Positions 1 through 64,000 of a DNA stretch of 64,000 nucleotides are shown here, piece after piece (position 1 is the first letter of the stretch; each line of letters begins with the position of its first letter). A program made the position numbers and the translations under genes. The notes under the pieces are model-generated. The model saw nothing but the letters and a program-made list of their open reading frames with translations, ran no database searches and was not told the DNA's origin. The stretch lies in IMG/VR virus record IMGVR_UViG_3300028800_000084, positions 1 to 64,000 of that record, one strand, 5' to 3'. This DNA is from a virus.

Positions 1-24
1 GGGTGGCGACACAGGCCGCGCGTA

Positions 25-222
25 TCATATGACCTGCACTACTGCTGCAACAGACGACGGAGGCGACAGGCTGATCTCCACCTGCGCGACGACCAGTCCG
101 ACGCGCGCCAGTTGTTGGAGAAGTATTTCGACCTGAGCGACTGTCAGACCCGCTTGTGCGGCCTGTTTGAGCAGTATTTCGACCTGCGCTACCGTTAAAC
201 CTGACTTCGCGGTTGCTGGCAT
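25..222 (-). CDS. Small three-repeat protein at the end of the tail operon
   Basis: This 65-residue protein consists of three tandem copies of a unit of about 17 residues with core GLTVAQVEILL (third copy degenerate), then a short Ser/Pro/Val tail. The repeat is visible in the DNA as recurring AGTATTTCGACCTG-like segments. Its ATG overlaps the stop of the lectin-fold gene upstream (TAATG), so it is translationally coupled and probably a tail-tip accessory. Each unit would form a short amphipathic helix. I recognise no family, so the function is unknown. Confidence 0.6.
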   Translation of the reverse strand: MPATAKSGLTVAQVEILLKQAAQAGLTVAQVEILLQQLARVGLVVAQVEISLSPPSSVAAVVQVI

Positions 223-1271
223 TACGTCGTTACCTTTACTCCGGCTGCCAGGGCGTTAATGTCCGCTGTCGTCCAGGCGACCCCTGAATTCGGGTTGAGT
301 AACCAGGGTGTCGATGAGTACAGTACTGGGCTGGCTGTAAGTGCCACGGGACTACCGGTTAAATATTTCGTGCTGCTCGTTTCCAGCCCGAAGTCCATAT
401 TTTGCGCCGTGCCGGGGCTGACCCGTTCGGCGTAAATCTGTATCCACACGAGCGTGACAGTGAACGGAGTAATGATAGTCGGGAAATCCGTTAGCGTATA
501 AAAATCCTGGTCGCCAACGGTGCCGTCCTGGACGTAGGTCGTGATTTGCGGCGGCAGTGTGTTGACGTGCGAGTAGTTGTTAGTGCTGTTGCCGCTGTTG
601 TTCGTCCACTGGCTCACATCGCCATTGCCATTAGGGGTGAGTGCAAATACGTAGCCGTCACCAGCCCACGAGTTGTTCGTTCCCGTGGTCGTATCGTTGA
701 TCGCCACGTCGTCAAAGCTCTCAGCCGTTCCACCCGCCGAGATAAAGCCGAGCGACTGCACATTCGTACGGCTGTTGGGGTTGGTGTTGCCGGAGAAGGT
801 GAACACCTGTGTGCCGTTGTACTTGACGGTGCAGACGCCAACCGACGCATCGAGCTTGAAGTAAACCTCGACCAGCGTCCAGGCCGATGTAGAGAGCACC
901 GAACCGGTGATGGTGCCGAGTACCGTGCTGGCCCCGGCGGTGATTTTAAGCTGACCCAGGTTCGCTCCGCTGTCCGGCGAAGCTAACAGTAGAACGGAGT
1001 TCCCGCCGCCGCCCGTCGCGTCGAAGAACTGAATGCGTGCAACGGGAGTAGTGTTCGACTGAGCGGACAGCCTAATCGCACACCGGAAAAAGAATTCGGT
1101 GGTGCCGGGAATGTTCCATCCGGCGGTGACGCCACCTGAAACGGTAGCGAAGTACGTGCCGGTGTAACCGCCCCGTCCCGGCGTCGTGTAGCTAGTACTG
1201 CTTACCGCGTTGCCCCAGGCGAACTCAAGTGAACTTCGCAGTTCCGCGCCGTATGAAAGAATTCTTGCCAT
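222..1271 (-). CDS. Tail-associated protein with concanavalin A/LamG-like fold
   Basis: This 349-residue protein has the Gly/Ser/Thr-rich beta-strand pattern of a concanavalin A-like (LamG-type) jelly roll over roughly residues 20-190: alternating hydrophobic strands, a WTLVEVYFKLD strand and a SFDDVAIND segment. The C-terminal third is Asn/Thr rich. Its position after the tail-fibre gene, with TAATG overlaps at both ends, makes it a likely tail-tip protein that binds or cleaves a surface glycan. No catalytic residues can be assigned. The fold is inferred from sequence texture. Confidence 0.6.
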   Translation of the reverse strand: MARILSYGAELRSSLEFAWGNAVSSTSYTTPGRGGYTGTYFATVSGGVTAGWNIPGTTEFFFRCAIRLSAQSNTTPVARIQFFDATGGGGNSVLLLASPDSGANLGQLKITAGASTVLGTITGSVLSTSAWTLVEVYFKLDASVGVCTVKYNGTQVFTFSGNTNPNSRTNVQSLGFISAGGTAESFDDVAINDTTTGTNNSWAGDGYVFALTPNGNGDVSQWTNNSGNSTNNYSHVNTLPPQITTYVQDGTVGDQDFYTLTDFPTIITPFTVTLVWIQIYAERVSPGTAQNMDFGLETSSTKYLTGSPVALTASPVLYSSTPWLLNPNSGVAWTTADINALAAGVKVTT

Positions 1272-2659
1272 TATTGTGTCAATACCTCCACGGTTAAGTC
1301 CGATCCGGCTATGGTAGAACCAATCTGGGCCACTTGAAATTGCAGATAGTCGCCATTGGCGAGTGCCGGAACGTCCACCGACGTTGATGAGCCACTGAAC
1401 GCGCTGGCGGCAATCTGTGGGCGATGACCCGATGTAGTGAAGATAGTCGTGCCATTTTTCAACACATCCACGATGATGGCCTGTCCGGTAGGGGCCGTGT
1501 TGCAGGCCAGATAGACGCCCGTAATCGTGCGCGTCGTGCCGAAGTTGTTGGTGAGCCGGATGGCGATGGTTGTCGCCGTCAGCGTGCCCGGCACGGATAC
1601 CGTGAACATGTGGGCCGTGGCGATGGCGGGCAGGTCGGCGTCAGCAATCGTACCGACAGTCACGACAGCCCCGCTTGAACTCTGTTTGAGGAAGCTGTGC
1701 GCCGCGCCTGTTGCCGACAGATCAGCGCCCGTGCCGCCGTTGCCGATGCCGAGGATGCCCGCCACGCTGTTCACCAGCGACACCAGCGCCCATTTTAGGC
1801 CGAGCGGCTGCGCGCTGTCGGCGGTCAGGACAGTGTTATCAGACCCAACGGGGATACGGTCGTTGGTCGTGTCGTAGCCCCACACGTCGCCTTTGGTGGT
1901 CAGGGGCGACGACGACCCACCACCGCCGCCCGTGTCCTTCAGCACCGAGCAGTCCATGAAGTCCGTCTCAACCGGCGCGGCAGTCTGTCCGTTCGTCAGC
2001 ATCACGCCGCAGAACGGCACGTAGCCGGTGAACGGGATGAGCGCCAGCGCCGCCGCGTCCAGCGGCACCGACACCGACACGGGCGTACCTGCCACGGCGA
2101 CGGGAGCCACGCCCGTCTTGTCGAAGCCGACCTTTACCCAACCCCATGTGCCAGCGCCCGCCGGAATATAACTCGTCACGTCAATCGTGCCGCCGGGGTA
2201 CAGTTGGTCGGTGCCGCTGGCGTCCTTGTAATTGAACGCGGTAATCGTGAGCAGGAAGGCGGCGTTGTTCGGGTCCTGATAAACGAGCGCCCGGTCTAGC
2301 TGCCGCGCCTCGACCAGTTCGGGCGTCGGGCCGGTGGTAGAACCCGTGTGCTGAGGGATGGCAATCGAGCCGATTTGCGAACCGACCTGCGACCAGGCTT
2401 TCGAGATTTGCAGACCTTTCACCTCGTAGTCGTTGCCATCATCGGTGGGGCCAACCACGACGGGGAACAGACCGGTTGCCACCTTCGCGTTGATGACAGT
2501 CATGACCGTGCCCTGTTCAGACGTGAAGTACATGCGGCCATCGTCGCCGGTCTGGAATTGGTAGACACCCGGCGATACTTGCCGACCGAGCGTGCCTTTA
2601 ATCTGGCCTCGGCTGAGCAGTCGGTTAATCGCGCCTAGCATACTTCCGTGCAGAGTCAT
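1271..2659 (-). CDS. Tail fibre / tail-tip protein with LTTKGDV motif
   Basis: This 462-residue protein carries near residue 255 the motif SPLTTKGDVWGYDTTNDRIP followed by a VGSDNTVLTAD...GLKWA segment, a module recurrent in siphophage fibre and virion proteins. A glycine-serine linker (GGGGGSSS) precedes it. The N-terminus looks like a tail-attachment region and the C-terminal ~130 residues like a beta-sandwich. It follows the tail-hub gene by two bases and overlaps the next gene by TAATG. Probable role is host adsorption at the tail tip. Confidence 0.65.
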   Translation of the reverse strand: MTLHGSMLGAINRLLSRGQIKGTLGRQVSPGVYQFQTGDDGRMYFTSEQGTVMTVINAKVATGLFPVVVGPTDDGNDYEVKGLQISKAWSQVGSQIGSIAIPQHTGSTTGPTPELVEARQLDRALVYQDPNNAAFLLTITAFNYKDASGTDQLYPGGTIDVTSYIPAGAGTWGWVKVGFDKTGVAPVAVAGTPVSVSVPLDAAALALIPFTGYVPFCGVMLTNGQTAAPVETDFMDCSVLKDTGGGGGSSSPLTTKGDVWGYDTTNDRIPVGSDNTVLTADSAQPLGLKWALVSLVNSVAGILGIGNGGTGADLSATGAAHSFLKQSSSGAVVTVGTIADADLPAIATAHMFTVSVPGTLTATTIAIRLTNNFGTTRTITGVYLACNTAPTGQAIIVDVLKNGTTIFTTSGHRPQIAASAFSGSSTSVDVPALANGDYLQFQVAQIGSTIAGSDLTVEVLTQ

Positions 2660-2661
2660 AG

Positions 2662-5600
2662 CTACAACCCAATCGCTTGAATAATCGCGCCAGGAGAGAA
2701 GCTGGCAATGTTTCCAGCCTTCTCGACAACGGAAACACCCGAAGTGCTAATTCCAATCCTGCCTTGCTTCCCAAAGCAGTACACCACTACCGGAATCGAG
2801 CCGCTGATGGCACAGCGCTCGTACCTGTTGGCTGCGCTACTCGGTGGCACCAGATTGTACCACGACGCGCCGCCGTTGTTGCTCGTCCACACGCCCGCGA
2901 GAGACTGGTTGTTGTTTCCGAGAGCGGCGACCATGTAGGCGGCGCGAACGGCGCAACTATCCACCTGCCGGAATTGCCAGGGACCATAAGGCGTGCCGCT
3001 GACCACGGGCGACACGTCCGCGACGGTCGTGCCGTTGACGCGCATGAGGTGGCGGGCCGTTGAACCGACCGAGATGGTAGCCGTGAGAGCGCCCGTGTTG
3101 TCGCCATAGACGCCAGTGTGGTCATTCATCAGTAAATACAGTGTTCCACTTGCGCCCGCAACGAACGAAATGCCCGTTCCAATGAAAAACAGCGGCCCGC
3201 CCGTTCCGATTTGCCCGATGAGACAACTGGCGCTAGCGGTGGTCAGCACGCACGACGCGCAGCTTCCGCTGCCGTCACCGTTGGGACCGCAGGTGGGCAG
3301 CGTGCCGTTTTTCCACGTCCCACTAGCCGTAATCACGACGTACTGCCCTGCCGTGATAGAAATGCCCGTATTGTTGCCGGGTACGTCAACGTTTGCCGCC
3401 ACTGACTTGATAACAGGCGTTCCCATCGACTTTCCGTAATAGGCAATCTTGTCGCTTCCGTTGCTGTTGTAGGGCAGGTGAATATCGCCGCACAGGTCGC
3501 TGCCGGGGTTGATAGCCGGGTTGCTCAGCAGAGCGTAGGACGCGCCGCTGTTGACCGACCCGTAGCCCGCCCCGACGCCCGTGTGGATAGCCGACCCGTA
3601 TATCGTGCCGATGTTGCGCGAAGACACCGCTGCGCCCGGCGCGTAAGTGCCCGCCGTGGCTGACCCGATAAGCGTCTCGGTTGACCAGGTAGCGCCGTCC
3701 GTCGAGTGCGTCTCATACGTGCCGTCGGAGTAGTCCGACCAGACCGAGATGAGGAACTGCGTGGCGAACTGCATCTGAATGGAACGCAGACTGCGCGTGG
3801 CGCGGAATGACTTCTGCAAGCTGGCCGACGGCGTGCCTTGCATGTTCGTCACAAAGTAAATGCCGGTCGTCGTGACAATCCAGGCGTCCACCTCACTGCC
3901 AGGTACACCGCCTAGGTAGCGCGGCGAGAACGGGTCGCCCACGCCGCAAATGGGCGTGCCGGATACGCCCATCGACTTCTGCGCGTAGAGGGGCGACGGC
4001 GTGTTGAATGACGCGCCCTGATAGATATTGCCGTCGTCGGAAATCAGGCCGAGCGTGGCGACCACGCCGATAAGCTGCCCCGCGCTGGTTCCGTCGCTTG
4101 CCGGGATGTTTACCAATGGGGGAAGGAACGGCGACTGAAACGTGACCGACGGTTGCACGTTGGAAGCTGTCGGCGGAATGACCGTGGTGGCGGGTTGCCC
4201 GAACGTCTCCCATTCCAGCGTAAGGACGGGCGTGGACGTGCCGAACTCGTTATCGAGCGGCGTATCCACCTGCGTCACCAGGAAGCGCTGCGCAGTGAAC
4301 GTCAGTCCGCGCTGCGCGGCGGTCACGGCGTCCTGGGTCAGTTCCACGTAATCGAGCGGTTGAAATGAGGCGTCCCCTTGCGAAGTCAGCTTGACCTGCC
4401 ACAATCCGTAGTTGCTGTTCTCGCGGGCGTAGGCGTTGCCGGTGCGCACGTTCAGTTCGTTCTGGTCAACTGCCAGATTGCTGCCGTAGGTGCTTTCGCT
4501 GACGCCCTGCGACGGTGTGTTGCCGGGCGCGATGCAAAACAGCGCTGACACGGTGAGTGGGTCAGCCACAATCGCATTGCCGCGCATCCAATGGGACTTC
4601 GACGGGCGCTGATGCGGGTAGCTGAGCGCCGTCCAGTCGCTTTGCAGGAACGAGATGGTGTAGGATGACGGTCTGTCAGCGGACGCGAACAGCAGCGGGT
4701 CTTGCTTGACGATGCACTGCCCAAAAGCGTTGGACGTGAAGCGGTAGCCAATGGCCCGCGCCCGCCCGTCCATCTGCGCGTACAGGCTGAGCGTGCCGCT
4801 GCCGCTGTTCAGGCGCGTAAACGGGTACGTCGCGCTCGTGCCCGACGGCGTGAAGTCGGCAATGGTCGGCCCGGTGCCGTGCCACAGCCACAGGTAGATA
4901 AGGAAGTCGTCCAGGTTGGGATTGGCGAACTGCTCCCAGGCGGTCGGCGGGTTGACGTTCTCCAGCGTTTGCGGGAAGCCGGGCAGCGTGGCAAAGCGAC
5001 CGAGCGTATCCACGCAGTCCAGCGTCGTCTCGGTCAGCAGCGCTTTGTCTTGCGCCGTCACTGCCGTCGGGTCGGTCAGGTGCCAGCCGCAGAACTTGGT
5101 GACACGCGAGTTGAGCGTGGCGGCGGTTCCGTTGTAGTAGTCGGTGCGGCTGTACAGCACCATCATGTTATCGGGATAGGACGCCGCCGGGATGCTCTGG
5201 TAGACTTTGAAGCTGACGCTCAGCCCTTCCACCTTTTGAGACAGCGGCGTATCCACGGTGAAGTTGGTAATCGGCGCGTAGTTCGCATCGCCGTACTTGC
5301 AGGCCACGACCAGGAGGCGGCGCGTGGTGGACGTGCCGTTGGTCAGGTCGGTGACGGTGCAGGTGATATAGCGCCGTCCAACCGGGAACGTGGCGGTAAT
5401 GGCGTTGGTCGTCGTGGAACCCACCGTAATTGTGCCGTCGCCCACGCCCCACAGCACGCTGAACGTGCCGCCGGAGGTCGGGTCGGTCGTGAAGCTGCCC
5501 GATGCGTCCAGGAAGGCCAGCGTAATGACGTGCGTGGTGTCGTCTACGATGTCGAGATAGCCGCAGCCCGCGTTGATGTTGGCGACCGGCGGCGGGTGCA

Positions 5601-6036
5601 GGCCGTAGCTGGCGAAGTCCAGGATGCCGTTCTTGTAACTGACGCCGTTCGGGTCAATGTAGGGAATGAGCGCAAAGGGCGGAAACAGGTCGTAGACGGT
5701 GATATAGCTGCCCGCCGCGATGTTCACCGCGCCGTCCTGCGTGCCGTCGGAGGCGCGAGCGCAGGTGATGACCGGTGAGGCGACGGAAAAGACAATCAGC
5801 CGCCCCAGGTCGTCCGCGCCTGACACAGAGCCGAAGGTAATCAACTGCCCCGGCACGGCGGCGGCAATTGAACCGGACGTGACGTTGTGCAAGGACGCGA
5901 CGACGGACGTGGTTTCGTCCAGCGTGTTGATTTGCGCGGCGACCACGACGGGACTTTGGTCTATCCAAAGAATCGCGTCTGAAACTTGAGGATGAAGACG
6001 CCAGGTCGTGGCCTGCGTGGGACTGAGTGTTGCCAC
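2662..6036 (-). CDS. Large tail hub/receptor-binding protein with inserted LecA-like lectin and BNR-like repeats
   Basis: I choose the GTG at 6036 because it overlaps the stop of the upstream gene (TAGTG), giving 1124 residues. An upstream in-frame start at 6120 would lie deep in the neighbour. The N-terminal ~550 residues resemble phage hub or tail-associated proteins, with TLDCVDTLGRFATL and an Ig/PKD-like stretch. From about residue 700 there are BNR-propeller signatures (STDGATWS, SNNGGASW). Between them, about residues 877-989, lies a domain matching the PA-IL/LecA galactose lectin pattern: GISITAGQYVVITASGTW, LIGQIGTGGPLFFIG, GTLYLLMNDHTG, DNTGALTATISV. It probably forms the tail tip and contacts sugars on the host surface. 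The hub role is inferred; the lectin match is the firmer call. Confidence 0.7.
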   Translation of the reverse strand: MATLSPTQATTWRLHPQVSDAILWIDQSPVVVAAQINTLDETTSVVASLHNVTSGSIAAAVPGQLITFGSVSGADDLGRLIVFSVASPVITCARASDGTQDGAVNIAAGSYITVYDLFPPFALIPYIDPNGVSYKNGILDFASYGLHPPPVANINAGCGYLDIVDDTTHVITLAFLDASGSFTTDPTSGGTFSVLWGVGDGTITVGSTTTNAITATFPVGRRYITCTVTDLTNGTSTTRRLLVVACKYGDANYAPITNFTVDTPLSQKVEGLSVSFKVYQSIPAASYPDNMMVLYSRTDYYNGTAATLNSRVTKFCGWHLTDPTAVTAQDKALLTETTLDCVDTLGRFATLPGFPQTLENVNPPTAWEQFANPNLDDFLIYLWLWHGTGPTIADFTPSGTSATYPFTRLNSGSGTLSLYAQMDGRARAIGYRFTSNAFGQCIVKQDPLLFASADRPSSYTISFLQSDWTALSYPHQRPSKSHWMRGNAIVADPLTVSALFCIAPGNTPSQGVSESTYGSNLAVDQNELNVRTGNAYARENSNYGLWQVKLTSQGDASFQPLDYVELTQDAVTAAQRGLTFTAQRFLVTQVDTPLDNEFGTSTPVLTLEWETFGQPATTVIPPTASNVQPSVTFQSPFLPPLVNIPASDGTSAGQLIGVVATLGLISDDGNIYQGASFNTPSPLYAQKSMGVSGTPICGVGDPFSPRYLGGVPGSEVDAWIVTTTGIYFVTNMQGTPSASLQKSFRATRSLRSIQMQFATQFLISVWSDYSDGTYETHSTDGATWSTETLIGSATAGTYAPGAAVSSRNIGTIYGSAIHTGVGAGYGSVNSGASYALLSNPAINPGSDLCGDIHLPYNSNGSDKIAYYGKSMGTPVIKSVAANVDVPGNNTGISITAGQYVVITASGTWKNGTLPTCGPNGDGSGSCASCVLTTASASCLIGQIGTGGPLFFIGTGISFVAGASGTLYLLMNDHTGVYGDNTGALTATISVGSTARHLMRVNGTTVADVSPVVSGTPYGPWQFRQVDSCAVRAAYMVAALGNNNQSLAGVWTSNNGGASWYNLVPPSSAANRYERCAISGSIPVVVYCFGKQGRIGISTSGVSVVEKAGNIASFSPGAIIQAIGL

Positions 6037-6440
6037 TAGGTTAGTCTCGTTACGCGAAAAGTCACTTTGCGATACCTGTCCATGTCGTGGACGACCGTCG
6101 TGCCAAAGCGCGGGCGCCAAATCCAGCCGTTGTACTGCTGATACGTTCCGTCGGGATAGCCGGTTGGTACACTGACGGTCACTTTAGCCGAGGCGATGGA
6201 CGCCGACAAGCCGCACTGCGACAGCATACTTGTCCATTCGGTGGGTAGGAGGTAGCTGTAGAATATGTCAATGAAAAGGCCATCGTCAAATATCGAACCA
6301 TCAGCCCCGTAACGTGGCAAGCCAACCTGCACGTACTGGAACTGTACGCTGGTGTCGGAGCGCGGCTGCGGGTTGATAAGAGCCAGACCCGCGCCGTTTG
6401 ACCATCCCTGACTGAGTTGCCAATTGCTATCAAGCGTCAT
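6036..6440 (-). CDS. Small tail-tip protein downstream of tape measure
   Basis: This 134-residue protein sits between tape measure and tail hub, overlapping the first by ATGA and the second by TAGTG. It is rich in aromatic and beta-prone residues and has no signal peptide or membrane segment. Position matches the distal-tail protein of siphoviruses, but I recognise no family motif. Confidence 0.6.
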   Translation of the reverse strand: MTLDSNWQLSQGWSNGAGLALINPQPRSDTSVQFQYVQVGLPRYGADGSIFDDGLFIDIFYSYLLPTEWTSMLSQCGLSASIASAKVTVSVPTGYPDGTYQQYNGWIWRPRFGTTVVHDMDRYRKVTFRVTRLT

Positions 6441-9025
6441 TGTATCTGGTCAAACGCCTCCTGCATCCACTGTTGCACTTGCGCCTTCTGTTGTGCCGTC
6501 GCCATGCTGTCGCCAAAATAGATGTCGCCGTTCATGATGACCTGCTTACCCTTCGGCTCCGGCCCCGACGCAGGCGACACGGACGCCCCGCCCGCTCCGG
6601 CGCGCACGAGTTCGCTTCCTACCCATCCGGTCTGGAAGGGCGGGATAACGCCGCCGCTGGCGAACGTGCCGAATATAGTGTCGCTCCCACCGAAGAAGCT
6701 GCCCCCGTAAATGGAGCCACTAGCGCCATTCGCCCCTCCCGAATTGCTGATGGAACCAAATCCGCTAGGCACAAGGTCGCCCGGAGAGGCGTTATTAGCG
6801 GTGTACCATATGGTTCCATTGGCGTCCGTGAACGCCTGAGTACTCGTTCCTGCCAGAGGGTTTACCCCGGCGGGCGGTACGTAAGGTTGCGGGTTGATAA
6901 TGTTTGGCGCTGCCGTGGCCGCTGCTACCGCCGCCGCATAAGCCGCTGCCGTGGCAAAAGCCTCGCCTGCCGCTACGCCCGCCGCCACCGCCTGCGAATG
7001 CGCACTCGTGACGCCGTTGGCAAACGACACGACGCTGTTGAAGCCGCCGACCACCGCTGCCGCTGCTTGCAGGACGTAACTGGCGGCAATGGTCGCCTCG
7101 TCGCCCTTCAGCTTGGCTTCGAGGGCGTTCTGCTGCGTGGTGAAGCTGTCGGACTGCTGTTGTTCGGTGCGCTTGAAATTGGCAGCCTCTTGCGTCTGCT
7201 GCTGGTCGAAGTTGTCCTGCGCCTGTTTCTGTTTGAGAGCGAAATTGGCGGCGTCCTGACTCTGCTGTGCGTTGAAAGCCGCTGTGCGCTGCGCCACTTC
7301 CGCGTTGGCGTTGGTCGTTATTTCGTTGAGCTTGGTCTGCTCGTCTTGCTGGCGCTGCGCCTGTTGCTGGTTGTAAGTGTTAGTCGCTGAACTGACCTGT
7401 TCGTTGCGGCTGGCGAGGTCATTCTGGACGGCCACGGCGTCGAGGTTGGCGGCGTCCTCTTGCAGCTTCTCCTGCGACTTGCTCTGAATGTCCTGAAGTT
7501 TAGCCTGATAGTCCGACCACGCCTGTTGCGAGGCTTGCGCGGCGTCCTGCTGCGTCTTCAGGCGGTCGGCAGTCGCTTTCGTCTCAATGTCGTCCACGGC
7601 GGCATCGAAGTCGGCGGTCTTCTGCTGGCGCGCCTGGTCGAACGTGTCCTGCGCTTGCTGCTGGCGGAGGTCGAAGTCGTCCTTCTGCGTGGCTTGCTGT
7701 GCGTTGAAGGCGGCAACGCGGTCGGCGTCGGCGGCAAGGTACTTGGCGCGGTCATCGACCAACTGCTGCGTGGTCTTCAGGGCGTCGTTTTCCGCCTCGC
7801 GTCTCTCTACCACTGGTAGAATGTTGTCGGACAGGTTGGTAATGTCGCCGTTCAGCACTTGCAGGCGGTCGCTGAATTTCTGGAAGGTCGCCGCCGCGTC
7901 CGTCGAATATTGCGCGGCGTTCTTCAGCGTGGGCAACTGGCTCTCTATCGCCGCCGCTTCGTCCTTGTCGGCTTCAATCTTCTTCTTAATAGTGTCCGAC
8001 GACTCGCCTAGCGCCTGATCTGCCGCCACCTGGCTTTGTATCCATAGATCGGACGCCGCCGCCGTGTTCGCCGCTGCCGTGCGGGCTGCTACGGCGCTGT
8101 CACCGAGCGCATTGTTGTAGCCTTCCAGTTCAGCCGCCGCCGCGTCGGAGCGGGCTTGAGCGTCCTGTAATTGCTTGCCGAGTTCCTGGAAGCCCGGTTG
8201 CGTGGAGGCCAGAAGGAATTGGATACGAGCCGCCAGATCGCCCTGGTTGGTCTGTTGCGCAGCAAACGCGCCGCCTTCCGAACCGTTGATGCGGGCAATC
8301 TCAGCGTCAGCCGCCGCCTTGTCCTGCTGCGCTTTGGCGATGTTAGCCTGGATTTGCGGAGCGGTCTCGGTCGCGGCGGCGTTGAACTCGGTCTTCAGGG
8401 CGTCAGCGGCAGTTTTCAGGTTGTTAGAGGCGTCCTGCGTCTCCTGAACGAACGCCTCGTAAGCAATCGTCAACACGCCGAGAGCGGCAATAACCGGCGT
8501 CAGCACCGCCAGCACTGCCCCGAACGAGCCGAACAGGGCGTCGCCGCCTGCTGCCAGCGTCCCGAACAGGCCGCCCGCGTTCTGCAAGTTCTCGCTCAGC
8601 GTGGGCAAAAGGTCACTGATGCGCTGCAAGCCCTGTTCGAGGTAGATGACCGCGCCAACGTCACGCAAGCCGGGTGCGCCACCAACCGACCCGGCGACCG
8701 AGAAGGCGTGACCAATGCCGAACAGGGAGCTACCACCAGAAGAACCGCCTGTTGCACCGCCCTCGTCACCGGCGTCCGACGCGGCCTGAATAGCCTCTAC
8801 CGTGTTTGCCAGTTCCGCGTTCATGGCTTGCAGGTTAGCGGTTGTGGCAGCGAAGCCCTCGTTCATAGTGGTGATGAACGCTTGCGCTGACTGCGTGGCT
8901 CCGGCGAACGCGTCGGTAATAGTTTCGGCTAGACCCTCAAAGCGGGAGGATGCAGACGAGATAAAGTCGTCAAGACTGCCGTCGCTCTCAACTCCTACGC
9001 TTAAAGGTTCCGGCTGGTCGCTCAT
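6437..9025 (-). CDS. Tail tape measure protein
   Basis: This 862-residue protein is the longest low-complexity helical protein of the tail operon. It has an N-terminal helical region, a hydrophobic segment near residues 145-190, then about 400 residues of Gln/Ala/Asp-rich coiled coil with an internal duplication around FNAQQ...QAQDNFDQ (near 425-465 and 580-620). The Gly-rich C-terminus ends with the FASGGVI...GWVGSELV pattern common in tape measures. It sets tail length and leaves through the tube at ejection. A copy of the dispersed 15-bp palindrome lies inside it at 7806-7820. Confidence 0.85.
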   Translation of the reverse strand: MSDQPEPLSVGVESDGSLDDFISSASSRFEGLAETITDAFAGATQSAQAFITTMNEGFAATTANLQAMNAELANTVEAIQAASDAGDEGGATGGSSGGSSLFGIGHAFSVAGSVGGAPGLRDVGAVIYLEQGLQRISDLLPTLSENLQNAGGLFGTLAAGGDALFGSFGAVLAVLTPVIAALGVLTIAYEAFVQETQDASNNLKTAADALKTEFNAAATETAPQIQANIAKAQQDKAAADAEIARINGSEGGAFAAQQTNQGDLAARIQFLLASTQPGFQELGKQLQDAQARSDAAAAELEGYNNALGDSAVAARTAAANTAAASDLWIQSQVAADQALGESSDTIKKKIEADKDEAAAIESQLPTLKNAAQYSTDAAATFQKFSDRLQVLNGDITNLSDNILPVVERREAENDALKTTQQLVDDRAKYLAADADRVAAFNAQQATQKDDFDLRQQQAQDTFDQARQQKTADFDAAVDDIETKATADRLKTQQDAAQASQQAWSDYQAKLQDIQSKSQEKLQEDAANLDAVAVQNDLASRNEQVSSATNTYNQQQAQRQQDEQTKLNEITTNANAEVAQRTAAFNAQQSQDAANFALKQKQAQDNFDQQQTQEAANFKRTEQQQSDSFTTQQNALEAKLKGDEATIAASYVLQAAAAVVGGFNSVVSFANGVTSAHSQAVAAGVAAGEAFATAAAYAAAVAAATAAPNIINPQPYVPPAGVNPLAGTSTQAFTDANGTIWYTANNASPGDLVPSGFGSISNSGGANGASGSIYGGSFFGGSDTIFGTFASGGVIPPFQTGWVGSELVRAGAGGASVSPASGPEPKGKQVIMNGDIYFGDSMATAQQKAQVQQWMQEAFDQIQ
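7806..7820. promoter_or_regulatory. Dispersed palindrome, copy 1 (TCTACCACTGGTAGA)
   Basis: A perfect 15-bp palindrome (7+1+7) inside the tape measure gene. On the coding strand it reads CTA CCA GTG GTA GAG (LPVVE), using the CTA leucine codon, which is uncommon here. Related sites lie at 19418, 41791 and 51299. It looks like a repressor-binding or stoperator-type site; function is inferred. Confidence 0.5.
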
Positions 9026-9144
9026 TGCGCACCGCCTAGTTGTGCGGTATAATGGGCATTGTTGGCTAGGGAATAGCTACTCGAAAAGCGGTTAATCCTG
9101 CCGCCTGCCAACGACATTATAGGATTTAGCGAAAAGGATACGCT

Positions 9145-10071
9145 ATGCTGTATCTTCCCTTTCCCTTCAAACACTGCACGAAGTGTGGCGAATACTACCC
9201 ACCCACGTTCGAATACTTTGCAAAAGACAAAATAAGTAGCGGAGGCCAACGGGCGCAATGCAAGTTTTGTTGCCGAGAAAAGACGCGCGAATGGCGGCAG
9301 AACAATCTTGAGAGGGCAAAGGAAAATGTGCGCCGTTATCGGGAACAGCACAAAGAAGAAGCGCGACAGCGTAGCGCCCAATGGCGACGCGACGACCCTG
9401 AGAAGGCACGGCAGTCCGAACGGCGTTACCGAGATTCTCATCCTGAAGTCCGTCGGGCGAACAGACTTCGTTGGGCAAAAAATAATCCCGAAAAAGTGTA
9501 CGCATCGAGTCAGCGTTGGCGTCATTCTCATAGCGATAGAGTTCGAGAAACGGAACGAAAGCGCAGACAGACTAACCCCGATGTGCATCAGCGAGCATCT
9601 AAACGATACAGAAACGCTCATGCAGAAATTCTGAAAGAAAGAGATCGACAACGCAGAGCCGCGAATATTGATACCGCACGAGAAAAAGGTAGGCAGAAAG
9701 AACACCGAAGGCGGGCAAAGATTAGAGCGTTGCCAGCGACGTTCACCGATGCAGATTGGGAGCGCGCACTTACTCATTTCCACGGCGGATGCGCCTATTG
9801 CGGCAATCCGCCTAGTTTGTTCGACGTGAATACGGTGCTTCAGCACGAACATCACATTCCCGTAAATCCCGACTACGAACTGAAAGGAGACAATCCTGGA
9901 TACACAGCGGACAACATTGTTCCTGCTTGTCAGTCTTGCAACTTTAGCAAGGGTAACAAAAACCCTACGCAATGGGCAATTAAACGCTTTGGCAAAAGAC
10001 GCGGTGAGTCCATCTTGAAACGCATTCAGGAGTATTTCGAATGGGTTCGGCAACGGAAGGTCGAACACTAG
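9145..10071 (+). CDS. HNH endonuclease with N-terminal zinc ribbon (free-standing homing type)
   Basis: This 308-residue protein starts with a zinc ribbon (HCTKCGEYYPPTFEYF ... CKFCCREK, residues 10-48), continues with about 150 residues of Arg/Glu-rich helical repeats (RRYREQHKEEAR type), and ends in an HNH domain: a CAYC pair, HEHHIP, then TADNIVPACQSCNFSKGN (about 220-290). AAGGA stands 6 bases before the ATG. It is on the plus strand inside a minus-strand operon, between tape measure and a tail-completion gene, and its TAG shares CTAG with the convergent neighbour's TAG. This is typical of an invading homing endonuclease. Confidence 0.85.
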   Translation: MLYLPFPFKHCTKCGEYYPPTFEYFAKDKISSGGQRAQCKFCCREKTREWRQNNLERAKENVRRYREQHKEEARQRSAQWRRDDPEKARQSERRYRDSHPEVRRANRLRWAKNNPEKVYASSQRWRHSHSDRVRETERKRRQTNPDVHQRASKRYRNAHAEILKERDRQRRAANIDTAREKGRQKEHRRRAKIRALPATFTDADWERALTHFHGGCAYCGNPPSLFDVNTVLQHEHHIPVNPDYELKGDNPGYTADNIVPACQSCNFSKGNKNPTQWAIKRFGKRRGESILKRIQEYFEWVRQRKVEH

Positions 10072-10589
10072 CTTTCTCCGTTCAAGGCCATGCGGACCGC
10101 CTGACGCCAATAGACTTCAAGTAGCTTAATAGCCTCCTCCCTGAGGAGGTCGCGGGCTACATCCATCTCGGCTCCCCATCCTGACAGAGAAAACCCCAAG
10201 ACTTGCCGAGGGCCATAAACGTATACCGCTTTCGGTTGAATATTCTTAATGGTCACAAGGTCGCCAATGAAGTAATCGGCCACGAGTACCCTGAACCCGT
10301 TCTCAATTGCGCCGCTTCTCAAGTAATGGGAACCGTCCGTTTCAACCAGTCCCTCCGGTATCATGACATGCAGGTAGTACCACTTACTCTTTTCCGTCCC
10401 GAAAGCGAACGGGTACACCGCCGACGCAGGCGCAAGGTCGGGCATGAGAGCGTCTACGGCGTCCTGCAATTCATCACGGAACTCCGTCTGCAACAAGCGC
10501 CGAAAAATGTCACGCGCACGGCGCGGCGCTGACCGCCACGTGTCGATGCGTTCCTGGTTGACGGAAATCTTGAACTTGAAGTAACTCAC
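10068..10589 (-). CDS. Hypothetical tail protein
   Basis: This 173-residue protein follows the tail-chaperone pair by a GTGA overlap, with a GTG start. It is mixed alpha/beta with aromatic strands (SKWYYLHVMIPEG, PKAVYVYGP) and an acidic C-terminal helix, and has no recognised motif. Its place before tape measure suggests a tail-assembly role. Its stop codon is shared on the opposite strand with the HNH gene (CTAG). Confidence 0.55.
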   Translation of the reverse strand: MSYFKFKISVNQERIDTWRSAPRRARDIFRRLLQTEFRDELQDAVDALMPDLAPASAVYPFAFGTEKSKWYYLHVMIPEGLVETDGSHYLRSGAIENGFRVLVADYFIGDLVTIKNIQPKAVYVYGPRQVLGFSLSGWGAEMDVARDLLREEAIKLLEVYWRQAVRMALNGES

Positions 10590-10915
10590 TTCACTACCAC
10601 GCTCCGCACGCGCCCCGACGAAAAGAGTGCGTCGAGTACCCGCTGGTTGCGGGCGCGAATGTACTGTTCCTCGTCGCCGTGCAGGATGTCGTCAAGCGTG
10701 TACTTCGGCTTGCCGTCCGTCCAGCGTTCCAGTAACTTGTTCTCGGCCCATACGCCGAACGTCATGACAGCGCTATCGAAGGACAGGGCGGTGATGATGT
10801 CGGAGACACCGAGCAGATCACTCGCCCACTGCCGGACGTTCAGCGCCTCGCTTGGCCTTTGGTTCATGGTCTTTTGCAGCATCCACAGGTGCCACAGACT
10901 TGACTTGTTGTTCAC
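10586..10915 (-). CDS. Second tail-assembly chaperone reading frame
   Basis: This frame (109 residues from a GTG) overlaps the end of the preceding gene by 98 bases, in the phase reached by a +1 or -2 shift. The frame opens just after an in-frame TAA near 10924, so either a frameshift in the overlap or an internal start (GTG 10915, or the ATG before NQRPSEALNV) is used. A short helical ORF overlapping the gene between tube protein and tape measure is the hallmark of the chaperone G/GT pair. No clean slippery heptamer is evident, so frameshifting is only a possibility. Confidence 0.55.
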   Translation of the reverse strand: MNNKSSLWHLWMLQKTMNQRPSEALNVRQWASDLLGVSDIITALSFDSAVMTFGVWAENKLLERWTDGKPKYTLDDILHGDEEQYIRARNQRVLDALFSSGRVRSVVVK

Positions 10916-11306
10916 GAAAGCGGATTAACGCTTGCGCAGGTTGACCGAACCAGCGATAGACGGCCAGCTTATCGGAGTAGCCAAGTTCGTCTATGCCAAT
11001 TTCGTCGTCAGCCTGCGGAACGTCCACCACTTTCGGGCTAACTACCGCCCATTTTATCAGGTCGTCCAACCACGTTATCCACTCGCTCACCTTCTCCGGC
11101 GTCAGTTCTTTCGCCTCGGAGATGCTGCCGCCGTCGATGAGCATCTTGTTCACCGTGGCCGACAGGTAGTCAGGCACTTTGCCCGTCTTGAAAAAGAACG
11201 CCGCGTCCATCGGACGGATGAACACGGTGTCGCCGTACTCAGGCAGAACGAACTCGATACCCTTTGCCCGCTTCTCGCGCATCTGCTTCGCCGTTGTCGT
11301 GGTCAT
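10818..11306 (-). CDS. Tail assembly chaperone (G-like)
   Basis: The ATG at 11306 is chosen because it directly follows the tube-protein stop, giving 162 residues. The protein is helical and charged (KQMREKRAKGIEFVLPEYG; EKVSEWITWLDDLIKWAV) with a Lys/Ala-rich C-terminus that overlaps the next frame. Location between tail tube and tape measure supports a role coating the tape measure during tail assembly. Confidence 0.6.
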   Translation of the reverse strand: MTTTTAKQMREKRAKGIEFVLPEYGDTVFIRPMDAAFFFKTGKVPDYLSATVNKMLIDGGSISEAKELTPEKVSEWITWLDDLIKWAVVSPKVVDVPQADDEIGIDELGYSDKLAVYRWFGQPAQALIRFREQQVKSVAPVDAAKDHEPKAKRGAERPAVGE

Positions 11307-11308
11307 GG

Positions 11309-11848
11309 CTAGGTCGTCGGCGGAAAGGTAATCGGCGTCGTCAGCGTGGCCGTCGGTCGGCGGTACTCCTGATAGATGTAGCCGAACGTCGGGTCTTGAA
11401 TAGCCTTGCATGAGAACTGAGGAACCATGATTTTTCCGAACGTGTTCTTGTAGTTCCAGCCCTTCGTGACCTTGCAGTAGGGATAGAAGAACAACACGTC
11501 GCCAGTGGCGGGCAAGACCTGGGCAATCATGCCGAAATAGGGCAAGAGCGCGTTGTTGACCGGGAACACTGTGTCAGCCCCGCTTGTGGACGTGGAGATG
11601 CCGGTGAACACCGTGAGCAGGCTCGTGTCGAAGCCCGCCGTGTCAAGCGTCAGCGTAGCGCTGATGAGTTGTGTTTCCTCGTCAGTGATTTTACTGTTGC
11701 CTTGCGCCTCATCGTTGATGGCGTCTTGCGTAAATCCCATTTCCTTCGTGCTTTGCAGCGTGAAGGGCGTGCCGTAAGTGCCGCCGCCGAGCCATGCCGC
11801 GACAAGCACCTGTTGAACAGAGAATGGATACAATTGGGCTGTTGCCAC
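11309..11848 (-). CDS. Major tail tube protein
   Basis: This 179-residue protein has a GTG start with AAGGAG seven bases upstream, the strongest ribosome site in this stretch, as expected for an abundant subunit. It is a beta-rich, single-domain protein (SATLTLDTAGFDTSLLTVFTG; KVTKGWNYKNTFG) without charged tails. Order (connector, this gene, chaperones, tape measure) matches the siphoviral tube protein. Confidence 0.75.
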   Translation of the reverse strand: MATAQLYPFSVQQVLVAAWLGGGTYGTPFTLQSTKEMGFTQDAINDEAQGNSKITDEETQLISATLTLDTAGFDTSLLTVFTGISTSTSGADTVFPVNNALLPYFGMIAQVLPATGDVLFFYPYCKVTKGWNYKNTFGKIMVPQFSCKAIQDPTFGYIYQEYRRPTATLTTPITFPPTT

Positions 11849-12325
11849 TTAAGAACTCCTTATCGCATACATCTTGCCGTTGAAACTGTACAGGCAAGCG
11901 TCGGAGAGCAGTTTGTCGCGCAGGTTCTTCGTCGTGCGTCCCCAAAGAAATTGCAAGCCGCCATTGGCGGGGTCAATACGCGCCTGATTGAGTAATCCGT
12001 ACATAATGACTTCCGCCGCCGCCAGCGTGTCGTAGCCCGCGTTGCCGTTGTCGTACAGACGACCGTAGATAGGCGTCTGCGTTGAGCGCACATTCATCCC
12101 GACCGCCTGTCCGTCCATCGCTTCCTCGGCATCCCAAAACACGCAGCACGGCTTCAGTTGGCCCGGACTACCGTCGGGCGGTTTGGTGTACGCCTGGGCC
12201 AGCGAGGTGGGGTTGATACCCTTGCGTCCTATTGCCGTGAAATCGTATATGCCACCGATGAGCAGGTCAGTGAGCGGCGCTGAAGCGTTGCAAACGTCCA
12301 CGATAGCCTGCACGAAGTCGCTCAT
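11849..12325 (-). CDS. Tail terminator / neck protein candidate
   Basis: This 158-residue alpha/beta protein lies immediately before the tube gene (TAAGTG junction) and overlaps its upstream neighbour by ATGA. It has an N-terminal helix typical of terminator-type subunits (FVQAIVDVCNASAPLTDLL) and a central strand pair around PIYGRLYDNGNAGYDTL. Function is assigned by position only. Confidence 0.55.
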   Translation of the reverse strand: MSDFVQAIVDVCNASAPLTDLLIGGIYDFTAIGRKGINPTSLAQAYTKPPDGSPGQLKPCCVFWDAEEAMDGQAVGMNVRSTQTPIYGRLYDNGNAGYDTLAAAEVIMYGLLNQARIDPANGGLQFLWGRTTKNLRDKLLSDACLYSFNGKMYAIRSS

Positions 12326-12729
12326 GGCTTTATCGTCAGTGTCGCCAGGAGTATTCCCGGCACGGCGTTGATGAAATCAGTTACTTCGTACAGCAGACCG
12401 CCATACGGGAACTGGTCGGCCCGCTGAACGTCGGTGTCGGGGATACCAGGGCACTGTTTAAATCCCACAAGCACGCCGTACTGAACCGACAACTCGTTCA
12501 TGAGGTTGTCGATTTGCTCCGACGCGCCGCGTATTGGGTGCAGTACTTCGAGCCGTACCACTTGCGGCGGCAGCACGATGACCTCGTTCGTCAGTGGGTC
12601 AGGGCGCGTGATGACGACAGTGAAGGGCCTCGCCCCGATGAGACGGGCCGTATCATAGCCGCGGATTTCAGTGTTGCCCCGCTGTGGGTTCGGCGCGAGT
12701 GTTCCTGCCCACAAGTCAGCCCGGTTCAA
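12322..12729 (-). CDS. Head-tail connector (head closure) candidate
   Basis: This 135-residue beta-rich protein probably begins at the TTG at 12729, which overlaps the upstream stop (TTGA) and has GGAGGTG five bases before it. The size and beta content (PFTVVITRPDPLTNEVIVLPPQVVRLEVL) fit a head-closure or adaptor ring. It is separated from other connectors by an intruding glycosyltransferase gene. Confidence 0.5.
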   Translation of the reverse strand: MNRADLWAGTLAPNPQRGNTEIRGYDTARLIGARPFTVVITRPDPLTNEVIVLPPQVVRLEVLHPIRGASEQIDNLMNELSVQYGVLVGFKQCPGIPDTDVQRADQFPYGGLLYEVTDFINAVPGILLATLTIKP

Positions 12730-13856
12730 AAGTTCACCTCCGCAGGTGTCTTATGCCCGTTGGAGCGCAGCGCCGTCAGCGCTTGCTCGTTGCGGGCGCG
12801 ATGCTCCGGCGTGTCGGTGTTAACGGGCGGCTCCGGCTGGTGCGGTGCGCCGAGGTGCTTGCCGAGGACAGCGATGAGCTTGTCGGCGGCGATTTTGTAG
12901 GTGTGATTGTCCCGGAGCCACTGTGCCGCCTTGAGCGCATTCGCTTTAGCCTCATCCTGGTTCAAGTACAGCCAGCGCATCTTTTCAACCACCTCATCCA
13001 ACGACGGTTCAGCCCACAGGCCGCCGCTGCCCCGCATCCCGCTCTCGACCAGCGTAAAGCGCTCTATCGGGATAGCCCACTCATCGCAGTCATCGGCAGT
13101 TCCGCTGAAGCGCGTCACAACCGTTGGAATACCGCACGCTGCGGCCTCCCGCTGGCTCATCCCGTAGCCTTCGCAACGGGCCGGACAGATATAGGCGTCG
13201 GTCTGGCTGTACACGTCGGCGATATGTTCCACATCCGCCCGCCACACGGTAAAACGGTCGTCGGGCGAGTAGGAAAAGTCCAGGTTGGGCAGGCTACCGG
13301 GACGACATTTGATGAGCAGCCGCACGTCTTTGTTGTCGTGCGGAAAGGCCTTGTAGAAGGCCGACCAGACTAGATCATATCCCTTGCGATTGCCGCGATC
13401 TGCCAGGGCCATGAACGTGTACGGCTGATTGTGCCGCTGACCGAGGATGGGTGTTTCTTCGGGATCGATGCCGCCCGGCACCACTTCGATAGGCACTTTA
13501 ACGCCCGCGTCCTCGAACACTTCAATCAGCCACGGCGACGGCACGAGCAAAAGCGTTGATTTCTGGTTCACGCTGTCGGCCCATCCCGGCGGGAGTGTGC
13601 AGCTTTCGTGCATAGACCATGCCACCGACCGACCCGGCACATGGCGGAACTCATTGGGCGGTGAGATTTGCAGCGTGACGTGGCTGAAGTCCAGCCCTTG
13701 CGCCCGAAGATACCACGCTGGCTTGTCATCGAGAGTGTCCAATTCAAAGGGGTACACGCCGTGTCCGGCGCGGATAAGCTGCTGCGCAAAACCACGCGAG
13801 AAACGCCCGTATCCATCATAATATAGCCATTTGTACCCCCCGATATTCAGCTTCAT
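12726..13856 (-). CDS. Glycosyltransferase, GT-B fold (GT4-like)
   Basis: This 376-residue protein matches retaining GT-B glycosyltransferases: a Gly-rich N-terminal loop (DGYGRFSRG), the inter-domain VVPGGID (125-131), a nucleotide-sugar-domain start ADRGNRKGYDLVWSAF (152-167), and the E-x7-E motif CEGYGMSQREAAACGIP with Glu229 and Glu237. The last ~50 residues are a Pro/Asn-rich tail. It sits among head-tail connector genes, which suggests glycosylation of a virion protein. Donor and acceptor are unknown. The upstream sequence GGAGCTATAGCGCTATG is duplicated at the next minus gene. Confidence 0.85.
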   Translation of the reverse strand: MKLNIGGYKWLYYDGYGRFSRGFAQQLIRAGHGVYPFELDTLDDKPAWYLRAQGLDFSHVTLQISPPNEFRHVPGRSVAWSMHESCTLPPGWADSVNQKSTLLLVPSPWLIEVFEDAGVKVPIEVVPGGIDPEETPILGQRHNQPYTFMALADRGNRKGYDLVWSAFYKAFPHDNKDVRLLIKCRPGSLPNLDFSYSPDDRFTVWRADVEHIADVYSQTDAYICPARCEGYGMSQREAAACGIPTVVTRFSGTADDCDEWAIPIERFTLVESGMRGSGGLWAEPSLDEVVEKMRWLYLNQDEAKANALKAAQWLRDNHTYKIAADKLIAVLGKHLGAPHQPEPPVNTDTPEHRARNEQALTALRSNGHKTPAEVNF

Positions 13857-13870
13857 AGCGCTATAGCTCC
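13854..13870. repeat. 17-bp direct repeat, copy 1 (CATAGCGCTATAGCTCC)
   Basis: This stretch covers start codon and ribosome site of the glycosyltransferase gene and contains the perfect palindrome ATAGCGCTAT. The identical 17 bp recur at 14845-14861 in front of the next minus gene, so the two copies bracket the orphan zinc-ribbon gene and one structural gene. It could be a duplication scar or a target of the endonucleases. Confidence 0.8.
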
Positions 13871-13969
13871 CTGAACGTGGGCTTGAAGCGGCTTAATTAT
13901 CCGCTTGACACCTGAGTTTCCTAGCTCAGTGCCCATTTCCTCGCTAGGTTGCAACTGTAGGAGGTTGCG

Positions 13970-14131
13970 ATGCTGTATATCCCCCATCCCTTCCGTTATT
14001 GCTACAAGTGCCGACAGTACAAGCCCTACACTCAATTTCCTAAGAACAGAAGCAAGCAAGACCATCTGGCCTCGGAATGCCATGAGTGCAACAGGAAGCA
14101 CGTTCGCAAGTGGGTCAAGATGCAAGGATAG
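13970..14131 (+). CDS. Orphan zinc-ribbon protein, remnant of an HNH endonuclease
   Basis: This 53-residue ORF has a good ribosome site (GGAGG, bases 13961-13965). It begins MLYIPHPFRYCYKCRQYKPY and contains four cysteines in CxxC...CxxC arrangement (CYKC, CHEC), closely matching the N-terminal domain of the HNH protein at 9145 (MLYLPFPFKHCTKCGEYYPP). The helical linker and HNH domain are missing. It lies on the plus strand, convergent with a structural gene whose stop is 2 bases away, the same layout as the two full HNH genes. It is either a decayed copy or a stand-alone DNA-binding ribbon. Confidence 0.75.
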   Translation: MLYIPHPFRYCYKCRQYKPYTQFPKNRSKQDHLASECHECNRKHVRKWVKMQG

Positions 14132-14133
14132 TC

Positions 14134-14847
14134 TCATTGCCCGCCCCATCCTGACCGCCGGAAGCGCGGGCCGTAGGGCGGCGCGTAGGTCAGCGACGTT
14201 GCCGGAACGCCGACTACCCACGGGATAGCCCGGACACGCGGCGGTTCGGGAACCATCGAGGCGAACAAGAACTGGTGGCTAGCGTTGGAAAGTACCTTGT
14301 AGTCCTCGACCATCTTTTCGATATTCGCTGTGATTTGCGATTTCTTTTCTGACGTTTGGCCTGCCGTATAGTCTGAGAAACGGCTAGCGTTGAATTGCAA
14401 GTCCAGTGCGTCGTAGTACAAACCGAGAAAGAAATTCGCAAGCGCCAAGTTATAGTTCGCGTTTAGCTCATCGTCCGTGAAAGCTGTCATACCACCTTGC
14501 GTTACCTCAAGGATTGCAATTGCAATTCCCGTACCAGTCAAGCCGGATGCGTTAACGGTGAGCATTGACTGTGCCGCATGTTGAAGGTTTCCCAAGAAGG
14601 ACACGACATAGGGTGAGTTATTGTTGACTTGAACATTTCCCAAACCGATAGTCGAAAGCGCCGCTAGTGCATTTTGCAGCACGTTACTTCCGGCATTGTA
14701 AGACAACGCAGTGGTAGTTTGTCCGTTAAAGGTAGCTGTCCAGGTTCCTCCCGTAGCGTTGGAGATTAGGATTGACTGAACTTCAGACGTACCTTGATCG
14801 GCTATTTTTTGGCGTGCTAAAGCCAATTGACTCGCAGTCATTGACAT
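14134..14847 (-). CDS. Head-proximal structural protein with inserted beta domain
   Basis: I choose the ATG at 14847 because GGAGC precedes it; this gives 237 residues. Residues ~30-105 match a small beta domain common in actinophage and other virion proteins (GGTWTATFNGQTTTALSY ... ALAALSTIGLGNVQVNN ... YVVSFLGNL). The flanking parts are helical and adaptor-like (FTDDELNANYNLALANFFLGLYYDALDLQ). Its position after the capsid gene fits a head completion or adaptor protein with an inserted immunoglobulin-like domain. Confidence 0.6.
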   Translation of the reverse strand: MSMTASQLALARQKIADQGTSEVQSILISNATGGTWTATFNGQTTTALSYNAGSNVLQNALAALSTIGLGNVQVNNNSPYVVSFLGNLQHAAQSMLTVNASGLTGTGIAIAILEVTQGGMTAFTDDELNANYNLALANFFLGLYYDALDLQFNASRFSDYTAGQTSEKKSQITANIEKMVEDYKVLSNASHQFLFASMVPEPPRVRAIPWVVGVPATSLTYAPPYGPRFRRSGWGGQ

Positions 14848-14861
14848 AGCGCTATAGCTCC
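14845..14861. repeat. 17-bp direct repeat, copy 2
   Basis: Exact second copy of the sequence at 13854-13870, again spanning a minus-strand start codon and its ribosome site. It lies about 110 bp upstream of the second HNH gene. Confidence 0.8.
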
Positions 14862-14969
14862 TTCTGGGGTATACTGTGAGGATATATCGGCTAGGTTCGC
14901 TACCGAAAAGTGGGACACATCCGACCACCTGCCGATTGCATCTCGGATGTCAGCACAAGGATGAGTGCT

Positions 14970-15734
14970 ATGGATACCTCGACTAAGCGCTGTTCCGTTT
15001 GCAGCAATGAATTTCCGGCAACAACCGAATATTTCTACAAGAAAGGTGGACGCACTTCGCTGTTTGCGTGGTGCAAGAGATGTCACCTCAATCGCATTGC
15101 GCCGACAACTAAAGCATGGAACGTAGCGCACCCTGAACAATGCAAAATGCATCAGGAAAGATACCAGCACGGACATACACGTGCGAAGCATACTTACAGA
15201 CCCACGAGTGAATGTCCGATAGAAGAACAAGAGAGACGGCGCGCAGCGGGTCGGACTCGGGATAGACGCCGCAGAGAACGGAACAGAGAAAAGGCCAAAG
15301 AACGGTCTAGGACATCTTTCGCCCTTTGGGTAAAACGGCATCCAGACCAAAGTCGAGCTAGGCGTCATAAGCGAGAAGCTCAAAAACGCAATCTCCCTGC
15401 CACGTTCACCGCTTTGGATTGGAAGCACGCCAAGCGGTTCTTTGCCATTAACGGCGTTGAGTGTTGCGCCTATTGCGGTCGTCCCATCGGCTTGTGGCAT
15501 ACGCTTGCTCAAGACCATTTCATCCCGCTGAGCAAAGGCGGAGCATACACTGCCGACAACATTATCCCGGCGTGTCACGGGTTCGACGGGTGCAACAACT
15601 CCAAATCCAACCGCGATCCAGTTGATTGGCTCACGGAACGCTTTGGCGCGCGCAAGGCAAAAGCCATCCTGAACCGCGTCCAGGATTACTTCGCCTTCGT
15701 TACCAATCGAGATAGTCACGACGACCTCAGCTAA
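14970..15734 (+). CDS. HNH endonuclease with zinc ribbon (second copy type)
   Basis: The ATG at 14970 is preferred over 14910 because AAGGA lies eight bases upstream and the zinc ribbon (RCSVCSNEFPATTEYFY ... CKRC) then begins at residue 7, as in relatives. The 254-residue protein continues with an Arg-rich helical linker and ends in an HNH core: CAYC, AQDHFIPLSKGG, AYTADNIIPAC, CNNSKSN. It is antisense to the head operon and overlaps the end of the convergent major capsid gene by eight bases. Probable free-standing homing endonuclease; divergent enough from the 9145 gene to be an independent arrival. Confidence 0.85.
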   Translation: MDTSTKRCSVCSNEFPATTEYFYKKGGRTSLFAWCKRCHLNRIAPTTKAWNVAHPEQCKMHQERYQHGHTRAKHTYRPTSECPIEEQERRRAAGRTRDRRRRERNREKAKERSRTSFALWVKRHPDQSRARRHKREAQKRNLPATFTALDWKHAKRFFAINGVECCAYCGRPIGLWHTLAQDHFIPLSKGGAYTADNIIPACHGFDGCNNSKSNRDPVDWLTERFGARKAKAILNRVQDYFAFVTNRDSHDDLS

Positions 15735-16905
15735 TGGTCGGGTTGGAGTAAGTTCCTGCGTTACCGGCTGAGAACTCGAAAGCTGCGCCCGCAAAACGAG
15801 ACGAGCCGCAGCTAACGCCGAATTCCAACTCGAGATCTACTTCGGAAAGCGGGAACGTGGTGTTCCAGTCGGGTTTTTCCAGCACCTTCACGCCCAAGCC
15901 GAACGACGGACGGTAGTTAACGGCAAGCGCGTTCTGCACGTTGCCCTGTGCACCGGGGCGGAACATCGTACCGTAGCCTTTCGGGATTCGATAAGTCGCG
16001 TACAGCGAGATTTCGCCGTAACCGGAGTTGTAGACGCCGATGAAGCGCCCGCCGCTGGTCGGCGTGTAGCCGAACTGCCCTTCGATGAAGTACTGGTTGC
16101 CAGTCGTCTGACCGCCTCGGTCAACCTGCGTGCTGCTGATGCGGATGGGCCGCTCGTAGTTGGTCAGGGCCAGGATGGTCTGCACGTCAAACTCCGACAC
16201 ATACGCCTTGTACGTGCCGCCCAGACCGTGCTGCGAAATGTTCTGCGCAGTCAGGTCGAGCGCGTCGGCGTAGGTGTAGTTCGCCCCGGTGTTGGGGTTG
16301 TTGACCGTGCTATCGTAGGCGGTGTAGTGCTGGTGAGAAGCGGTGAACACCTGCCCGTTCCACTGCGGCGGCGCATACTGAAGCGTGCTTGACCCGTCGC
16401 ACCAGCCCACATCGTAACCGGGTGTGGAACCGAGCGCGTTCTCGGTGTTGTTGAGCATTCGGGTCAGGAGCGCCTTGTCCCACAGGTTGCGCAACATCTG
16501 GTTGCCAGCGCGGACTTCGGCCAGGATGTACTCCGGGTCGGCGTCCTCCATCGCTCGCCAGTCGCCGCCGATGGCGTAGCTGTACACCTTGCGGTCAATC
16601 ATGTGACCGACGATGTTGGCGCGTATCAGTTGCGGACGAGCGCCACCGGACACCACTTCCATATCGGGGATAGTGCCGCCGTTGGGATACACGATGTCAA
16701 TCTTGGTGGTCGGGTAGAACGCGTCGCCCCACACCGTCACCATTTCTTCGTTGAAGTCCTGTGCGCCAGCGCCAATCATGGCGCGTAGCTGCTCATAGGT
16801 GATATTGCCCTTCAGTTGGACGAGGGCAAGGCGTCCGCCGTCCACACCAGCCGGGATAGGCTGATTGGCGGCGAGAACTCCGTGAAAAGCCTGTGCTAAT
16901 GCCAT
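15727..16905 (-). CDS. Major capsid protein
   Basis: This 392-residue protein follows protease/scaffold and decoration genes, exactly where the HK97-fold major capsid protein is expected, and has a good ribosome site (AAGGAGACATCA-ATG). It contains an N-terminal arm, an E-loop-like segment (KIDIVYPNGGTIPDMEVVSGG), a helical spine (EYILAEVRAGNQMLRNLWDKALL) and a C-terminal P-domain with many aromatic and Gly residues. The family is assigned from order and size; no catalytic motif is expected. Confidence 0.8.
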   Translation of the reverse strand: MALAQAFHGVLAANQPIPAGVDGGRLALVQLKGNITYEQLRAMIGAGAQDFNEEMVTVWGDAFYPTTKIDIVYPNGGTIPDMEVVSGGARPQLIRANIVGHMIDRKVYSYAIGGDWRAMEDADPEYILAEVRAGNQMLRNLWDKALLTRMLNNTENALGSTPGYDVGWCDGSSTLQYAPPQWNGQVFTASHQHYTAYDSTVNNPNTGANYTYADALDLTAQNISQHGLGGTYKAYVSEFDVQTILALTNYERPIRISSTQVDRGGQTTGNQYFIEGQFGYTPTSGGRFIGVYNSGYGEISLYATYRIPKGYGTMFRPGAQGNVQNALAVNYRPSFGLGVKVLEKPDWNTTFPLSEVDLELEFGVSCGSSRFAGAAFEFSAGNAGTYSNPTIS

Positions 16906-16916
16906 TGATGTCTCCT

Positions 16917-17366
16917 TTACGCCGTGCTAGCCGGTGCTGATTGACCAGGACGGACGAAGAGAGAGTGCGGCGACTGCGCGTTGCCAACGATGAAGTCGTA
17001 CACGCCGCCCGCTGGCGCTGCCGTGTCCAGACCGCCAGCCACGGTTTTCGAGACGTACAGCATTTGCCCATCCACGAAATCCACCGCGCCGATAAAGCCG
17101 AACACCGGGCCGGAGATGGTCACTGAACACCAGCCGTTCAGCCCGACGGAGGTTTCGCCGTACTGGTTTTGCAGGCCCGTGACGATACCAAAAGCGTGGC
17201 CCGCTTTGGCCGATGACCCGATGGCCTGCTGAACCTGATCGTTGTCATCGAGATACACCACGTCGCCCAGATTGACGGTTCCGCCAGCTTGCTTATCCAC
17301 GATAATCGAGCCGCGATCCCAGGTGGCACTAATGGTGTTGCGAGAGGTAATAGTGATTGCTGTCAT
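16917..17366 (-). CDS. Capsid decoration protein (DUF2190-like)
   Basis: This 149-residue beta-rich protein shows the DUF2190 pattern: NLGDVVYLDDNDQVQQAIGSS followed by AGHAFGIVTGL, a GWCSVTISGPVFG strand pair and repeated Gly turns. Such proteins are capsid cement or head-fibre bases. It sits directly upstream of the capsid gene. Confidence 0.65.
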   Translation of the reverse strand: MTAITITSRNTISATWDRGSIIVDKQAGGTVNLGDVVYLDDNDQVQQAIGSSAKAGHAFGIVTGLQNQYGETSVGLNGWCSVTISGPVFGFIGAVDFVDGQMLYVSKTVAGGLDTAAPAGGVYDFIVGNAQSPHSLFVRPGQSAPASTA

Positions 17367-17377
17367 TGACCTTCTCC

Positions 17378-18994
17378 TTAATGCGGCGCGACGAAGCCGC
17401 GCGCGCGCTGTGCAGCTTCGTCCGTATAACGCCCGGTCTTGGGGTCGTAGCCGTAGGACGCACCCGGTTGGCTCGTCTCACTGACACCGACCCGCGCTGC
17501 GCCGCCGGACAGGGCCACCTTGAGCATGGCTGCCTGCGGTTCGTACTTGGGCCACGCGGCGCTGGCTGCCGCTTCGATGTTTTCGAGCTTCTGACCACCG
17601 TCCATCGCCGCCATCTCTGCCACGATGTACATCTTGAAATTGTTCTGAGCAGAAGCCATCACCGGCTGATTTTCCGGGCGGCGAACTTCCCAGGTAGCAA
17701 ACGGACGAGCAGCGGCTGCGTTCATGGCGCTGTCGAACTCGCGCTGCTTAAACTCGGCGATAACGGCGCGGTCTTGTTCCCGTTCCTTCTTCTGTTCGGC
17801 AATCAGGCTTGCCATTTCCGCAACCTGCTTTGCCATCTCTGCGACTTGCTTGCTGTTGTCGGTCATCTCAGCGGCGGGGGTCGCTGCTGGCATGGTCTGT
17901 CCTCCAAATTCCTTGACGTAACATTCGCTGATGTGCTGGCGATGCCCCATAGGGAGCATCTCGTTCACGGCGCTCGGCTCCATCTCGCGGCAGCGCATTT
18001 CAGCGCAGTGCTGGCGCGTGGCGTCGGGCATCATCTCGTAGACAGCGCTCGGAGCCATCGTCTTGATATGGTCGGCGGCGATACTGTGCCGTTCCTCGGC
18101 TGTCATTTCCGTAACTGGCTTGTCGGCCATAGGTTCCTCTCTCATCTCACTGGTTGTCTCAAACTGACCGCCCAACGCTTCGAGCGCCGCACGCTCCATC
18201 GGGGCGAAGTCAATTACCTCAAGGTTCAATCCCCTCAGGTTTTTCGTGCCATCGGCGTTGCCCCCGAATTGACCCTTGCCCCAGATGGAATTAGACAGCG
18301 TACTGCCCGCAGCTTTTCGCCGAATGACCATCTCATGAAAGGGCGTATTTCGGTATACAAAGGCTTTGCCAAAAAGCGTGTCGCCATGCTGAGCCGCGCC
18401 GACCCAGATTGCCACGTCGTCGGGGAACTCCCACGATGAATTAGCTTCGCTGACATGCCCCTGCCGACCGGCTGGCTTTTTGGTGATGACCTGTTCACGG
18501 ATGTTGTCGAGCAGCGGTTGGTCGTACTTCAGGTTGTTGTCCGATACGGCGTTGAGTTTGCCTAGTGGTCGCACCACAAACAGCGGCTTCGGGTCAGGGA
18601 CGCTCCCCGTCCCGTCGCAGTTAACGCAGCCTTTACCGCCGCAATCGGGGCAGGTCATGGCAATGAGGGCGTCGTAGTCCACGCCGGGGGCAATCGGCAC
18701 ATCGGGAACTGGCCCCTTGAAGGCAAAGGAGGGCGTAGACAGCCGGATTTCGTGAACGGGTTTCTCGTCGGGCTTTTTGCCGGAATGAGATAGGCAATAC
18801 TCGGCTTCCGCGCCGCTGTAGAACTTGTTAATGGCGGCGGCAATGCGCCCCTTGACGCCCGCCAGGTCGGCGTCAGGAATGTCGGCTTTGTTGCCCTCAA
18901 GACCCGTTGTCACTGCCTGCACTGCCGCATGTTCGGCGTCGTCAATCGGCAGTTTCTTCTCGCCCTTTTGCGGTTCGTAAGCAAATTCAGTCAT
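17378..18994 (-). CDS. Prohead protease fused to scaffold, with DnaJ-like zinc knuckle
   Basis: This 538-residue protein combines an N-terminal helical domain (residues ~15-65, PIDDAEHAAVQAVTTGL...KGRIAAAINKFY), an insert CPDCGGKGCVNCDGTG (~114-129) resembling a DnaJ zinc centre, a protease-like beta domain (~150-260: NTPFHEMVIRRKAAGSTLSN, NLEVIDFAPMERAAL) and a long C-terminal coiled-coil scaffold (~260-440). It precedes decoration and capsid genes. The prohead-protease role is inferred from order and architecture; the catalytic residues cannot be fixed. Confidence 0.65.
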   Translation of the reverse strand: MTEFAYEPQKGEKKLPIDDAEHAAVQAVTTGLEGNKADIPDADLAGVKGRIAAAINKFYSGAEAEYCLSHSGKKPDEKPVHEIRLSTPSFAFKGPVPDVPIAPGVDYDALIAMTCPDCGGKGCVNCDGTGSVPDPKPLFVVRPLGKLNAVSDNNLKYDQPLLDNIREQVITKKPAGRQGHVSEANSSWEFPDDVAIWVGAAQHGDTLFGKAFVYRNTPFHEMVIRRKAAGSTLSNSIWGKGQFGGNADGTKNLRGLNLEVIDFAPMERAALEALGGQFETTSEMREEPMADKPVTEMTAEERHSIAADHIKTMAPSAVYEMMPDATRQHCAEMRCREMEPSAVNEMLPMGHRQHISECYVKEFGGQTMPAATPAAEMTDNSKQVAEMAKQVAEMASLIAEQKKEREQDRAVIAEFKQREFDSAMNAAAARPFATWEVRRPENQPVMASAQNNFKMYIVAEMAAMDGGQKLENIEAAASAAWPKYEPQAAMLKVALSGGAARVGVSETSQPGASYGYDPKTGRYTDEAAQRARGFVAPH

Positions 18995-18996
18995 AG

Positions 18997-20481
18997 TTAA
19001 CCGCCTGACCTGAAAAGTAAGTCGGTGAAGCGCTTCGAGAGCGGCCCCACAATATCCGTAACGGCCTTCTTTGATGCGCCTATTGCCTGCTCAACCAACT
19101 GGCGCAGCTTAATCACGACCGCTTTAGCGTCCGATACTTCGTTCCAGACTACCGAACAAAGACACCACGGGTGGAAAATCGGCATGTGCGATGGGTCGGA
19201 CTTGGGATACGGCCCGCCCGCCTGCTGTACGTCGCACTCGTCATATTCTTTGTGCGACGGCGACACCCTCGGAGAGTACGTTTCAACGAACGGATTACCT
19301 TGCGCAGCCAACCAGTCGGCCCGATGACCTGCCGCCGCCGTCTCCGACACAGCTAACCGCATGGCCTCGTAGCCGCCTTTGCCTTCCACGAGGAACGCTT
19401 CTAGCCCACGCGCCATGTCTACCACTGGTAGACCCCGCGCAATCGCCCCGCTCAGGTAGGCATCGAGCTTGGCTCGCATATCACCGGCGGCGTTCCAGAT
19501 GCGGTCGCTCAGCTTCTTGCCGTCCGACCCGACCCACAGATGCAGCGGGTCGTAGTCCATGCCGTCATCGTTCTCGTTGACCGCTGTTCCCGCGAACGGC
19601 GTCAGCGTGGCGAACTCGTACATTCGCCGTAGGTCATCCGGTAGGTACTTGCGCATCATGGCGGCGTGTCGTTCCACGGCAGCGGTGGCGGCAGAGCGCA
19701 TCAGACCATACAGCGCCGCGAAGTAATCCGAACGAGGGATGATTGCGCCCTGCTGCACGACGTAGGGTTGCAGCGTGCCGTCCTGGTGTGGACGCCCTAG
19801 CATGGCATGGGTGACGAGGCGGGCAATGCCGTGCTGAACAACGGCTAACTGCGTAATCGGAATGAGGCCGTTAGAGGCGGCGTTCTGAGACAACAAATGA
19901 GACAAGTTTGCCACGAGCGGCGCGATAAACTGGTCGCGCAAGGTCGGTTCGACAGCACTTAGTACGTCAAGGCGGGCCATTTCAGGCGTGCGGCTCATCT
20001 CGTTGACCGACGCCGTGCGCTGGTAGCTAAAGCCGTCCTGTATGGCAAGATGCCGTACCGCCAAATCGCGGGCCTGCCGCTGCCACTCGCGGTCAGAGAG
20101 GGCGCTGGTCGCCAGTTGTTTTTCGGACTGACTTACTGCGCTGTCGAACTGGCTAAGAACGAGCGCCGCCAACGGTTCGGACGGCGCGGGCATCTTGACG
20201 ACGTAATCCACCGGCAAGCCCTTCTCCGTCACGCCGACCACGCGCATGGTCAGGCCGTAGCGGGCGGCGAGGGCCAGGTCTTCGCCACTGAAAGAAAGTC
20301 CCTGCGGGTGATTATGAATTAACTCGCCTCCGCAGGCCCGGTCTAGTTCCTGCGGCGTGAACGACACGCTGTTGCTGTCGCCCGTGCGCTCCACGATAAG
20401 GTTGCCGCGCAGGTCGAACAGGGCGGCGTGTTCCTGGGCATGGTCGGCGCGGATAGCCTGAGCGAAGTCGTTAATTGCCAC
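18997..20481 (-). CDS. MuF-like minor head protein with N-terminal JAB/MPN-like domain
   Basis: The GTG at 20481 (GAGG nine bases upstream, 11-base overlap with portal) gives 494 residues. The N-terminus has ELIHNHPQGLSFSGEDL (~53-69), a JAMM-type H-x-H-P...S-x2-D signature shared with RadC/JAB domains. The C-terminal half is a Mu gpF/SPP1 gp7-type head morphogenesis domain with the terminal zinc-like cluster DECDVQQ ... PIFHPWCLC (~435-460). It probably enters the procapsid with the portal. The JAB-like part may be a deubiquitinase-like peptidase or a structural remnant. Confidence 0.75.
   Translation of the reverse strand: MAINDFAQAIRADHAQEHAALFDLRGNLIVERTGDSNSVSFTPQELDRACGGELIHNHPQGLSFSGEDLALAARYGLTMRVVGVTEKGLPVDYVVKMPAPSEPLAALVLSQFDSAVSQSEKQLATSALSDREWQRQARDLAVRHLAIQDGFSYQRTASVNEMSRTPEMARLDVLSAVEPTLRDQFIAPLVANLSHLLSQNAASNGLIPITQLAVVQHGIARLVTHAMLGRPHQDGTLQPYVVQQGAIIPRSDYFAALYGLMRSAATAAVERHAAMMRKYLPDDLRRMYEFATLTPFAGTAVNENDDGMDYDPLHLWVGSDGKKLSDRIWNAAGDMRAKLDAYLSGAIARGLPVVDMARGLEAFLVEGKGGYEAMRLAVSETAAAGHRADWLAAQGNPFVETYSPRVSPSHKEYDECDVQQAGGPYPKSDPSHMPIFHPWCLCSVVWNEVSDAKAVVIKLRQLVEQAIGASKKAVTDIVGPLSKRFTDLLFRSGG
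19418..19432. promoter_or_regulatory. Dispersed palindrome, copy 2 (TCTACCACTGGTAGA)
   Basis: Identical to the site at 7806, extended here by one matching base on each side (GTCTACCAC...GTAGAC), inside the minor head protein gene where it encodes LPVVD with a CTA leucine codon. Confidence 0.5.
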
Positions 20482-22213
20482 TGCTGCCCACCTCGCCCTG
20501 CCAGACCTGCGCACCGACTATGGACCAGGGATCGCCCACGTTGCTCGGATTGCCCTTCTGCTGGTTGAGCAGCACGGGCGCGGGGTAATCCGTCCAGAAC
20601 GGCATCCCGTCGTTGTTGCTTGGATAGTCGGATGCTTTCGCCGCCTCAAGCCGCGCCTGCTTCAGTCGGGCGTCGTATTCGGCGTACTGCGGTAGACGCT
20701 GCGGCGTGCCTTGCGCTCGCGCTGACGTGGCCGCCGGGTCATCAAAGTAGCCGGACAGGGCAATAACGTCCTCATCGGTAATCTTGCCGGTGGAGGACAG
20801 GAAGCTGCCCCACTGGTACTTGATGAGACTATCGCCCTGGTCGATGTCGGGCCATTCAATCTTGACCGGGCCGAGGACGATGGACGGGTTGAGCAACTTA
20901 TAAGTGCGCAGCCAAATATCAATCAGTTCCAGCAGCCCGCCCCGCGCCTCAATGCCGAGTGTCGGGTCAGCGCCCACGCCTTCGAGTAACAGGCGACGGA
21001 ACTTGATGTACTGCGCAAAGGGAGGCTGCTGCGTCTCGGTGGACGCTTTCGAAGAACTAATCGCCCCGCCCCACACGTACTCCGGGATGCGCGTGTGGTT
21101 TAGTAGCAGGAGGAAAAGCTGCCTGATAACATCAAGACTGTCCTTCGTAAAGCCGACCGGCGGGGCGACCATTTTCACGTCGCCGCCCTTGCCAAGAATA
21201 ATGGCGAGATTGCGGTCAAAGCGGAGCAGGTTGCGCGTCTGACTGTTGCCGTTTTCGTCCTGGTAGGTTTCCTGCGTGCTGTTCAGCGCCAGCGTTTCGG
21301 CGGGATTGTCCAAGCCGACGAAAGCGGGCGTCGGATTGCCGAGCATCTCCACGCCGTCGGTCGTCTTGTACATCAGGTTGTCGTAGCGGTACATAATCGG
21401 CAATGCCGCTTCGTACAGCACGTGTCCGTGAATTTCGTTAGGGCCACGTTCGTTGGCAAAATGAACCATCGGGATACGCCCTATCAAGTTCTCGTACACA
21501 TCCACCACGTCGGCCCGTCCGTCGTAGTAGTGAACCGTGACGGTTCGCTCGGTGTCGGTGTACTCATCGGTGACGATGCTGCCGATGTACTTGGTGCGGA
21601 CGGTCACTTTCAGAATTTGCCGATAATCCGAGGCGCTGTAGGCCACATTGACCGTCTCCGGCGAAGCCACGCTGAACGTGCAGTCGGGGTTGATGAACAC
21701 GTACTGGTCGCCAAGCGCGTAGCTATCCACTACGGTATTGATGAGGAAGCCCTGCTCTCGTTCCAGCATCCGGCGCAGTTGCATGTTGGTGTAGTCAATC
21801 GGGGAGCCGGTCACGGCGGTCGGCTTAGCGGGCTTGACGACCGCCGCCGCATGGAGCGCTTTGGTCGGCTTGCCGTCCTCGTGAACGCTCTCGGTGTCCG
21901 TCGCCGTGCTTTCCACGAGCGCCGCCGAGATGCCGTCCCCGAAGGCGTAGCTGGCGATGGTCTGGCAGATGGGCGTGGCGAACAGGCCGCCGATTTCAAG
22001 CCCCGGCGCTTTGCCGCGCCGCAGGTTATCGTAAAAGACATAATCTACAAGCGAAGTGTCTTTACTAAGAAGAATTCTAGAAGCCCACATGGGCTTCACC
22101 ATCGACCAAATACCAATAATTTCGGCTACGCGGCGCGGCGAGAGGGACTTAGCTATCCCCCTCGCTAGTTCCGCAACAGTGCGGCGTGGCGGCTTACCGG
22201 GAACGAGTGCCAT
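20471..22213 (-). CDS. Portal protein (SPP1 gp6-like)
   Basis: This 580-residue protein lies between terminase and the MuF-like gene. It shows portal features: an N-terminal wing, central strands (GLEIGGLFATPICQTIASYAFGDGI), a TRIPEYVWGGAISSSKASTE segment typical of the region before the stem helix, and a long helical C-terminus. It forms the dodecameric DNA channel at the capsid vertex. Confidence 0.85.
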   Translation of the reverse strand: MALVPGKPPRRTVAELARGIAKSLSPRRVAEIIGIWSMVKPMWASRILLSKDTSLVDYVFYDNLRRGKAPGLEIGGLFATPICQTIASYAFGDGISAALVESTATDTESVHEDGKPTKALHAAAVVKPAKPTAVTGSPIDYTNMQLRRMLEREQGFLINTVVDSYALGDQYVFINPDCTFSVASPETVNVAYSASDYRQILKVTVRTKYIGSIVTDEYTDTERTVTVHYYDGRADVVDVYENLIGRIPMVHFANERGPNEIHGHVLYEAALPIMYRYDNLMYKTTDGVEMLGNPTPAFVGLDNPAETLALNSTQETYQDENGNSQTRNLLRFDRNLAIILGKGGDVKMVAPPVGFTKDSLDVIRQLFLLLLNHTRIPEYVWGGAISSSKASTETQQPPFAQYIKFRRLLLEGVGADPTLGIEARGGLLELIDIWLRTYKLLNPSIVLGPVKIEWPDIDQGDSLIKYQWGSFLSSTGKITDEDVIALSGYFDDPAATSARAQGTPQRLPQYAEYDARLKQARLEAAKASDYPSNNDGMPFWTDYPAPVLLNQQKGNPSNVGDPWSIVGAQVWQGEVGSSGN

Positions 22214-22582
22214 TTAGCTGTTCTGCATGACCAACGACACGCTCTGCACGAACTTACCGACGAACTCGCCGCTGGTAATCTTGTACCACTTGGTGCCGCT
22301 CGGTGACTGCGCGGCGTCCAGCGTGACCGGCAGCACCGCGCCACGGGTCAGCTTGCCAACCACCTGAGCGTTATCAGCAGGCGAGGCGTACACGTCCACG
22401 CTGTCCCAATTGGTCGTGCCGTGCAGGATGGTGGTCGAGGCGGGCGCGGGTGCGACGTAAGGCGGCGGCGCGGAGACGATAGCGGCGTCCACGTCGGCAA
22501 TAAGCGCCTGCAACTTATCCTTGAGGGTAACGAGCGCCTGAACAGCGCGGGGATGATAGGTGTTGGTCGGGTCGGGAGCCAT
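22214..22582 (-). CDS. SH3b-domain protein
   Basis: I choose the ATG at 22582 because GGAG lies seven bases upstream, giving 122 residues. The N-terminus is helical, then an Ala/Pro linker leads to a bacterial SH3 domain (~60-120: DSVDVYASPADNAQVVGKLT ... SGTKWYKITSGEFVGKFV). It is the first gene after a terminator-like hairpin and immediately precedes portal. SH3b domains bind peptidoglycan peptides or proteins; this one lacks a catalytic partner. Confidence 0.65.
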   Translation of the reverse strand: MAPDPTNTYHPRAVQALVTLKDKLQALIADVDAAIVSAPPPYVAPAPASTTILHGTTNWDSVDVYASPADNAQVVGKLTRGAVLPVTLDAAQSPSGTKWYKITSGEFVGKFVQSVSLVMQNS

Positions 22583-22604
22583 AGGGTAATCTCCTAAACG
22601 CAAA

Positions 22605-22632
22605 AACCTTCTGGTAGTAAGCCTAGAAGGTT
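22605..22632 (-). terminator. Candidate intrinsic terminator before the head operon
   Basis: On the minus strand, AACCTTCT and AGAAGGTT form a perfect 8-bp stem around a 12-base loop, followed by TTT. It sits between the winged-helix gene and the SH3b gene and would end or attenuate leftward transcription from the terminase/glycosylation block. The T-tract is short, so partial read-through is likely. Confidence 0.55.
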
Positions 22633-22673
22633 GTTGTGTTATTCACAATGGCGCAATTGTTCGGACGAACGTT

Positions 22674-22907
22674 CTAGTCGAACGGCGGCGGCGTCCATTC
22701 CGACTTGACGACGATAAGTTTGCCGTCGCGCCGCTCCAAAACGCCCTGTCCTTCGAGGTAGGTCAGGTGAAAGTAGAGCGTGGTCTGGCCGATAGCGTAA
22801 CCGTGTTTGTGCATCTCAGTCAGCAAATCGCGGAGTGAAGGGCTATTTCCCTTGTGTTCAGCGGCGTACTGGCACAGCACCTCGAAGATTTCGCTGCGGC
22901 GCGTCAC
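22674..22907 (-). CDS. Winged-helix DNA-binding protein (LexA N-domain-like)
   Basis: This 77-residue protein resembles the LexA DNA-binding fold: EIFEVLCQYAAEHKGNSPSLRDLLTEM, a recognition-helix region (GQTTLYFHLTYLEGQGVLERRDG) and a final wing. GTG start overlaps the upstream stop (GTGA). It is the last gene before the terminator at 22605, so it may regulate late transcription. Confidence 0.65.
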   Translation of the reverse strand: MTRRSEIFEVLCQYAAEHKGNSPSLRDLLTEMHKHGYAIGQTTLYFHLTYLEGQGVLERRDGKLIVVKSEWTPPPFD

Positions 22908-23125
22908 GGCTGCTTTATTTCTTCATGGTCGTAGTTGTCTCTGATGTGCGCTCGAAAGAACGCACCGATGGACGTGGCCTCGCGGAGCCGCCGGTACATG
23001 TCCGGCTCGACGGCGCTGTACACGAACACGCGCTTGCCGCGGACGAATTCCACTTCGAGGGTGCGGTCGGTTTCGGAGTATCCGATGGAGAGAATGTCTG
23101 TTGAATGTACGGGCGTTCGGTTCAC
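22904..23125 (-). CDS. KTSC-domain protein
   Basis: The GTG at 23125 gives 73 residues and a GTGA overlap. The sequence follows the KTSC pattern: STDILSIGYSETDRTLEVEF, RVFVYSAVEPDMYRRLREA and SIGAFFRAHIRDNY. KTSC domains are small and common in phages and near RNA-related genes. The biochemical role is unknown. Confidence 0.75.
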   Translation of the reverse strand: MNRTPVHSTDILSIGYSETDRTLEVEFVRGKRVFVYSAVEPDMYRRLREATSIGAFFRAHIRDNYDHEEIKQP

Positions 23126-23409
23126 CACGTCCTCCGCGCCAGCGCCGCCTCAAGCCGTGCCACGAGTTCGCGCAGTTCGCGGCCACGGGCGGCGTGCTCA
23201 GCTATCGATAGAAAGTCGCCGTGGTCGGTGAAGACCACAATACCGCCCGTTAGAACGTACCGCGTTGCCACGCTAACCGAGGCGAACGAGAAGTTGCGGT
23301 CTGCTCCAACAAGCGTTACTTGTGTCCCCAGAGAGTTTACACTGAACGGGTCAGCAACAGCAGCGGCGACAGTTCCATCAGTGTCAAGCGCCATATAGAA
23401 GTGTGTCAT
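23122..23409 (-). CDS. Hypothetical 95-residue protein
   Basis: The ATG at 23409 overlaps the glycosyltransferase stop (ATGA). The N-terminal part alternates small hydrophobic strands (MTHFYMALDTDGTVAAAVAD, VLTGGIVVFTDHGDF) and the C-terminus is a charged helix. No family recognised. Confidence 0.5.
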   Translation of the reverse strand: MTHFYMALDTDGTVAAAVADPFSVNSLGTQVTLVGADRNFSFASVSVATRYVLTGGIVVFTDHGDFLSIAEHAARGRELRELVARLEAALARRTW

Positions 23410-24161
23410 CGCGTGTACTCCGGGCCGAACGGCGCGAACGGCCCGCACACGTCGGGCGAGAGCGGCTGTTCGCCCATGAACGGCACAACATCGAACTTGA
23501 CCGGATGAATGTCAGGCGGAAAGTTCACTTCCGGCGGTCCACCTGCCGTCACCTGAGCGTGACTTTGGTATTTTCGCATATTTCGCATAATTCCGGCGTC
23601 CCCAATCCAGGAATAATGGAATAAATGAATATCTGGCTCCGTCGGGCGTAGTACCCGATAATCAGGGTCAAGCGTATGTTCCGAAAGGTTGTGCCGCCCG
23701 AAAGACACGCCCTCATGCCGAAAACCTTGCACAACAATACCGCACCGGAGCCGCCAGCAGCGAGCTTGCCCGTCTGGATAGATGTCGCCACGGACATGCA
23801 GCCGGTCATGGGCGAACTCATGGCGCGGCAAGACAAGTAGCGTGGCCTCATTCTCTAACTTCTGGCACATCAGATTAGCCGCCGTTGGAAATAGGCACTC
23901 GTCACCGTCCACGCGGCACGCGGCGTCGTAACCCAACCGTTCGGCCTCGTTGAACACCTTTGTAGCGAAATCGCCCCAGTTGTAGCGCCATTCGTCCACG
24001 ATAACGTGCGCACCGATAGATTGCATGTACTCCAAACTACCATCGGTCGTCTTGGGGTCAGTGATAGCCACGATGCCCGCAAAGCTGTCCTTGAATACCG
24101 GTAGGTGCAAGCGGAGGAACGGGAGTTCATTCGTGAACATGAGGACGAGTGCCAGTCTCAC
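23406..24161 (-). CDS. Glycosyltransferase, GT-A fold (GT2/GT92-like)
   Basis: This 251-residue protein begins MRLALVLMFTNELPFLRLHL, the pattern of the Glyco_tranf_2_4/GT92-like group, and has a metal-binding acidic motif RVDGDECLF near residue 90. A GTG start overlaps the upstream stop. With the methyltransferases just upstream it forms a decoration cluster within the virion operon. Acceptor and donor unknown. Confidence 0.75.
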   Translation of the reverse strand: MRLALVLMFTNELPFLRLHLPVFKDSFAGIVAITDPKTTDGSLEYMQSIGAHVIVDEWRYNWGDFATKVFNEAERLGYDAACRVDGDECLFPTAANLMCQKLENEATLLVLPRHEFAHDRLHVRGDIYPDGQARCWRLRCGIVVQGFRHEGVSFGRHNLSEHTLDPDYRVLRPTEPDIHLFHYSWIGDAGIMRNMRKYQSHAQVTAGGPPEVNFPPDIHPVKFDVVPFMGEQPLSPDVCGPFAPFGPEYTR

Positions 24162-24379
24162 TTCTTTGCCTCCCGCGCTTTCACGGCTTCCGGCAGCGCC
24201 CGCACAAGCGCGAAAAGAAGTCGCCCCGCCGCGCCGTCGTCAAGCACGCCGTAGCCGTCGTAGATTTTTATCATCACGTTGCCAGCCAGATGGGGCGGCG
24301 CAGTTAGCACGGACACCTTGAACGTCAGGTCGTCGGCAATCACGGTCGCCTCGCCGTACAGGGGTTTGTCAATTGCCAT
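24158..24379 (-). CDS. Hypothetical 73-residue protein
   Basis: This small protein has an N-terminal beta-hairpin-like region (GEATVIADDLTFKVSVLTAP) and a basic C-terminal helix ending KAREAKK. It overlaps both neighbours. No family recognised. Confidence 0.45.
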   Translation of the reverse strand: MAIDKPLYGEATVIADDLTFKVSVLTAPPHLAGNVMIKIYDGYGVLDDGAAGRLLFALVRALPEAVKAREAKK

Positions 24380-24620
24380 TGGGCTTGTCCAGTCCGTACC
24401 GCCTGTCCCAATCCGCCACGCACTCGCGCATCACGTCCAGCATTTCTCGCATCTCGTCACTGTTCGGGTTGGTGCCGTAACCGCCGCCATTGACGCATAC
24501 GCCTTCCTTGACGACGGCGATAATCAGACCGCCCGGCTTCATGGTTCTGCCGGGAAACGCCTCGTTGTGTTCCTTCTGAACGAACGCCAGCGGCGAAGGT
24601 TGCTTATCCCAATGTTCCAT
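24369..24620 (-). CDS. Hypothetical 83-residue protein
   Basis: A soluble, Gly-containing N-terminal half (GGLIIAVVKEGVCVNGGGYG) leads to a C-terminal helix (SDEMREMLDVMRECVADWDRRYG). It lies 3 bases from the methyltransferase stop. No family recognised. Confidence 0.5.
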   Translation of the reverse strand: MEHWDKQPSPLAFVQKEHNEAFPGRTMKPGGLIIAVVKEGVCVNGGGYGTNPNSDEMREMLDVMRECVADWDRRYGLDKPNGN

Positions 24621-24623
24621 ACT

Positions 24624-25331
24624 TCACTCCTTCTCTATTGCGACGAACGCGACCGTGAAATAATGCTCGTGCGGCAGCGTGCTAATCTCGCGGTGCAGCA
24701 CCTTGTACGGCGCGATGAGGGCGGAAAAGGTTTCCTCCGAGTAGACGCGATAAAAACTTCCGTCCGTCTCGCTGTAATCTTTTCCGCGCACAGGGTCATA
24801 TTCGGTCGTCAGCAGCAGCAGCCCGCCGGGACGCAGGCACCGCATCATCTCGCGCATGGCGAGTGCGTCGTCGTGAACGTGTTCGATAGTCGATATGCAG
24901 GTGATTTTGTCCAAATCATCGTCGGGGTACTGGATGGCCTGCAAATCCACTTTGTCTGTCCACAGCGTTACGTGCGGCAAGTACGAGGACAGTTCCTCGA
25001 TGGTGTCACGCCACGCCTGCGGCGGCGGAACGTTGCGGGCGAAGTCGCGCTCTGCCCAATAAAAGTTGTCGGACGCCGTAATGATACTCACGTAGCGGCT
25101 GAGAAACAGCGGCCAGAAAGTTAGCCACGAGCCTACGTCCAGCACGTGGTCGGTGTTCTTGAAGTCGCCATAGCGGAGGCACATCTGACTGTCCCACGAG
25201 CGCCAACCCACCATGTAACCGGCTTCCAGCGCCCGTGAGTAGTCCGTCGGCGGCAGCGCGGCGAAGAAGGCCATCGTCTGCGCCACGAAGTCGGCGTAGG
25301 GCAGCGCGGCGAGGTCGGCGGGCGTGGTCAT
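24624..25331 (-). CDS. Class I SAM-dependent methyltransferase
   Basis: The ATG at 25331 overlaps the upstream stop (ATGA), giving 235 residues. Motif I is HVLDVGSWLTF (~60-70), motif IV/post-I is CISTIEHVHDD, and motif V is MREMMRCLRPGGLLLLTTEY, a Methyltransf_11-type pattern seen in sugar and small-molecule methyltransferases. It probably modifies the same glycan as its neighbours. Confidence 0.8.
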   Translation of the reverse strand: MTTPADLAALPYADFVAQTMAFFAALPPTDYSRALEAGYMVGWRSWDSQMCLRYGDFKNTDHVLDVGSWLTFWPLFLSRYVSIITASDNFYWAERDFARNVPPPQAWRDTIEELSSYLPHVTLWTDKVDLQAIQYPDDDLDKITCISTIEHVHDDALAMREMMRCLRPGGLLLLTTEYDPVRGKDYSETDGSFYRVYSEETFSALIAPYKVLHREISTLPHEHYFTVAFVAIEKE

Positions 25332-25618
25332 AGTGACATCCTGCCCGCGCCAGACCATCCCGATATGTCGAAGCCGTCCGGGAACTGCTTGCGCAAGGCC
25401 CACATCAGGGCGTTCACGGTATCGTTGTTGTAAGGGTCAACCGTCAACCACAGGAAGCTGCGCGCCCCGACCACGGAGACGGGCGTCGGGGTGGCGGTCA
25501 GGAAGTCGATAACCGGTTGTCGAGGAAACACCGTCGCACTCATCAGGGTGATAGTCGCTTTGAGGGTTAGCGCCGCCTCGTTCTCGTCGTCGGCAATGTC
25601 GCGGTAGGTGGTAATCAT
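25328..25618 (-). CDS. Hypothetical 96-residue protein
   Basis: The N-terminus is Ala/Thr rich and helical, then a beta region (TPVSVVGARSFLWLTVDPYNNDTVNALMWAL). Overlaps both methyltransferase genes by ATGA, so it is co-translated with the decoration cluster. No family recognised. Confidence 0.5.
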   Translation of the reverse strand: MITTYRDIADDENEAALTLKATITLMSATVFPRQPVIDFLTATPTPVSVVGARSFLWLTVDPYNNDTVNALMWALRKQFPDGFDISGWSGAGRMSL

Positions 25619-27036
25619 CGCTTCCTCCGTCTGGGCGTCGGCTTGCGCGGCGCTCGCTTACGTGCTTCCTGCGCTGCTGCCGTGAGCGCGGCTGAACGCG
25701 CCGGGTCGTCCGTGGCGGCGGCAATGGCATCGGTAACGTCCGCATAGTCCGTTTCCACGTCCTCTAGCACGTCATTCCACGGGTCAACGTCAATGGCAGC
25801 AGGGTCGGTGTTCCAGCGCGTGTTCAGCGCCGTGAAGATGCCCCGGTCGGTCATGTTCCAAGGTGGCTTGCTCAGAACCTCGTGCGGCTCGTCCGTGACC
25901 GTGAAGCCGAGCGCCGTGAGCCGGTCGAGGACGGGCTGGAACTTCTCGTGGGTGACGTGGCGCTCACCGACGATGTAGTGGACGCGCTTGAGCGTATCGT
26001 CGGCGGCGTGGAACAAGATGTCCATTTCGCTTCCCTCGACATCCAATTTCAATAGAGAGATGTACTCATAATCGCCCGTCATGAGTTCTTCCAGCATCAC
26101 CTTGTCGGAAACGATGACTGCTGACCCCTCAACGGCATCGGACGCCTTAGCAAGATAATGACCACCGCTGTTGATTGGGTCAACGGTCAGATAATTCAGC
26201 GTAGGGTCGTAGGTGAGCGCCGCCCTCACCGCAATTACGCCGTCCAGGTGTTCGGTGTTCCGCCATGTCAGGTCGTAATTGCCCAGCTCCGGCTCAATCG
26301 CCAGCACGCAGCAGTCCGGGTACAGGTGCTTGACCCATGCCGCGAAGTCACCTAGCATTGCTCCGGCGTCAATGACCGTCGTCAGCGGGAAGTCAGGCAG
26401 CGGATACGACTGCGCCTCCTGCACCGCGTGGCGGTCGGCAGGGCCGTACTGGTTCGTGCGGGTCAGCACAGTGACGCCGTTGAACGTGTACGGTTCGTAG
26501 GGCGGGCGCGGCGCGACTTTGCGATACACGTAAGTCAGGTCGTCCTGCTCAACCAGTTCAAGGCTCTCTGCGAAACTGGCGACCGCCTCAATGACCATCG
26601 GACTGTTGCTATCATGGGTTGCCACCAAGCCGCCGTCAGTGACGTGAGGGAGCCACGCCTCAAGGTCAGCCGCCGCCTGCCCGTGGTCGCCGTCCAGGAA
26701 GAACAGCGAAATGGGCTTGTCCCAGACCGCCGCAGCCTGAAGGGAGCGCATGTTTACCGGTTGGACGCGGGCGGATAGGCCGAACCGCGCCACGTTGGCC
26801 GTCCACGCCTCACGGTCGGCGTCTCCAAACGGGTAGTTGTCGGACGGGATGTGCGGGTCAACGGAAAAGACGGGCACATGAGCGTGCAGCGCCAGGGCAA
26901 TCGTTGATTTGCCCCGAAAGCAACCCACCTCGACTATCACGCCGTCGGAAATCGTCGCCGCGAGGCGGTTCAGAAGCCGAATTTCGCCCGGAAACATGAA
27001 ATTGTCGTACAGGTCGAACACCAGTTCAATTCCCAT
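25615..27036 (-). CDS. Double methyltransferase: Methyltransf_24-like plus FkbM-like
   Basis: This 473-residue protein contains two class I SAM folds. The first (residues ~1-175) has VIVEVGCFRGKSTIALAL and FFLDGDHGQAAADL, typical of Methyltransf_24. The second (~220-390) has TVIDAGAMLGDFAAWVKHL, VLAIEPELGNYDLTWRN and LLKLDVEGSEMDIL, the FkbM signature. A basic tail (KRAPRKPTPRRRKR) ends it. FkbM enzymes O-methylate sugars. The fusion suggests two methylations on one acceptor. Confidence 0.85.
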   Translation of the reverse strand: MGIELVFDLYDNFMFPGEIRLLNRLAATISDGVIVEVGCFRGKSTIALALHAHVPVFSVDPHIPSDNYPFGDADREAWTANVARFGLSARVQPVNMRSLQAAAVWDKPISLFFLDGDHGQAAADLEAWLPHVTDGGLVATHDSNSPMVIEAVASFAESLELVEQDDLTYVYRKVAPRPPYEPYTFNGVTVLTRTNQYGPADRHAVQEAQSYPLPDFPLTTVIDAGAMLGDFAAWVKHLYPDCCVLAIEPELGNYDLTWRNTEHLDGVIAVRAALTYDPTLNYLTVDPINSGGHYLAKASDAVEGSAVIVSDKVMLEELMTGDYEYISLLKLDVEGSEMDILFHAADDTLKRVHYIVGERHVTHEKFQPVLDRLTALGFTVTDEPHEVLSKPPWNMTDRGIFTALNTRWNTDPAAIDVDPWNDVLEDVETDYADVTDAIAAATDDPARSAALTAAAQEARKRAPRKPTPRRRKR

Positions 27037-27530
27037 CAGATTTCAACCCTTCTCAGTGGCGGGATGATGACATACTGCGCGTAAGCTTGCATACTGACGC
27101 TAATCACCCATCCAATCAGGATGCTCAGGTCGCGGTCGCTGCAATGTTCCTTGCGCCCTTCGGCAACCGCCAGTTCAATGGCCTTATCGAAATACTCATC
27201 GCGGCTTGGATTTCTTTTCGTCTCACTCCACTCCACGAAAGCATCACCGGAACGGTTCATGACCCGGCTCATTTTAGCGGGGTCGTCGTAAGCCAGATAA
27301 AAGCAAACCTTACCGTTGCCTTGCCCGAAGTCCAGCGGCCTTGCGTCGTCCGGCAGCACACTATCGTAACTTAGCCACAACTTGCCGTCCCAAACGCCCA
27401 GACTGACCGTATCGCCCAACGGCAGAAATTTTACCGCCGGGTTGCGTTCGAAGGGGCCGTTGTTCCACAGTTCCATGTCGGGCGGCAGTTTCGACAGCGC
27501 CCGCACGAGGTCAGCCACAGTTAGTGTCAT
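27036..27530 (-). CDS. Hypothetical 164-residue protein
   Basis: The ATG at 27530 overlaps the TerL stop as TAATG, so I prefer it to 27560. The N-terminus (MTLTVADLVRALSKLPPDMEL) is a pattern frequent in small phage proteins of unknown function. The C-terminus is a hydrophobic stretch (LSILIGWVISVSMQAYAQYVII) that could be membrane-associated. No enzyme motif. Confidence 0.55.
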   Translation of the reverse strand: MTLTVADLVRALSKLPPDMELWNNGPFERNPAVKFLPLGDTVSLGVWDGKLWLSYDSVLPDDARPLDFGQGNGKVCFYLAYDDPAKMSRVMNRSGDAFVEWSETKRNPSRDEYFDKAIELAVAEGRKEHCSDRDLSILIGWVISVSMQAYAQYVIIPPLRRVEI

Positions 27531-29200
27531 TAGCGTTTCCCCCCATTGCGCACTCTCCACGCCAGTTCGTCCGTTCGCTCAATCGTCTGCCCCGGTGACA
27601 GCGCCTTTTGCAAGGTCGGCGCAACGAGGCGCGGCACGTCCAGCGCCTTCCACAGGCCGTGCGCCACCTGGAACATGGACGTGCCGCCCCGGTACACGCA
27701 CTGCACGGCCAGCGTCCAACTGCTCGCCGCGTCGTCGTGCGAGCCTTCCGGCGCTTTGAGCGTGTTCACGTCGATGATGGACAGTTGCAGTATCGTTACG
27801 CGGTCGAACAGGATAGGTCGGCAGGCTTCCAGGTGCAGCCCGCCCGCCTCGTCCTTCGTCTCGCCAATCACTTCCGCCAGCGCCTTCTCGCCCGTGTCGT
27901 ACAGGGCGTTCTTGGAGCGCTCCGACGTCACCCACCCGGCGTCCCGCTCGGTGTTGCCGCGGCGGTTCATGCCGCGCCGCAGATTAGCCCCGCGCTCCTT
28001 CGACTGTGCGAGGAAAGCGTGACCGTGGTTGTTCAGTTCGAACAAGTCGGCGGCGTTGTTGTAGTAAAGCGACAGGTCGTAGGCGTAGTTGGCAAACTGC
28101 GTCGGCTCCACCTTGTTCTGAATAACGGCGCACTGCTCCAGTGTCTCGGCGTCCACGACACAAGCGAAACTGTCATCGCTATCGGTCGTGCCGCCCGCCG
28201 GGTCAGCGCCCAGCCCGTAAGTGCGGTCGGGGCGGGGCAGGATATAGAGCCTGAGGCCCGGTATCTGCGGAGCGTCGGCGGGCGTCAGCAAGGGGTCGCG
28301 CACTTGCGACACCGCCCGCAGCCAGGCCGGGCTGTAGCGCACGCTCAAGCTACGCGCCGACAGCGCCTCATCCGCCGTGCGCGGGTAATGCTTGTAGAGG
28401 CGGTCGAGCGTGCCGTAAGTCGAGAGCGCTTCTTTCTCCTGTTCGGCGTACCACTCCGCCGTGCGGTTGGGATTGTCGAACACGCCGAGGAAGGCAAAGC
28501 CCCACAAGCCGCCGCCCGCCATCGCCACCCGGCACAACTGCTGGAAGTGCGAGCCGGGCGTGTCCTCGTTGCGCGTCGAGAGGACAATCAGCGTGTTATC
28601 CCCGGCGTCGATGGTCGGGCGCACGTTGGAGATGAGCAGCGCCAGGTCGTCGGTAAAGTCGGCCTCGTCAATGACGACATCGGTGGCGGCGTTGGAGCGC
28701 CCGCCGGAGGAAGCCGGGAGTGCCTGGGCGCGGCTGCCGTTCGCCAGCCGGAACTCGTGGGCGCTGTCGGCGGTAATGTCCTGCTGCAACCACGGCGGCA
28801 GTCTGTCGTACATGCCGTGCAGACGCTCCAGTAGTTTTATAGCCTCATCGTCGCGCTGCGAGAACAGCAGCACTTCCCGTATCGGGCGGAACAACATCTT
28901 ATGCAGCTTATCAGCCACCACCAGCCACGTCAGGCCGTTCTGCCGAGCCTTGAGGATAGCCAGGAACTTATGCAACGCGAAAGCACCGAGTGCCCGCGCC
29001 TGCGCGTCCCACAGGGCGAACGGTATCCACGATGCACTCACGTTGTCGTAAATCTGGCAGTAGTGACTGATGAAATACGCGCTGTCGGCGGCGCAGCGCT
29101 CCCGTTCGGCGGCCACCTGCGTCTTCGTCGGCGGACGCGGGCGGGCAAAGGCGGCGTCGGCCAGGAAGGGCAGCAGGTCGGCGGGTAGGCGGTCAGGCAA
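27530..29200 (-). CDS. terL: Terminase large subunit
   Basis: The TTG at 29200 is chosen because AAGGA stands eight bases upstream and it overlaps the previous stop; this gives 556 residues. ATPase features are a Walker A-like KARQNGLTW (~86-92) and Walker B DVVIDEAD (~174-181). The nuclease domain starts with GLGADPAGGTTDSDDSF (~329-345), followed by LFELNNHGHAF and an acidic SHDDAASSW near the C-terminus. It pumps DNA into the prohead and cuts concatemers. The non-ATG start is the main uncertainty. Confidence 0.9.
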   Translation of the reverse strand: MPDRLPADLLPFLADAAFARPRPPTKTQVAAERERCAADSAYFISHYCQIYDNVSASWIPFALWDAQARALGAFALHKFLAILKARQNGLTWLVVADKLHKMLFRPIREVLLFSQRDDEAIKLLERLHGMYDRLPPWLQQDITADSAHEFRLANGSRAQALPASSGGRSNAATDVVIDEADFTDDLALLISNVRPTIDAGDNTLIVLSTRNEDTPGSHFQQLCRVAMAGGGLWGFAFLGVFDNPNRTAEWYAEQEKEALSTYGTLDRLYKHYPRTADEALSARSLSVRYSPAWLRAVSQVRDPLLTPADAPQIPGLRLYILPRPDRTYGLGADPAGGTTDSDDSFACVVDAETLEQCAVIQNKVEPTQFANYAYDLSLYYNNAADLFELNNHGHAFLAQSKERGANLRRGMNRRGNTERDAGWVTSERSKNALYDTGEKALAEVIGETKDEAGGLHLEACRPILFDRVTILQLSIIDVNTLKAPEGSHDDAASSWTLAVQCVYRGGTSMFQVAHGLWKALDVPRLVAPTLQKALSPGQTIERTDELAWRVRNGGKR

Positions 29201-29537
29201 GGTCGGCGTCCTTCTTCGGCAAATACCCGCAGCCAATAAGGCGTTCCGTCAGGTCAGCAAAAGCCAGAGGACCGAAATTGTGCCCAGGGTGCGGGAATGG
29301 CATCTCAAGGCACTCCGGGTAGCCAGCTTGAGAAACTTCTACAGCGCGGGCAATCGTGTCAACGCCGCTCCGCAAGAGCGCATTGCTTGTACGAGAACGT
29401 ATCTTTAGCTCCACGAAAGGGCCGCGCACCGCGATATATTTGCCCGCCTCAAGCGAAGGCATATCGTACAACTCCTCGATAATCTTTGCCTTGCCGTACC
29501 TCCCTATCAAAACGCGCAGTTCATCGCGCAGCGTCAT
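29193..29537 (-). CDS. Hypothetical 114-residue protein upstream of terL
   Basis: Overlaps both the ribbon-helix-helix gene (ATGA) and terL (8 bases). It has a helical N-terminus (LRDELRVLIGRYGKAKIIEEL) and a beta segment (GKYIAVRGPFVELKIRSRT). Not recognised. Its position would suit an auxiliary terminase protein. Confidence 0.5.
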   Translation of the reverse strand: MTLRDELRVLIGRYGKAKIIEELYDMPSLEAGKYIAVRGPFVELKIRSRTSNALLRSGVDTIARAVEVSQAGYPECLEMPFPHPGHNFGPLAFADLTERLIGCGYLPKKDADLA

Positions 29538-29944
29538 TCATCCTTCTTCTGCTGGTAAGACAACGGGGATACCCCACCTAGTTTTTTCTTCGCCTGCGCT
29601 TTGTTGAATGCAATCCGTTCGGCAGGCGTCATCTCTCGCTGTATTACAACTGGCGCAGGTTGTATTACATCTTCCGCCCCGTTGCCATTTTGTAATACAT
29701 TTTTGGACGGCTCAGGTGATTTATGTATTACAAGTTTTACCTTGCGACCCTTCGGCGGCTGATTTTGTATTACATCTGGCACGGGTTGTAATACATCAGG
29801 GATGGAGTAGGGCGGGTTGTAATACAACCGCAGAGCAGTCCGCCAGACCTGCGACCGCTGGCGTTTCGGAATGATGGACAGCCGTTCTAGCAGGTCGGCG
29901 TCCTTATCCGTGTTCAACCGCAAAGTAACTACCACCGTCGCCAT
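29534..29944 (-). CDS. Ribbon-helix-helix DNA-binding protein whose gene carries an operator array
   Basis: The ATG at 29944 gives 136 residues and follows an AAGGAA; the ATG at 29974 would lie at the transcription start. Residues ~1-42 (VVVTLRLNTDKDADLLERL ... RSQVWRTALRLYYN) fit a CopG/ParR-like ribbon-helix-helix fold. The rest is a low-complexity linker with repeated VLQ/VIQ/VIH tripeptides, each encoded by a copy of TGTAWTACA, and a basic tail. Three more copies lie upstream over the promoter. The protein probably binds these sites and represses itself; it could also serve partition or DNA packaging, given the next genes lead to terL. Confidence 0.7.
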   Translation of the reverse strand: MATVVVTLRLNTDKDADLLERLSIIPKRQRSQVWRTALRLYYNPPYSIPDVLQPVPDVIQNQPPKGRKVKLVIHKSPEPSKNVLQNGNGAEDVIQPAPVVIQREMTPAERIAFNKAQAKKKLGGVSPLSYQQKKDE

Positions 29945-29987
29945 TTGTAATACATTCCTTCCGATGTAATACAAAAAGTGTAATACA
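29640..29987. repeat. Array of ten TGTAWTACA sites
   Basis: Perfect 9-bp copies start at 29640, 29661, 29691, 29724, 29766, 29787, 29818, 29946, 29965 and 29979. TGTATTACA and TGTAATACA are reverse complements, so the site is a palindrome with an A/T centre. Seven copies lie in the coding region of the ribbon-helix-helix gene and three cover its start and promoter. Spacings are 21, 30, 33, 42, 21, 31, 128, 19 and 14 bp, several close to whole helical turns. About 0.5 copies would be expected by chance in the whole window, and I saw none elsewhere. Confidence 0.9.
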
Positions 29988-30005
29988 AACGTTCTGGCGC
30001 GTCAA
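29977..30005 (-). promoter_or_regulatory. Leftward promoter of the terminase operon
   Basis: On the minus strand, TTGACG (30000-30005), a 17-base spacer and TACACT (29977-29982) form a plausible sigma70 promoter. The tenth TGTAWTACA site overlaps the -10 box and the ninth lies over the start point, so a bound repressor would block it. Confidence 0.55.
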
Positions 30006-30012
30006 GCTTTGA

Positions 30013-30044
30013 GTCAAATTTGACCCAATTCCCCAATTGGGGAA
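30013..30044. promoter_or_regulatory. Two adjacent perfect palindromes
   Basis: GTCAAATTTGAC (30013-30024, 12 bp) and TTCCCCAATTGGGGAA (30029-30044, 16 bp) stand just upstream of the terminase-operon promoter. Both contain pieces of the iteron found in the replication gene at 46554-46632 (TTTGACC and TTGGGGAAAT), so the same protein may bind both loci. Function is inferred. Confidence 0.55.
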
Positions 30045-30091
30045 ATCCGCCCTTTTGCGATTTTTCGCGGCGCAAAATTTCCGCGCCCGGT

Positions 30092-30412
30092 TCATTTCGC
30101 CCACACCCAGTACACGGCGTAGCCGAGCACGACCACGTCCAGCAGTATCCAGAACGCACACCAGAACACCCACCACGGCAGGCTCTCTTCAAGGCGGTCG
30201 GACTTTATCGGCTCTGGTTGCACAGCAGGGACGCGGGACGGCGCGTGTTCGGCGGGGATATGCGGCGGCGGAATTAACCGTCCATCGACTTCAACGCGCA
30301 TGTCCGCCAGTTGCCGGTTGTAGGCAGCCTGCGCCTCGGCAATCTGTCGTTCGTAGTCGGCCCGTGCATCGGCAAGGGAGCGCTCGCGGGGCGGCTTCGG
30401 TTCAATGGTCAT
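30092..30412 (-). CDS. Small coiled-coil protein with C-terminal membrane anchor
   Basis: The ATG at 30412 overlaps the upstream stop (ATGA), giving 106 residues. A charged helix (ADARADYERQIAEAQAAYNRQ) is followed by a Pro-rich linker and one strongly hydrophobic segment (WWVFWCAFWILLDVVVLGYAV) ending in WAK. This is a tail-anchored membrane topology; function unknown. Confidence 0.6.
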   Translation of the reverse strand: MTIEPKPPRERSLADARADYERQIAEAQAAYNRQLADMRVEVDGRLIPPPHIPAEHAPSRVPAVQPEPIKSDRLEESLPWWVFWCAFWILLDVVVLGYAVYWVWAK

Positions 30413-30774
30413 GGCGTCACGTCCTCGAACCGGTAGCCGGGCGGCACCACGGGCAGCGCTGTGACCGTCCAGCCCGCCTGCCGGAACTGCGCTACGATGC
30501 TCTCGTGCTCGGCCAGCCACACGACCAGACCCTCGTCGTCACGCGGGCCGGGAAAGTCGAGCAGGCCCATCTTCAGACGCTCATTGATTATCGTCACTAT
30601 GGCCTCGCGCAGCGAAGCCTTATACTCCACCGCGCGAGGGCGCACCTCGGCGGGCGTCAGCGCGTGGACGATACTGCGCTCCTTCGCCCGCTTTGCCATC
30701 TCCTGCGGGTCGTCACCGTTACGCTGTCCGTACTCGTGCCATGCGGCGGCGAAGTCCAGATTGTCGATGTCCAT
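30409..30774 (-). CDS. Hypothetical 121-residue protein
   Basis: Soluble protein with a charged helical N-terminus (KRAKERSIVHALTPAEVRPRA) and a hydrophobic helix (EAIVTIINERLKMGLLDF). Overlaps the next gene by ATGA and follows 30778 by three bases. No family recognised. Confidence 0.5.
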   Translation of the reverse strand: MDIDNLDFAAAWHEYGQRNGDDPQEMAKRAKERSIVHALTPAEVRPRAVEYKASLREAIVTIINERLKMGLLDFPGPRDDEGLVVWLAEHESIVAQFRQAGWTVTALPVVPPGYRFEDVTP

Positions 30775-30777
30775 CTT

Positions 30778-31068
30778 CTACCTCCCGTAATCCGTGCAAT
30801 TTACCTTGTCTATCACCGGGTTAACGCCGAAGAAGCCGCACATCTGCCCGACAGTCAAGATGCCGTAGTCAGTCGGTTCCATGACCTCGAACGCTTGTAA
30901 CGCGCCGCTCGGTAGTTGTACTGCGACGTAATCCCCGCCGCGTTCCGTCCATAATCGTTCGACCGTTCCGATAGCGATAGGCAACGCGGGATGCGCATTG
31001 ATAGCTATCAGGAGCAGCAGAAGGGCTACCAGACCTGCGGCTAAACCCGCCACATTGTCATCATCCAT
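30778..31068 (-). CDS. Small membrane protein
   Basis: This 96-residue protein has one N-terminal membrane helix (AAGLVALLLLLIAINAHPAL) after an acidic start, then a beta-rich soluble part (DYVAVQLPSGALQAFEVMEP) with two cysteines. Probably membrane-anchored with an outside or periplasmic domain. Unknown function. Confidence 0.55.
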   Translation of the reverse strand: MDDDNVAGLAAGLVALLLLLIAINAHPALPIAIGTVERLWTERGGDYVAVQLPSGALQAFEVMEPTDYGILTVGQMCGFFGVNPVIDKVNCTDYGR

Positions 31069-31273
31069 TCGTTAGCTCCGTTCGTAGCTCGTGCGGGACG
31101 AGCGCCCTTTTGATTTTCTGCGCCGGATCGCCAGCGCCCTCACAGGAACTATTACCCGGCGGCCTAAAGACATGCGTTTACTTGCGTTCTGTCCCTATGC
31201 CCGCCCCTATGTGGTTGGCGTCCTACTGCCGTTAGAGGTTACTTCCGATAAGAGTATTTATCAGTAGTGAACA

Positions 31274-32035
31274 TCACTCGCCCTTATCGCCTAGCGCCTT
31301 GTCCTCGCCGCGTGCCAGCGCTGGCACCACGTTAGCGAGTCGTGGTAGATGCGCCTCTATCGCTGCCATGATGTCGTCGAGCGCTTGCACTGGGTCCAGG
31401 TTAGCGCGGGCGCATAGAGCGTCATAGCGCAGCATGGCAACCTCTAGCTCAGGCCGTACGCCGCTTAGCTTGTTGAGGTGCGTCCTGGCTATTCCCCCTA
31501 CCACGGCCAGGTCACGGGGCATGGCTGATCTCATCTTGTCGGTTGAGGTTAGTTCGTCTAGTGCGAGGTCTTCGACACGTTGCCATTTAGATGTTACCGC
31601 TTGCTTGCCGTCTAGTGCGGCTTGTTGGGCGTGCTCAATGCTCACAGTAGGCTTAGGCACAATGGCGCGTGCTTCGTCGTGCAGTTCGTCGTGCCAGCGT
31701 GCCAGTGTGCCAGTGGCGACATCGGCATTAAGGACAGCGCGCGCTGCGTTTAGGCCGTCCTCACTGAGAGGATGCTCCCGACCAGCGTGAAGCATGGCAA
31801 CCACGGCGTTAAGCTTTTCCTGGCTTGTCCAAGCGCGCGGGCTGGCACGTTTTCCAGTTCGCTTACTTTCGTCGGGTTCACTGCTTTGGGTACTTTGTAC
31901 ACTATCCGCGCTTGCCCTACGCGCAGCGCTACGCACGGGCGCATCGGCAGCGCTACGCACCGACGGCACCGCGCTAGAGCTTCCCGCGCTTGTGCTTCCG
32001 CGCTTGCCGCGTGTTGCGCTTGTTCTACGTGCCAT
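31274..32035 (-). CDS. Terminase small subunit candidate
   Basis: This 253-residue protein has a Ser/Arg/Ala-rich, disordered N-terminus (~1-65), then a helical region with a helix-turn-helix-like stretch (SEDGLNAARAVLNADVATGTLARWHDEL) and a helical C-terminus. The combination and its place upstream of terL suggest the DNA-recognition terminase subunit. The gene contains three GTGCCAG repeats at 8-bp period (31691-31713) and the perfect palindrome GTGCCAGCGCTGGCAC (31312-31327), possible packaging-site elements. Alternatively a general regulator. Confidence 0.45.
   Translation of the reverse strand: MARRTSATRGKRGSTSAGSSSAVPSVRSAADAPVRSAARRASADSVQSTQSSEPDESKRTGKRASPRAWTSQEKLNAVVAMLHAGREHPLSEDGLNAARAVLNADVATGTLARWHDELHDEARAIVPKPTVSIEHAQQAALDGKQAVTSKWQRVEDLALDELTSTDKMRSAMPRDLAVVGGIARTHLNKLSGVRPELEVAMLRYDALCARANLDPVQALDDIMAAIEAHLPRLANVVPALARGEDKALGDKGE
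31312..31327. repeat. 16-bp perfect palindrome GTGCCAGCGCTGGCAC
   Basis: Lies near the 3' end of the small-terminase candidate gene and shares GTGCCAG with a triple direct repeat at 31691-31713 in the same gene. It may be a protein-binding site such as a packaging element. Confidence 0.4.
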
Positions 32036-32094
32036 AGTCCCCTCGCTTATCGTTGGCCGCGATTATGGCGCATCGCGCAGTACAGCGCAACGTG

Positions 32095-32337
32095 CTAGGC
32101 GCTTTCATCGGGCAGCGGCGCATAGGGGGTATCGGCAGCAGCACCTACAACAGGCTTGCTAGGCCAATGGTGGTTGCCTCCTCGCTTAGGCTGTTCTACT
32201 GGCGTGCTAAGCATTGTAGTCAATCCGTCTCGGATGACTTCGGACATTTTTCGATGCTGGTTAAAAGCCTGTTGACGTAGTGCCTCATAGGTACTTTCGT
32301 CAATCAGGAATGTAACCCGCTTGAGTTTTTCAGGCAT
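32095..32337 (-). CDS. Ribbon-helix-helix protein (Arc/CopG-like)
   Basis: This 80-residue protein has an N-terminal ribbon-helix-helix (KRVTFLIDESTYEALRQQAFN, KMSEVIRDGLTTML) and a Pro/Ala tail. AGGAGG precedes the ATG. It is the first leftward gene of the divergent region and its promoter carries two tandem AGATTGTC octamers, so it is probably an autoregulated repressor. Confidence 0.7.
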   Translation of the reverse strand: MPEKLKRVTFLIDESTYEALRQQAFNQHRKMSEVIRDGLTTMLSTPVEQPKRGGNHHWPSKPVVGAAADTPYAPLPDESA

Positions 32338-32361
32338 AGGTTTTACTTCCTCCTGTTTTTA

Positions 32362-32390
32362 ACTCTAATCCGAGATTGTCAGATTGTCAA
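32362..32390 (-). promoter_or_regulatory. Leftward promoter with tandem octamer operator
   Basis: On the minus strand TTGACA (32385-32390), 17 bases and TAGAGT (32362-32367) form a promoter for the ribbon-helix-helix gene. The octamer GACAATCT is repeated back to back across the -35 and spacer (plus strand AGATTGTC at 32373 and 32381), a likely operator. Confidence 0.6.
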
Positions 32391-32422
32391 ACACGAGTTT
32401 TAGCAATTTACAAATTGGGGTA

Positions 32423-32451
32423 TTGACAAGATTATCATTATGGATTATTCT
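32423..32451 (+). promoter_or_regulatory. Rightward promoter of the small-gene block
   Basis: TTGACA (32423-32428), a 17-base spacer and TATTCT (32446-32451) give a sigma70-like promoter with a consensus -35. It would transcribe through the two hairpins into the HNH-AP2 gene and the following small genes. Confidence 0.6.
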
Positions 32452-32611
32452 TATGACAGTGAAGGAAAACAACAGCCCCGACGAACGAACCACGGCGGGA
32501 TGAACGGGAGTGACCGGCTCCAAAGGCGCGAAAGCGAACAAACAAGCGGCGACCAGCAGTTAACGTAACACTGCACGATAAAAGCGTTTTTGACGGATTA
32601 AATGAAGATAA

Positions 32612-32646
32612 CCAGCGATTAACTAGCACGAACGGTTAACCGCTGG
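32612..32646. other. Hairpin 1 in the 5' leader of the rightward block
   Basis: CCAGCGATTAAC and GTTAACCGCTGG pair over 12 positions with one mismatch around an 11-base loop. No T-tract follows, so it is not a classical terminator; a leader structure or protein site is more likely. Confidence 0.6.
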
Positions 32647-32660
32647 ATTGAAACAACATA

Positions 32661-32691
32661 GGATAGCGAACCGTTGTTTTGTTCGCTATCC
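32661..32691. other. Hairpin 2 in the 5' leader of the rightward block
   Basis: GGATAGCGAAC and GTTCGCTATCC form a perfect 11-bp stem with a 9-base T-rich loop, ending 29 bases before the HNH-AP2 start. It lacks a T-tract. Together with hairpin 1 it could control transcript stability or antitermination. Confidence 0.7.
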
Positions 32692-32720
32692 CATTGTCGC
32701 TTTAATCAAAAGGGCAATAA

Positions 32721-33206
32721 ATGACAGTAGAAATCACGCTCACAAGGGGCTACACAGCTTTGATTGACGATGATGATAGAGAGTTGGCGCTTCACAAATG
32801 GCATTCCCGTGAAGATGCGACAACAGTGTATGTAATTCGCAGTACTCCACGGATTAATGGAAAGCAGCAAACCGTTCTTCTCCATCGGTTGATAATGTCA
32901 AGGATGATAGGTCGCCAACTCGGTACACAAGAATTCGTTGACCACATCAACCGGAACGGGTTAGACAATCGGCGCGAAAATCTACGGTTAGCCACCAGTT
33001 CCGAGAATTCGCACAACAGCCGAAAGCATGTTGACAACACATCGGGATTTAAGGGAGTGACGCGCGATAACAACAAATGGAAAGCGCAGATATGCGTTAA
33101 TCGCAAGGTTATCCATTTAGGAAACTTCAACACTCCCGAAGAAGCACACGCCGCGTATGTAGAAGCGGCATTGAAGTATCACGGAAAATTCGCAAGGAAT
33201 GAATAG
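32721..33206 (+). CDS. HNH homing endonuclease with AP2 DNA-binding domain
   Basis: This 161-residue protein has an HNH core (HRLIMSRMIGRQLGTQEFVD, then FVDHINRNGLDNRRENLRLAT, ~55-95) and a C-terminal AP2-like domain (SGFKGVTRDNNKWKAQI ... GNFNTPEEAHAAYVEAALKYHG, ~108-158). This is a standard phage free-standing homing endonuclease. AGGG stands nine bases before the ATG. It lies first in the rightward block. Confidence 0.9.
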   Translation: MTVEITLTRGYTALIDDDDRELALHKWHSREDATTVYVIRSTPRINGKQQTVLLHRLIMSRMIGRQLGTQEFVDHINRNGLDNRRENLRLATSSENSHNSRKHVDNTSGFKGVTRDNNKWKAQICVNRKVIHLGNFNTPEEAHAAYVEAALKYHGKFARNE

Positions 33207-33217
33207 GATAACCAACC

Positions 33218-33361
33218 ATGACACAACAAATTGACCTTCGTTTTGACAGCATCAGCGCGTACAACTGCGCAAAGAAGCTTGTTGAAAAGCACGGCTTTAC
33301 GCTTTCCGTTGTCGTGATCAGCGGCTTGCAATTCTATCGCCTCACAAAGCAAAGCGCCTAG
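33218..33361 (+). CDS. Hypothetical 47-residue protein
   Basis: A short ORF with ATG at 33218 preceded by AGGATAACCAACC. It encodes a compact alpha/beta sequence (SISAYNCAKKLVEKHGFTLS, VVVISGLQFYRLTKQ). It fits the spacing of the block and shows no overlap with other genes. Function unknown. Confidence 0.55.
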   Translation: MTQQIDLRFDSISAYNCAKKLVEKHGFTLSVVVISGLQFYRLTKQSA

Positions 33362-33426
33362 ACGGTCAAGGTCTAAGCGCTTATGCACCACAGAAAGCAA
33401 AATGTTCTACCACGGAGGATTGTACC

Positions 33427-33681
33427 ATGTTCAGCTTACGAAGTCTATTCGGCAAGAAAAGTCAACCAATTGTAGACAACACGCCAGCGGCAAACCCGCA
33501 CGAACGGCTGTTATCGCTGATGTCCTGGCACTATGCCCGCGCCGAACACTACCGCGCCACGTATGACGCGACGCGGGATATGCGCTCGTACAGCTATTAC
33601 ATGCACTCGATTATGGCGGTTGCGCGGATTAACCAGCAGCTAGCCAGCGTGCCCGCACAGCAGCAATTGAGCCTGTTCTAA
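33427..33681 (+). CDS. Small protein ending in a sliding-clamp-binding motif
   Basis: This 84-residue protein starts after GGAGG (spacing 8). It is helical and Tyr/Ala rich, and its last five residues are QLSLF, the canonical bacterial beta-clamp-binding pentapeptide, on a flexible Gln-rich tail (SVPAQQQLSLF). Such a terminal tag would let it bind the host replication clamp. The rest is unrecognised. Either a host-takeover factor or a replication adaptor is possible. Confidence 0.6.
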   Translation: MFSLRSLFGKKSQPIVDNTPAANPHERLLSLMSWHYARAEHYRATYDATRDMRSYSYYMHSIMAVARINQQLASVPAQQQLSLF

Positions 33682-33751
33682 CCTGGATAGCTGCCCTAAG
33701 CGGAATTAGGGCAGCGGTTCCCGGTTAAAGCACACGTAAAGGATTTACCAC

Positions 33752-33925
33752 ATGTACAGTCTAAAGGATGAATACAAGCGGGCCTATGGCATGATACGCC
33801 AGTACTATGGCGGCAAAGTATGCGAATCAACGCGGCAAGAAATCGGACAAGTTCTCTTGCGAAATTACACGCCAAAAGCGCTTAACGCTGCCCGCAAAAG
33901 CTATTTCAATTTCATTGAGGGCTAA
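33752..33925 (+). CDS. Hypothetical 57-residue protein
   Basis: ATG at 33752 follows an AAGGA at spacing 9, and the stop abuts the next start (TAAATG). The sequence is basic and Tyr-rich (DEYKRAYGMIRQYYGGKVC ... ARKSYFNFIEG). Chosen over the overlapping frame at 33807 because of ribosome site and coupling. Function unknown. Confidence 0.6.
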   Translation: MYSLKDEYKRAYGMIRQYYGGKVCESTRQEIGQVLLRNYTPKALNAARKSYFNFIEG

Positions 33926-34141
33926 ATGCACATCAATTACACCAGCTATTCAACGGCGCTGCTGCTCAGTATGCGCGAAAGTTACGGCGCAGCGCTAAAC
34001 AAGCTGTCCAATGTGGACAATTACGCTGTTCAGCCCAACACGCTCACATGGAAAATTCAGGCAGTGCGGCGTAACCTGAGCGCTACTATGCGCGAATTGT
34101 TCTATCGGCTTGACGGCGAACTACTGCCATCTGGCGACTAA
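33926..34141 (+). CDS. Hypothetical 71-residue protein
   Basis: Starts immediately after the previous stop. Helical, with repeated Leu/Arg spacing (STALLLSMRESYGAALNKLSN, VRRNLSATMRELFYRLDGE). No family recognised. Confidence 0.55.
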   Translation: MHINYTSYSTALLLSMRESYGAALNKLSNVDNYAVQPNTLTWKIQAVRRNLSATMRELFYRLDGELLPSGD

Positions 34142-34214
34142 ACCCATAGACGGCGAGTCAATGAGGATTGACTCGCTGCCTTTGTGCAAAGTTACCACGA
34201 GAGGATTTATCACC

Positions 34215-34487
34215 ATGGTCGGCTATGACTTTGAACTATGGGCAGCGCAGCAGGAAAAGATACGCCAGCAGCAGATTAACGTTCGTGTTGCGCAGCAGGA
34301 GCTAGCCGCGCGCCGCGCTATGGGCGATACGAATCTGGAAACATTCGAAATGATGCTCCAGGGACAAGAAATGATACTCGCCCGAATGGAATATCGGGAC
34401 GCCGTATGGAATCGCGGTTACGTCATTCATTCGGACTACTGCTTTCGTCGTTACCTCACCTATAGCGCCGCTGCGCGCAAGGATTGA
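34215..34487 (+). CDS. Coiled-coil protein, 90 residues
   Basis: The ATG at 34215 (AGAGGA upstream) is preferred over 34110, which overlaps the previous gene. A Gln/Arg-rich helix (WAAQQEKIRQQQINVRVAQQ) dominates, followed by a Tyr-rich C-terminus. Function unknown. Confidence 0.6.
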   Translation: MVGYDFELWAAQQEKIRQQQINVRVAQQELAARRAMGDTNLETFEMMLQGQEMILARMEYRDAVWNRGYVIHSDYCFRRYLTYSAAARKD

Positions 34488-34492
34488 CCGCC

Positions 34493-34939
34493 GTGAATAC
34501 CGACTATAGCCTACTCACCGAGACTGAAATTGAGCGCTTGCAAGCGAAAGCGCAATCCAGCGCGGAATCGTTTGCGCTAGATGCTGCCTGGAAAGTAGTC
34601 CGTATGCGCGCACACGTTAAGGCGCAGCGGCGCGGTGGCCTTAACGCTGCCTCATTGGACATTCTCAAGCGTGAATTGTCCGAACTAGAGTTTTGGGCGC
34701 GTTATCAAGCCTACCTCTACCAGTACAAACAAGCGCCGCTCTATCTCGGTGCCGCTGCCTTAACTGACGCTGCCTATAAAGCCTTTGTACAGGCAGTTAC
34801 GGACTATGCCGATTGGATTGAATACGCCAATGGGCAGCCCGACTATTACAGCGCGTCGCCATCTAATACCGCGCTCATTGAATCCTACTGGCAATCGTAC
34901 CTCGACACTTGCCACAATTTACACCCGTTTATGGTTTGA
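34493..34939 (+). CDS. Hypothetical helical protein, 148 residues
   Basis: GTG at 34493 with AAGGA nine bases upstream is preferred to the TTG at 34484. The protein is entirely helical with aromatic-rich C-terminus (FVQAVTDYADWIEYANGQPD). No family recognised. Confidence 0.55.
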   Translation: MNTDYSLLTETEIERLQAKAQSSAESFALDAAWKVVRMRAHVKAQRRGGLNAASLDILKRELSELEFWARYQAYLYQYKQAPLYLGAAALTDAAYKAFVQAVTDYADWIEYANGQPDYYSASPSNTALIESYWQSYLDTCHNLHPFMV

Positions 34940-35015
34940 TTGCTCCCGTGAATCGGTAACACACGTTACCGGTTTACCCGTGCAATAAAGCCTTATATCC
35001 AGGAGTGTCTATACC

Positions 35016-35351
35016 ATGAATAAATTTGACGCTGCCCGTAAGTTTGCCGACGAAACACGCCGCATCAAGCGCTATGAGCAGGAGCACGGCGCGTTGTTCG
35101 TGCTGCAAGCTATGTACAGCGGTACGCGCGTGTGGAATGTGAGCGACGTGAAAATTGAAGATGACCGCTTGCAACCGTTGAACGTTGATGTTATCCGAAA
35201 GATGATTATCGCGGGATACCTCATCGAACGTTCCGACCGCATGATTGTCCTGGCACCGCGCGCCTATACCGCGCTCGGTATCCGTTACCCGCAAAAGATG
35301 ACCTATCGCCGCTGGCTCTATACCTATCAACACCAGATGAGGAAGGATTAA
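35016..35351 (+). CDS. Possible winged-helix protein, 111 residues
   Basis: Begins with a basic helix (AARKFADETRRIKRYEQEHG) and contains a segment that could be a winged helix (LQPLNVDVIRKMIIAGYLIERSDRMIVLAPRAY). CAGGAG precedes the ATG at some distance. A DNA-binding role is a guess. Confidence 0.5.
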   Translation: MNKFDAARKFADETRRIKRYEQEHGALFVLQAMYSGTRVWNVSDVKIEDDRLQPLNVDVIRKMIIAGYLIERSDRMIVLAPRAYTALGIRYPQKMTYRRWLYTYQHQMRKD

Positions 35352-35356
35352 CTACC

Positions 35357-35653
35357 GTGGAAACTGAGAATCGCCTGGAGCATGAAATATCCCGCACGAT
35401 GAACCGCATGGCCGCGTCTGAGGTGTATCATTTCGCCGCTGCGCTGGCTGTGTGCGGCTCTATCGCTTTCGCGCCTGGTTACGAGGGCGGGCCGCTGCTG
35501 CTGTGGGCGCTGGACATCCCAAAGCACACGCCGCGTAATGAGGTTGACCGTTATCAGCCGACTAATGATGCGGTTCTGCAAGCGGATTTTGTCGGCACAT
35601 TCTGCCGGTTATCCGACCGCCGCATACAAAACCTCGACATCGGGCTTTATTAG
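35357..35653 (+). CDS. Hypothetical 98-residue protein
   Basis: GTG start at 35357 with AAGGA eight bases upstream. N-terminal amphipathic helix, then a hydrophobic Ala-rich stretch (YHFAAALAVCGSIAFAPGYEG). Unknown function. Confidence 0.5.
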   Translation: METENRLEHEISRTMNRMAASEVYHFAAALAVCGSIAFAPGYEGGPLLLWALDIPKHTPRNEVDRYQPTNDAVLQADFVGTFCRLSDRRIQNLDIGLY

Positions 35654-35750
35654 CCTATACCGCACGACGGGACCCGGCCCGGCACCGCGCATCGAGCGCG
35701 CGGCGTGCACGTGTCCGTTTGTTCTCCCTATACCATTGGAGGATTGACCT

Positions 35751-35843
35751 ATGTTCTACCTGCCCTTCCCGACCGTCCTGACCCGGCGCGGCGTCAGGCT
35801 GTACTACGCCGATGACCGCCGCTACTATTCTATACCGGAGTAG
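35751..35843 (+). CDS. Mini-protein of 30 residues
   Basis: ATG at 35751 has a strong ribosome site (GGAGG, spacing 7). The peptide is Tyr/Arg rich (MFYLPFPTVLTRRGVRLYYA, ending YYSIPE). Real translation is suggested by the ribosome site rather than by similarity. Confidence 0.5.
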   Translation: MFYLPFPTVLTRRGVRLYYADDRRYYSIPE

Positions 35844-35876
35844 GAAGAAATAACCTTACGCCGCGCACTGCATGTC

Positions 35877-36077
35877 ATGGCCGCGCCTATATACGCCGCG
35901 ACTACTTCACCAGTGGCATTATTCTGGACAGCGAGATTGGCCGATGGTCATCAGGGAACGGTCAATATCATGGTCCAGGAGGGCTGGATAGAGGAAATCC
36001 GCCCTGATACGTGGTGGATTATCACGCAGCAAGGTTGCATTGACAGCGGCGAGTCTATCGCCACATTGACGACCTGA
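35877..36077 (+). CDS. Hypothetical 66-residue protein
   Basis: A short ORF with plausible composition (GTVNIMVQEGWIEEIRPDTW, WIITQQGCIDSGES) but no clear ribosome site. A competing 39-codon frame starts at 35872. Moderate support only. Confidence 0.4.
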   Translation: MAAPIYAATTSPVALFWTARLADGHQGTVNIMVQEGWIEEIRPDTWWIITQQGCIDSGESIATLTT

Positions 36078-36182
36078 GAAAACTCCTCCGAGACGCAAGC
36101 TAAGGACTAGCGCCCGCCGACCGGCGCTCGGTCGGCACTCGCCCACGAACGGAACGAGAACGAAGGAACTAACAACTACGTG

Positions 36183-36388
36183 ATGCAAATCATTACCGAC
36201 CTTGACCAGCGCACGCCGAACCACAGCATCGGCCCGACCGGGCGCGTCCGATGGGACGGCTCCCTCGCCTGCGGACACACAGCCCTGGTCAAGCGCAACG
36301 TCGGGGGGATAATCGAAGGCCGTACCCGCATACCTGCTGTGAGCCGGACGGCTACGCTGAATATCTCGAAGAACAGAGGATGCCATGA
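36183..36388 (+). CDS. Putative zinc-binding protein read through a -1 shift at a G6 run
   Basis: From ATG 36183 the frame encodes a plausible start (MQIITDLDQRTPNHSIG ... DGSLACGHTALVKRNVGG) and then degenerates. At the run of six G (36302-36307) the -1 frame continues sensibly as DNRRPYPHTCCEPDGYAEY...EQRMP and ends in an ATGA overlap with the next gene. The joined product has a C-x-H ... H-x-C-C metal-binding pattern. This is either programmed frameshifting or an indel in the homopolymer. The unshifted frame would stop at 36402. Confidence 0.5.
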
Positions 36389-36690
36389 CCCGCGCCTATC
36401 TTGACGCCCTGACGCGCCCGCAACTGACCGAGATGGTCATGGACATTCAGTCCGCCCGTGACGCCGACCGTGCCTATGCTCGCCGCATCGTGGCCGAACT
36501 TCGGGCGGACGTGGCGCGGCTTGAGCGCGAGAATCTGGACCTGTACCGGCGGCTGGACAAGCCAGCGACCAGGCGGCGACAGAAAGTAGTTAGCTATAGC
36601 GAGGAGGTGGATTTCGAGACGCTCAGCCCAGACGAACAAATCGCCTGGATCACCCTGCACCCGGAGCAGGTATCTGCTCACACGACGTAA
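36385..36690 (+). CDS. Coiled-coil protein, 101 residues
   Basis: Contains a long basic coiled coil (AELRADVARLERENLDLYRR) and a C-terminal acidic part (DFETLSPDEQIAWITLHPEQ). AGAGGA precedes the ATG. Function unknown. Confidence 0.6.
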   Translation: MTRAYLDALTRPQLTEMVMDIQSARDADRAYARRIVAELRADVARLERENLDLYRRLDKPATRRRQKVVSYSEEVDFETLSPDEQIAWITLHPEQVSAHTT

Positions 36691-36720
36691 CCGACCTATA
36701 TCACCGAAAGGACTGAACCC

Positions 36721-36927
36721 GTGTACGACTTTAACAAAGCAGGCCATGAGTACGGCATGACCGATTACCCGAACAGCGAAGATGCCTGGGATCATTTCAT
36801 CGCCTATACGCCGGAAGCCTATGAGGACTATCGGCAGGCGGAACCGGACGACCAGCGCCAAGCCAAAGAAGATTTCGGATGGGGCTGGCTCGAAACTTAC
36901 GAGCCGCCTGCACCAGACGAGGGCTAG
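36721..36927 (+). CDS. Acidic hypothetical protein, 68 residues
   Basis: GTG start with AAAGGA upstream. The sequence is acidic and aromatic (PNSEDAWDHFIAYTPEAYED, FGWGWLETYEPP). No family recognised. Confidence 0.55.
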   Translation: MYDFNKAGHEYGMTDYPNSEDAWDHFIAYTPEAYEDYRQAEPDDQRQAKEDFGWGWLETYEPPAPDEG

Positions 36928-36979
36928 ACCGCACTATACCGGGCCGCGCATGGTCACAACGCGGAGAAGGAACACAACC

Positions 36980-37201
36980 ATGATAACCTTTATCGCCCAC
37001 GAGAAGAACGCACTTCGCAGAGCCGCACTTATCCACTGCCGATTCTTCTTTGTAAAATCGCGGCGGTGGATCGAAGTCCGCGACCGGCTTATCCAGTCCG
37101 TTCCGTTGCCGGAAGCGACTGGCGACGACCGCCACGAACATTGGAACGCACGCGAGGATGCGTTCTGGCGCGAAGTGGAGAGCATTGAGGGTAAGCTATG
37201 A
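36980..37201 (+). CDS. Hypothetical 73-residue protein
   Basis: ATG at 36980 (AAGGA at spacing 9) is chosen over 36782, which lies inside the previous gene. Basic N-terminus (EKNALRRAALIHCRFFFVKS), acidic C-terminus. Overlaps the next gene by ATGA. Confidence 0.55.
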   Translation: MITFIAHEKNALRRAALIHCRFFFVKSRRWIEVRDRLIQSVPLPEATGDDRHEHWNAREDAFWREVESIEGKL

Positions 37202-37449
37202 AGCCTGACACGACCGCCGTCTACTCGCTCACCGCCGACCGCCTTGAGCCGTGCCACATCGTGCCGGCGCCGTTCCCGTCGGTCTACTTGACCGATGCGG
37301 GCGAGTACCTTGTCGAGTGCCAGTACCACATCTTTCGCGTGCCGTCGGAAGCGCTGGCGCTTTCCGTGTGCCGCGCCTACGCCCGTGGCAACGAGGAGGC
37401 GTATGCTGCCTACGTCGTGCGCTTCGGCGTGGTCGAGCCGGAGGAATAA
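37198..37449 (+). CDS. Hypothetical 83-residue protein
   Basis: Last gene of the rightward block. Mixed alpha/beta (VYLTDAGEYLVECQYHIFRV, LSVCRAYARGNEEAYAAYVV). Ends 17 bases before a strong terminator. Function unknown. Confidence 0.55.
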   Translation: MKPDTTAVYSLTADRLEPCHIVPAPFPSVYLTDAGEYLVECQYHIFRVPSEALALSVCRAYARGNEEAYAAYVVRFGVVEPEE

Positions 37450-37466
37450 CCAACCATCCTATATAC

Positions 37467-37512
37467 AACGAGCCGCCGTGATCCTGCTATGGGATCACGG
37501 CGGCTCGTTTTT
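37467..37512 (+). terminator. Strong intrinsic terminator of the rightward block
   Basis: AACGAGCCGCCGTGATCC and its exact complement form an 18-bp stem with a 7-base loop (TGCTATG), followed by TTT. It cleanly ends the 32.7-37.4 kb transcript just before the antirepressor promoter. Confidence 0.9.
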
Positions 37513-37538
37513 GATTCCACGTACCAGTGAGGTATACT
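37511..37538 (+). promoter_or_regulatory. Antirepressor promoter
   Basis: TTGATT (37511-37516), a 16-base spacer and TATACT (37533-37538) lie directly after the terminator. The spacer contains TACCAGTGAGGTATAC, an imperfect variant of the dispersed TACCA...TGGTA palindrome, so it may be a regulated site. Confidence 0.55.
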
Positions 37539-37602
37539 CTCTGGCATCGTTTTCGGTCGGCGCTAGAACGTCGGCCCGTTTCGCTCACTAGGAGGTATCC
37601 CT

Positions 37603-38385
37603 ATGAGCAGTCGATCAATCGTACCCCAGAACCAACCAGCAGACAACCTTTCCATCGTCGTTTATCGACCAGACGGATCGGACATCGGCATACCATTTCG
37701 CGCTGACTTGGACGAAAAACGCATGTGGGGATCACAGCGTCAGATAGCTGATACCTTGCGCGTTACTGTTCAGGCTGTCGGGCAACAGGTCAAAAACTTC
37801 AGGGAACAGCGCGGCGACAAGGCGGAACGAAGTATAAAGAAGTTCCTTATACTTGCCGAGGATGGCAAAACGCGCGAAATCGAACACTACGATATGACGC
37901 TCATTGCCTATATCGGCTTCCGGTCACAGGCTACCGAAAGCGTAATCGCTTTTCAGGAATGGGTCGGTGAAGTTCTAGACAAAGCGATAGCCCCTAAGCC
38001 GATGACACAATCCGAACTCATCCTCGCTCAAGCGCAGTTCGCCGTTGAAATTGAACGGCGCGTGGCAGCACTGGAATCGGAACGAGCCGCTATACCGGCT
38101 CTCGCCAATGAAATCCAGGACATCAAGGATAAGCTGGTAGACGCTGACTATATGACCATCCGGCAGTATTGCCAGCAGCAGGGGCTACGGGTCACAGATA
38201 CCGTCAAGAAAGCCTGGGGTCGGGACGCCGCCGCGCTCAGTCGGTCACAGGGCGTGCAAATTCTCCGCTTCATCGAGGGCCGCGATAACGTCGGGCGCTA
38301 CCATATCGGTATCCTGACCGCCGTCTGTGTCGCCAAGCTGAAGATCAACCCGAAGCAGTTAGGCTTGATTGGAGACGGTTCCTAG
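37603..38385 (+). CDS. RhuM-like antirepressor
   Basis: This 260-residue protein has GGAGGT upstream of its ATG. The N-terminal ~120 residues match the RhuM/antirepressor type (KRMWGSQRQIADTLRVTVQA ... FREQRGDKAE ... HYDMTLIAYIGFRSQ). The C-terminal half has a coiled coil (EIERRVAALESERAAIPALA) and a domain (QYCQQQGLRVTDTVKKAWGR) that is closely similar to the C-terminus of the BRO protein at 63350. It probably inactivates or modulates a repressor. Confidence 0.75.
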   Translation: MSSRSIVPQNQPADNLSIVVYRPDGSDIGIPFRADLDEKRMWGSQRQIADTLRVTVQAVGQQVKNFREQRGDKAERSIKKFLILAEDGKTREIEHYDMTLIAYIGFRSQATESVIAFQEWVGEVLDKAIAPKPMTQSELILAQAQFAVEIERRVAALESERAAIPALANEIQDIKDKLVDADYMTIRQYCQQQGLRVTDTVKKAWGRDAAALSRSQGVQILRFIEGRDNVGRYHIGILTAVCVAKLKINPKQLGLIGDGS

Positions 38386-38448
38386 CCCTACAAACGGCTA
38401 ACGAGCCGTCCCACTACCGCATCGCGCCGCCTATGCCCCTGTTTGCCC

Positions 38449-38622
38449 CTAAAAAGCGTGCTGGCGCTTGATGAGGCCGATGCCCAGGAAGATACCAGCG
38501 ACCGCCGCCAGCACCGCTGTCACGATGTCGATGTCCTTGAAGGACAGGGCAATCAGCGGTTGCAGTGCGAACACCAGCAAGAACAAACACAGCACAATCC
38601 AGCCCCAGAATGTAAAGTTCAC
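38449..38622 (-). CDS. Small protein with two membrane segments
   Basis: GTG at 38622 with GGAGG eight bases upstream gives 57 residues, in place of the longer ORF from 38682. Two hydrophobic helices (FWGWIVLCLFLLVFALQPL and IVTAVLAAVAGIFLGIGLI) are separated by FKDID. Holin-like in size and topology, but no family assigned. Confidence 0.6.
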   Translation of the reverse strand: MNFTFWGWIVLCLFLLVFALQPLIALSFKDIDIVTAVLAAVAGIFLGIGLIKRQHAF

Positions 38623-38626
38623 GATT

Positions 38627-38737
38627 TCAGCCTCCCCGTAAAAACAGCCACGCAACGAACCCCGCCGCAATCCAGAACGCACAGAACAGCACGAACGCGC
38701 ACGCGAGGTTCTCCGAGCGGCGGCGCGGCGCGGTCAC
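38627..38737 (-). CDS. Single-pass membrane mini-protein, 36 residues
   Basis: GTG at 38737 overlaps the upstream stop (GTGA). A basic N-terminus (TAPRRRSEN) precedes one membrane helix (LACAFVLFCAFWIAAGFVAW). It lies between two other membrane-protein genes and is probably real. Confidence 0.6.
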   Translation of the reverse strand: MTAPRRRSENLACAFVLFCAFWIAAGFVAWLFLRGG

Positions 38738-39597
38738 GGCTTGTCGCTCGGTGCAGCGGCGTCACGGTCATCCTTCTTGTTGGCGTCATTAGCGGCGTCC
38801 GTTTGCGGCGTGTCGCCACCGGCGGCGTCCTGAGCCAGCGCGTTCAAGACACGGCTAAGTTGCTGGTTGGAAAGCTTCAACTGCCCATTGGCCGTATCGA
38901 GCGACTTCTCCACGCGCTCGGTCAGTTCGCGCAAGTCTTTGTACTGGTCGGGGACGGGCAGCACGGTATTACGGATGGTGACAATCAGTTCTTCCAGCAA
39001 GCCCTGAATAACGACAACGCTCTCTTTCGTCTCCGATAAACTTTTTTCCAATTGAGCGTTAATGCTGTTTCCCATCTCATCCACCTTCCCCGCCACCGCC
39101 TCTATCATGGCCTCTTTCGCCTGCACCACTCCTTGCAGGACGGTTTGACTGGTCACGGCCAGCGCCGCCTGAAAGCCCACCACAGCGGTCGTCTGGTCCT
39201 GAATGCTCGTGCGCCACGCCGCCGCCTCTTTGTCGTGCGAGGCCAGTCGGTCAGCCTCGATGCCGTGTCCAATCTTCTGCTCGGTAGTCGAGGCGTCGAT
39301 GGCTTTGGCGACGTTCTTCTGTTCTTCAATCTCCGTGGCGAACATCGTCAGCAGTTTTTCGATGAGGGCCGCCTGCGTCTTGCGTTCTTCCGTGGCCGCT
39401 GCCGCTTCCGCCGCTGCCAGCGCGTCGCGGTTGTCCTGTTCTTTTGTTTGGGCGTCGGTCTTTTTTTCGTTGAGAGTGTCCTGTGACTTGCGGTGTTCGC
39501 GGCGCGTCCCGACAAATTGAAGCAGCAGCGCCGTCGGGCCGGTTGCCGACGATAGGAAAACCATCACCGCGAGTAGAACAATAATCCAGGTTGGCAT
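38734..39597 (-). CDS. Membrane-anchored coiled-coil protein
   Basis: This 287-residue protein has an N-terminal membrane helix or uncleaved signal (TWIIVLLAVMVFLSSATGPT), then about 220 residues of Ala/Glu/Lys-rich coiled coil, and an acidic Asp/Ala tail. It heads a three-gene membrane cassette. Possible roles are a spanin-like or membrane-scaffold protein; no motif decides. Confidence 0.6.
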   Translation of the reverse strand: MPTWIIVLLAVMVFLSSATGPTALLLQFVGTRREHRKSQDTLNEKKTDAQTKEQDNRDALAAAEAAAATEERKTQAALIEKLLTMFATEIEEQKNVAKAIDASTTEQKIGHGIEADRLASHDKEAAAWRTSIQDQTTAVVGFQAALAVTSQTVLQGVVQAKEAMIEAVAGKVDEMGNSINAQLEKSLSETKESVVVIQGLLEELIVTIRNTVLPVPDQYKDLRELTERVEKSLDTANGQLKLSNQQLSRVLNALAQDAAGGDTPQTDAANDANKKDDRDAAAPSDKP

Positions 39598-39629
39598 AGC
39601 CTCTAGTCTAACCGAACTGCCGTTCTACG

Positions 39630-39854
39630 TCAATCATGGTCGCTCACGTTGCCCTGCCACGACGGGTTCACGCCGTGGTCGGTCGCTTGCATGGCGCGGA
39701 ACGCCACGAAGAACGTGGGCAGCGCTGCCAGCAGGTCGCGGGCGCTCGTTGACCAGATAACGCCGTCGTTGTCATATTGAATTTTCGCCGCCCGGTACAG
39801 CGCCTCAAGCGCGGGCAGGTTGAACGGCGGTTGGTCGTCGGGGTTAGTCGGCAT
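39630..39854 (-). CDS. Hypothetical 74-residue protein
   Basis: Soluble protein with a helical centre (LPALEALYRAAKIQYDNDGV) and aromatic C-terminus. Overlaps the upstream gene's end. No family recognised. Confidence 0.5.
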   Translation of the reverse strand: MPTNPDDQPPFNLPALEALYRAAKIQYDNDGVIWSTSARDLLAALPTFFVAFRAMQATDHGVNPSWQGNVSDHD

Positions 39855-40095
39855 CGTTCATGGCCTCCTGTTCGGCGCGTGGGTTGCCCCTCAGTGGACA
39901 CCAGTCAGGGCGTTCGTCGCTGCTGTCGCTAATGAACCGCCCTTCGTCGGGGCGGAAGCGGCTGCTGCTGTCTAGCTGCGACGGGTGCTGGCAGAAGCGC
40001 TGGTAAACCGGGTGCAGCCCCGACTTCCACAACGTCTGTCGCCAGTACTTGCACGGGTAGCAGTGTTCAGCGGTGAATGTGTGTTTACTTGGCAT
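39844..40095 (-). CDS. Small Cys-rich protein
   Basis: ATG at 40095 gives 83 residues. Cysteines in HCYPCKYW, RFCQHP and DWCPL could bind a metal. Overlaps the neighbouring membrane mini-gene. Role unknown. Confidence 0.55.
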   Translation of the reverse strand: MPSKHTFTAEHCYPCKYWRQTLWKSGLHPVYQRFCQHPSQLDSSSRFRPDEGRFISDSSDERPDWCPLRGNPRAEQEAMNDAD

Positions 40096-40198
40096 GTTTC
40101 GCCCGCTTCCAGCGCCACTCGCGCCAGCGGTCTTGCGCGGTGACAACGATAATCACAAGCGCCGCGCAGACGAGAACGCCCGCGCACAGATTGACCAT
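40085..40198 (-). CDS. Single-pass membrane mini-protein, 37 residues
   Basis: ATG at 40198 overlaps the upstream nuclease stop (ATGA) with GGAGG nearby upstream. A membrane helix (CAGVLVCAALVIIVVTA) is followed by a strongly basic tail (RWREWRWKRAKHAK). Confidence 0.6.
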   Translation of the reverse strand: MVNLCAGVLVCAALVIIVVTAQDRWREWRWKRAKHAK

Positions 40199-40566
40199 CA
40201 CGACTGCACCTCCGCCATCTTCACGCCGAGCGCCCGACAGACCTGCTCAATCACGGCGATAGGGTCACTATGGAGCATATTGCTGGTGTAGTGTAGCACG
40301 CGCCAACCGTGCAGCACCGCATAATTTCCCTTGAAGGCGTCTCCTTCAAACCCGTAGCCCCGAACATGCCTCCCCTTGGACAGCGTGCCGCCGTCAAGTT
40401 CGACCATCAGCTTTTCAGTCTTCCATGCGAAGTCAGCAATCCATTCGCGGGCCGGTAGCGCAAACTGATATTCGCGCTCGTAGGGCGGCGCGTCGGGCGG
40501 CGCGAATATATCCCACCACGCCATGAATGCCGCTTCCAGTTCGGAAGGCTCTCGTTTTTTTCTCAT
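40198..40566 (-). CDS. PD-(D/E)XK-type nuclease (Vsr/DUF559-like)
   Basis: ATG at 40566 overlaps the upstream stop (ATGA), giving 122 residues; the longer ORF is not needed. The core YEREYQFALPAREWIADFAW, LMVELDGG and FKGNYAVLHGWRVLHYT follows the very-short-patch/DUF559 fold (E, D, ExDG, terminal W-x-V). Likely a small endonuclease or junction nuclease in DNA processing. Confidence 0.65.
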   Translation of the reverse strand: MRKKREPSELEAAFMAWWDIFAPPDAPPYEREYQFALPAREWIADFAWKTEKLMVELDGGTLSKGRHVRGYGFEGDAFKGNYAVLHGWRVLHYTSNMLHSDPIAVIEQVCRALGVKMAEVQS

Positions 40567-40751
40567 CGCTCCACTCCCCACACGTCGGCCATGATTTCGA
40601 GCGCGTCGTACATCTGCGCGCCCCGTTCCACCGAGCCGAACCGCGACAGGCTCAGCCGCCCGGCGATGGCAATGATGTCCGCAAGGCGCGTGCGCGGGGA
40701 CACGACCAGCCAGCGCACGCGCAGCGCCCACCAGAACAGCGTCTCTATCAC
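40563..40751 (-). CDS. Hypothetical 62-residue protein
   Basis: Coupled by ATGA overlaps at both ends. N-terminal hydrophobic part (ETLFWWALRVRWLVVSP), then a helix. Unknown function. Confidence 0.5.
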   Translation of the reverse strand: MIETLFWWALRVRWLVVSPRTRLADIIAIAGRLSLSRFGSVERGAQMYDALEIMADVWGVER

Positions 40752-41362
40752 GGCTTATACTCTCCGCATATCAATCTAAGAACGGTGTCATAGAAGCGGT
40801 CGATACGCTCCGGGTCGTAGTCTAGCATGTCGGCTACGTGCGGATTGACAACTGGAACCACTTTTTTCAAAAGGGATTGCGCCATCTCAAGATACCACTT
40901 ATCTTGCCGTTGTGCATAGTAAGCTTCAATGCCGCTCACGTAATACCCCACCGTGAACATTCCGTCGTCCGGCATTCCTATCATTGCCGTGAAATCATCT
41001 ACCAATCGCGTGGCGGTGTCCTCGGCAATCTGGAAATCTCGTCGGCGCGTCCATTTTCCGGTATAGGCCAGAAAATCCCGCGCCACCTGACGAAATAAAA
41101 ATTCTTTAAAGCGCGTCCAATGCGACCGTTCAGAATCCGAGAACATATATCGACAATGCAACTCCTCACCCTCGTAGTTAACCGTAAACTCGAAATACGA
41201 TCCCCATTCGCCCTGATCACTCTCAACTCGAACGTCTGGTGCATCGACCATGTAGAGTTTGAAGTCGTCGGTATAGTCGGTTCGGCTCAAGTCGCCTGCT
41301 TCGTTTTCTTCCCTATCGTCATTGGGAAGTGAGTTAAAAAAGTCCTTAAAGGCATCGCTCAC
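40748..41362 (-). CDS. Hypothetical 204-residue protein
   Basis: GTG at 41362 (GTGA overlap) is preferred over 41485. An acidic N-terminus (NDDREENEAGDLSRTDYTDD) leads to a mixed domain (YFEFTVNYEGEELHCRYMFS) and a helical C-terminus. It lies between a putative DNA-binding gene and a nuclease gene. Not recognised. Confidence 0.55.
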   Translation of the reverse strand: MSDAFKDFFNSLPNDDREENEAGDLSRTDYTDDFKLYMVDAPDVRVESDQGEWGSYFEFTVNYEGEELHCRYMFSDSERSHWTRFKEFLFRQVARDFLAYTGKWTRRRDFQIAEDTATRLVDDFTAMIGMPDDGMFTVGYYVSGIEAYYAQRQDKWYLEMAQSLLKKVVPVVNPHVADMLDYDPERIDRFYDTVLRLICGEYKP

Positions 41363-42057
41363 GGTGTCACCGCCTTCAGGTAAATCACGCCGCTGCCCGT
41401 TTGCCCTTCCTTGAGTTGGTTCAGCACTTCCACGCTCACCCGCAGCGTGACGTAACACAGTCCGTCGTTGTTGGCCGTCTCGCAAACGGTGAACGCGCCA
41501 AGCTTAACGCAGGTGTCATCGCCGTAGCCGTCGGTGATGTGCTGGCGCTGCCGGAGTGCCCGTTCGGTTTCCTCCTGGTTGATAGCGGCATCGGTGGCCG
41601 TCATGGTTCCGTTGCCGATGTCCACGTAACCCTTTGTGGCCTGCTTCTGCTCGTCCACCTTCGCCGCCGACCTGATATAGCCGCTGGTCAGCTTGCCGCC
41701 CGACGCCGATTGCGCCGCCAGCAGCACCGGCAAGCGCCGCTCTGGTTCCACCTTCAGTAGTTCGCGGGCCACCCGTTCGGAAGGTAAATGTATACCAGTG
41801 GTAGAGATTTCGTCCACGAGGTCGGCGGCGTCCATGAGTTGATAAGCCCGCTTGTCGTGGAAGTGCCAGCGCTGTACACAGTACTGCTCAAACGTGCCGC
41901 ACTTGCGGTACAGGCCGCGCTCGTTGATCTCCCGCAAGCCGCGCCACATCTCTAGCATCCCGTCGGCAATACGCGCCTCACACGCCACAAGCGCCGCCTC
42001 GTCCTCTAGCGTCCACGTGTTCAATTCGCCCGTAGAAGGCGCTTGTTCGATGTCCAT
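41359..42057 (-). CDS. Putative DNA-binding regulatory protein
   Basis: This 232-residue protein has a helical segment typical of phage and plasmid accessory DNA-binding proteins (GLREINERGLYRKCGTFEQY, QRWHFHDKRAYQLMDAADLV) followed by a ParB-like helix-rich part. The C-terminus is beta rich. A copy of the dispersed palindrome lies in the gene at 41791. Function uncertain. Confidence 0.5.
   Translation of the reverse strand: MDIEQAPSTGELNTWTLEDEAALVACEARIADGMLEMWRGLREINERGLYRKCGTFEQYCVQRWHFHDKRAYQLMDAADLVDEISTTGIHLPSERVARELLKVEPERRLPVLLAAQSASGGKLTSGYIRSAAKVDEQKQATKGYVDIGNGTMTATDAAINQEETERALRQRQHITDGYGDDTCVKLGAFTVCETANNDGLCYVTLRVSVEVLNQLKEGQTGSGVIYLKAVTP
41791..41805. promoter_or_regulatory. 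Dispersed palindrome, copy 3 (TATACCAGTGGTAGA)
   Basis: Differs from copies 1 and 2 by a single base in one arm. It encodes part of STTGIH on the coding strand, using the ATA isoleucine codon. Confidence 0.45.
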
Positions 42058-42061
42058 ACCT

Positions 42062-42517
42062 TTACCTCGCTTTCGTTGAAATTGAAACGTTTTGCGTGCC
42101 GTGAATAATGCGCTCTAGCCGCCGCGCCTTGTACTGCCGACTGCCGTAGCGGTTGGAGCAGTACCGCGAACAGAAGCGCCGCCGCCGTCCGCCGTGGAAG
42201 CGTTCGGGGAGCGGCTTGCCGCACTCGTCACAGGTGCCGCGCTCCCGCAGGTGGCGCAGCGCCGACTGCCACAGCCACGCCCGCCGCGAGCAGGCTTTCG
42301 AGCAATATTTCCGCCGATGACCGTGGATGGGCGTGTACTCGAACCACTGACCGCACGGCGCGCAGAACTTGCGCACGGCAGCCGCGACCGTCCGGCGTTC
42401 CCGCTGGCCCTGGCGAACCATCGCCTTCAGACAGCGCAGGGAACAATATTTCGTCTCGCGGTGATAGCGCTCCGAGTAGCGCACGGGCCGGACGTGGCAG
42501 AACGCGCACAGGGTCAC
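42062..42517 (-). CDS. Triple zinc-ribbon protein
   Basis: This 151-residue protein contains three CxxC...C-S-x2-C units: CAFCHVRPVRY...YCSLRC (~4-29), CAPCGQWFEYT...YCSKAC (~52-76) and CDECGKPLPER...FCSRYC (~95-119), separated by Arg-rich helices. Probably binds DNA or RNA. It follows the methyltransferase pair. Confidence 0.7.
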   Translation of the reverse strand: MTLCAFCHVRPVRYSERYHRETKYCSLRCLKAMVRQGQRERRTVAAAVRKFCAPCGQWFEYTPIHGHRRKYCSKACSRRAWLWQSALRHLRERGTCDECGKPLPERFHGGRRRRFCSRYCSNRYGSRQYKARRLERIIHGTQNVSISTKAR

Positions 42518-43548
42518 GGCGTCACCTGATGAAGCACGCGCTTATTCCGCTTCCAACGCCGCCCGTATCGACTCCGCAAAAGCCCGTACCAGAGGAACAC
42601 ATACCGAATCGCCAATCGCTTCAATACGATCCTTCCAGTGATATGTGTCATCAGTAAAGCGCGCAGGCTCGTAAGGATGGGGTCGCTCCCCAAGCGGTGC
42701 AGCCCAGTATTGCTCACGCGCAAGTCGCTCCAATTGACCGGAAAGCCCATCAAAGCACTTTCGGCCCACGTCGGATTTTCGCGCCGGGAGGATTTGTTCG
42801 CCACCAGATCGTTCGGAAGTGAACGTTGATGCTGCCAACTGCGGGCCGTCTGCCCCTTGTAATCCCGTGCGTTCGGCGTAGCGTAGCGAATTTGCGTAGG
42901 CAACGCGGGTGATTTCCGGCGAAGTTCCGCCTTGTCGCCGCCAATCGTCCGCTTGTAATCGGTAGCGCGAGGTGTCGCCCAGGGCGACACCTGAAGACGC
43001 ATGAAGCTCTGCTGACCGTTCGCCGCCCGATAACGCGGCATCCCCAGACTGGTGAATACCACTCTGGATGGGGACGGCAGGCGGCAACTGCCGTCCCCAT
43101 CGGAACTGGTCGGCGTCGGGTATTTCCCCATCTGCATCGGAAGCAACGGACGGCCCGCGTTGTTCGTACTGTTGACCCCCTGCCGTGCATGAGTAGCTAT
43201 CGGTGTGAGCCACGCACCACCACCGTTTACGCTCATGGGGAGCGCCGACGGCGGAAGCTGGTACAACGCCCCATGAACAGTCGTACCCCAACGCGGTAAG
43301 GTCAGCAACGACTCCGACGGCGGGAGCGGCAGCAACGATCCGTCCTCCGTCTCGAATAGGGGCGCAGATTTCGTCGGCGTTTTCCAGGAACACGATTCGG
43401 GGTCGAAGTTCGCCAATAACACGGGCGAACTGGTGCCAGAGCCAGCGCGGATCGGCTGTACCGCGTCGCTTTCCGGCTCCGCTGACGGGCGTGCAAGGCC
43501 ATCCTCCGGCCATAACCGTAACTGATTTGAGATTGTGTCGTCCGACAT
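42514..43548 (-). CDS. Overlapping gene in the methyltransferase, LPTPTARD/NPTW-MGFP family
   Basis: This 344-residue ORF lies in the +1 frame almost entirely inside the C5 methyltransferase gene. It has its own conserved motifs: CSWKTPTKSAPLFE, LPRWGTTVHGALYQLP, KYPTPTSSDGDG, WATPRATDYKRT, ATPNARDYKG and NPTWAESALMGFPVNWSDL. I recognise this pattern from phage and bacterial proteins annotated next to or as part of cytosine methyltransferases. The last ~60 residues are basic. Function is unknown; it could be a target-recognition partner or a separate protein. Because both frames carry family motifs, I consider both coding. Confidence 0.65.
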   Translation of the reverse strand: MSDDTISNQLRLWPEDGLARPSAEPESDAVQPIRAGSGTSSPVLLANFDPESCSWKTPTKSAPLFETEDGSLLPLPPSESLLTLPRWGTTVHGALYQLPPSALPMSVNGGGAWLTPIATHARQGVNSTNNAGRPLLPMQMGKYPTPTSSDGDGSCRLPSPSRVVFTSLGMPRYRAANGQQSFMRLQVSPWATPRATDYKRTIGGDKAELRRKSPALPTQIRYATPNARDYKGQTARSWQHQRSLPNDLVANKSSRRENPTWAESALMGFPVNWSDLRVSNTGLHRLGSDPILTSLRALLMTHITGRIVLKRLAIRYVFLWYGLLRSRYGRRWKRNKRVLHQVTP

Positions 43549-43714
43549 CGTTTATGTCCTCAAATATGTCGCTGCGTGGGTTGCGCAACGCGATCACGTC
43601 CCGGCGAAAAGGATTAATTTCAACATGCCAGCGGGGGGTAAAGCCCGCTTGACGAAAAGCCAAACCGATTCCATCCTGACCTGCGAAAGGTAAGCCAACC
43701 GTGTACGCGCTCAC
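42542..43714 (-). CDS. C5-cytosine DNA methyltransferase
   Basis: This 390-residue protein has motif I variant (GLPFAGQDGIGLAFRQAGF), motif IV MAGGWPCTPVSGAGKRRG with catalytic Cys74, motif VI FLENADEI (usual ENV is ENA here), motif VIII VPASAVGAPHERKRWWCVA, and motif X RIEAIGDSVCVPLVRAF at the end. The ~190-residue variable region (170-360, HTDSYSC..., VAYANSLRYAERTGLQ) coincides with the overlapping ORF. It probably protects phage DNA from host restriction. It overlaps the XRE gene upstream by ATGA. Confidence 0.85.
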   Translation of the reverse strand: MSAYTVGLPFAGQDGIGLAFRQAGFTPRWHVEINPFRRDVIALRNPRSDIFEDINDVGRHNLKSVTVMAGGWPCTPVSGAGKRRGTADPRWLWHQFARVIGELRPRIVFLENADEICAPIRDGGRIVAAAPAVGVVADLTALGYDCSWGVVPASAVGAPHERKRWWCVAHTDSYSCTAGGQQYEQRGPSVASDADGEIPDADQFRWGRQLPPAVPIQSGIHQSGDAALSGGERSAELHASSGVALGDTSRYRLQADDWRRQGGTSPEITRVAYANSLRYAERTGLQGADGPQLAASTFTSERSGGEQILPARKSDVGRKCFDGLSGQLERLAREQYWAAPLGERPHPYEPARFTDDTYHWKDRIEAIGDSVCVPLVRAFAESIRAALEAE

Positions 43715-43992
43715 GCCCGCCGCTCCTTCCGCGCCGCGCCGGACAGCGCGTCGTCGTCGGGCAGCAGCGCCACGATAATCCGCCAGCGAACGAGCGTGCC
43801 GGGCTGTGAGCGGTTGTTCTCCAATTGGCTCACGTCGGCAAAGGTCACGCCAGCGCGGGCGGCGAGTTCCTTCTGCGTCATACCGAGCGCCCGCCGCACG
43901 TCACGAACGGTCGAACCGACGGTCACAGCGCACGGGTCGGGCGGCAGCAGGGCGAAGTCGGGCGGCGTATAGTCGTCGGGTAGCAGGGTCAC
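43711..43992 (-). CDS. XRE-family helix-turn-helix regulator
   Basis: GTG at 43992 overlaps the stop of the preceding gene (GTGA) with GAGG upstream, giving 93 residues. The Cro/CI-type fold is visible: VRDVRRALGMTQKELAARAG, VTFADVSQLENNRSQPGTLV. It precedes the DNA methyltransferase and may control it. Confidence 0.8.
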   Translation of the reverse strand: MTLLPDDYTPPDFALLPPDPCAVTVGSTVRDVRRALGMTQKELAARAGVTFADVSQLENNRSQPGTLVRWRIIVALLPDDDALSGAARKERRA

Positions 43993-44144
43993 TTTGCCGC
44001 CTCGCTTTCGTCCCAATCGGGCGGTTCGGGCAGCGCCTCCCAGACGCCCGGTGGCGTTTCCACAACGGCGGTAATCGTGGCGTGCAGGTCGTCAAGTAAC
44101 TCCTGCGTATAGAGCGGGTCGTTATCTCCGAACAAGTCATTCAT
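43989..44144 (-). CDS. Acidic hypothetical protein, 51 residues
   Basis: Short gene coupled to both neighbours (overlaps the helicase stop by 8 bases and the XRE start by GTGA). Sequence is acidic (MNDLFGDNDPLYTQELLDDL ... PPDWDESEAAK). Unknown function. Confidence 0.55.
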   Translation of the reverse strand: MNDLFGDNDPLYTQELLDDLHATITAVVETPPGVWEALPEPPDWDESEAAK

Positions 44145-45954
44145 GGTCATTCTCCTGCCAGACCGAACCGATGTCGATGCGCGTGTGCGTCACTTTCTGG
44201 AAACCGCGCCCCGGCGAATAGAACGTTTCGATGCGCTTGCCCTGCGCGCCGAACCAGCGGTCTTTGACCAGGGTCAGGTAGGCGAGGTTCGGGTCAATCG
44301 GTTCGTCGCCCGCCTTTGGCTTGACTTGCCGCGTTTCCAGGTCGTAGCCAGGGCGATAGACAGTCAGGAACCGCGTGGCGTTCTGTTCAATCACGCCGCC
44401 GCCCTGTGCATCGGAAATCAGCGGCTCTTTGTCGGCGCGGTCGGACGGGCCGCGATTGGCCTGACAGGTTGCCACGACGAACAGACCCACGTCCCGCACG
44501 CAGTAGCGCAGAGCGTCACAGATAGCAACCGTGCCGGGATATGTGCCCATGCCGCCTTGCGACACGTTTTGCAAGGAATCGACAATCATGATTTTGCCGC
44601 CGCGTCCCTTGAACAGTTCGCCCGTGCGTCGGATTTTGTCGGGGTCGGGCGAGTCGTGCTTGTAGAAAGTGATAGGCATTTTTCCGGCGGCGTCATAATG
44701 CTTGAAAATGCCCGCGCCCGCCTGTCCCGTGAAAATGTCGCGGGCGTTAATGCCCTGCATGTAGCTAACGATGCGATGCGTGTACCATTCCGGCGTCATT
44801 TCGGTGGTGAACACGAGTACCGGCGCTTGCTTGGCGAACTCAATAGAGAACTGCATTGCCAGCGTGGACTTGCCCGCGCCCGTCCGCCCCAGAACCATCA
44901 GCAGGTCGTTGGACAGAAAGCCGCCGGTCGCTTCATCCAACTCCTGCACGCCAGTCTGATAGCCTCGAATAGCCTTTGGCGTTTGCGCCCACGCTTCCGC
45001 TGTCCCTTTTGCCGTTGCTGCCACGTCGGACATACCAATCAAGTCCTCCTCCGGTTTCACGACGGTTACGGTAGGTCGGGGCGCTGGTGAACGAACCACT
45101 TCCGGCGCGAACGGCTGCGCCCGTCCTTTTTCCAGGCCGCTGCGCACGGTCAGGTCAATCTCGTGGTCAGTCAGGCCCAGGCCGCGCCCCTCGGCGGTCA
45201 GCACGTCCTCCGCTTCGCCCGCGTCAAGATTACCCGCGCCGACCAACTTGCCGAGGATGAAGGCCGCTTTGTTCAGTTCATTGTTGCGCTGCCCTTCGGA
45301 GGCTGTTCGCAGTTTGGCGATGGTGTTGTCGATAGTTGCCCGCGTCAGGCGTCCGCTGGACAGAGTGAGCAGCGGGCGCGGCGGCACGACGACTGGCTCC
45401 GGCTTGAGCAGTTTAAGCAACCAGTCCGGGGCGTCCACCGGCTCCGCTTCCTCAAATGACACTTTCCAGGCATAGGACGCACCGGAGGGATGGATTGACG
45501 GTGGGGCAACCACATAACCACCATCGCCGCGAAAGTCCAGACCGGGCAACTTTCCGGCGAAGTTATGAACCTCAAATCCGGGATGCTTGAAGTAAATGTG
45601 CTGCCCTTTGCCAGTCGAGCCAGTCGGCGTTTGTGGCACGCCGCCGCGTTCCTCCACCGCCTTCAACCCTTCGGCGCTATCCACGTCCAGGACGACTACG
45701 CCCGACACGCGCCCGGTGACGAGGCCCACGTTGCCTTGCGGACAGTCGGCCCACCAGGTGAGTATCTGGTCGCTGTCAGCCCGCTGCGTCTGGTAGGGTA
45801 TCCAGGTTGCCTGCCCGTCGGGGGATTTAGGCAGCAGTGCGGCGTTGGGTCGCTTGTCGTGCGGCTGCAAGGGAATGACCGATAGCCCGCGCTTTTCGTA
45901 GGCAAAGGCTTGCGTCAGAGGGTCGGTCGCCAGATTAATCACATCGGCCTCCAT
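44137..45954 (-). CDS. PrimPol-helicase replication protein
   Basis: ATG at 45954 gives 605 residues. The N-terminal bifunctional primase-polymerase domain (~15-170) has GLSVIPLQPHDKRPN, LDVDSAEG (DxD, ~90-92), STGKGQHIYFKHP and GGYVVAPPSIHPSG. A helical linker (~200-300) leads to a RecA/DnaB-like helicase domain with Walker A GRTGAGKST (~356-364), FTTEMTPEWY, and KIMIVDSLQNVS (Walker B). It primes and unwinds phage DNA; no DNA polymerase gene is visible in the window, so host polymerase is likely used. Confidence 0.85.
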   Translation of the reverse strand: MEADVINLATDPLTQAFAYEKRGLSVIPLQPHDKRPNAALLPKSPDGQATWIPYQTQRADSDQILTWWADCPQGNVGLVTGRVSGVVVLDVDSAEGLKAVEERGGVPQTPTGSTGKGQHIYFKHPGFEVHNFAGKLPGLDFRGDGGYVVAPPSIHPSGASYAWKVSFEEAEPVDAPDWLLKLLKPEPVVVPPRPLLTLSSGRLTRATIDNTIAKLRTASEGQRNNELNKAAFILGKLVGAGNLDAGEAEDVLTAEGRGLGLTDHEIDLTVRSGLEKGRAQPFAPEVVRSPAPRPTVTVVKPEEDLIGMSDVAATAKGTAEAWAQTPKAIRGYQTGVQELDEATGGFLSNDLLMVLGRTGAGKSTLAMQFSIEFAKQAPVLVFTTEMTPEWYTHRIVSYMQGINARDIFTGQAGAGIFKHYDAAGKMPITFYKHDSPDPDKIRRTGELFKGRGGKIMIVDSLQNVSQGGMGTYPGTVAICDALRYCVRDVGLFVVATCQANRGPSDRADKEPLISDAQGGGVIEQNATRFLTVYRPGYDLETRQVKPKAGDEPIDPNLAYLTLVKDRWFGAQGKRIETFYSPGRGFQKVTHTRIDIGSVWQENDHE

Positions 45955-47018
45955 TCGGCGGTGTTCGGGTCGCGCTGTTCGCGCACGCCGTTTGTCTCTC
46001 GATACCAAAAACTCGTATTCTCATCGAACCATGTGCGAGGCTTGCTTGGGTCAAGCGGTGGCGCAGCGGGATGCTCGGCTAACCACACGCCGATGTTCGA
46101 TGCGACGTGCGAGAAGGGAACCATCTTGCCTGCCCAGAACCGCGTTCCGTTTTTGTCCGTCTCGGCCAGCTTTGCTTTGACAAACCGCGCCACATCGTCC
46201 GCCGTCACGCCGCTGGCGGCCAGGGTGAGCGCCGCCGTCACGTTGGCTGTCACCGCATCGACGCCCCAGGCGGGCGTAAACCGGCCCGGATGGGACGCAC
46301 CCCATGTGTGGTAAAGACTAGCTGCCAGGGTCAGAGAGGCAGGCGTAACGCCGTCGTGAACGAGCTTGGACGTGAAGCGCATGTACGAGCCGTAAGCAAA
46401 ACCGGGCGGGAGTGTTTCTTTGCCAATGGTTGCAATCCAGGCGTCGAGCAGTTCGGCTTGCGGTTGGGGCTTGCGCTTTGGCGGTTCGTCAACCCGCTCC
46501 GCGTTAGCGGTTGCGGGAAGAGAGTAGTCTATGCTAGTGCTCTCTGTATATAGTATTTTACCCTTTGGGGAAATTGCATTTTGACCTTTGGGGAAATTAG
46601 AAGCGCTTCCCATTTTGACCTTTGGGGAAATTGAGAACTGGTCAAATAACGGTAAAAACCCAGACCAATTGATGCGAATATGCTTAGTCGGCTTGCTTCC
46701 GAAATGGTACAACGCCGTGATGATCAACTGCTTCTTTTCTAGAATAATCAGAGCGCGGTCAAGTTGCTTTGGCGTAACTCTGATTTCGTTCCACCACTCG
46801 GTGCGTTTTTTGGCGATCCATAGTTCCCCGTCATGGCTGACGGACAATTTCGTTACGCCGTTTCGTCCCGGCAGATGCCAATAGACGATCTGACTCAGCA
46901 CCAGACCGGCGATTAAGTCGCCCGCCATATCAATGTAGGCTTTTTTGAAGTCGATGGTGTCCCGTGACGACTGCTCCCAGTTGAGGAATCTCGCAACTAG
47001 CGGATCGACTTCGCTCAC
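45939..47018 (-). CDS. Replication initiator (DnaD/phage-Rep-like winged helix) with internal iterons
   Basis: This 359-residue protein begins with a winged-helix pattern seen in phage replication organisers (YIDMAGDLIAGLVLSQIVYW, DGELWIAKKRTEWWNEIRVT, QLDRALIILEKKQLI). A low-complexity middle contains the repeated peptide NFPK-GQNA / ISPKGK encoded by three DNA iterons, and the C-terminus is a second helical domain. The GTG start is coupled to a 21-codon leader ORF. It sits next to the PrimPol-helicase, so it most likely binds the iterons and loads the helicase. Confidence 0.75.
   Translation of the reverse strand: MSEVDPLVARFLNWEQSSRDTIDFKKAYIDMAGDLIAGLVLSQIVYWHLPGRNGVTKLSVSHDGELWIAKKRTEWWNEIRVTPKQLDRALIILEKKQLIITALYHFGSKPTKHIRINWSGFLPLFDQFSISPKVKMGSASNFPKGQNAISPKGKILYTESTSIDYSLPATANAERVDEPPKRKPQPQAELLDAWIATIGKETLPPGFAYGSYMRFTSKLVHDGVTPASLTLAASLYHTWGASHPGRFTPAWGVDAVTANVTAALTLAASGVTADDVARFVKAKLAETDKNGTRFWAGKMVPFSHVASNIGVWLAEHPAAPPLDPSKPRTWFDENTSFWYRETNGVREQRDPNTAEWRPM
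46554..46632. repeat. Iterons, candidate replication origin
   Basis: Three 22-bp units share the core CCTTTGGGGAAATT at 46562-46575, 46585-46598 and 46619-46632; the second and third are identical over all 22 bp (46577-46598, 46611-46632). Spacings are 23 and 34 bp, one helical turn apart. A palindrome GAAGCGCTTC lies between units 2 and 3. Direct repeats within an initiator gene are the arrangement of the lambda-type origin. Confidence 0.75.
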
Positions 47019-47080
47019 AGCACGCCGCCATTAATAAAGTTTAATTTGCCGATAGAATCCGAACGTGGTAAACTGTTCAT
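47015..47080 (-). CDS. Leader peptide coupled to the replication initiator
   Basis: ATG at 47080 is preceded by AGAGGAGG, the best ribosome site of the replication region, whereas the initiator GTG has none. The 21-codon ORF (MNSLPRSDSIGKLNFINGGV-L) ends with a TGA sharing bases with the initiator GTG (GTGA). Translation of the leader should therefore drive initiator synthesis. Confidence 0.65.
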   Translation of the reverse strand: MNSLPRSDSIGKLNFINGGVL

Positions 47081-47102
47081 TGTTGCGTCCTCCTCTGACG
47101 CT

Positions 47103-47147
47103 ACAAAGCGGTGCGCTCGAACGTGTCAGGCGTTCGGGCCGCTTTGT
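47103..47147. other. Long hairpin in the replication leader
   Basis: ACAAAGCGG pairs with CCGCTTTGT, and an inner CGAACG with CGTTCG. On the minus strand it lies just downstream of a TATAAA -10-like box (47147-47152) and upstream of the leader ribosome site, so it could cap the replication transcript. No T-tract follows on the minus strand. Confidence 0.55.
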
Positions 47148-47189
47148 TTATAGGATAGGTGTGATCTTACCTCATCTTCGCTCATCGCG

Positions 47190-47411
47190 CTACCACAGCT
47201 TCGCTTGCGTCGGGCGCTTGCTCGGCGGCGGCACGTTCTCGCGCCTAAATTCCGTAATCTCATCGTCGTGCCACGTAGACGAGCAATCGGGGCAGAACCA
47301 CAAGTCAGCGCTCGGTCGCCCGTCGTCGTCGTTCGGCACGATGAGACGCCCGCCACAGTTCGGACAGATGTAGGGTTTTCTTTTGGGTCGGTATGGGGTA
47401 GAATTGAACAT
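47190..47411 (-). CDS. Zinc-ribbon protein, 73 residues
   Basis: Two CxxC pairs (ICPNCGG near residue 15 and FCPDCSS near residue 39) form a classical zinc ribbon. AAGGAG precedes the ATG. Possibly a small transcription-associated or nucleic-acid-binding protein. Confidence 0.65.
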   Translation of the reverse strand: MFNSTPYRPKRKPYICPNCGGRLIVPNDDDGRPSADLWFCPDCSSTWHDDEITEFRRENVPPPSKRPTQAKLW

Positions 47412-47524
47412 GATACGCTCCTTTACAGCGTAGCCAGATAGTGGAAGCCCGCGCCAGCGGGTTTTTCCATGTCAGGCGTAGAAGATAGGCTTCATTCTAA
47501 CATTTTTAGCCGCCGTTGGCAACG

Positions 47525-48160
47525 TCAACCAATCCACTGAATGCCATGCTCAACAAGATAGCGCTTCATATCCCGCCGGAACGCCCACGCGCCCTGCCGC
47601 TTGACGGTCTTGCGGCAATTGGTGAACAACTGCCCGTGCCAGATATCCAGGTGCGGCTCGTTCTTGTCGGGGTTCGTCCACAGGTCGTACCAGCCGCAAT
47701 CGAACCGCTGCCGGTTTTGCGCCGTCCACGTCAAGGCGTCGGCCTCAATGATGGTCAATCGCTCCGTCGGCATGAACGGCCCGACCAGTTTCAGCACGTC
47801 AGGTGAGTTCTCGATGCACGTCACATGCTCTACGTTCTGGTTAGCCAGCAGCCCGCGTACCACGCAGCCCAGGCCCAGGCCCGCCACCAGCACGCTCCCG
47901 CTGGCCTGCATGACAAAGCCCAAGTGCGTCCGCAGTTCGAACGGCGTATCCTCCATGACCACCGCGCCGGGCTGTTCGTCGTAGAGCGTAGCCTCAGTGA
48001 GAAAGCGCAGATAAGTGTACGTGCCGCGCGGTAGGTGAACAGGATACCCATGTCGATTGGTAACGGTGTCTTTGGCGAGCGTCAGTTTTTTCGTGAACCA
48101 CAGATTCGACCACGCCGCCGGGATTGCGTCGGCTTTCATGACTGCGAGATAGTCATTCAC
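47525..48160 (-). CDS. Class I methyltransferase-like protein (spermidine synthase-type Rossmann fold)
   Basis: GTG at 48160 overlaps the upstream stop (GTGA), giving 211 residues. Motif I is SVLVAGLGLGCVVRGLLANQ followed by HVTCIENSPDVLKLV and a DALTW acidic loop, as in spermidine-synthase-like methyltransferases. Substrate unknown. Confidence 0.7.
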   Translation of the reverse strand: MNDYLAVMKADAIPAAWSNLWFTKKLTLAKDTVTNRHGYPVHLPRGTYTYLRFLTEATLYDEQPGAVVMEDTPFELRTHLGFVMQASGSVLVAGLGLGCVVRGLLANQNVEHVTCIENSPDVLKLVGPFMPTERLTIIEADALTWTAQNRQRFDCGWYDLWTNPDKNEPHLDIWHGQLFTNCRKTVKRQGAWAFRRDMKRYLVEHGIQWIG

Positions 48161-48516
48161 GTCGCCACCTGCCGCGCCACGTACCAGCGCTCCCAGGCGC
48201 GGCACGCGGCCAGCGCCAGACCCGTCACGTCGTCTGCTCCCTCGTGGTAGCGCCCGCCGCTGTTTGGCGTCAGGTCAACGCCCACGCTACCATCGCCGTA
48301 GATGGTAATTTCGAGCTTCGCCTCATTGCGCAGCGGCAGTGTCAGGGTGTCTCTCAAGTCGGCGCTGTAGCGTGGCACAAGCATCCACGTCGTTCCATCT
48401 GGTCGCGTACCAACCAACCCTTCACCCATTTCCTTAACGTCCGTCCAGCCGAGCAGTTCAGCTATGTGCCGGTCGAGCGCCGCGCCCGCCGGTTCTGTCG
48501 TCCAGTCTGTTGACAT
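48157..48516 (-). CDS. Phage ABA-sandwich-like protein
   Basis: Uses ATG 48516 (or GTG 48522). The 119-residue sequence follows the small phage family with ALDRHIAELLGW, WMLVPRYSADL and a C-terminal helix containing ALAACRAWERW. This resembles DUF2591/ABA-sandwich proteins of unknown function. Confidence 0.55.
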   Translation of the reverse strand: MSTDWTTEPAGAALDRHIAELLGWTDVKEMGEGLVGTRPDGTTWMLVPRYSADLRDTLTLPLRNEAKLEITIYGDGSVGVDLTPNSGGRYHEGADDVTGLALAACRAWERWYVARQVAT

Positions 48517-48568
48517 TTTCACCCCTTCAGGTGTACCCTGTTCATGTATGCTCTCGATAACCGCAAGC

Positions 48569-48604
48569 CGAGCGCCACGTGTAACCCCTTCGACGTGGCG
48601 CTCG
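48569..48604. other. Intercistronic hairpin
   Basis: CGAGCGCCACGT and its exact complement form a 12-bp stem with a 12-base loop, in a 90-base gap between accessory genes. No T-tract follows on either strand. Confidence 0.65.
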
Positions 48605-48609
48605 TGCGT

Positions 48610-48681
48610 CTAGCGCTCCAGCGCGTGGACGGACAGGCGGCGCTTGGCGCGGGCGGGCACGAGGTCAGGCGTCTTGTTCAT
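48610..48681 (-). CDS. Possible 23-residue basic peptide
   Basis: ATG at 48681 overlaps the preceding gene's end; AAGGA lies 11 bases upstream. The peptide is basic (NKTPDLVPARAKRRLSV). Evidence is weak. Confidence 0.3.
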   Translation of the reverse strand: MNKTPDLVPARAKRRLSVHALER

Positions 48682-48922
48682 CGGGCCACAAGTCCTTAAT
48701 TGCCTCGAAGTCGAAAAACCCTTCCCACTCACTCCGGTACAGTGCGCAGTACTTGTTGCAGCATTGGAACAACGTCCCGGCAGGCGTCTCGCCCTGGTAC
48801 AGCACCTTGCCGCCGTGACACACCGGGCAGCGCGGCGGCAAGGTGAACGCCATGAGCAGCAGCATCCAGAATGACGGCGAGTGCCGGTTCACGTTGCGGG
48901 CGGGCGCGAGGGAAGTCATCAT
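48665..48922 (-). CDS. Zinc-ribbon protein with hydrophobic N-terminus
   Basis: ATG at 48922 overlaps the upstream stop (ATGA), giving 85 residues. A hydrophobic stretch (SFWMLLLMAFTL) precedes a CPVC ... CCNKYC zinc ribbon and an acidic C-terminus. Confidence 0.55.
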   Translation of the reverse strand: MMTSLAPARNVNRHSPSFWMLLLMAFTLPPRCPVCHGGKVLYQGETPAGTLFQCCNKYCALYRSEWEGFFDFEAIKDLWPDEQDA

Positions 48923-49245
48923 TGCTCCCTCTGATTCGGATAATGTCGGTCTACCCATTCTCGAATAGCTGGACGTAAATCAACGCCCGCCCAAAACACA
49001 AGGGTGTCATCCGATACCCAAGCTCCGCCGGTAATCTTCTGTGTCGGGTCAATTTCAGGGTAGGCGTGGTACAGGTCGCCTAGCATGGCCGCGTTATCGC
49101 TGGTGACAAGAACTCCATCACTGAATACGTTGTGTTCGTCCGAAAATCGCCAGTAGGTACCCCCGTCGGCGTCGGGAACGCCCTGCGGCTCCGTGTCACG
49201 CCCGCAGTTGGGGCAGCCAATCCCTTCCGGTAATGCGTCGTTCAT
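48919..49245 (-). CDS. Zinc-finger hypothetical protein, 108 residues
   Basis: N-terminal CPNCGR suggests half of a zinc ribbon; the rest (YWRFSDEHNVFSDGVLVTSD) is beta rich. ATGA overlaps on both sides. Unknown role. Confidence 0.5.
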   Translation of the reverse strand: MNDALPEGIGCPNCGRDTEPQGVPDADGGTYWRFSDEHNVFSDGVLVTSDNAAMLGDLYHAYPEIDPTQKITGGAWVSDDTLVFWAGVDLRPAIREWVDRHYPNQREQ

Positions 49246-49589
49246 GACGGCTCTGGAAACGGGTCGCGCCCGCTGCTGTCGCTGTTCAGCCAGTCTTGCC
49301 AGCGGATTTCATCGAACGAGGTAGGGTGCAGCGCAGCTTCAGCGTTCATCCAATAATACTCCGGGTCGCAGGGGTCAGGGTCAACGTTACGAGCCAGCAG
49401 TCGAACCTTAATATCGGTGTATTCAATGTAGCGGCGATGCTGGCGAAACAGAGCGGACTTCGCTTTGCCCGACGTTTCGGCCACGATAAGTTCAATCGCG
49501 TAATCGTCCACCAGCGGCCCGCCAAGTTCGGGGTCGATGGCTTCCACGTGTTCAAAAGGGCCGCCGTCTACCACGTATAGGTTGTTCAT
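49242..49589 (-). CDS. Hypothetical 115-residue protein
   Basis: Acidic soluble protein (HVEAIDPELGGPLVDDYAIE, YYWMNAEAALHPTSFDEIRW). The middle resembles small phage proteins that accompany DNA-metabolism genes, but no family is assigned. Confidence 0.5.
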   Translation of the reverse strand: MNNLYVVDGGPFEHVEAIDPELGGPLVDDYAIELIVAETSGKAKSALFRQHRRYIEYTDIKVRLLARNVDPDPCDPEYYWMNAEAALHPTSFDEIRWQDWLNSDSSGRDPFPEPS

Positions 49590-49996
49590 TCCTTCTCCCC
49601 TCCGTAGTCGCCGTGTGGAAGGTCGTAATCATCGGGCGTCTCGCGGAATACCTCGTCGGCCAGCGTCGGCAGCGTAATCCTGATGCGCAGTCCGAGCGCC
49701 GCCGTGTCGCCGTCGTACAGTTCGAAACCGCCGACAATCTCGATGATTTCGCACATCACCGCCTCGCCGTCCAGGAACGGGGCGATTTGCGCGGCGAGGT
49801 CACGCGGGACAAAACCGACGTGTTTCACGCCATCAGCTGTAGCCACGTGGATTGCCAGGGCGTTCTTGTCATACGGGTTCGTCGGCTCCGGCACTATCCT
49901 ACATGGTTCGTTCCCCTTGAGCTTGGCGAGGATGCTCTGACGACCGTCATGGGTCACGCCCGCTGCTTTCGTGACAATCGTTCGTGTGTTAGTCAT
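49586..49996 (-). CDS. HIRAN-domain protein
   Basis: This 136-residue protein matches the HIRAN fold: AAGVTHDGRQSILAKLKGNE, PTNPYDKNALAIHVA and HVGFVPRDLAAQIAPFLDG. HIRAN domains bind the 3' ends of single-stranded DNA. Here it stands alone, so a DNA-end recognition role in replication or repair is likely. Confidence 0.75.
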   Translation of the reverse strand: MTNTRTIVTKAAGVTHDGRQSILAKLKGNEPCRIVPEPTNPYDKNALAIHVATADGVKHVGFVPRDLAAQIAPFLDGEAVMCEIIEIVGGFELYDGDTAALGLRIRITLPTLADEVFRETPDDYDLPHGDYGGEKE

Positions 49997-49998
49997 AG

Positions 49999-51957
49999 CT
50001 AGAGCGGCACGCTTTCTGTTGCTACTTCCTTGATGACCTCAAATCCGGTGAAGTCCTTATAAAACTTCCCGCTGCCCACTTCGGTTTCCTTGCCCTGTAC
50101 CCAGGTCGCTTTGACTGCCAGCGTGTAGCGCTTGCCCGCTTCCCACTTCTCTGGTGTGAAGCCCGCTTGCTCAAGTTTCAATTCCAGCTGGTCGCAGGCC
50201 CGTCCACTCACGTTGAGCGGATACTTTGACTCGCCGCCGGTGTTCAGGTTGAAGAAAATCGCGTAGCTCAGCTTACCGTTGTTCACGTTGCGGGCGATAG
50301 CGAAACCTGTTTCCGACTTGGCAGGCTTATCGCCACTTTGCACAGCAGGCGGTTGAGTCGCACTCGGTGGCGCATCCTGACGCGCGGGCGGCGCGGCGGA
50401 AGCCACTGGCGGCTGCGCAGCGGCGGGCTGGACGCGGCATGACGGGTGGATGTTGTCAGGATGCGTTACGAACTGCTCCATGAGTCGCACGGCATCGTCC
50501 CACGTCGCATCCGGCGCGTACAGCGTCACGCTGAAGCGGACACCCTTGTAGATTGTGCAGCCCCGGTCAGTCGGCCACACGGCCAGCGGTTGGTAGTTGT
50601 ACACTCGGTCTGTCCTTTCGTTTTTAGCCGTCAAATCGGGGCTAGGAGCCGCCTGTTCGCGTTCGGGCGGGTCGTTAGCCGTGTCGGGCGCGGCAGGGGC
50701 GTCTTTGCGTCCAACGGGACGGAGGTCTAGCCGTGTGTCGGGAGTTTTACTCCCTACGCCGTGGTCGCCCAGGTCAATGACATAGAGTTCGCGGTCAGGG
50801 TAAGTGTTGTCCCGCCGCACTCGCATGACAGGTTTCCCGTTGTAGGTAGCGTCAAAGCGGTCTTCTGGCGCTTGCGCGTACCACTCCGCAACAGTTACCC
50901 AGGCGAGTTCTTCGCGGTCTGCGGGCTGTCCGTCGGCGGTGCGAGGGAACGCGGCGTACAGCTTAACTTTCGACACCGTGCCGACATAGCCGTACTCGTC
51001 CAGCGCCTTGGCGAACGGCAGCCCGCCAAGCGCTTTCTGGACATCGGCAGGACTAACACCGTGTTCGGCGCTGACGAGCGGAAGCAGCAGAGCTTTGACA
51101 GCGGCGCGGGTGACGCGCTCAAGACCATCTTCCGGTGCGCCGAGGAAGTCTTTGACGTGTTCCACGAGCAACGCGTCGTGGATAAACTTCTCTTGGAACG
51201 CCGTCTCGATGTCGGCGGCGGCGGTGATGTCGTGGGCGTCAGCCCAGAACGCCTTGCGGGTCTTCTCGTCTTCAACCCAATGTTTCGTTGCAGGACTGTC
51301 TACCATTGGTATACCTTTCGGTTTGATTTGCAGCGGGCCAGCAGGCAACTTCTCAAAGTGTTCGCTCAGTGGTGTCCCTTGTTCGCGGGCAGCGGTTTCG
51401 ACTGCCAACACCGCCCCGTCCATCTTTTCCGGCGCATTACGTAAGTTGCCGCCGAACACCGACAGCACGAAGTCTTCGCCAGCGTGCGCCCGCATGGACA
51501 GGATGCGCAGACTACCCGCCTCGCCGCGCCAGTCGGGGAAAGACGATTTGTGTACCTTGCCGTCCAGCATCAGTTCAATCTTGACCATCTGGTGCAGGTT
51601 GCCGTCCGTCTGGCAGTAGGTCGTCTGCCACTGCACGTCAACGCTGCCGTTCGGCTCCACCAGCGCTTCGCGGTCGGCACGGGGCAGGCGCGTAATCTGG
51701 TCAACAATCCGAGCGTCTTTGATGTCGAAGTGCAGGCACAGGTCGCCGCTGTACAGGTTCCACACGTGCGCCTCACGGTAGAGACTGTGCTGGATACGCT
51801 GCACAACGGACGTTCCCGGCAGCGGTTCGCGCCCCATCGCGTGCTGCGTGCCGTCGGTCTGACTGTTCGGCACGGTAAGGACTGTCTCGAACGGGCTGCC
51901 CACGTCCGCGCCCGTCGTCGGGCTGTCGTCGGCGGTGCGGGGCGTGTCGTTAGCCAT
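49999..51957 (-). CDS. Large multidomain protein of unknown function
   Basis: ATG at 51957 gives 652 residues. There is a beta-rich N-terminal domain (~50-200), a helical middle (~220-330), a further mixed domain, a long Ala/Pro/Gln linker (~520-560) and a compact C-terminal domain (~565-650: YAIFFNLNTGGESKYPLNVS, YTLAVKATWVQGKETEVGSG) that looks OB-like. It is the largest accessory gene and carries the fourth dispersed palindrome at 51299. A recombination or single-stranded-DNA role is possible but not shown. Confidence 0.55.
   Translation of the reverse strand: MANDTPRTADDSPTTGADVGSPFETVLTVPNSQTDGTQHAMGREPLPGTSVVQRIQHSLYREAHVWNLYSGDLCLHFDIKDARIVDQITRLPRADREALVEPNGSVDVQWQTTYCQTDGNLHQMVKIELMLDGKVHKSSFPDWRGEAGSLRILSMRAHAGEDFVLSVFGGNLRNAPEKMDGAVLAVETAAREQGTPLSEHFEKLPAGPLQIKPKGIPMVDSPATKHWVEDEKTRKAFWADAHDITAAADIETAFQEKFIHDALLVEHVKDFLGAPEDGLERVTRAAVKALLLPLVSAEHGVSPADVQKALGGLPFAKALDEYGYVGTVSKVKLYAAFPRTADGQPADREELAWVTVAEWYAQAPEDRFDATYNGKPVMRVRRDNTYPDRELYVIDLGDHGVGSKTPDTRLDLRPVGRKDAPAAPDTANDPPEREQAAPSPDLTAKNERTDRVYNYQPLAVWPTDRGCTIYKGVRFSVTLYAPDATWDDAVRLMEQFVTHPDNIHPSCRVQPAAAQPPVASAAPPARQDAPPSATQPPAVQSGDKPAKSETGFAIARNVNNGKLSYAIFFNLNTGGESKYPLNVSGRACDQLELKLEQAGFTPEKWEAGKRYTLAVKATWVQGKETEVGSGKFYKDFTGFEVIKEVATESVPL
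51299..51313. promoter_or_regulatory. Dispersed palindrome, copy 4 (TCTACCATTGGTATA)
   Basis: Matches copy 3 in inverted orientation except the centre base. It encodes GIPMVD with an ATA isoleucine codon. Confidence 0.45.
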
Positions 51958-52396
51958 TGCGGTTCGCCTCCGCGAGGGCCGCGCGACCCTTATCCGTGAT
52001 GTAGAGATCGGCGTTGATAAGATTGCGTCCTCGCAGGTCATCCACACGGTTCGCTACAACGTTGCTGTGTGTTGAATGCCCAGGGTCGATGCAGACGTAG
52101 TTTCCACTGAACAGGCGATGCGCTAACCGCCAACCGTCCACGAGCTTTTGCAGTAAGCGCTTGTCGGAAACGCTCAGCGCCTTGCCCGCTGGCGCGTCCG
52201 CTTGCGCCGGGGCGACGGGCGGCTCGACGATGCTGGTCGGCGCGTCCCAGTCCGTCCGCGTGACCACTGGCCCCCACGGGGTTGGGTCTTGCGCCATCCT
52301 CTGCAATTCGTACAACTTGGTCATAGCCTCTATCGGGCTAAGCTCGTCAATCTTCATGTCCCGCAGGAGTTGTGTTATACTTTGCTCGTTCGTCAC
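51950..52396 (-). CDS. Helical protein with linker and C-terminal winged-helix-like region
   Basis: This 148-residue protein has an N-terminal helix (LSPIEAMTKLYELQRMA, similar to the MutS C-terminal helices), the Pro/Ala linker PPVAPAQADAPAGKAL, and a C-terminal region like a winged helix (SDKRLLQKLVDGWRLAHRLF ... YITDKGRAALAEA). The linker is identical, in protein and DNA, to that of the gene at 53518. Confidence 0.5.
   Translation of the reverse strand: MTNEQSITQLLRDMKIDELSPIEAMTKLYELQRMAQDPTPWGPVVTRTDWDAPTSIVEPPVAPAQADAPAGKALSVSDKRLLQKLVDGWRLAHRLFSGNYVCIDPGHSTHSNVVANRVDDLRGRNLINADLYITDKGRAALAEANRNG
52174..52223. repeat. 50-bp perfect repeat, copy 1
   Basis: Encodes the PVAPAQADAPAGKAL linker. 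Identical to 53727-53776 over all 50 bases, which points to recent duplication or recombination between the two linker-winged-helix genes. Confidence 0.85.
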
Positions 52397-52408
52397 GTTC
52401 GTTCTCCT

Positions 52409-52449
52409 GGCCCGGCGCGAACCGGGCCTTCCGCGTTCTCGGTCGATGT
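52409..52449. other. Intercistronic hairpin plus shared 18-mer (copy 1)
   Basis: GGCCCGG and CCGGGCC form a 7-bp stem (52409-52428), just upstream (minus strand) of the AGGAG ribosome site of the gene at 52396. It is followed by the 18-mer CGCGTTCTCGGTCGATGT (52432-52449), which recurs at 53226. Confidence 0.65.
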
Positions 52450-53180
52450 TAAGCTGTCCCCAAATTGCCGATCATGGCGGACAGATGCCTTGCTTGCGCA
52501 TCCCTAGCCGCATCCCAAGCCGCATCCCAAGCCGCACCCCTAGCCGCATCCCAAGCCGCACCCCTAGCCGCAGCCCTAGCCGCAGCCCAAGCCGCACCCC
52601 AAGCCGCATCCCTAGCCGCATCCCTAGCCGCACCCCAAGCCGCATCCCTAGCCGCATCCCTAGCCGCACCCCTAGCCGCATCCCTAGCCGCATCCCAAGC
52701 CGCATCCCAAGCCGCAGCCAAATCTTTATCAGTCGCTTTGCTGTCAAGCCACAACCGCTTGACCTCTATTGCCTTCCAGCAGGCCACGTCAGGTTCGCGT
52801 CCTGCATTCCGCTCGTTCGTAAGCGCGCCTTCGGCGCACCAACAGGCGAACTCGTGCAACGTGCGCGTCCCGTCAACAAGCGACAAGCACGTTCGGTTAC
52901 TGGCGACCAACTTATCACCGCCCCGCTGCACATCCCCCCACATGGCGACCCGCTGTACCATCGCCCCTGGTGCAAAACCGAGTGCGTCCATGATGTTGAT
53001 GCTGGCGTGATAGCCGTGACTGCACAGCACAACCGGCGGCTTGACTTTCATCGTCTTGCCGACGACGGGGCGTTTTCCTTCATCGTTAGCAGTCAGGCCA
53101 TTATCTGGTAAAAAGTGCCACGCGATAATGGCGTCTTTGCGAGGAACGAAAGTGGAGGTATCATTGTTTTTGTTGCTCAA
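52449..53180 (-). CDS. DUF7666-like protein with AAWD/AARD repeats
   Basis: This 243-residue protein has an N-terminal domain with AWHFLP ... PVVLCSHGYHASINIMDALG ... APGAMVQRVAMWGDV ... DKLVASNRTCL, the DUF7666 pattern. The C-terminal ~75 residues are a tetrapeptide repeat (DAAWDAARDAARGAARDAA) encoded by 12-bp DNA repeats. A TTG start follows AGGATTAGGAA. This family is widespread in phages; the repeat region is variable in length and of unknown function. Confidence 0.7.
   Translation of the reverse strand: MSNKNNDTSTFVPRKDAIIAWHFLPDNGLTANDEGKRPVVGKTMKVKPPVVLCSHGYHASINIMDALGFAPGAMVQRVAMWGDVQRGGDKLVASNRTCLSLVDGTRTLHEFACWCAEGALTNERNAGREPDVACWKAIEVKRLWLDSKATDKDLAAAWDAAWDAARDAARGAARDAARDAAWGAARDAARDAAWGAAWAAARAAARGAAWDAARGAAWDAAWDAARDAQARHLSAMIGNLGTA
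52503..52726. repeat. 12-bp tandem repeat in the DUF7666-like gene
   Basis: About 18-19 copies of a 12-bp unit (consensus AGCCGCATCCCA, plus strand) lie here, with substitutions that keep the coded A-x-x-A pattern. Antisense frames across it are open only because of the repeat. Confidence 0.9.
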
Positions 53181-53202
53181 TTCCTAATCCTTTCTGAGTG
53201 AC

Positions 53203-53243
53203 CGCCCTGTTCTCGCAGGGCGTTTCGCGTTCTCGGTCGATGT
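53203..53243. other. Intercistronic hairpin plus shared 18-mer (copy 2)
   Basis: CGCCCTG and CAGGGCG form a 7-bp stem (53203-53222) with a TTT tail on the plus strand, followed by the 18-mer CGCGTTCTCGGTCGATGT (53226-53243). Same layout as at 52409, but a different stem sequence. Confidence 0.65.
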
Positions 53244-53251
53244 ACATAATG

Positions 53252-53488
53252 TTACCGCGTAGTAAGTTTCTTGTCAACAGGTATTTTCGGAGGACGGCCC
53301 AGACGTTTCGCGCCGTACCGTTCCTCCACAGAGCGGACGGTGGTGTACCAAGCGAAGCCGCGCACGTCCAGGTCACGGACGGCTTCGCGCAGTTGCCCGG
53401 TACGCGCCCAATAGCGGATTGTGTTGACCGATATGCCGGTCAGTTTCGCCACTTTCTTAATCGGTATCATCGTTGTTATTTTCCCCAT
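53252..53488 (-). CDS. MerR-type DNA-binding protein
   Basis: This 78-residue protein has the MerR/excisionase helix-turn-helix (IPIKKVAKLTGISVNTIRYW, ARTGQL) and a basic C-terminus. GGGGGAG precedes the ATG. Probably a regulator or excisionase-like factor. Confidence 0.7.
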   Translation of the reverse strand: MGKITTMIPIKKVAKLTGISVNTIRYWARTGQLREAVRDLDVRGFAWYTTVRSVEERYGAKRLGRPPKIPVDKKLTTR

Positions 53489-53517
53489 CTACGCTCCCCC
53501 CAAAGCTTATCGTGTCG

Positions 53518-54501
53518 TTAGCCATTGTAGATGTACTCCACGGTGCGGGTCGCTTGAGGTACTCCGAATTTGATAAGCTTGTAGTCCTCTAGCGCCTTGA
53601 CGGTTGACGCTTGAATCCAGCGGACGTGATGGTTTCTCGCGTCGTACAGGTCGTGTCCGCCGCGCCGATTGAGAATAATCTTGCCGCCCTCCTTCAGAAC
53701 ATCCAGCGCCTCCCGCTGTGCCTTCGTCAGCGCCTTGCCCGCTGGCGCGTCCGCTTGCGCCGGGGCGACGGGCGGCACAAGTGATTGCACGTCCTCGCTA
53801 TCGAGCATAGGGGCAACTGCGCCGTTATCCCATTCAACCTTGAGTAGCCATTGCATACCGCTCAAGTGAAGCTCTTTCACGGTTCCTGCTTTCCAGGGAC
53901 GGAATTTACTTTCCACGCGGTCGCCTACCTTGAACGGGACGTTCATCATCTTCGAAATCACCAGCCCGCTCTCCCACAGATGGTTTTTATTCCACTGACC
54001 CTCGGAGATTTTCAAATCGTGCAGAAAATCGTCGTTGCCGATGCGGTCGTAATCGCCGTCGCCTACGTAGACGAGTTTGCACGGACTCACCGAGTAGGTG
54101 TGACACGTCGGGCAGTACATCGCTTGCCAACTCGTGCGCCGTACCACTTCGCCTGCTGGACGCGGCGGATAGTCGCCCGTTGGAACAAGGATTTCCTTGC
54201 GGCACATTCCACACTTCGGACATTCGGCGTTGCCGTAGCCAGTGAACGTGCCACACGGTGACTTAACGCTGTCACCGAACGGCAAATCGTCCGCCGTGTC
54301 CGCCGTCCCGTTCCGCTCGGCAAGCAGCAGGTCGATGATGTTGCGTAGCGTAGAGATATGTTCGACTGCCTCGCGGAAGTCGTCGTGTACATTACCCACC
54401 TGAGTAGCGCCCCATGCGTCGATGCTGTCAAGCGAACCTTGAATGTCGTCCAGCGCTTGACCGTCCGCCGCTTTTGTTGTATGCTCACTCGTGCTTTTCA
54501 T
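53518..54501 (-). CDS. Zinc-binding, SH3-like and winged-helix modular protein
   Basis: This 327-residue protein has a helical N-terminus, a zinc centre (CPKCGMC ... YCPTCHTYS, ~94-133), a Tudor/KOW-like barrel (FKVGDRVESKFRPWKAGTVK, LLKVEWDNGAVAP), the linker PPVAPAQADAPAGKAL and a C-terminal winged-helix-like region (TKAQREALDVLKEGGKI ... STVKALEDYKLIKFG). The last two parts duplicate the gene at 51950. Likely nucleic-acid binding. Confidence 0.6.
   Translation of the reverse strand: MKSTSEHTTKAADGQALDDIQGSLDSIDAWGATQVGNVHDDFREAVEHISTLRNIIDLLLAERNGTADTADDLPFGDSVKSPCGTFTGYGNAECPKCGMCRKEILVPTGDYPPRPAGEVVRRTSWQAMYCPTCHTYSVSPCKLVYVGDGDYDRIGNDDFLHDLKISEGQWNKNHLWESGLVISKMMNVPFKVGDRVESKFRPWKAGTVKELHLSGMQWLLKVEWDNGAVAPMLDSEDVQSLVPPVAPAQADAPAGKALTKAQREALDVLKEGGKIILNRRGGHDLYDARNHHVRWIQASTVKALEDYKLIKFGVPQATRTVEYIYNG
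53727..53776. repeat. 50-bp perfect repeat, copy 2
   Basis: Exact copy of 52174-52223, coding the same linker in the larger modular protein. Confidence 0.85.
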
Positions 54502-54521
54502 TCTTTGCTCCTGTTCTCGTG

Positions 54522-54545
54522 ACGCCTCGGCTTCGGTCGGGGCGT
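54522..54545. other. Intercistronic hairpin (copy 3 type)
   Basis: ACGCC and GGCGT close a GC-rich stem-loop upstream (minus strand) of the gene at 54501, followed on the plus strand by TTCGATGTTA, a shorter relative of the 18-mer found at 52432 and 53226. Confidence 0.5.
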
Positions 54546-54561
54546 TGCTCTTTGTTCGATG

Positions 54562-54849
54562 TTAGGCCGTTTCCAGGCTGATGACATAATCAATTAGCTC
54601 CTGCGTGGGGTCGTCCGCCTCGTCAAAACTTTCGCCCCACTCCTCAATGTCGCGGCGGTCGCCAAACTCCGCAAAGCCTTCTGGCTCAACCATCAAGCGG
54701 TCGTAGGGTTTCAGGATAATGTCGCTGCCCTTTGTCCACGGGCGAACGGCGTAAATTCGGACGGTGGGCCACGCTTCGCGGTCGGTCGTCACTTCGCGGC
54801 AAGCTTTATTGCGGGCTACTTCGCTGTTCAGGAAATCTCCGAGGTTCAC
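54562..54849 (-). CDS. Acidic hypothetical protein, 95 residues
   Basis: GTG at 54849 has AGAGGAG six bases upstream, so I prefer it to 54909, which would lie upstream of the promoter start. The protein is acidic (DIEEWGESFDEADDPTQELI). First gene of the operon from the promoter at 54881. Confidence 0.55.
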   Translation of the reverse strand: MNLGDFLNSEVARNKACREVTTDREAWPTVRIYAVRPWTKGSDIILKPYDRLMVEPEGFAEFGDRRDIEEWGESFDEADDPTQELIDYVISLETA

Positions 54850-54880
54850 GTTTGTCTCCTCTCGTTCGTTCGATGTGTTC

Positions 54881-54909
54881 ACTATATCGCACATCGCAAT
54901 AAAAGTCAA
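54881..54909 (-). promoter_or_regulatory. Leftward promoter
   Basis: On the minus strand TTGACT (54904-54909), exactly 17 bases, then TATAGT (54881-54886): a near-consensus sigma70 promoter. GCGATGTGCGAT in the spacer may be an operator. Confidence 0.7.
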
Positions 54910-55094
54910 CCCCGACCACGGCGTTCATTCTTGTACACAGAAATCCACAGGCGCAAGTCTGCCTCGTAGATTATCCAGTTGTAACCAACCTTCGTGGCCT
55001 TCAGTTTGCCGCGCTTAATCGCCAACCGCACCGTTGCGCCGGTTCGGTCAGCCATGCGCGCCGCCTCGGTGACGCTGTACAGAGTTTCGCTCAT
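54906..55094 (-). CDS. Excisionase/MerR-like helix-turn-helix protein
   Basis: ATG at 55094 overlaps the upstream stop (ATGA), giving 62 residues. SVTEAARMADRTGATVRLAI and the LKATKVGYNWIIYEADLRLW wing fit the HTH_17/excisionase type. It is one of two tandem relatives. Confidence 0.7.
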   Translation of the reverse strand: MSETLYSVTEAARMADRTGATVRLAIKRGKLKATKVGYNWIIYEADLRLWISVYKNERRGRG

Positions 55095-55258
55095 GTTCCC
55101 CTCGTGTTCATCCACATAATCAGGTCAGCAAGCGTTATCCACAGCCGCCGACCATCGCGCAGCACGGTCAGATTGTGGTTTTCCGCCGCCTTGTAAATAG
55201 CCGCTTGGGAGCAGCCCGCAATTTCAGCGGCCCGCTTCGGCGTCAAGTGTCGGTTCAC
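55091..55258 (-). CDS. Excisionase-like helix-turn-helix protein
   Basis: GTG at 55258 (GTGA overlap) gives 55 residues: LTPKRAAEIAGCSQAAIYKA and VLRDGRRLWITLADLIMWMN, the HTH_17 pattern. Tandem paralogue of the gene at 54906. Confidence 0.7.
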   Translation of the reverse strand: MNRHLTPKRAAEIAGCSQAAIYKAAENHNLTVLRDGRRLWITLADLIMWMNTRGT

Positions 55259-55473
55259 GATTGACTTACCCTCCTCCACGCCGTCTCAGCGTTCTGCTTT
55301 GCCTCGTCCACGTCCATCGCCTCGCCCTGCGCCACCGGCCCATCGCCCCGGCGCAAGTCCCACACGAACCAGTCGCCGCTCGCCCCGTGGACGATGAGGA
55401 CGTAGCGCGGGTTATCGTCAATGAGAACGCTGGCTGAGTACACGTCGTCGGTAGTGTGCAACCAGGGCGTCAT
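55255..55473 (-). CDS. Hypothetical 72-residue protein
   Basis: Beta-rich centre (RYVLIVHGASGDWFVWDLRR) and a C-terminal helix. Coupled at both ends by stop/start overlaps. Unknown. Confidence 0.5.
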   Translation of the reverse strand: MTPWLHTTDDVYSASVLIDDNPRYVLIVHGASGDWFVWDLRRGDGPVAQGEAMDVDEAKQNAETAWRRVSQS

Positions 55474-55766
55474 CGTTCATCCTTCCCCGTCGCGGCGAGC
55501 AGCACCAGCGCCGCCGCCAGGGTCGCCTCCAACTCGTCCACGCGCTGTTCAAGCGCTTCTATGCGCCGGTACACGTCCTGCATCGTCGTCGGGCCAGCGG
55601 TGGACGCGAGTGTGAGGGACGCCAGCGGCACATGCGCCCGTCTGCCGTCGCTGTCCCAGACGACCCAGGCCCGATCAGCGAGTAGGTCAACGCCCGCCGC
55701 ATCGAACACGCCCGTTCCGTAGATTTCGTGCTGAACCTTGTTGCCAGGGCTGAACTGGACGTTCAT
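55470..55766 (-). CDS. Tudor/KOW-like barrel plus coiled coil
   Basis: The first ~45 residues (PGNKVQHEIYGTGVFDAA, RAWVVWDSDGRRAHVPLASL) resemble small SH3-like barrels; a C-terminal coiled coil follows (DVYRRIEALEQRVDELEATL). Unknown function. Confidence 0.55.
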   Translation of the reverse strand: MNVQFSPGNKVQHEIYGTGVFDAAGVDLLADRAWVVWDSDGRRAHVPLASLTLASTAGPTTMQDVYRRIEALEQRVDELEATLAAALVLLAATGKDER

Positions 55767-55945
55767 CGTTTACCGTCCATCCAACGGATAAACAGGCTCG
55801 CTCCCAGAGAGAGCAATAGCCAGAAAAGGACAATGAGCAACGAGGGCGGTGTGTGCGTCAAAGCGCTGCTCACTATCCACGTCATAACAAAACAGAAAAC
55901 TGCGAGAAAGCCATACCATATGGCGGGAAGCCGCTTAACGTTCAT
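55763..55945 (-). CDS. Two-pass membrane protein, 60 residues
   Basis: Two hydrophobic helices (IWYGFLAVFCFVMTWIVSSA and LLIVLFWLLLSLGASLFI) with a short Thr/Pro loop and basic ends. Holin-like in size, but nothing else supports lysis. Confidence 0.6.
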   Translation of the reverse strand: MNVKRLPAIWYGFLAVFCFVMTWIVSSALTHTPPSLLIVLFWLLLSLGASLFIRWMDGKR

Positions 55946-56340
55946 GGCGTATGTTCCTCATTGTGCCGCGCCAGCAGGTCAGCCGTGCGCTGTGCGGCCA
56001 GGGCGTTGTAGTCCAGTAGGTCGGACGGGTCGGCAGGCGTATAGTGCGGGTTATTTTCACGGATATATTGTTCCTCGTATGCTTCCGCCAGTTCCGCCCG
56101 CGCCGCGTCCCGTTCCCGCGTCAGGGCGTCCACCAGGGCGAGCAGGTTAGCTACGTGTTCGGGTGCGTGAGCAATGAACTCGGCGTCATCAACGTTGTAC
56201 ACCTGAGCAATCAGAGTACCGCCACCCACCACGGCAACCTCAACCCATTCACCGCCGTGTCCTCGCGGTGCTGGACGGGTGTCCCAGATGTCAGTTCCCA
56301 GAGCATCTAGCTCTGCTACAATTTCCGCCACGTCGGTCAT
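55942..56340 (-). CDS. Ead/Ea22-like protein
   Basis: This 132-residue protein contains the phage Ead/Ea22 signature DAEFIAHAPEHVANLLALVD followed by a coiled coil (ALTRERDAARAELAEAYEEQ). Function of the family is unknown. Confidence 0.65.
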   Translation of the reverse strand: MTDVAEIVAELDALGTDIWDTRPAPRGHGGEWVEVAVVGGGTLIAQVYNVDDAEFIAHAPEHVANLLALVDALTRERDAARAELAEAYEEQYIRENNPHYTPADPSDLLDYNALAAQRTADLLARHNEEHTP

Positions 56341-56663
56341 TTCGCCGCCTTCGACTTTCGCTTACCCATCGGCGGCTTGTGTGGCTTGCCTAGAATGTAG
56401 GCGATGTCGAGTTCGCAACGGGCGAGAAAGCTGTCGGCTTCTGTCAGTGCCGCCGCCAATTCTTTGCGCTCCTTGTTTATTTTGATGCGGTTGAGAAGGA
56501 CGCATAGCAACGTTTCTCGGCTTCCAATCTCGTTGTAATCCAGGTTGCTGTTGTAGTTGTGTTTTGCGACCCGGACGATGAGAAGCTGATAATCCAGTTC
56601 ATCGAACGTCATGTCCAGGTACGTCTCGATAGGCGGTAGTGTCACTTTATTTTCTTCTGCCAC
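56337..56663 (-). CDS. Hypothetical 108-residue protein
   Basis: GTG at 56663 (GGAGGAACC upstream) or GTG at 56645 are possible starts. Helical (DELDYQLLIVRVAKHNYNSN, LNRIKINKERKELAAALTEA) with a basic tail. Overlaps the preceding gene. Confidence 0.5.
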   Translation of the reverse strand: MAEENKVTLPPIETYLDMTFDELDYQLLIVRVAKHNYNSNLDYNEIGSRETLLCVLLNRIKINKERKELAAALTEADSFLARCELDIAYILGKPHKPPMGKRKSKAAK

Positions 56664-56845
56664 GGTTCCTCCCTGTGAAAACACACGTCCATTCGCGGCG
56701 GCCTGTCGGCCCGCTCCAGCACGCAACCGACAGACCAGTACTCGGCAATCTTCAGCGCCGTCGCGTCCCGGCGGGCGGGGTCGGCGTCCAGCACCGCCAG
56801 CACGCAACCACAGCAGGGACGGCGCAGCACCCACACGGCGCTCAC
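56642..56845 (-). CDS. Cys-containing hypothetical protein, 67 residues
   Basis: GTG at 56845 overlaps the ASCH gene stop (GTGA). Contains a CCGC cluster near residue 11 and a helix with EYWSVGCVLERADRPP. The longer ORF from 57001 is antisense-like extension into the neighbour and not used. Confidence 0.5.
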   Translation of the reverse strand: MSAVWVLRRPCCGCVLAVLDADPARRDATALKIAEYWSVGCVLERADRPPRMDVCFHREEPWQKKIK

Positions 56846-57432
56846 GTTGCAACCTTGAATGTCAGGCACCAGGCGTCGTACAGTTTCGCGGGACGGGCGT
56901 TTAGCTGTTCCATGACGAACTGCCAACTTATCAGTTCGCGCCGTGTCCCAAAGCGCGGAGGGAGATCCCACTGAGCAATGCGGTCGTAGAAGCCGCACCA
57001 CACCTTCAGGAACTCACGTGGCCCGTCAAACCCTTCCGCCCGTGCATCGTCGGCGCTGATGCTGCGCGCGTCCTCACGTTTAATTGCCGTGATGCAGATA
57101 CGCAGTTGAACATAGCCGATAGCCTGTAGCTCAGCGTCATTGTACGGCTTTCCGTTCGGGGCGCGGTCATCGAGCATCATCACACGCTCTTTGCCGGGAT
57201 AGTACCAGATTGACCGCTTTCCACGGCCTGGACACACGGCGTAACTCTTGCCGACTTCCCAGATTTTTCGCGTAGAGTATGGTTCTTCCCGTACAAGTCG
57301 AACGTCCGTAATCTCTATCGGCTTGTCCATGTACCCGTTTGCCCAACAAACCTGACCCGGCTTGAAAGGTTGTCTCGTTTGAGTTTTCTCACCCGCGAGG
57401 ATTTTCTCTATCAATTCAGCCTTAAACAGCAC
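56842..57432 (-). CDS. ASCH-domain protein
   Basis: This 196-residue protein matches ASCH: LFKAELIEKILAGEKTQTRQ, EVGKSYAVCPGRGKR, LRICITAIKREDARSISADD and ARAEGFDGPREFLKVWCGFY. ASCH domains bind RNA or act as small hydrolases. Common in phages. Confidence 0.8.
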   Translation of the reverse strand: MLFKAELIEKILAGEKTQTRQPFKPGQVCWANGYMDKPIEITDVRLVREEPYSTRKIWEVGKSYAVCPGRGKRSIWYYPGKERVMMLDDRAPNGKPYNDAELQAIGYVQLRICITAIKREDARSISADDARAEGFDGPREFLKVWCGFYDRIAQWDLPPRFGTRRELISWQFVMEQLNARPAKLYDAWCLTFKVAT

Positions 57433-57655
57433 CGTCCACCTCCTCGTCCAAGTCCTGCTGCACCTGCTCTAGCGCCGCCAGTTGCCGTTCAGCGCTCGTG
57501 CCGTCCTGGATAGCGGACAGCGCGGCGATGCGATAGGCCGACTTGCGGGCGGCGGGCAGAGCCGAGGCGCGGATAGCTGTCACGAGTTTTAGCAGCGCGG
57601 TGTCCACGGCGTCGAAAGCGCCCATGATTGAGGCGTAAGTTGGTAGTGTGTCCAT
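57422..57655 (-). CDS. Helical hypothetical protein, 77 residues
   Basis: Ala/Leu-rich helices (FDAVDTALLKLVTAIRASAL, QLAALEQVQQDLDEEVDG). Start overlaps the stop of the acidic gene upstream. Unknown. Confidence 0.5.
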   Translation of the reverse strand: MDTLPTYASIMGAFDAVDTALLKLVTAIRASALPAARKSAYRIAALSAIQDGTSAERQLAALEQVQQDLDEEVDGAV

Positions 57656-57819
57656 CAGTCGTTCCCTTCGTTGTAATCGTCGTCAAGGTCAAAGTCGGGC
57701 AACGGTTCGTCGTCGTCATCGAAATCTGGCTCGTCGTCAAAGTCGTCGTCTGTGGGGTTATCGGTGAACAACCACGGGAAACAGAAGTAATCAATGTCTT
57801 GACCGGGATAAGTTGCCAT
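57655..57819 (-). CDS. Extremely acidic small protein, candidate DNA mimic
   Basis: ATG at 57819 gives 54 residues, of which 19 are Asp and 3 Glu, with no Lys, Arg or His. The N-terminus is aromatic (ATYPGQDIDYFCFPWLFTDN) and the rest is repeated D-rich segments (DDDFDDEPDFDDDD). Such charge is typical of DNA-mimic inhibitors (Ocr, ArdA and some anti-CRISPRs), but no homologue is recognised. Confidence 0.65.
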   Translation of the reverse strand: MATYPGQDIDYFCFPWLFTDNPTDDDFDDEPDFDDDDEPLPDFDLDDDYNEGND

Positions 57820-57821
57820 AG

Positions 57822-58052
57822 TTATTTCCCTCCGTACACGTACTTATGTGCCACACTCACGCAGTTCTGCCTGCTGTTGGCGCTGCCCGCAGCCACGTCC
57901 GCACCGCAGTGAACGAGCGTCCAGTCGAAGGCGCACGGGCCACGGTTCTGTGCGCCGCGCCGGATGGTCAGTCCGTAGTCGTCAGCCACCAACCGCGCCG
58001 CCTGCGGAGACACTGACCACAATGCCGAGACGGGCGCGTGGAGGTCGCTCAC
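57822..58052 (-). CDS. Hypothetical 76-residue protein
   Basis: GTG at 58052 overlaps the upstream stop (GTGA). Mixed sequence (ARLVADDYGLTIRRGAQNRG, FDWTLVHCGADVAAG). Two bases before the acidic gene. Unknown. Confidence 0.5.
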   Translation of the reverse strand: MSDLHAPVSALWSVSPQAARLVADDYGLTIRRGAQNRGPCAFDWTLVHCGADVAAGSANSRQNCVSVAHKYVYGGK

Positions 58053-58324
58053 AGCTTCATCCACCAGTCCCGGATGCTGTCCGGGTGTTTGTTCCCATAA
58101 CGCAACCTGAGTTGGAAGCCCGACGGGTCGAACGGCATCAGCGCGTCATCAACGATAGCCTGCTTCTTTGCGGATTCGATGTCGGCAAGTTTTGTTTCCA
58201 ACTCGTCCCGTTCTTCCTCAGCTTTATCGCGCTGTCCTTCCAAATCTCCGATGTCGTAGTCCAGGTCATCGATGCGCCGCTCAAGCCGTGCGATTTGTTC
58301 GCGCAGTTCGCCCTCGTCGCTCAT
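58049..58324 (-). CDS. Coiled-coil protein, 91 residues
   Basis: ATG at 58324 overlaps the upstream stop. Residues ~5-55 are a heptad coiled coil (REQIARLERRIDDLDYDIGD, EEERDELETKLADIE), then a basic C-terminus. Confidence 0.6.
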   Translation of the reverse strand: MSDEGELREQIARLERRIDDLDYDIGDLEGQRDKAEEERDELETKLADIESAKKQAIVDDALMPFDPSGFQLRLRYGNKHPDSIRDWWMKL

Positions 58325-58659
58325 GCCGTCGCCACCCAAATCCGCCCGTTGCGGCACTCAATGAGATTGAACCGCCTGAGGCGCTTGATTACTTCACGGG
58401 CAATGTACCCGACGCCCTGTAACGCCTCGTTAAGCCAGTAATGCCCATCTGCGAACACGGCCCGGCTCTGGATAATCGCCAGTGCGCCAATCTCGGTTAC
58501 GGACAATGCACGGCGCGTTTTCCTCTTTTCCTCAACAGGCTTGTAGAGACTAGGGCCGACAAGCGCCGTTTGCGCAATCTTGCGCCGCTCCGCGTCTCGC
58601 GCCATTCCGCTCATAGCGCGGGAGGATAAAGATTGCCTTAAGTTACGATTGTGCTTCAC
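58321..58659 (-). CDS. Winged-helix-like protein, 112 residues
   Basis: GTG start with GGAGG upstream and a GTGA overlap. A basic N-terminus precedes a winged-helix pattern (SVTEIGALAIIQSRAVFADG, GVGYIAREVIKRLRRFNLIE, CRNGRIWVATA). Likely DNA binding. Confidence 0.55.
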   Translation of the reverse strand: MKHNRNLRQSLSSRAMSGMARDAERRKIAQTALVGPSLYKPVEEKRKTRRALSVTEIGALAIIQSRAVFADGHYWLNEALQGVGYIAREVIKRLRRFNLIECRNGRIWVATA

Positions 58660-58808
58660 TTGCCACCTCCGAACGGCTTGCCGCGCCGTCGCACCGGGCG
58701 TCCGTTGCCGTGCCGCGTCGGGCGCGTGCCGCCGAGCGTGGGCGCGGTCGGTGCCGTCGCGGGCACGGTGTGACCGACGTAGGGAGTTTTCTTACCGTCT
58801 GCTGGCAT
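58656..58808 (-). CDS. Basic Gly/Arg-rich protein, 50 residues
   Basis: ATG at 58808 with GGAG upstream. Thr/Pro-rich start and a basic end (RHGNGRPVRRRGKPFGGGK). Probably nucleic-acid binding or disordered; unknown. Confidence 0.55.
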   Translation of the reverse strand: MPADGKKTPYVGHTVPATAPTAPTLGGTRPTRHGNGRPVRRRGKPFGGGK

Positions 58809-58820
58809 ATTGTTTTCTCC

Positions 58821-59081
58821 TTAATGTCCTCTATTACCGTTCTTCCAGTTGTCGGGCGGCGGCGGCATCAGGTGATATATCTCGCCTCTCAGCGCCCATG
58901 CCCGTCCTGCGTCGTCAATCTTTTCGCCTTGATTATGACCGCCGTCTAGAATGAGCGTATCACCATCGTAAAGCCGGATGCCGTAGACGCCCGCGCAATA
59001 GCGAACGACGAACGCGCTGCGCTGACTGCCAATCCAGGCGTGTTCCGTGTCGTCTACAATTTCTTCGTAGTCGTCAATCAC
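58821..59081 (-). CDS. Hypothetical 86-residue protein
   Basis: GTG at 59081 overlaps the HNH stop (GTGA). Sequence has an acidic start (IDDYEEIVDDTEHAW) and a beta middle (FVVRYCAGVYGIRLYDGDTL). It may have been displaced from its promoter by HNH insertion. Confidence 0.5.
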   Translation of the reverse strand: MIDDYEEIVDDTEHAWIGSQRSAFVVRYCAGVYGIRLYDGDTLILDGGHNQGEKIDDAGRAWALRGEIYHLMPPPPDNWKNGNRGH

Positions 59082-59920
59082 GTTCCCTTCTTTCGTTCCG
59101 CGCTCGGCTGCGCTACGTAGGCGGCCTCTGTTGGGCATAGCCCCTTCTTTCTGAGTTTGTCGAAAAACTCATCAACCTGTTTCATGATAGTTGTCGCGGT
59201 GCCCTCTCCGCATTTCTCGCACAGCCATTCGTAAGCGTCTTCGTCATTTTTGCTGCTGCTGCAAGCTCGGCACATGGGAACGATGTTTGTTGGGATTGTG
59301 CCAGGGCAATCCGCATCTTGAATGGAAATCCAATGGTCTTTTACGAGCGGCTTCTCCTTTCTGCATACCACACAGCGATACCCAAAATAAGCACAAGCGT
59401 ATAACCAGTCGTCTTTTGTCAAAGTGTGAGGTAGCTCGGCTTTGCGCCTGTACCTTTGCAACATTGCGGCGTTTCGTATTTCTGGGTGCGTACGGCGCCA
59501 CTCCGCAACCATTTTCGTATTGCACGCATGACATCTTGAAGGAAACCACTTCCCGTCCCTGTAGTACCCGACAAAGAATTCTTTAGTTCTCGGAAATACA
59601 CCCTTGCAGTCGGGACACTTTTTAAGCCCCGCTTGCCGAAGCTCGTGCGCCTCCTTTAGTTTCGGGTGAGCGTCAAGGTATCGTTCTCTATGCGCCCTTT
59701 GGTGTCTGGCGATAGATTCTGGTTTCGGAGGATGGTTTTTGTAACGTTCTCTCGAATATGCGCGTCCTTTCTCGGTGTTAGCCTCTGCGCGTCTACATTC
59801 ATTACAGTCTGGACGCAGGCCGTATTTGCCGTGCTTGTTGGGCGTAAAATACCCCCTGGTTGCCGGTAGCTCTCGGTGGCATTTCGTACAGACTTTTGTC
59901 AGGATGTCAGCGCTTATCAT
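59078..59920 (-). CDS. HNH endonuclease with two zinc ribbons (third copy type)
   Basis: This 280-residue protein has two CxxC zinc ribbons (VCTKCHRELPATRGYF ... CNEC; KCPDCKGVFPRTKEFF ... CHAC), an Arg-rich helical stretch and a C-terminal HNH core (CVVCRKEKPLVKDHWISIQD, TNIVPMCRACSSSKND). Unlike the other two it is co-directional with its neighbours. It overlaps both the upstream HTH gene and the downstream gene. Confidence 0.8.
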   Translation of the reverse strand: MISADILTKVCTKCHRELPATRGYFTPNKHGKYGLRPDCNECRRAEANTEKGRAYSRERYKNHPPKPESIARHQRAHRERYLDAHPKLKEAHELRQAGLKKCPDCKGVFPRTKEFFVGYYRDGKWFPSRCHACNTKMVAEWRRTHPEIRNAAMLQRYRRKAELPHTLTKDDWLYACAYFGYRCVVCRKEKPLVKDHWISIQDADCPGTIPTNIVPMCRACSSSKNDEDAYEWLCEKCGEGTATTIMKQVDEFFDKLRKKGLCPTEAAYVAQPSAERKKGT

Positions 59921-60089
59921 TATCTATGCGCTCCCATTTAACTACCTTGCGGTAGCCGTTCCGCTTGAGAACGTACCGCACGTTATATTCGTGCTCTCCC
60001 GCCATACGCGCTACGTCAAATACGGTATGCCCATTGTTGAGCAAATCTACAACCCACTCAATTTTCAGCTTTGTTCGCGTTTTTGCCAT
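59907..60089 (-). CDS. Helix-turn-helix protein, 60 residues
   Basis: Contains a helix-turn-helix-like segment (GHTVFDVARMAGEHEYNVRY, VLKRNG) and basic ends. First gene of the leftward early operon from the divergent promoter, so a candidate regulator of that region. Confidence 0.6.
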   Translation of the reverse strand: MAKTRTKLKIEWVVDLLNNGHTVFDVARMAGEHEYNVRYVLKRNGYRKVVKWERIDNDKR

Positions 60090-60112
60090 TCGGTGTTCTC
60101 CATCGTATCTCT

Positions 60113-60140
60113 ATTATATTACCACTTGCGCAAAAAGCAA
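60113..60140 (-). promoter_or_regulatory. Leftward promoter of the 60-kb divergent region
   Basis: Minus strand TTGCTT (60135-60140), 16 bases, then a consensus TATAAT (60113-60118). Overlaps the rightward promoter so the two are likely co-regulated. Confidence 0.6.
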
Positions 60141-60154
60141 TCCCCGATTATACT
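60126..60154 (+). promoter_or_regulatory. Rightward promoter of the 60-kb divergent region
   Basis: TTGCGC (60126-60131), 17 bases, TATACT (60149-60154). It reads into the plus-strand block 60201-62717. Confidence 0.6.
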
Positions 60155-60200
60155 CAGGCGTAGTATCAAGTTTTGTCAACACACGAAAGGACGTTCAATT

Positions 60201-60695
60201 ATGGTTTCCATTAAGGGCTTGTCCCGCAACGCCGTAATCGCCGCTCTGTACAACGGCTCTACACCGCTTGGCGTGGGCTTTATGCACTTCGACCCGAAAC
60301 CGATGACTGAAGCGGACGCCGCTAAGCGCTTCGACGGCCAGGGTTATTTCGATTATCTGGATGGGCGCGTGATGAAAATCCGCATCGACCCGACCAGCGA
60401 CGAAATCGACCCGCGCCTGTACGACCGCGACAACGGCGACGGGGCCGCTCAGCGTGTCATTGACGAACTGCGGGCCACGAACGACACCAACTCCGACGTT
60501 ATCGCGCGGCGGGCGCAAGAGGCCACCTACGCCAGCGCGCAGGAACTCAAGACGCACCTGCACGAGTGGGACAAGTACACCGAAGACGGTGACGTTGCCA
60601 CGTTCACGATAGGCCTGTCCGACGTTGCACCGTACCTCGCGCCCAAGCTGGACGCTGTGCTGAACGACAAGACCGACGCCGACACGGACGAATAA
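60201..60695 (+). CDS. Conserved phage protein of unknown function (YNGSTPLGVGF family)
   Basis: ATG at 60201 with AAAGGA upstream, 164 residues. The motif ALYNGSTPLGVGFMHFDPKPM ... FDYLDGRVMKIRI recurs in many phages, usually next to the following gene. The C-terminus is acidic. Confidence 0.7.
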   Translation: MVSIKGLSRNAVIAALYNGSTPLGVGFMHFDPKPMTEADAAKRFDGQGYFDYLDGRVMKIRIDPTSDEIDPRLYDRDNGDGAAQRVIDELRATNDTNSDVIARRAQEATYASAQELKTHLHEWDKYTEDGDVATFTIGLSDVAPYLAPKLDAVLNDKTDADTDE

Positions 60696-60698
60696 GCT

Positions 60699-61016
60699 AT
60701 GTCACAAATCATTATCACGGGCGCAAGTGACGACCTCATTGAAATCGACGGCGACCTGAGTGAGGAGTTCAACTGGTACGTCACCGAGGACGACGACCGC
60801 CGGTTCCTTGCCGTGTCGGACGGGACACTACTGGCGGTACAGTACGACGGCGACGGGCTGTGGCGGTTCGTCGTGTTGGTGACAGGCGCGGCACAGTACC
60901 AGCACGAGCCAGGCAGCGTTGCCGACGACACCAACGATGTGGTGACGCTGACGCAAGACGCGCCGTTCGCCTGGGTGCTGTTCGGCGCGGATAAGGCCGT
61001 GCGGAAGGGGAAGTAG
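60699..61016 (+). CDS. Conserved small phage protein
   Basis: This 105-residue acidic protein starts MSQIIITGASDDLIEIDGDL, a pattern I recognise from short phage proteins near regulatory regions. Beta rich, no catalytic residues seen. Three bases after the preceding gene. Confidence 0.65.
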   Translation: MSQIIITGASDDLIEIDGDLSEEFNWYVTEDDDRRFLAVSDGTLLAVQYDGDGLWRFVVLVTGAAQYQHEPGSVADDTNDVVTLTQDAPFAWVLFGADKAVRKGK

Positions 61017-61021
61017 AGATC

Positions 61022-61924
61022 ATGGAGCGCTCAATAGACGTATCGGCAATCCGCACCCAAACAAAAACCCGTTGGATAAAGTCGCAACGGCGCAAGGTGT
61101 CGCTTGTGGATCGGATTGACCAATCTGTATCATGGTGGCTCGTCATTATCGCTGCCACGATTTACCTGTTGAGCGCTCCGCACACGGCGGCAACGTTTGA
61201 CCGTCTCACGCCGGGATGGGGATGGGTCGCTCCGTTCTTTGTGGAGTTCGGCTTGCTCTACGTGGCCTTCACCAGAAAGAAGCAGCGACAGAACAACGAA
61301 ACCGTCACATGGTTAGTCTGGGGACTAGAGATACTTCTCTTTGTAACCGCTGTTATCGTCAACGGGGCGGGCGCATTTACGGCGGCAGTCACGAGCGCCC
61401 ATCTGGAAGATCTATCATTTAGCGATATGGTCAGCGGATTTGGGACGCTTCCGGCGACCAGTCAGGTAGCTCTTGTCTTGGTTCCCATCGCAGCCCTGAT
61501 TATCCCTATTGGTACAAGTGCAGCAGGAGAGGGGTTGGCGGCGCTGGTTTTAGAGCGGAAAGAAATAAAGGATGATTTAGAGGTTCAATGGGCTGAAGTT
61601 GAAGCGCATCAGCTTTACGTCGCGTTTTTTGAAGCGCTTATTGCCGCAGAGGTTACGGTTGGCAGGGCGCGTAAAATGGCGCATTCCTACGCAGCCGGAA
61701 TAACGGAAACGGCGGAAATCGTGGACGACAGCGAACCGCCGACGGAAAAACTTGCACTTCCTAAAGGAGAAGCAAAGACGCGGCTCGACGCCCTTCTCTT
61801 GAGCGATCCGGCGTCCGTCCGCTATTCCGCTACGCAACTCATGGAACTTACGGGCGCTGGCAAGACGGCGGTTTATGATTGGAAAGCACTTCACGGCAAC
61901 AGCAACGGGAGTAAGCATGATTAA
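61022..61924 (+). CDS. Four-helix membrane protein with cytoplasmic C-terminal helix-turn-helix
   Basis: This 300-residue protein has about four membrane helices in residues ~38-175 (SWWLVIIAATIYLLSA, GWVAPFFVEFGLLYVAF, LVWGLEILLFVTAVIV, ALVLVPIAALIIPIG), a charged coiled region, and a C-terminal HTH-like motif (VRYSATQLMELTGAGKTAVY). Such a membrane-anchored DNA-binding design suggests sensing or DNA tethering. Confidence 0.6.
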   Translation: MERSIDVSAIRTQTKTRWIKSQRRKVSLVDRIDQSVSWWLVIIAATIYLLSAPHTAATFDRLTPGWGWVAPFFVEFGLLYVAFTRKKQRQNNETVTWLVWGLEILLFVTAVIVNGAGAFTAAVTSAHLEDLSFSDMVSGFGTLPATSQVALVLVPIAALIIPIGTSAAGEGLAALVLERKEIKDDLEVQWAEVEAHQLYVAFFEALIAAEVTVGRARKMAHSYAAGITETAEIVDDSEPPTEKLALPKGEAKTRLDALLLSDPASVRYSATQLMELTGAGKTAVYDWKALHGNSNGSKHD

Positions 61925-62183
61925 ACGTTTAGTAGGCAAAGGAAACCTGACGACCATTCTTTTTGTCATCGGCACATGGTTGTCGTTTCGAACAGCAGCA
62001 ATAGCTCTGATGGGGGATCGCCTTCAACTATCGGATGTCGGTTTCTACATCACCGTAATTATAGGAATGTGCATTGTGCTGTTCGATGAGTTGTGGACTT
62101 CACCGCGCACGCATAAAATGTTTGAGGCTGAGCATGTGCGCGATGTGGCAGATGGCGGCGGCGGGCTTGGACGCAGCGTATGA
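61917..62183 (+). CDS. Two-pass membrane protein, 88 residues
   Basis: ATG at 61917 overlaps the upstream stop. Two hydrophobic helices (TTILFVIGTWLSFRTAAIAL, YITVIIGMCIVLFDELW) and a Gly-rich tail. Co-transcribed with the membrane-HTH protein. Confidence 0.6.
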   Translation: MIKRLVGKGNLTTILFVIGTWLSFRTAAIALMGDRLQLSDVGFYITVIIGMCIVLFDELWTSPRTHKMFEAEHVRDVADGGGGLGRSV

Positions 62184-62280
62184 CGGCGTGCTGTACGTGG
62201 GCGACCGATCGGAGGACGAGCGAGCGGCACTGGACGCCGACGTATCGTTCGAGTGGGCAACGGACTTCTTTGGAGCGTAG
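62134..62280 (+). CDS. Hypothetical 48-residue acidic protein
   Basis: ATG at 62134 with GAGG six bases upstream, overlapping the previous gene by 50 bases in another frame. Sequence MCAMWQMAAAGLDAAYDGVL ... ERAALDADVSFEWATDFF. Probably real because of the ribosome site. Confidence 0.5.
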   Translation: MCAMWQMAAAGLDAAYDGVLYVGDRSEDERAALDADVSFEWATDFFGA

Positions 62281-62315
62281 CGCCCGCACACGACGCGGGA
62301 GGGGAGCGAGGGACG

Positions 62316-62717
62316 ATGGACGAACGAGAACGGATTGAGCGTGCAGTGATAACAGCGCTGGCCTTTGGCGGAGACGGCGACGCTCTCGCGGCGGGTCAGT
62401 CGCGGCGCATTGCCGCAAGGATTGCCAACGCTCTAGTCGCCGCCCCACGCGACACCTGGGCGGCGACGTTCGATGCGCCGCCCGCGCCCGCGTGGTCATC
62501 CGAGTGGCCCACCGAACCGGGCTTCTACTGGTTCTACGGCGAACTTACACCGAGCGCTCCGAAACGAATGACCGTCATGGCAGTTCGACCAGCCGAGGGC
62601 GAAGGATTACCGCTACCGGTCTACGGCGTGGACGTGTTCGGCTTCGACAAGCGTTTCTGGCAGTTCGAGGGCATGAGCGGCCTGTGGCTGCCCGCTACGC
62701 TGCCACCGACGCCCTAG
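62316..62717 (+). CDS. Hypothetical 133-residue protein
   Basis: ATG at 62316 with GGAGGGGAG upstream, preferred over 62253. Helical N-terminus (RERIERAVITALAFGG) and a Trp-rich second half (EPGFYWFYGELTPSA, KRFWQFEGMSGLWLPATL) resembling small phage proteins that follow a WPTEPGFYW-type motif. Confidence 0.6.
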   Translation: MDERERIERAVITALAFGGDGDALAAGQSRRIAARIANALVAAPRDTWAATFDAPPAPAWSSEWPTEPGFYWFYGELTPSAPKRMTVMAVRPAEGEGLPLPVYGVDVFGFDKRFWQFEGMSGLWLPATLPPTP

Positions 62718-62728
62718 CGCTCTAGGGT

Positions 62729-62759
62729 GTATGCACTGCATACGTCCTTGTGCTAGAAT
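62729..62759 (+). promoter_or_regulatory. Promoter with palindromic operator for the candidate RNA
   Basis: The palindrome GTATGCA-C-TGCATAC (62729-62743) covers the -35 region, and TAGAAT (62754-62759) is a good -10. The predicted start at about 62766 coincides with the first base of the closing stem GTGCGTGG. Confidence 0.6.
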
Positions 62760-62765
62760 AGTCCC

Positions 62766-63117
62766 GTGCGTGGAAAGTTAGCTCAGAGGCAGCGATCTTC
62801 TAACGAGTGGGTGACAGCCCAAAGTGACATAGGGAGTTGGCTACGACACTCCCCTTGAACTGCTGTTGAAGCGGAACACAAGTAGCCTCAAGAGTCGATA
62901 ACGCTCACGGACGGCACGGGGAAACCGACTTTGCAAGTAACCCGACCGCGAAGGCAAGCGACCACGAGAAAACGTTGCAAGGCGGAAGTCGGGCGAAATG
63001 ACCAATAGCCCTTTGGCGTAGCAGCACACCACGCACGGCACCGACCGCCACGAGCCGACAATCGCAGCGGAGCATGATCACGAGCGGGGCTACCTACGCG
63101 GGACGGCCCCGCTCTTT
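62766..63117 (+). ncRNA. Candidate structured non-coding RNA (~350 nt)
   Basis: The ends CCGTGCGTGG (62764-62773) and CCACGCACGG (63029-63038) are perfectly complementary over 10 bp and enclose about 255 nt. Inside are stems GTTAG/CTAAC, TGGG/CCCA, GGGAGT/ACTCCC, AGTCG/CGACT and CCCGAC/GTCGGG. The loop of GGGAGT/ACTCCC contains GGCTAC, complementary to a downstream GTAGCC, a possible pseudoknot. The element begins at the predicted transcription start and ends at an intrinsic terminator. A TAGCTCAGAGG segment resembles a tRNA D-arm, but no complete tRNA folds. It matches no class I can name (not tmRNA, RNase P or an evident intron). Confidence 0.6.
63082..63117 (+). terminator. Intrinsic terminator of the candidate RNA
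   Basis: GAGCGGGGC (63082-63090) and GCCCCGCTC (63106-63114) form a 9-bp GC-rich stem followed by TTT. It lies between the structured segment and the convergent small membrane gene. Confidence 0.75.
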
Positions 63118-63121
63118 GCTG

Positions 63122-63214
63122 TCAACCCGCCGCGTGCAGCACGAGCGCCACAGCCAGCGCCAGCCCGATGACGACACCGAGCGCGAACCAACTGAGCGCT
63201 TGACGACGCGACAT
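63122..63214 (-). CDS. Single-pass membrane mini-protein, 30 residues
   Basis: ATG at 63214 has GGAGG six bases upstream, so I prefer it to the longer ORF from 63322. MSRRQALSWFALGVVIGLAL ... ALVLHAAG is a basic start plus one membrane helix. Convergent with the candidate RNA. Unknown role. Confidence 0.55.
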   Translation of the reverse strand: MSRRQALSWFALGVVIGLALAVALVLHAAG

Positions 63215-63268
63215 GTGCGCCTCCGTAGAACGATGGGCGGGATTGTAGCACCGAACGGCGCTATGAGA

Positions 63269-63319
63269 TATAATTAACCCTAATGCTAAACGCAAAACGC
63301 CGGGGCATGAATCCCGGCG
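63269..63319 (+). promoter_or_regulatory. Promoter -10 and leader hairpin of the BRO gene
   Basis: A consensus TATAAT lies at 63269-63274 with a poor -35. A 7-bp hairpin (CGCCGGG 63298-63304, CCCGGCG 63313-63319) sits in the leader, with no T-tract. Confidence 0.5.
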
Positions 63320-63349
63320 CAATGCTTGTCATGAAAGGTAGGCACTTCC

Positions 63350-64000
63350 ATGAGCAATAACGCTCTAATCATACCTGATAACCCCCAATCCGACAATTCT
63401 TTCCATTTCGAGTTCAACGGCATACCTTTTAACGCTATCATAGGGAACGACGGCGACCCGTGGTTTTACGCCACGGACGTATGCAAAGCATGTGAGATTG
63501 ACAACGTGTCTCAGGCGGTTTCTCGGCTAGATGAGGACGAAAAAGCCACTATCATTTCAAATGATACAGGGCGCTCGCATCTGATGGTCAATGAGCCAGG
63601 GCTTTACGCCTTAATTGGTAGTAGCCGTAAAAAGACATCGAAGAACTTCAAGCGGTTCGTTAACCATGACGTTATGCCCGCACTCCGCAAGCGTGGAACC
63701 TATAGCATCAAGACGCTAAGCCCTGCTGAGATGCTTGTGGCCCAAGCTCAGCAAATGCTTGACCACGAACGACGGCTAGAACGCCTTGAAGCAGAATCGG
63801 CGGCGGTTCCTCAACTGGCAAACAAAATTGCGGACATCAACAACCGACTTGCCGACAGCGAGTTCCTGAGTATCTTACTGTGGTGTAAGACACAGAACAT
63901 CAAGGAAGGGTTGCAGAGCGTGGCGCTACGGACGAAATGGGGCAAGGAGTGTGCGGAGTACAGCCGGACGAACGGCGTCCCGATTAAGAAGGCACTGGAC
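63350..64000 (+). CDS. BRO-family antirepressor (cut by the window edge)
   Basis: The frame is open from ATG 63350 (AAAGG upstream) to the last base, 217 codons. The N-terminal Bro-N domain is clear: GIPFNAIIGNDGDPWFYATD, VCKACEIDNVSQAVSRLDED, EPGLYALIGSSRKK and FKRFVNHDVMPALRKRGTY. A coiled coil (HERRLERLEAESAAVPQLAN) and C-terminal domain follow that match the C-terminus of the RhuM-like protein at 37603. Likely antirepressor; the 3' end is missing. Confidence 0.85.
   Translation, partial: MSNNALIIPDNPQSDNSFHFEFNGIPFNAIIGNDGDPWFYATDVCKACEIDNVSQAVSRLDEDEKATIISNDTGRSHLMVNEPGLYALIGSSRKKTSKNFKRFVNHDVMPALRKRGTYSIKTLSPAEMLVAQAQQMLDHERRLERLEAESAAVPQLANKIADINNRLADSEFLSILLWCKTQNIKEGLQSVALRTKWGKECAEYSRTNGVPIKKALD

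Follow-up and report, generated by a model that had tools for sequence, protein, structure and literature searches.

Why should a phage gene be strewn with copies of a single DNA word, and what would the protein that it encodes do with them? In the 64,000 nucleotides analysed here (the window: positions 1 to 64,000 of IMG/VR virus record IMGVR_UViG_3300028800_000084, a 71,285-bp record), the palindrome TGTAWTACA recurs in and around a gene for a predicted ribbon–helix–helix (RHH) protein that lies two genes upstream of the gene encoding the terminase large subunit (TerL). A first-pass annotation of this DNA counted ten perfect copies, seven of them inside the gene, and offered three functions: a self-contained partition centromere, a packaging-recognition site or an unusual autorepressor. 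The genes and signals concerned are as follows.

27530–29236, minus strand: TerL (phrog_2, E 1.9e-23), likely the last gene of an operon that starts with the RHH gene
29193–29537, minus strand: 114-aa gene with no family match, its start and stop overlapping both neighbours
29534–29944, minus strand: RHH gene, 136 aa, ATG at 29944, carrying seven sites; its stop overlaps the next start by 4 bp
29955–29962, minus strand: Shine–Dalgarno-like GGAAGGAA, read from the sequence
29977–30005, minus strand: predicted sigma-70-like promoter (TTGACG, 17 bp, TACACT), a consensus match only, with 0.7 expected in shuffles
31274–32035, minus strand: candidate terminase small subunit (TerS), a weak candidate named for its position only

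From the overlaps between them, and from these overlaps only, the RHH gene, the 114-aa gene and terL probably form one operon. The candidate TerS gene (253 aa) had no family match. Upstream of it, at 32095–32337 (minus strand), lies a second small RHH gene (FitA/Arc-like) that carries no TGTAWTACA sites, and at 44137–46008 (minus strand) the window encodes a Prim-Pol primase fused to a DnaB-type helicase. No integrase was found in the 71-kb record, and the lifestyle may therefore be virulent.

Direct counting bears out the ten perfect palindromes, all between 29640 and 29987; after dinucleotide shuffling, the window contained a mean of 0.08 sites and a maximum of 1. A genome-wide count, proposed in the first-pass annotation, found none outside this interval in 71,285 bp, and allowing for one mismatch added nothing. 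Seven sites fall within the gene, at offsets of 118, 149, 170, 212, 245, 275 and 296, and three lie upstream of its ATG, starting at −43, −29 and −10. The sites are listed without strand.

29640–29648: site 1, TGTATTACA, codons read VIQ
29661–29669: site 2, TGTATTACA, codons read VIQ
29691–29699: site 3, TGTAATACA, codons read VLQ
29724–29732: site 4, TGTATTACA, codons read VIH
29766–29774: site 5, TGTATTACA, codons read VIQ
29787–29795: site 6, TGTAATACA, codons read VLQ
29818–29826: site 7, TGTAATACA, in another frame, read LYYN
29946–29954: site 8, between the Shine–Dalgarno-like sequence and the ATG
29965–29973: site 9, over the expected transcription start
29979–29987: site 10, overlapping the −10 hexamer
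29766–29797, plus strand: second copy of a 32-bp two-site unit, 88% identical to 29640–29671

Between the copies of the 32-bp unit, a centre base differs (changing Leu to Ile) and the palindrome is intact. The in-gene sites had been described as forcing repeated VLQ, VIQ or VIH tripeptides, which holds for six of the seven; 29818–29826 departs from this, encoding LYYN in a different frame. The AT-rich codons that the sites were said to impose are all rare in this phage, with GTA making up 9% of Val, TTA 1.5% of Leu and ATA 8% of Ile codons. The protein sequence permits a site at seven positions, and all seven are filled where 0.12 would be expected; under phage codon usage, the joint probability is about 1e-20, a figure that assumes independent sites and is imperfect in that respect because the 32-bp two-site unit is duplicated. 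Since the sites use rare codons, fall in two reading frames here and in three among the relatives, and occupy every permitted position, selection on the DNA word rather than on the peptide is supported. The first-pass annotation had named, as evidence against its reading, homologues that keep the VLQ peptides with other codons and no motif; the embedded-site RHH genes that we found instead keep the DNA word and vary the peptide.

The protein divides into three predicted parts.

29816–29944, minus strand: ParR-like RHH domain, residues 1–43 (AlphaFold2 and a ParR hidden Markov model); site 7 alone touches its end
29648–29806, minus strand: predicted disordered linker, residues 47–99, with six sites (pLDDT mostly below 50)
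29582–29626, minus strand: C-terminal helix predicted by AlphaFold2, residues 107–121

AlphaFold2, supplied with a ten-sequence alignment, modelled the N-terminal RHH domain with a pLDDT of 78–88 over residues 1–40 and placed a β-strand and two helices (residues 13–24 and 30–42) in the first 45 or so residues, the arrangement of the MetJ/Arc/CopG fold; from the single sequence the prediction was poor (pLDDT 39). The top-ranked Foldseek chains were mostly RHH proteins (AtaR, CopG, NikA and Arc), with E values above 1 because the domain is short, and searches of Pfam and of PDB sequences with the 136-aa protein returned nothing. The N-terminus had earlier been called CopG/ParR-like, and it is the second half of that label that stands. 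A profile of ten ParM-linked ParRs, with that of locus L052 left out, recovered the window gene at E 1.7e-4 as the top non-member after L052 among 17,089 open reading frames, against an E of about 2 for a CopG-type model. The only significant relative among the 17,089 open reading frames of the loci fetched by then is the L052 ParR itself (37% identity over 43 aa; phmmer E 5.5e-4). L052 had been selected solely for its TGTAWTACA sites and turned out to contain an actin-like par operon with five such sites upstream of the actin gene. Judged by these matches, the window protein is ParR-like rather than CopG-like. No close relatives of the RHH protein or of TerL were found among viral contigs, and tblastn with the RHH domain gave no phage matches and only insignificant plasmid matches, making direct comparison of orthologues impossible.

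Other loci carry such arrays as well. In a first set of 47 records chosen for arrays alone (1.78 Mb), five of eight Pfam RHH_1 matches fell within 500 bp of an array, a zone that covers 3.1% of the sequence (P 1.5e-6). At new loci from two later scans, RHH-profile matches were this close in 7 of 11 cases against 11% coverage (P 4.5e-5), and once the locus set had been enlarged and the database size fixed the figure was 6 of 10 (P 2.4e-4). For two control palindromes it was none of three, and the Fisher test by locus of new loci against these controls reached only P 0.09. The abundance of arrays was dropped as evidence: there are 59 for TGTAWTACA, 14 for the reversed palindrome ACATWATGT and again 59 for the same-composition control TACTWAGTA. 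Array numbers on their own are thus uninformative, and it is proximity to RHH genes that carries the argument. Phages unrelated to one another, some of them from the new scans, have TGTAWTACA arrays next to RHH genes. At five further loci, the sites are embedded in the RHH gene itself.

L045: three sites in the gene, two upstream; in-gene sites start at offset 116
L274 (later scan; classed as RHH by eye from sequence, with no family match): four in the gene, three upstream; start offset 129
L043 (likewise classed by eye, with no family match): four in the gene, one upstream; start offset 149
L194: five in the gene, none upstream (perfect sites)
L026: three in the gene, three upstream, and also one site at its start

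In most self-embedded genes, the in-gene sites begin right behind the RHH domain (offset 118 in the window), and three frames are in use across them, read as VLQ/VIQ/VLH, CNT and LYYN/LYYK/VYYN. In the window, all seven in-gene sites point to a single helical face (R 0.95 for a 10.5-bp turn; P about 9e-5 under a codon-frame null). The in-gene spacings of the other self-embedded genes (13 spacings) give R 0.60 with a mean phase near zero (P about 0.009), and phasing is weak when all RHH-linked arrays are pooled (R 0.29).

Several arrays stand apart from this group. Many in AT-rich contigs (for example, L015, L017, L029 and L056) consist of tandem or peptide repeats and have no RHH gene. Nine related contigs (L006, L016, L022, L038, L041, L053, L054, L057 and L060) share a non-RHH gene of about 150 aa with TGTAWTACA sites spaced 18 and 33 bp apart and read VLQ/VIQ. 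Two cellular genomes, a cyanobacterium MAG (L181, 2670–3011) and Sharpea azabuensis (L169, 2759–3166), have an array just 5′ of an RHH-like gene. The RHH protein of L031 is matched by the NCBIfam aCcr1 model, below the model cut-off.

Which function would such an arrangement serve? As the first-pass annotation had it, three sites overlap the promoter, where they cover the predicted −10 box (site 10), the probable transcription start (site 9) and the spacer between the Shine–Dalgarno-like sequence and the ATG (site 8), the placement of operator palindromes known from RHH autorepressors. Because of these three sites, autorepression fits best among the three functions first proposed, and the confinement of all sites to the RHH gene and its promoter agrees with it. 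We therefore favour, with somewhat better than even confidence, a model in which the RHH protein would coat its own promoter and gene and thereby throttle the RHH–terL operon. ParR-type RHH dimers would bind TGTAWTACA as two inverted TGTA half-sites, and dimers on the three upstream sites would block the promoter and the ribosome-binding region, repressing the gene itself together with the genes that follow in translational overlap, the last of which is terL. Further dimers could load on the seven in-gene sites, which share one helix face, and form bridges to those at the promoter over 128 bp of site-free DNA that encodes the RHH domain; the phasing of the in-gene sites could make loading cooperative, and the outcome would be a compact, switch-like repression complex. 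The linker would be free to carry sites because it is predicted to be disordered.

Two precedents make binding of TGTAWTACA by the window protein likely, by analogy. Escherichia coli RelB, the RHH autorepressor of relBE, binds [A/T]TGT[A/C]A, including the palindrome TTGTAATTACAA, with dimers on one helix face (PMC2812701). TrcR of Anabaena PCC 7120, also an RHH autorepressor, autoregulates through the motif ATACTACACTTGTATTAC, which contains TTGTATTAC and overlaps a TACACT −10 box (PMC10272220). Both differ from the window: relO has two adjacent 12-bp sites in the promoter only, with no in-gene array and with RelE as a partner, whereas TrcR is a cellular regulator with a single promoter operator. 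Autorepression also leaves some facts awkwardly placed. A simple repressor would not need as many as ten sites, and such numbers are commoner in centromeres, so that the array could still have a structural role in packaging or segregation; L194 has no perfect upstream sites; and at L019 an array lies between a TerS-like gene and TerL with no recognised RHH gene.

The position of the array between the candidate TerS gene and terL raises packaging as an alternative, in which the RHH protein on the array would mark phage DNA for the terminase, as a pac- or cosB-like element within a gene beside terL, with autorepression as a possible side effect. In the window, that position is the sole point in its favour. 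The same order, TerS, then array and RHH gene, then TerL, recurs at L045 (TerS phrog_51, E 3e-11; TerL phrog_2, G013:22804–24240), L297 from a later scan (TerS phrog_1482, E 5e-25; TerL phrog_979, E 9e-9), L048 (TerL phrog_2, E 4e-18; the upstream gene is merely TerS-like) and its relative L031. At L026, TerL lies beside the array and RHH gene, and at L040 the order is array, TerS-like gene, TerL; here, as at L019, the array adjoins terminase genes and no RHH gene was recognised. The P22 pac site offers a parallel, being recognition DNA inside a terminase-region gene, terS (PMC9611059). It differs in being a 22-bp asymmetric sequence read by a helix-turn-helix TerS rather than a palindrome array with an RHH protein, and known TerS proteins use helix-turn-helix DNA binding (PMC9611059), whereas the 136-aa protein matched no TerS family and has a predicted RHH fold instead. 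At L045 and L297 a gene of its own encodes TerS, a role that therefore need not fall to the RHH protein there; the self-embedded genes of L043, L274 and L194 are not beside terminase genes in the DNA seen; and in L034, L043 and L185 at least several kilobases separate the RHH-linked array from TerL. We regard packaging as unlikely on balance. A fuller version, in which a ParR-type centromere-binding protein was recruited from segregation into packaging in several unrelated phages alike, coating the array between terS and terL, marking the genome for the terminase and repressing the operon, seems to us similarly improbable.

Two observations touch on the same genomic region. In L031, TerL is seemingly split by a frameshift (6068–7596), possibly a sequencing error. 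In L066 (2556–2828) and L069 (10212–10484), a small Cys-rich gene flanked by a TerS-like gene and TerL contains three copies of ACATWATGT, spaced 21 and 30 bp apart and read VIHNV. The embedding of arrays in small genes of the terS–terL interval may reach beyond the word TGTAWTACA.

Partition, in which the protein would be a ParR acting on the array as its parC-like centromere to stabilize an extrachromosomal form of the phage, with a motor supplied in trans or unrecognised, is a doubtful reading, although the RHH domain is ParR-like and its best match serves an operon with five TGTAWTACA sites in the parC position. At L052, as at L009, L021 and L112, the array lies directly 5′ of a ParM-type actin gene followed by a small ParR-like gene, making these arrays candidate parC sites. 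No TGTAWTACA sites occur close to the ParMs of known phages and plasmids (SPO1, vB_BboS-125, KKP_3916 and others), which means that ParR proteins do not share this word in general. The likeness to type II (ParMRC) systems extends to roughly ten repeats around a promoter: R1 parC consists of ten repeats flanking a promoter (Dam and Gerdes 1994). The window differs in having no recognised ParM, in placing its 9-bp palindromes mostly inside the gene of the binding protein and in belonging to a terminase run. Omega, the RHH ParB of pSM19035, is both regulator and centromere binder, and its parS arrays of short sites overlap promoters (PMC9499535); these are contiguous 7-bp heptads (WATCACW) that act with ParA and, as described, do not lie in the omega coding sequence (PMC9499535). 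In the 71-kb record, which is possibly incomplete, an ALP profile and Pfam ALP_N found no ParM or actin-like NTPase, PF13614 found no ParA ATPase, and among the patterns tried the only P-loop was in the primase–helicase. Since none of ParM, ParA and integrase turned up in the 71,285 bp, the evidence does not support a full partition system, which weakens the self-contained centromere of the first-pass annotation; the gene moreover belongs to the probable terminase operon.

An antitoxin-type arrangement, in which an RHH antitoxin with a disordered tail would autoregulate a toxin–antitoxin operon with the 114-aa neighbour as toxin, is very unlikely: type II antitoxins typically combine an RHH domain with a disordered C-terminus and autoregulation, and the two genes overlap, but the neighbour matches no toxin family, terL lies in the same gene run and the operators of antitoxins do not as a rule continue through the gene. 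Least credible of all is that the VLQ/VIQ linker peptides were selected and the palindromes are a by-product, for although one frame is common to six of the seven sites and part of the gene is duplicated, the rare codons (P about 1e-20) speak against it and it is already contradicted by the LYYN frame here, by the CNT, LYYK and VYYN frames in relatives and by the three further sites in non-coding DNA.

Autorepressors of the RHH class, ParR centromeres and pac sites located within a terminase gene all have precedents. In the part of the literature that we searched, we found no ParR-like gene that carries its own phased site array in its linker, recurs in unrelated phages and is often placed between terS and terL. 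The arrangement appears to be a genuine self-addressed device for regulation or DNA handling: a gene doubling as the multi-site array that its own protein is predicted to bind, so that one stretch of DNA is under two codes. Finding it again in RHH genes of several unrelated phages, with each of the three frames used, makes this a testable design principle, not an oddity. For the recognition of pac by TerS, an open question for many phages (PMC9611059), it offers a short element whose predicted binding site can be tested. The occurrence of one word, TGTAWTACA, in partition operons of the ParM type, in phage RHH repressors and in arrays of the terminase region suggests how proteins of DNA segregation may have become regulators or packaging factors.
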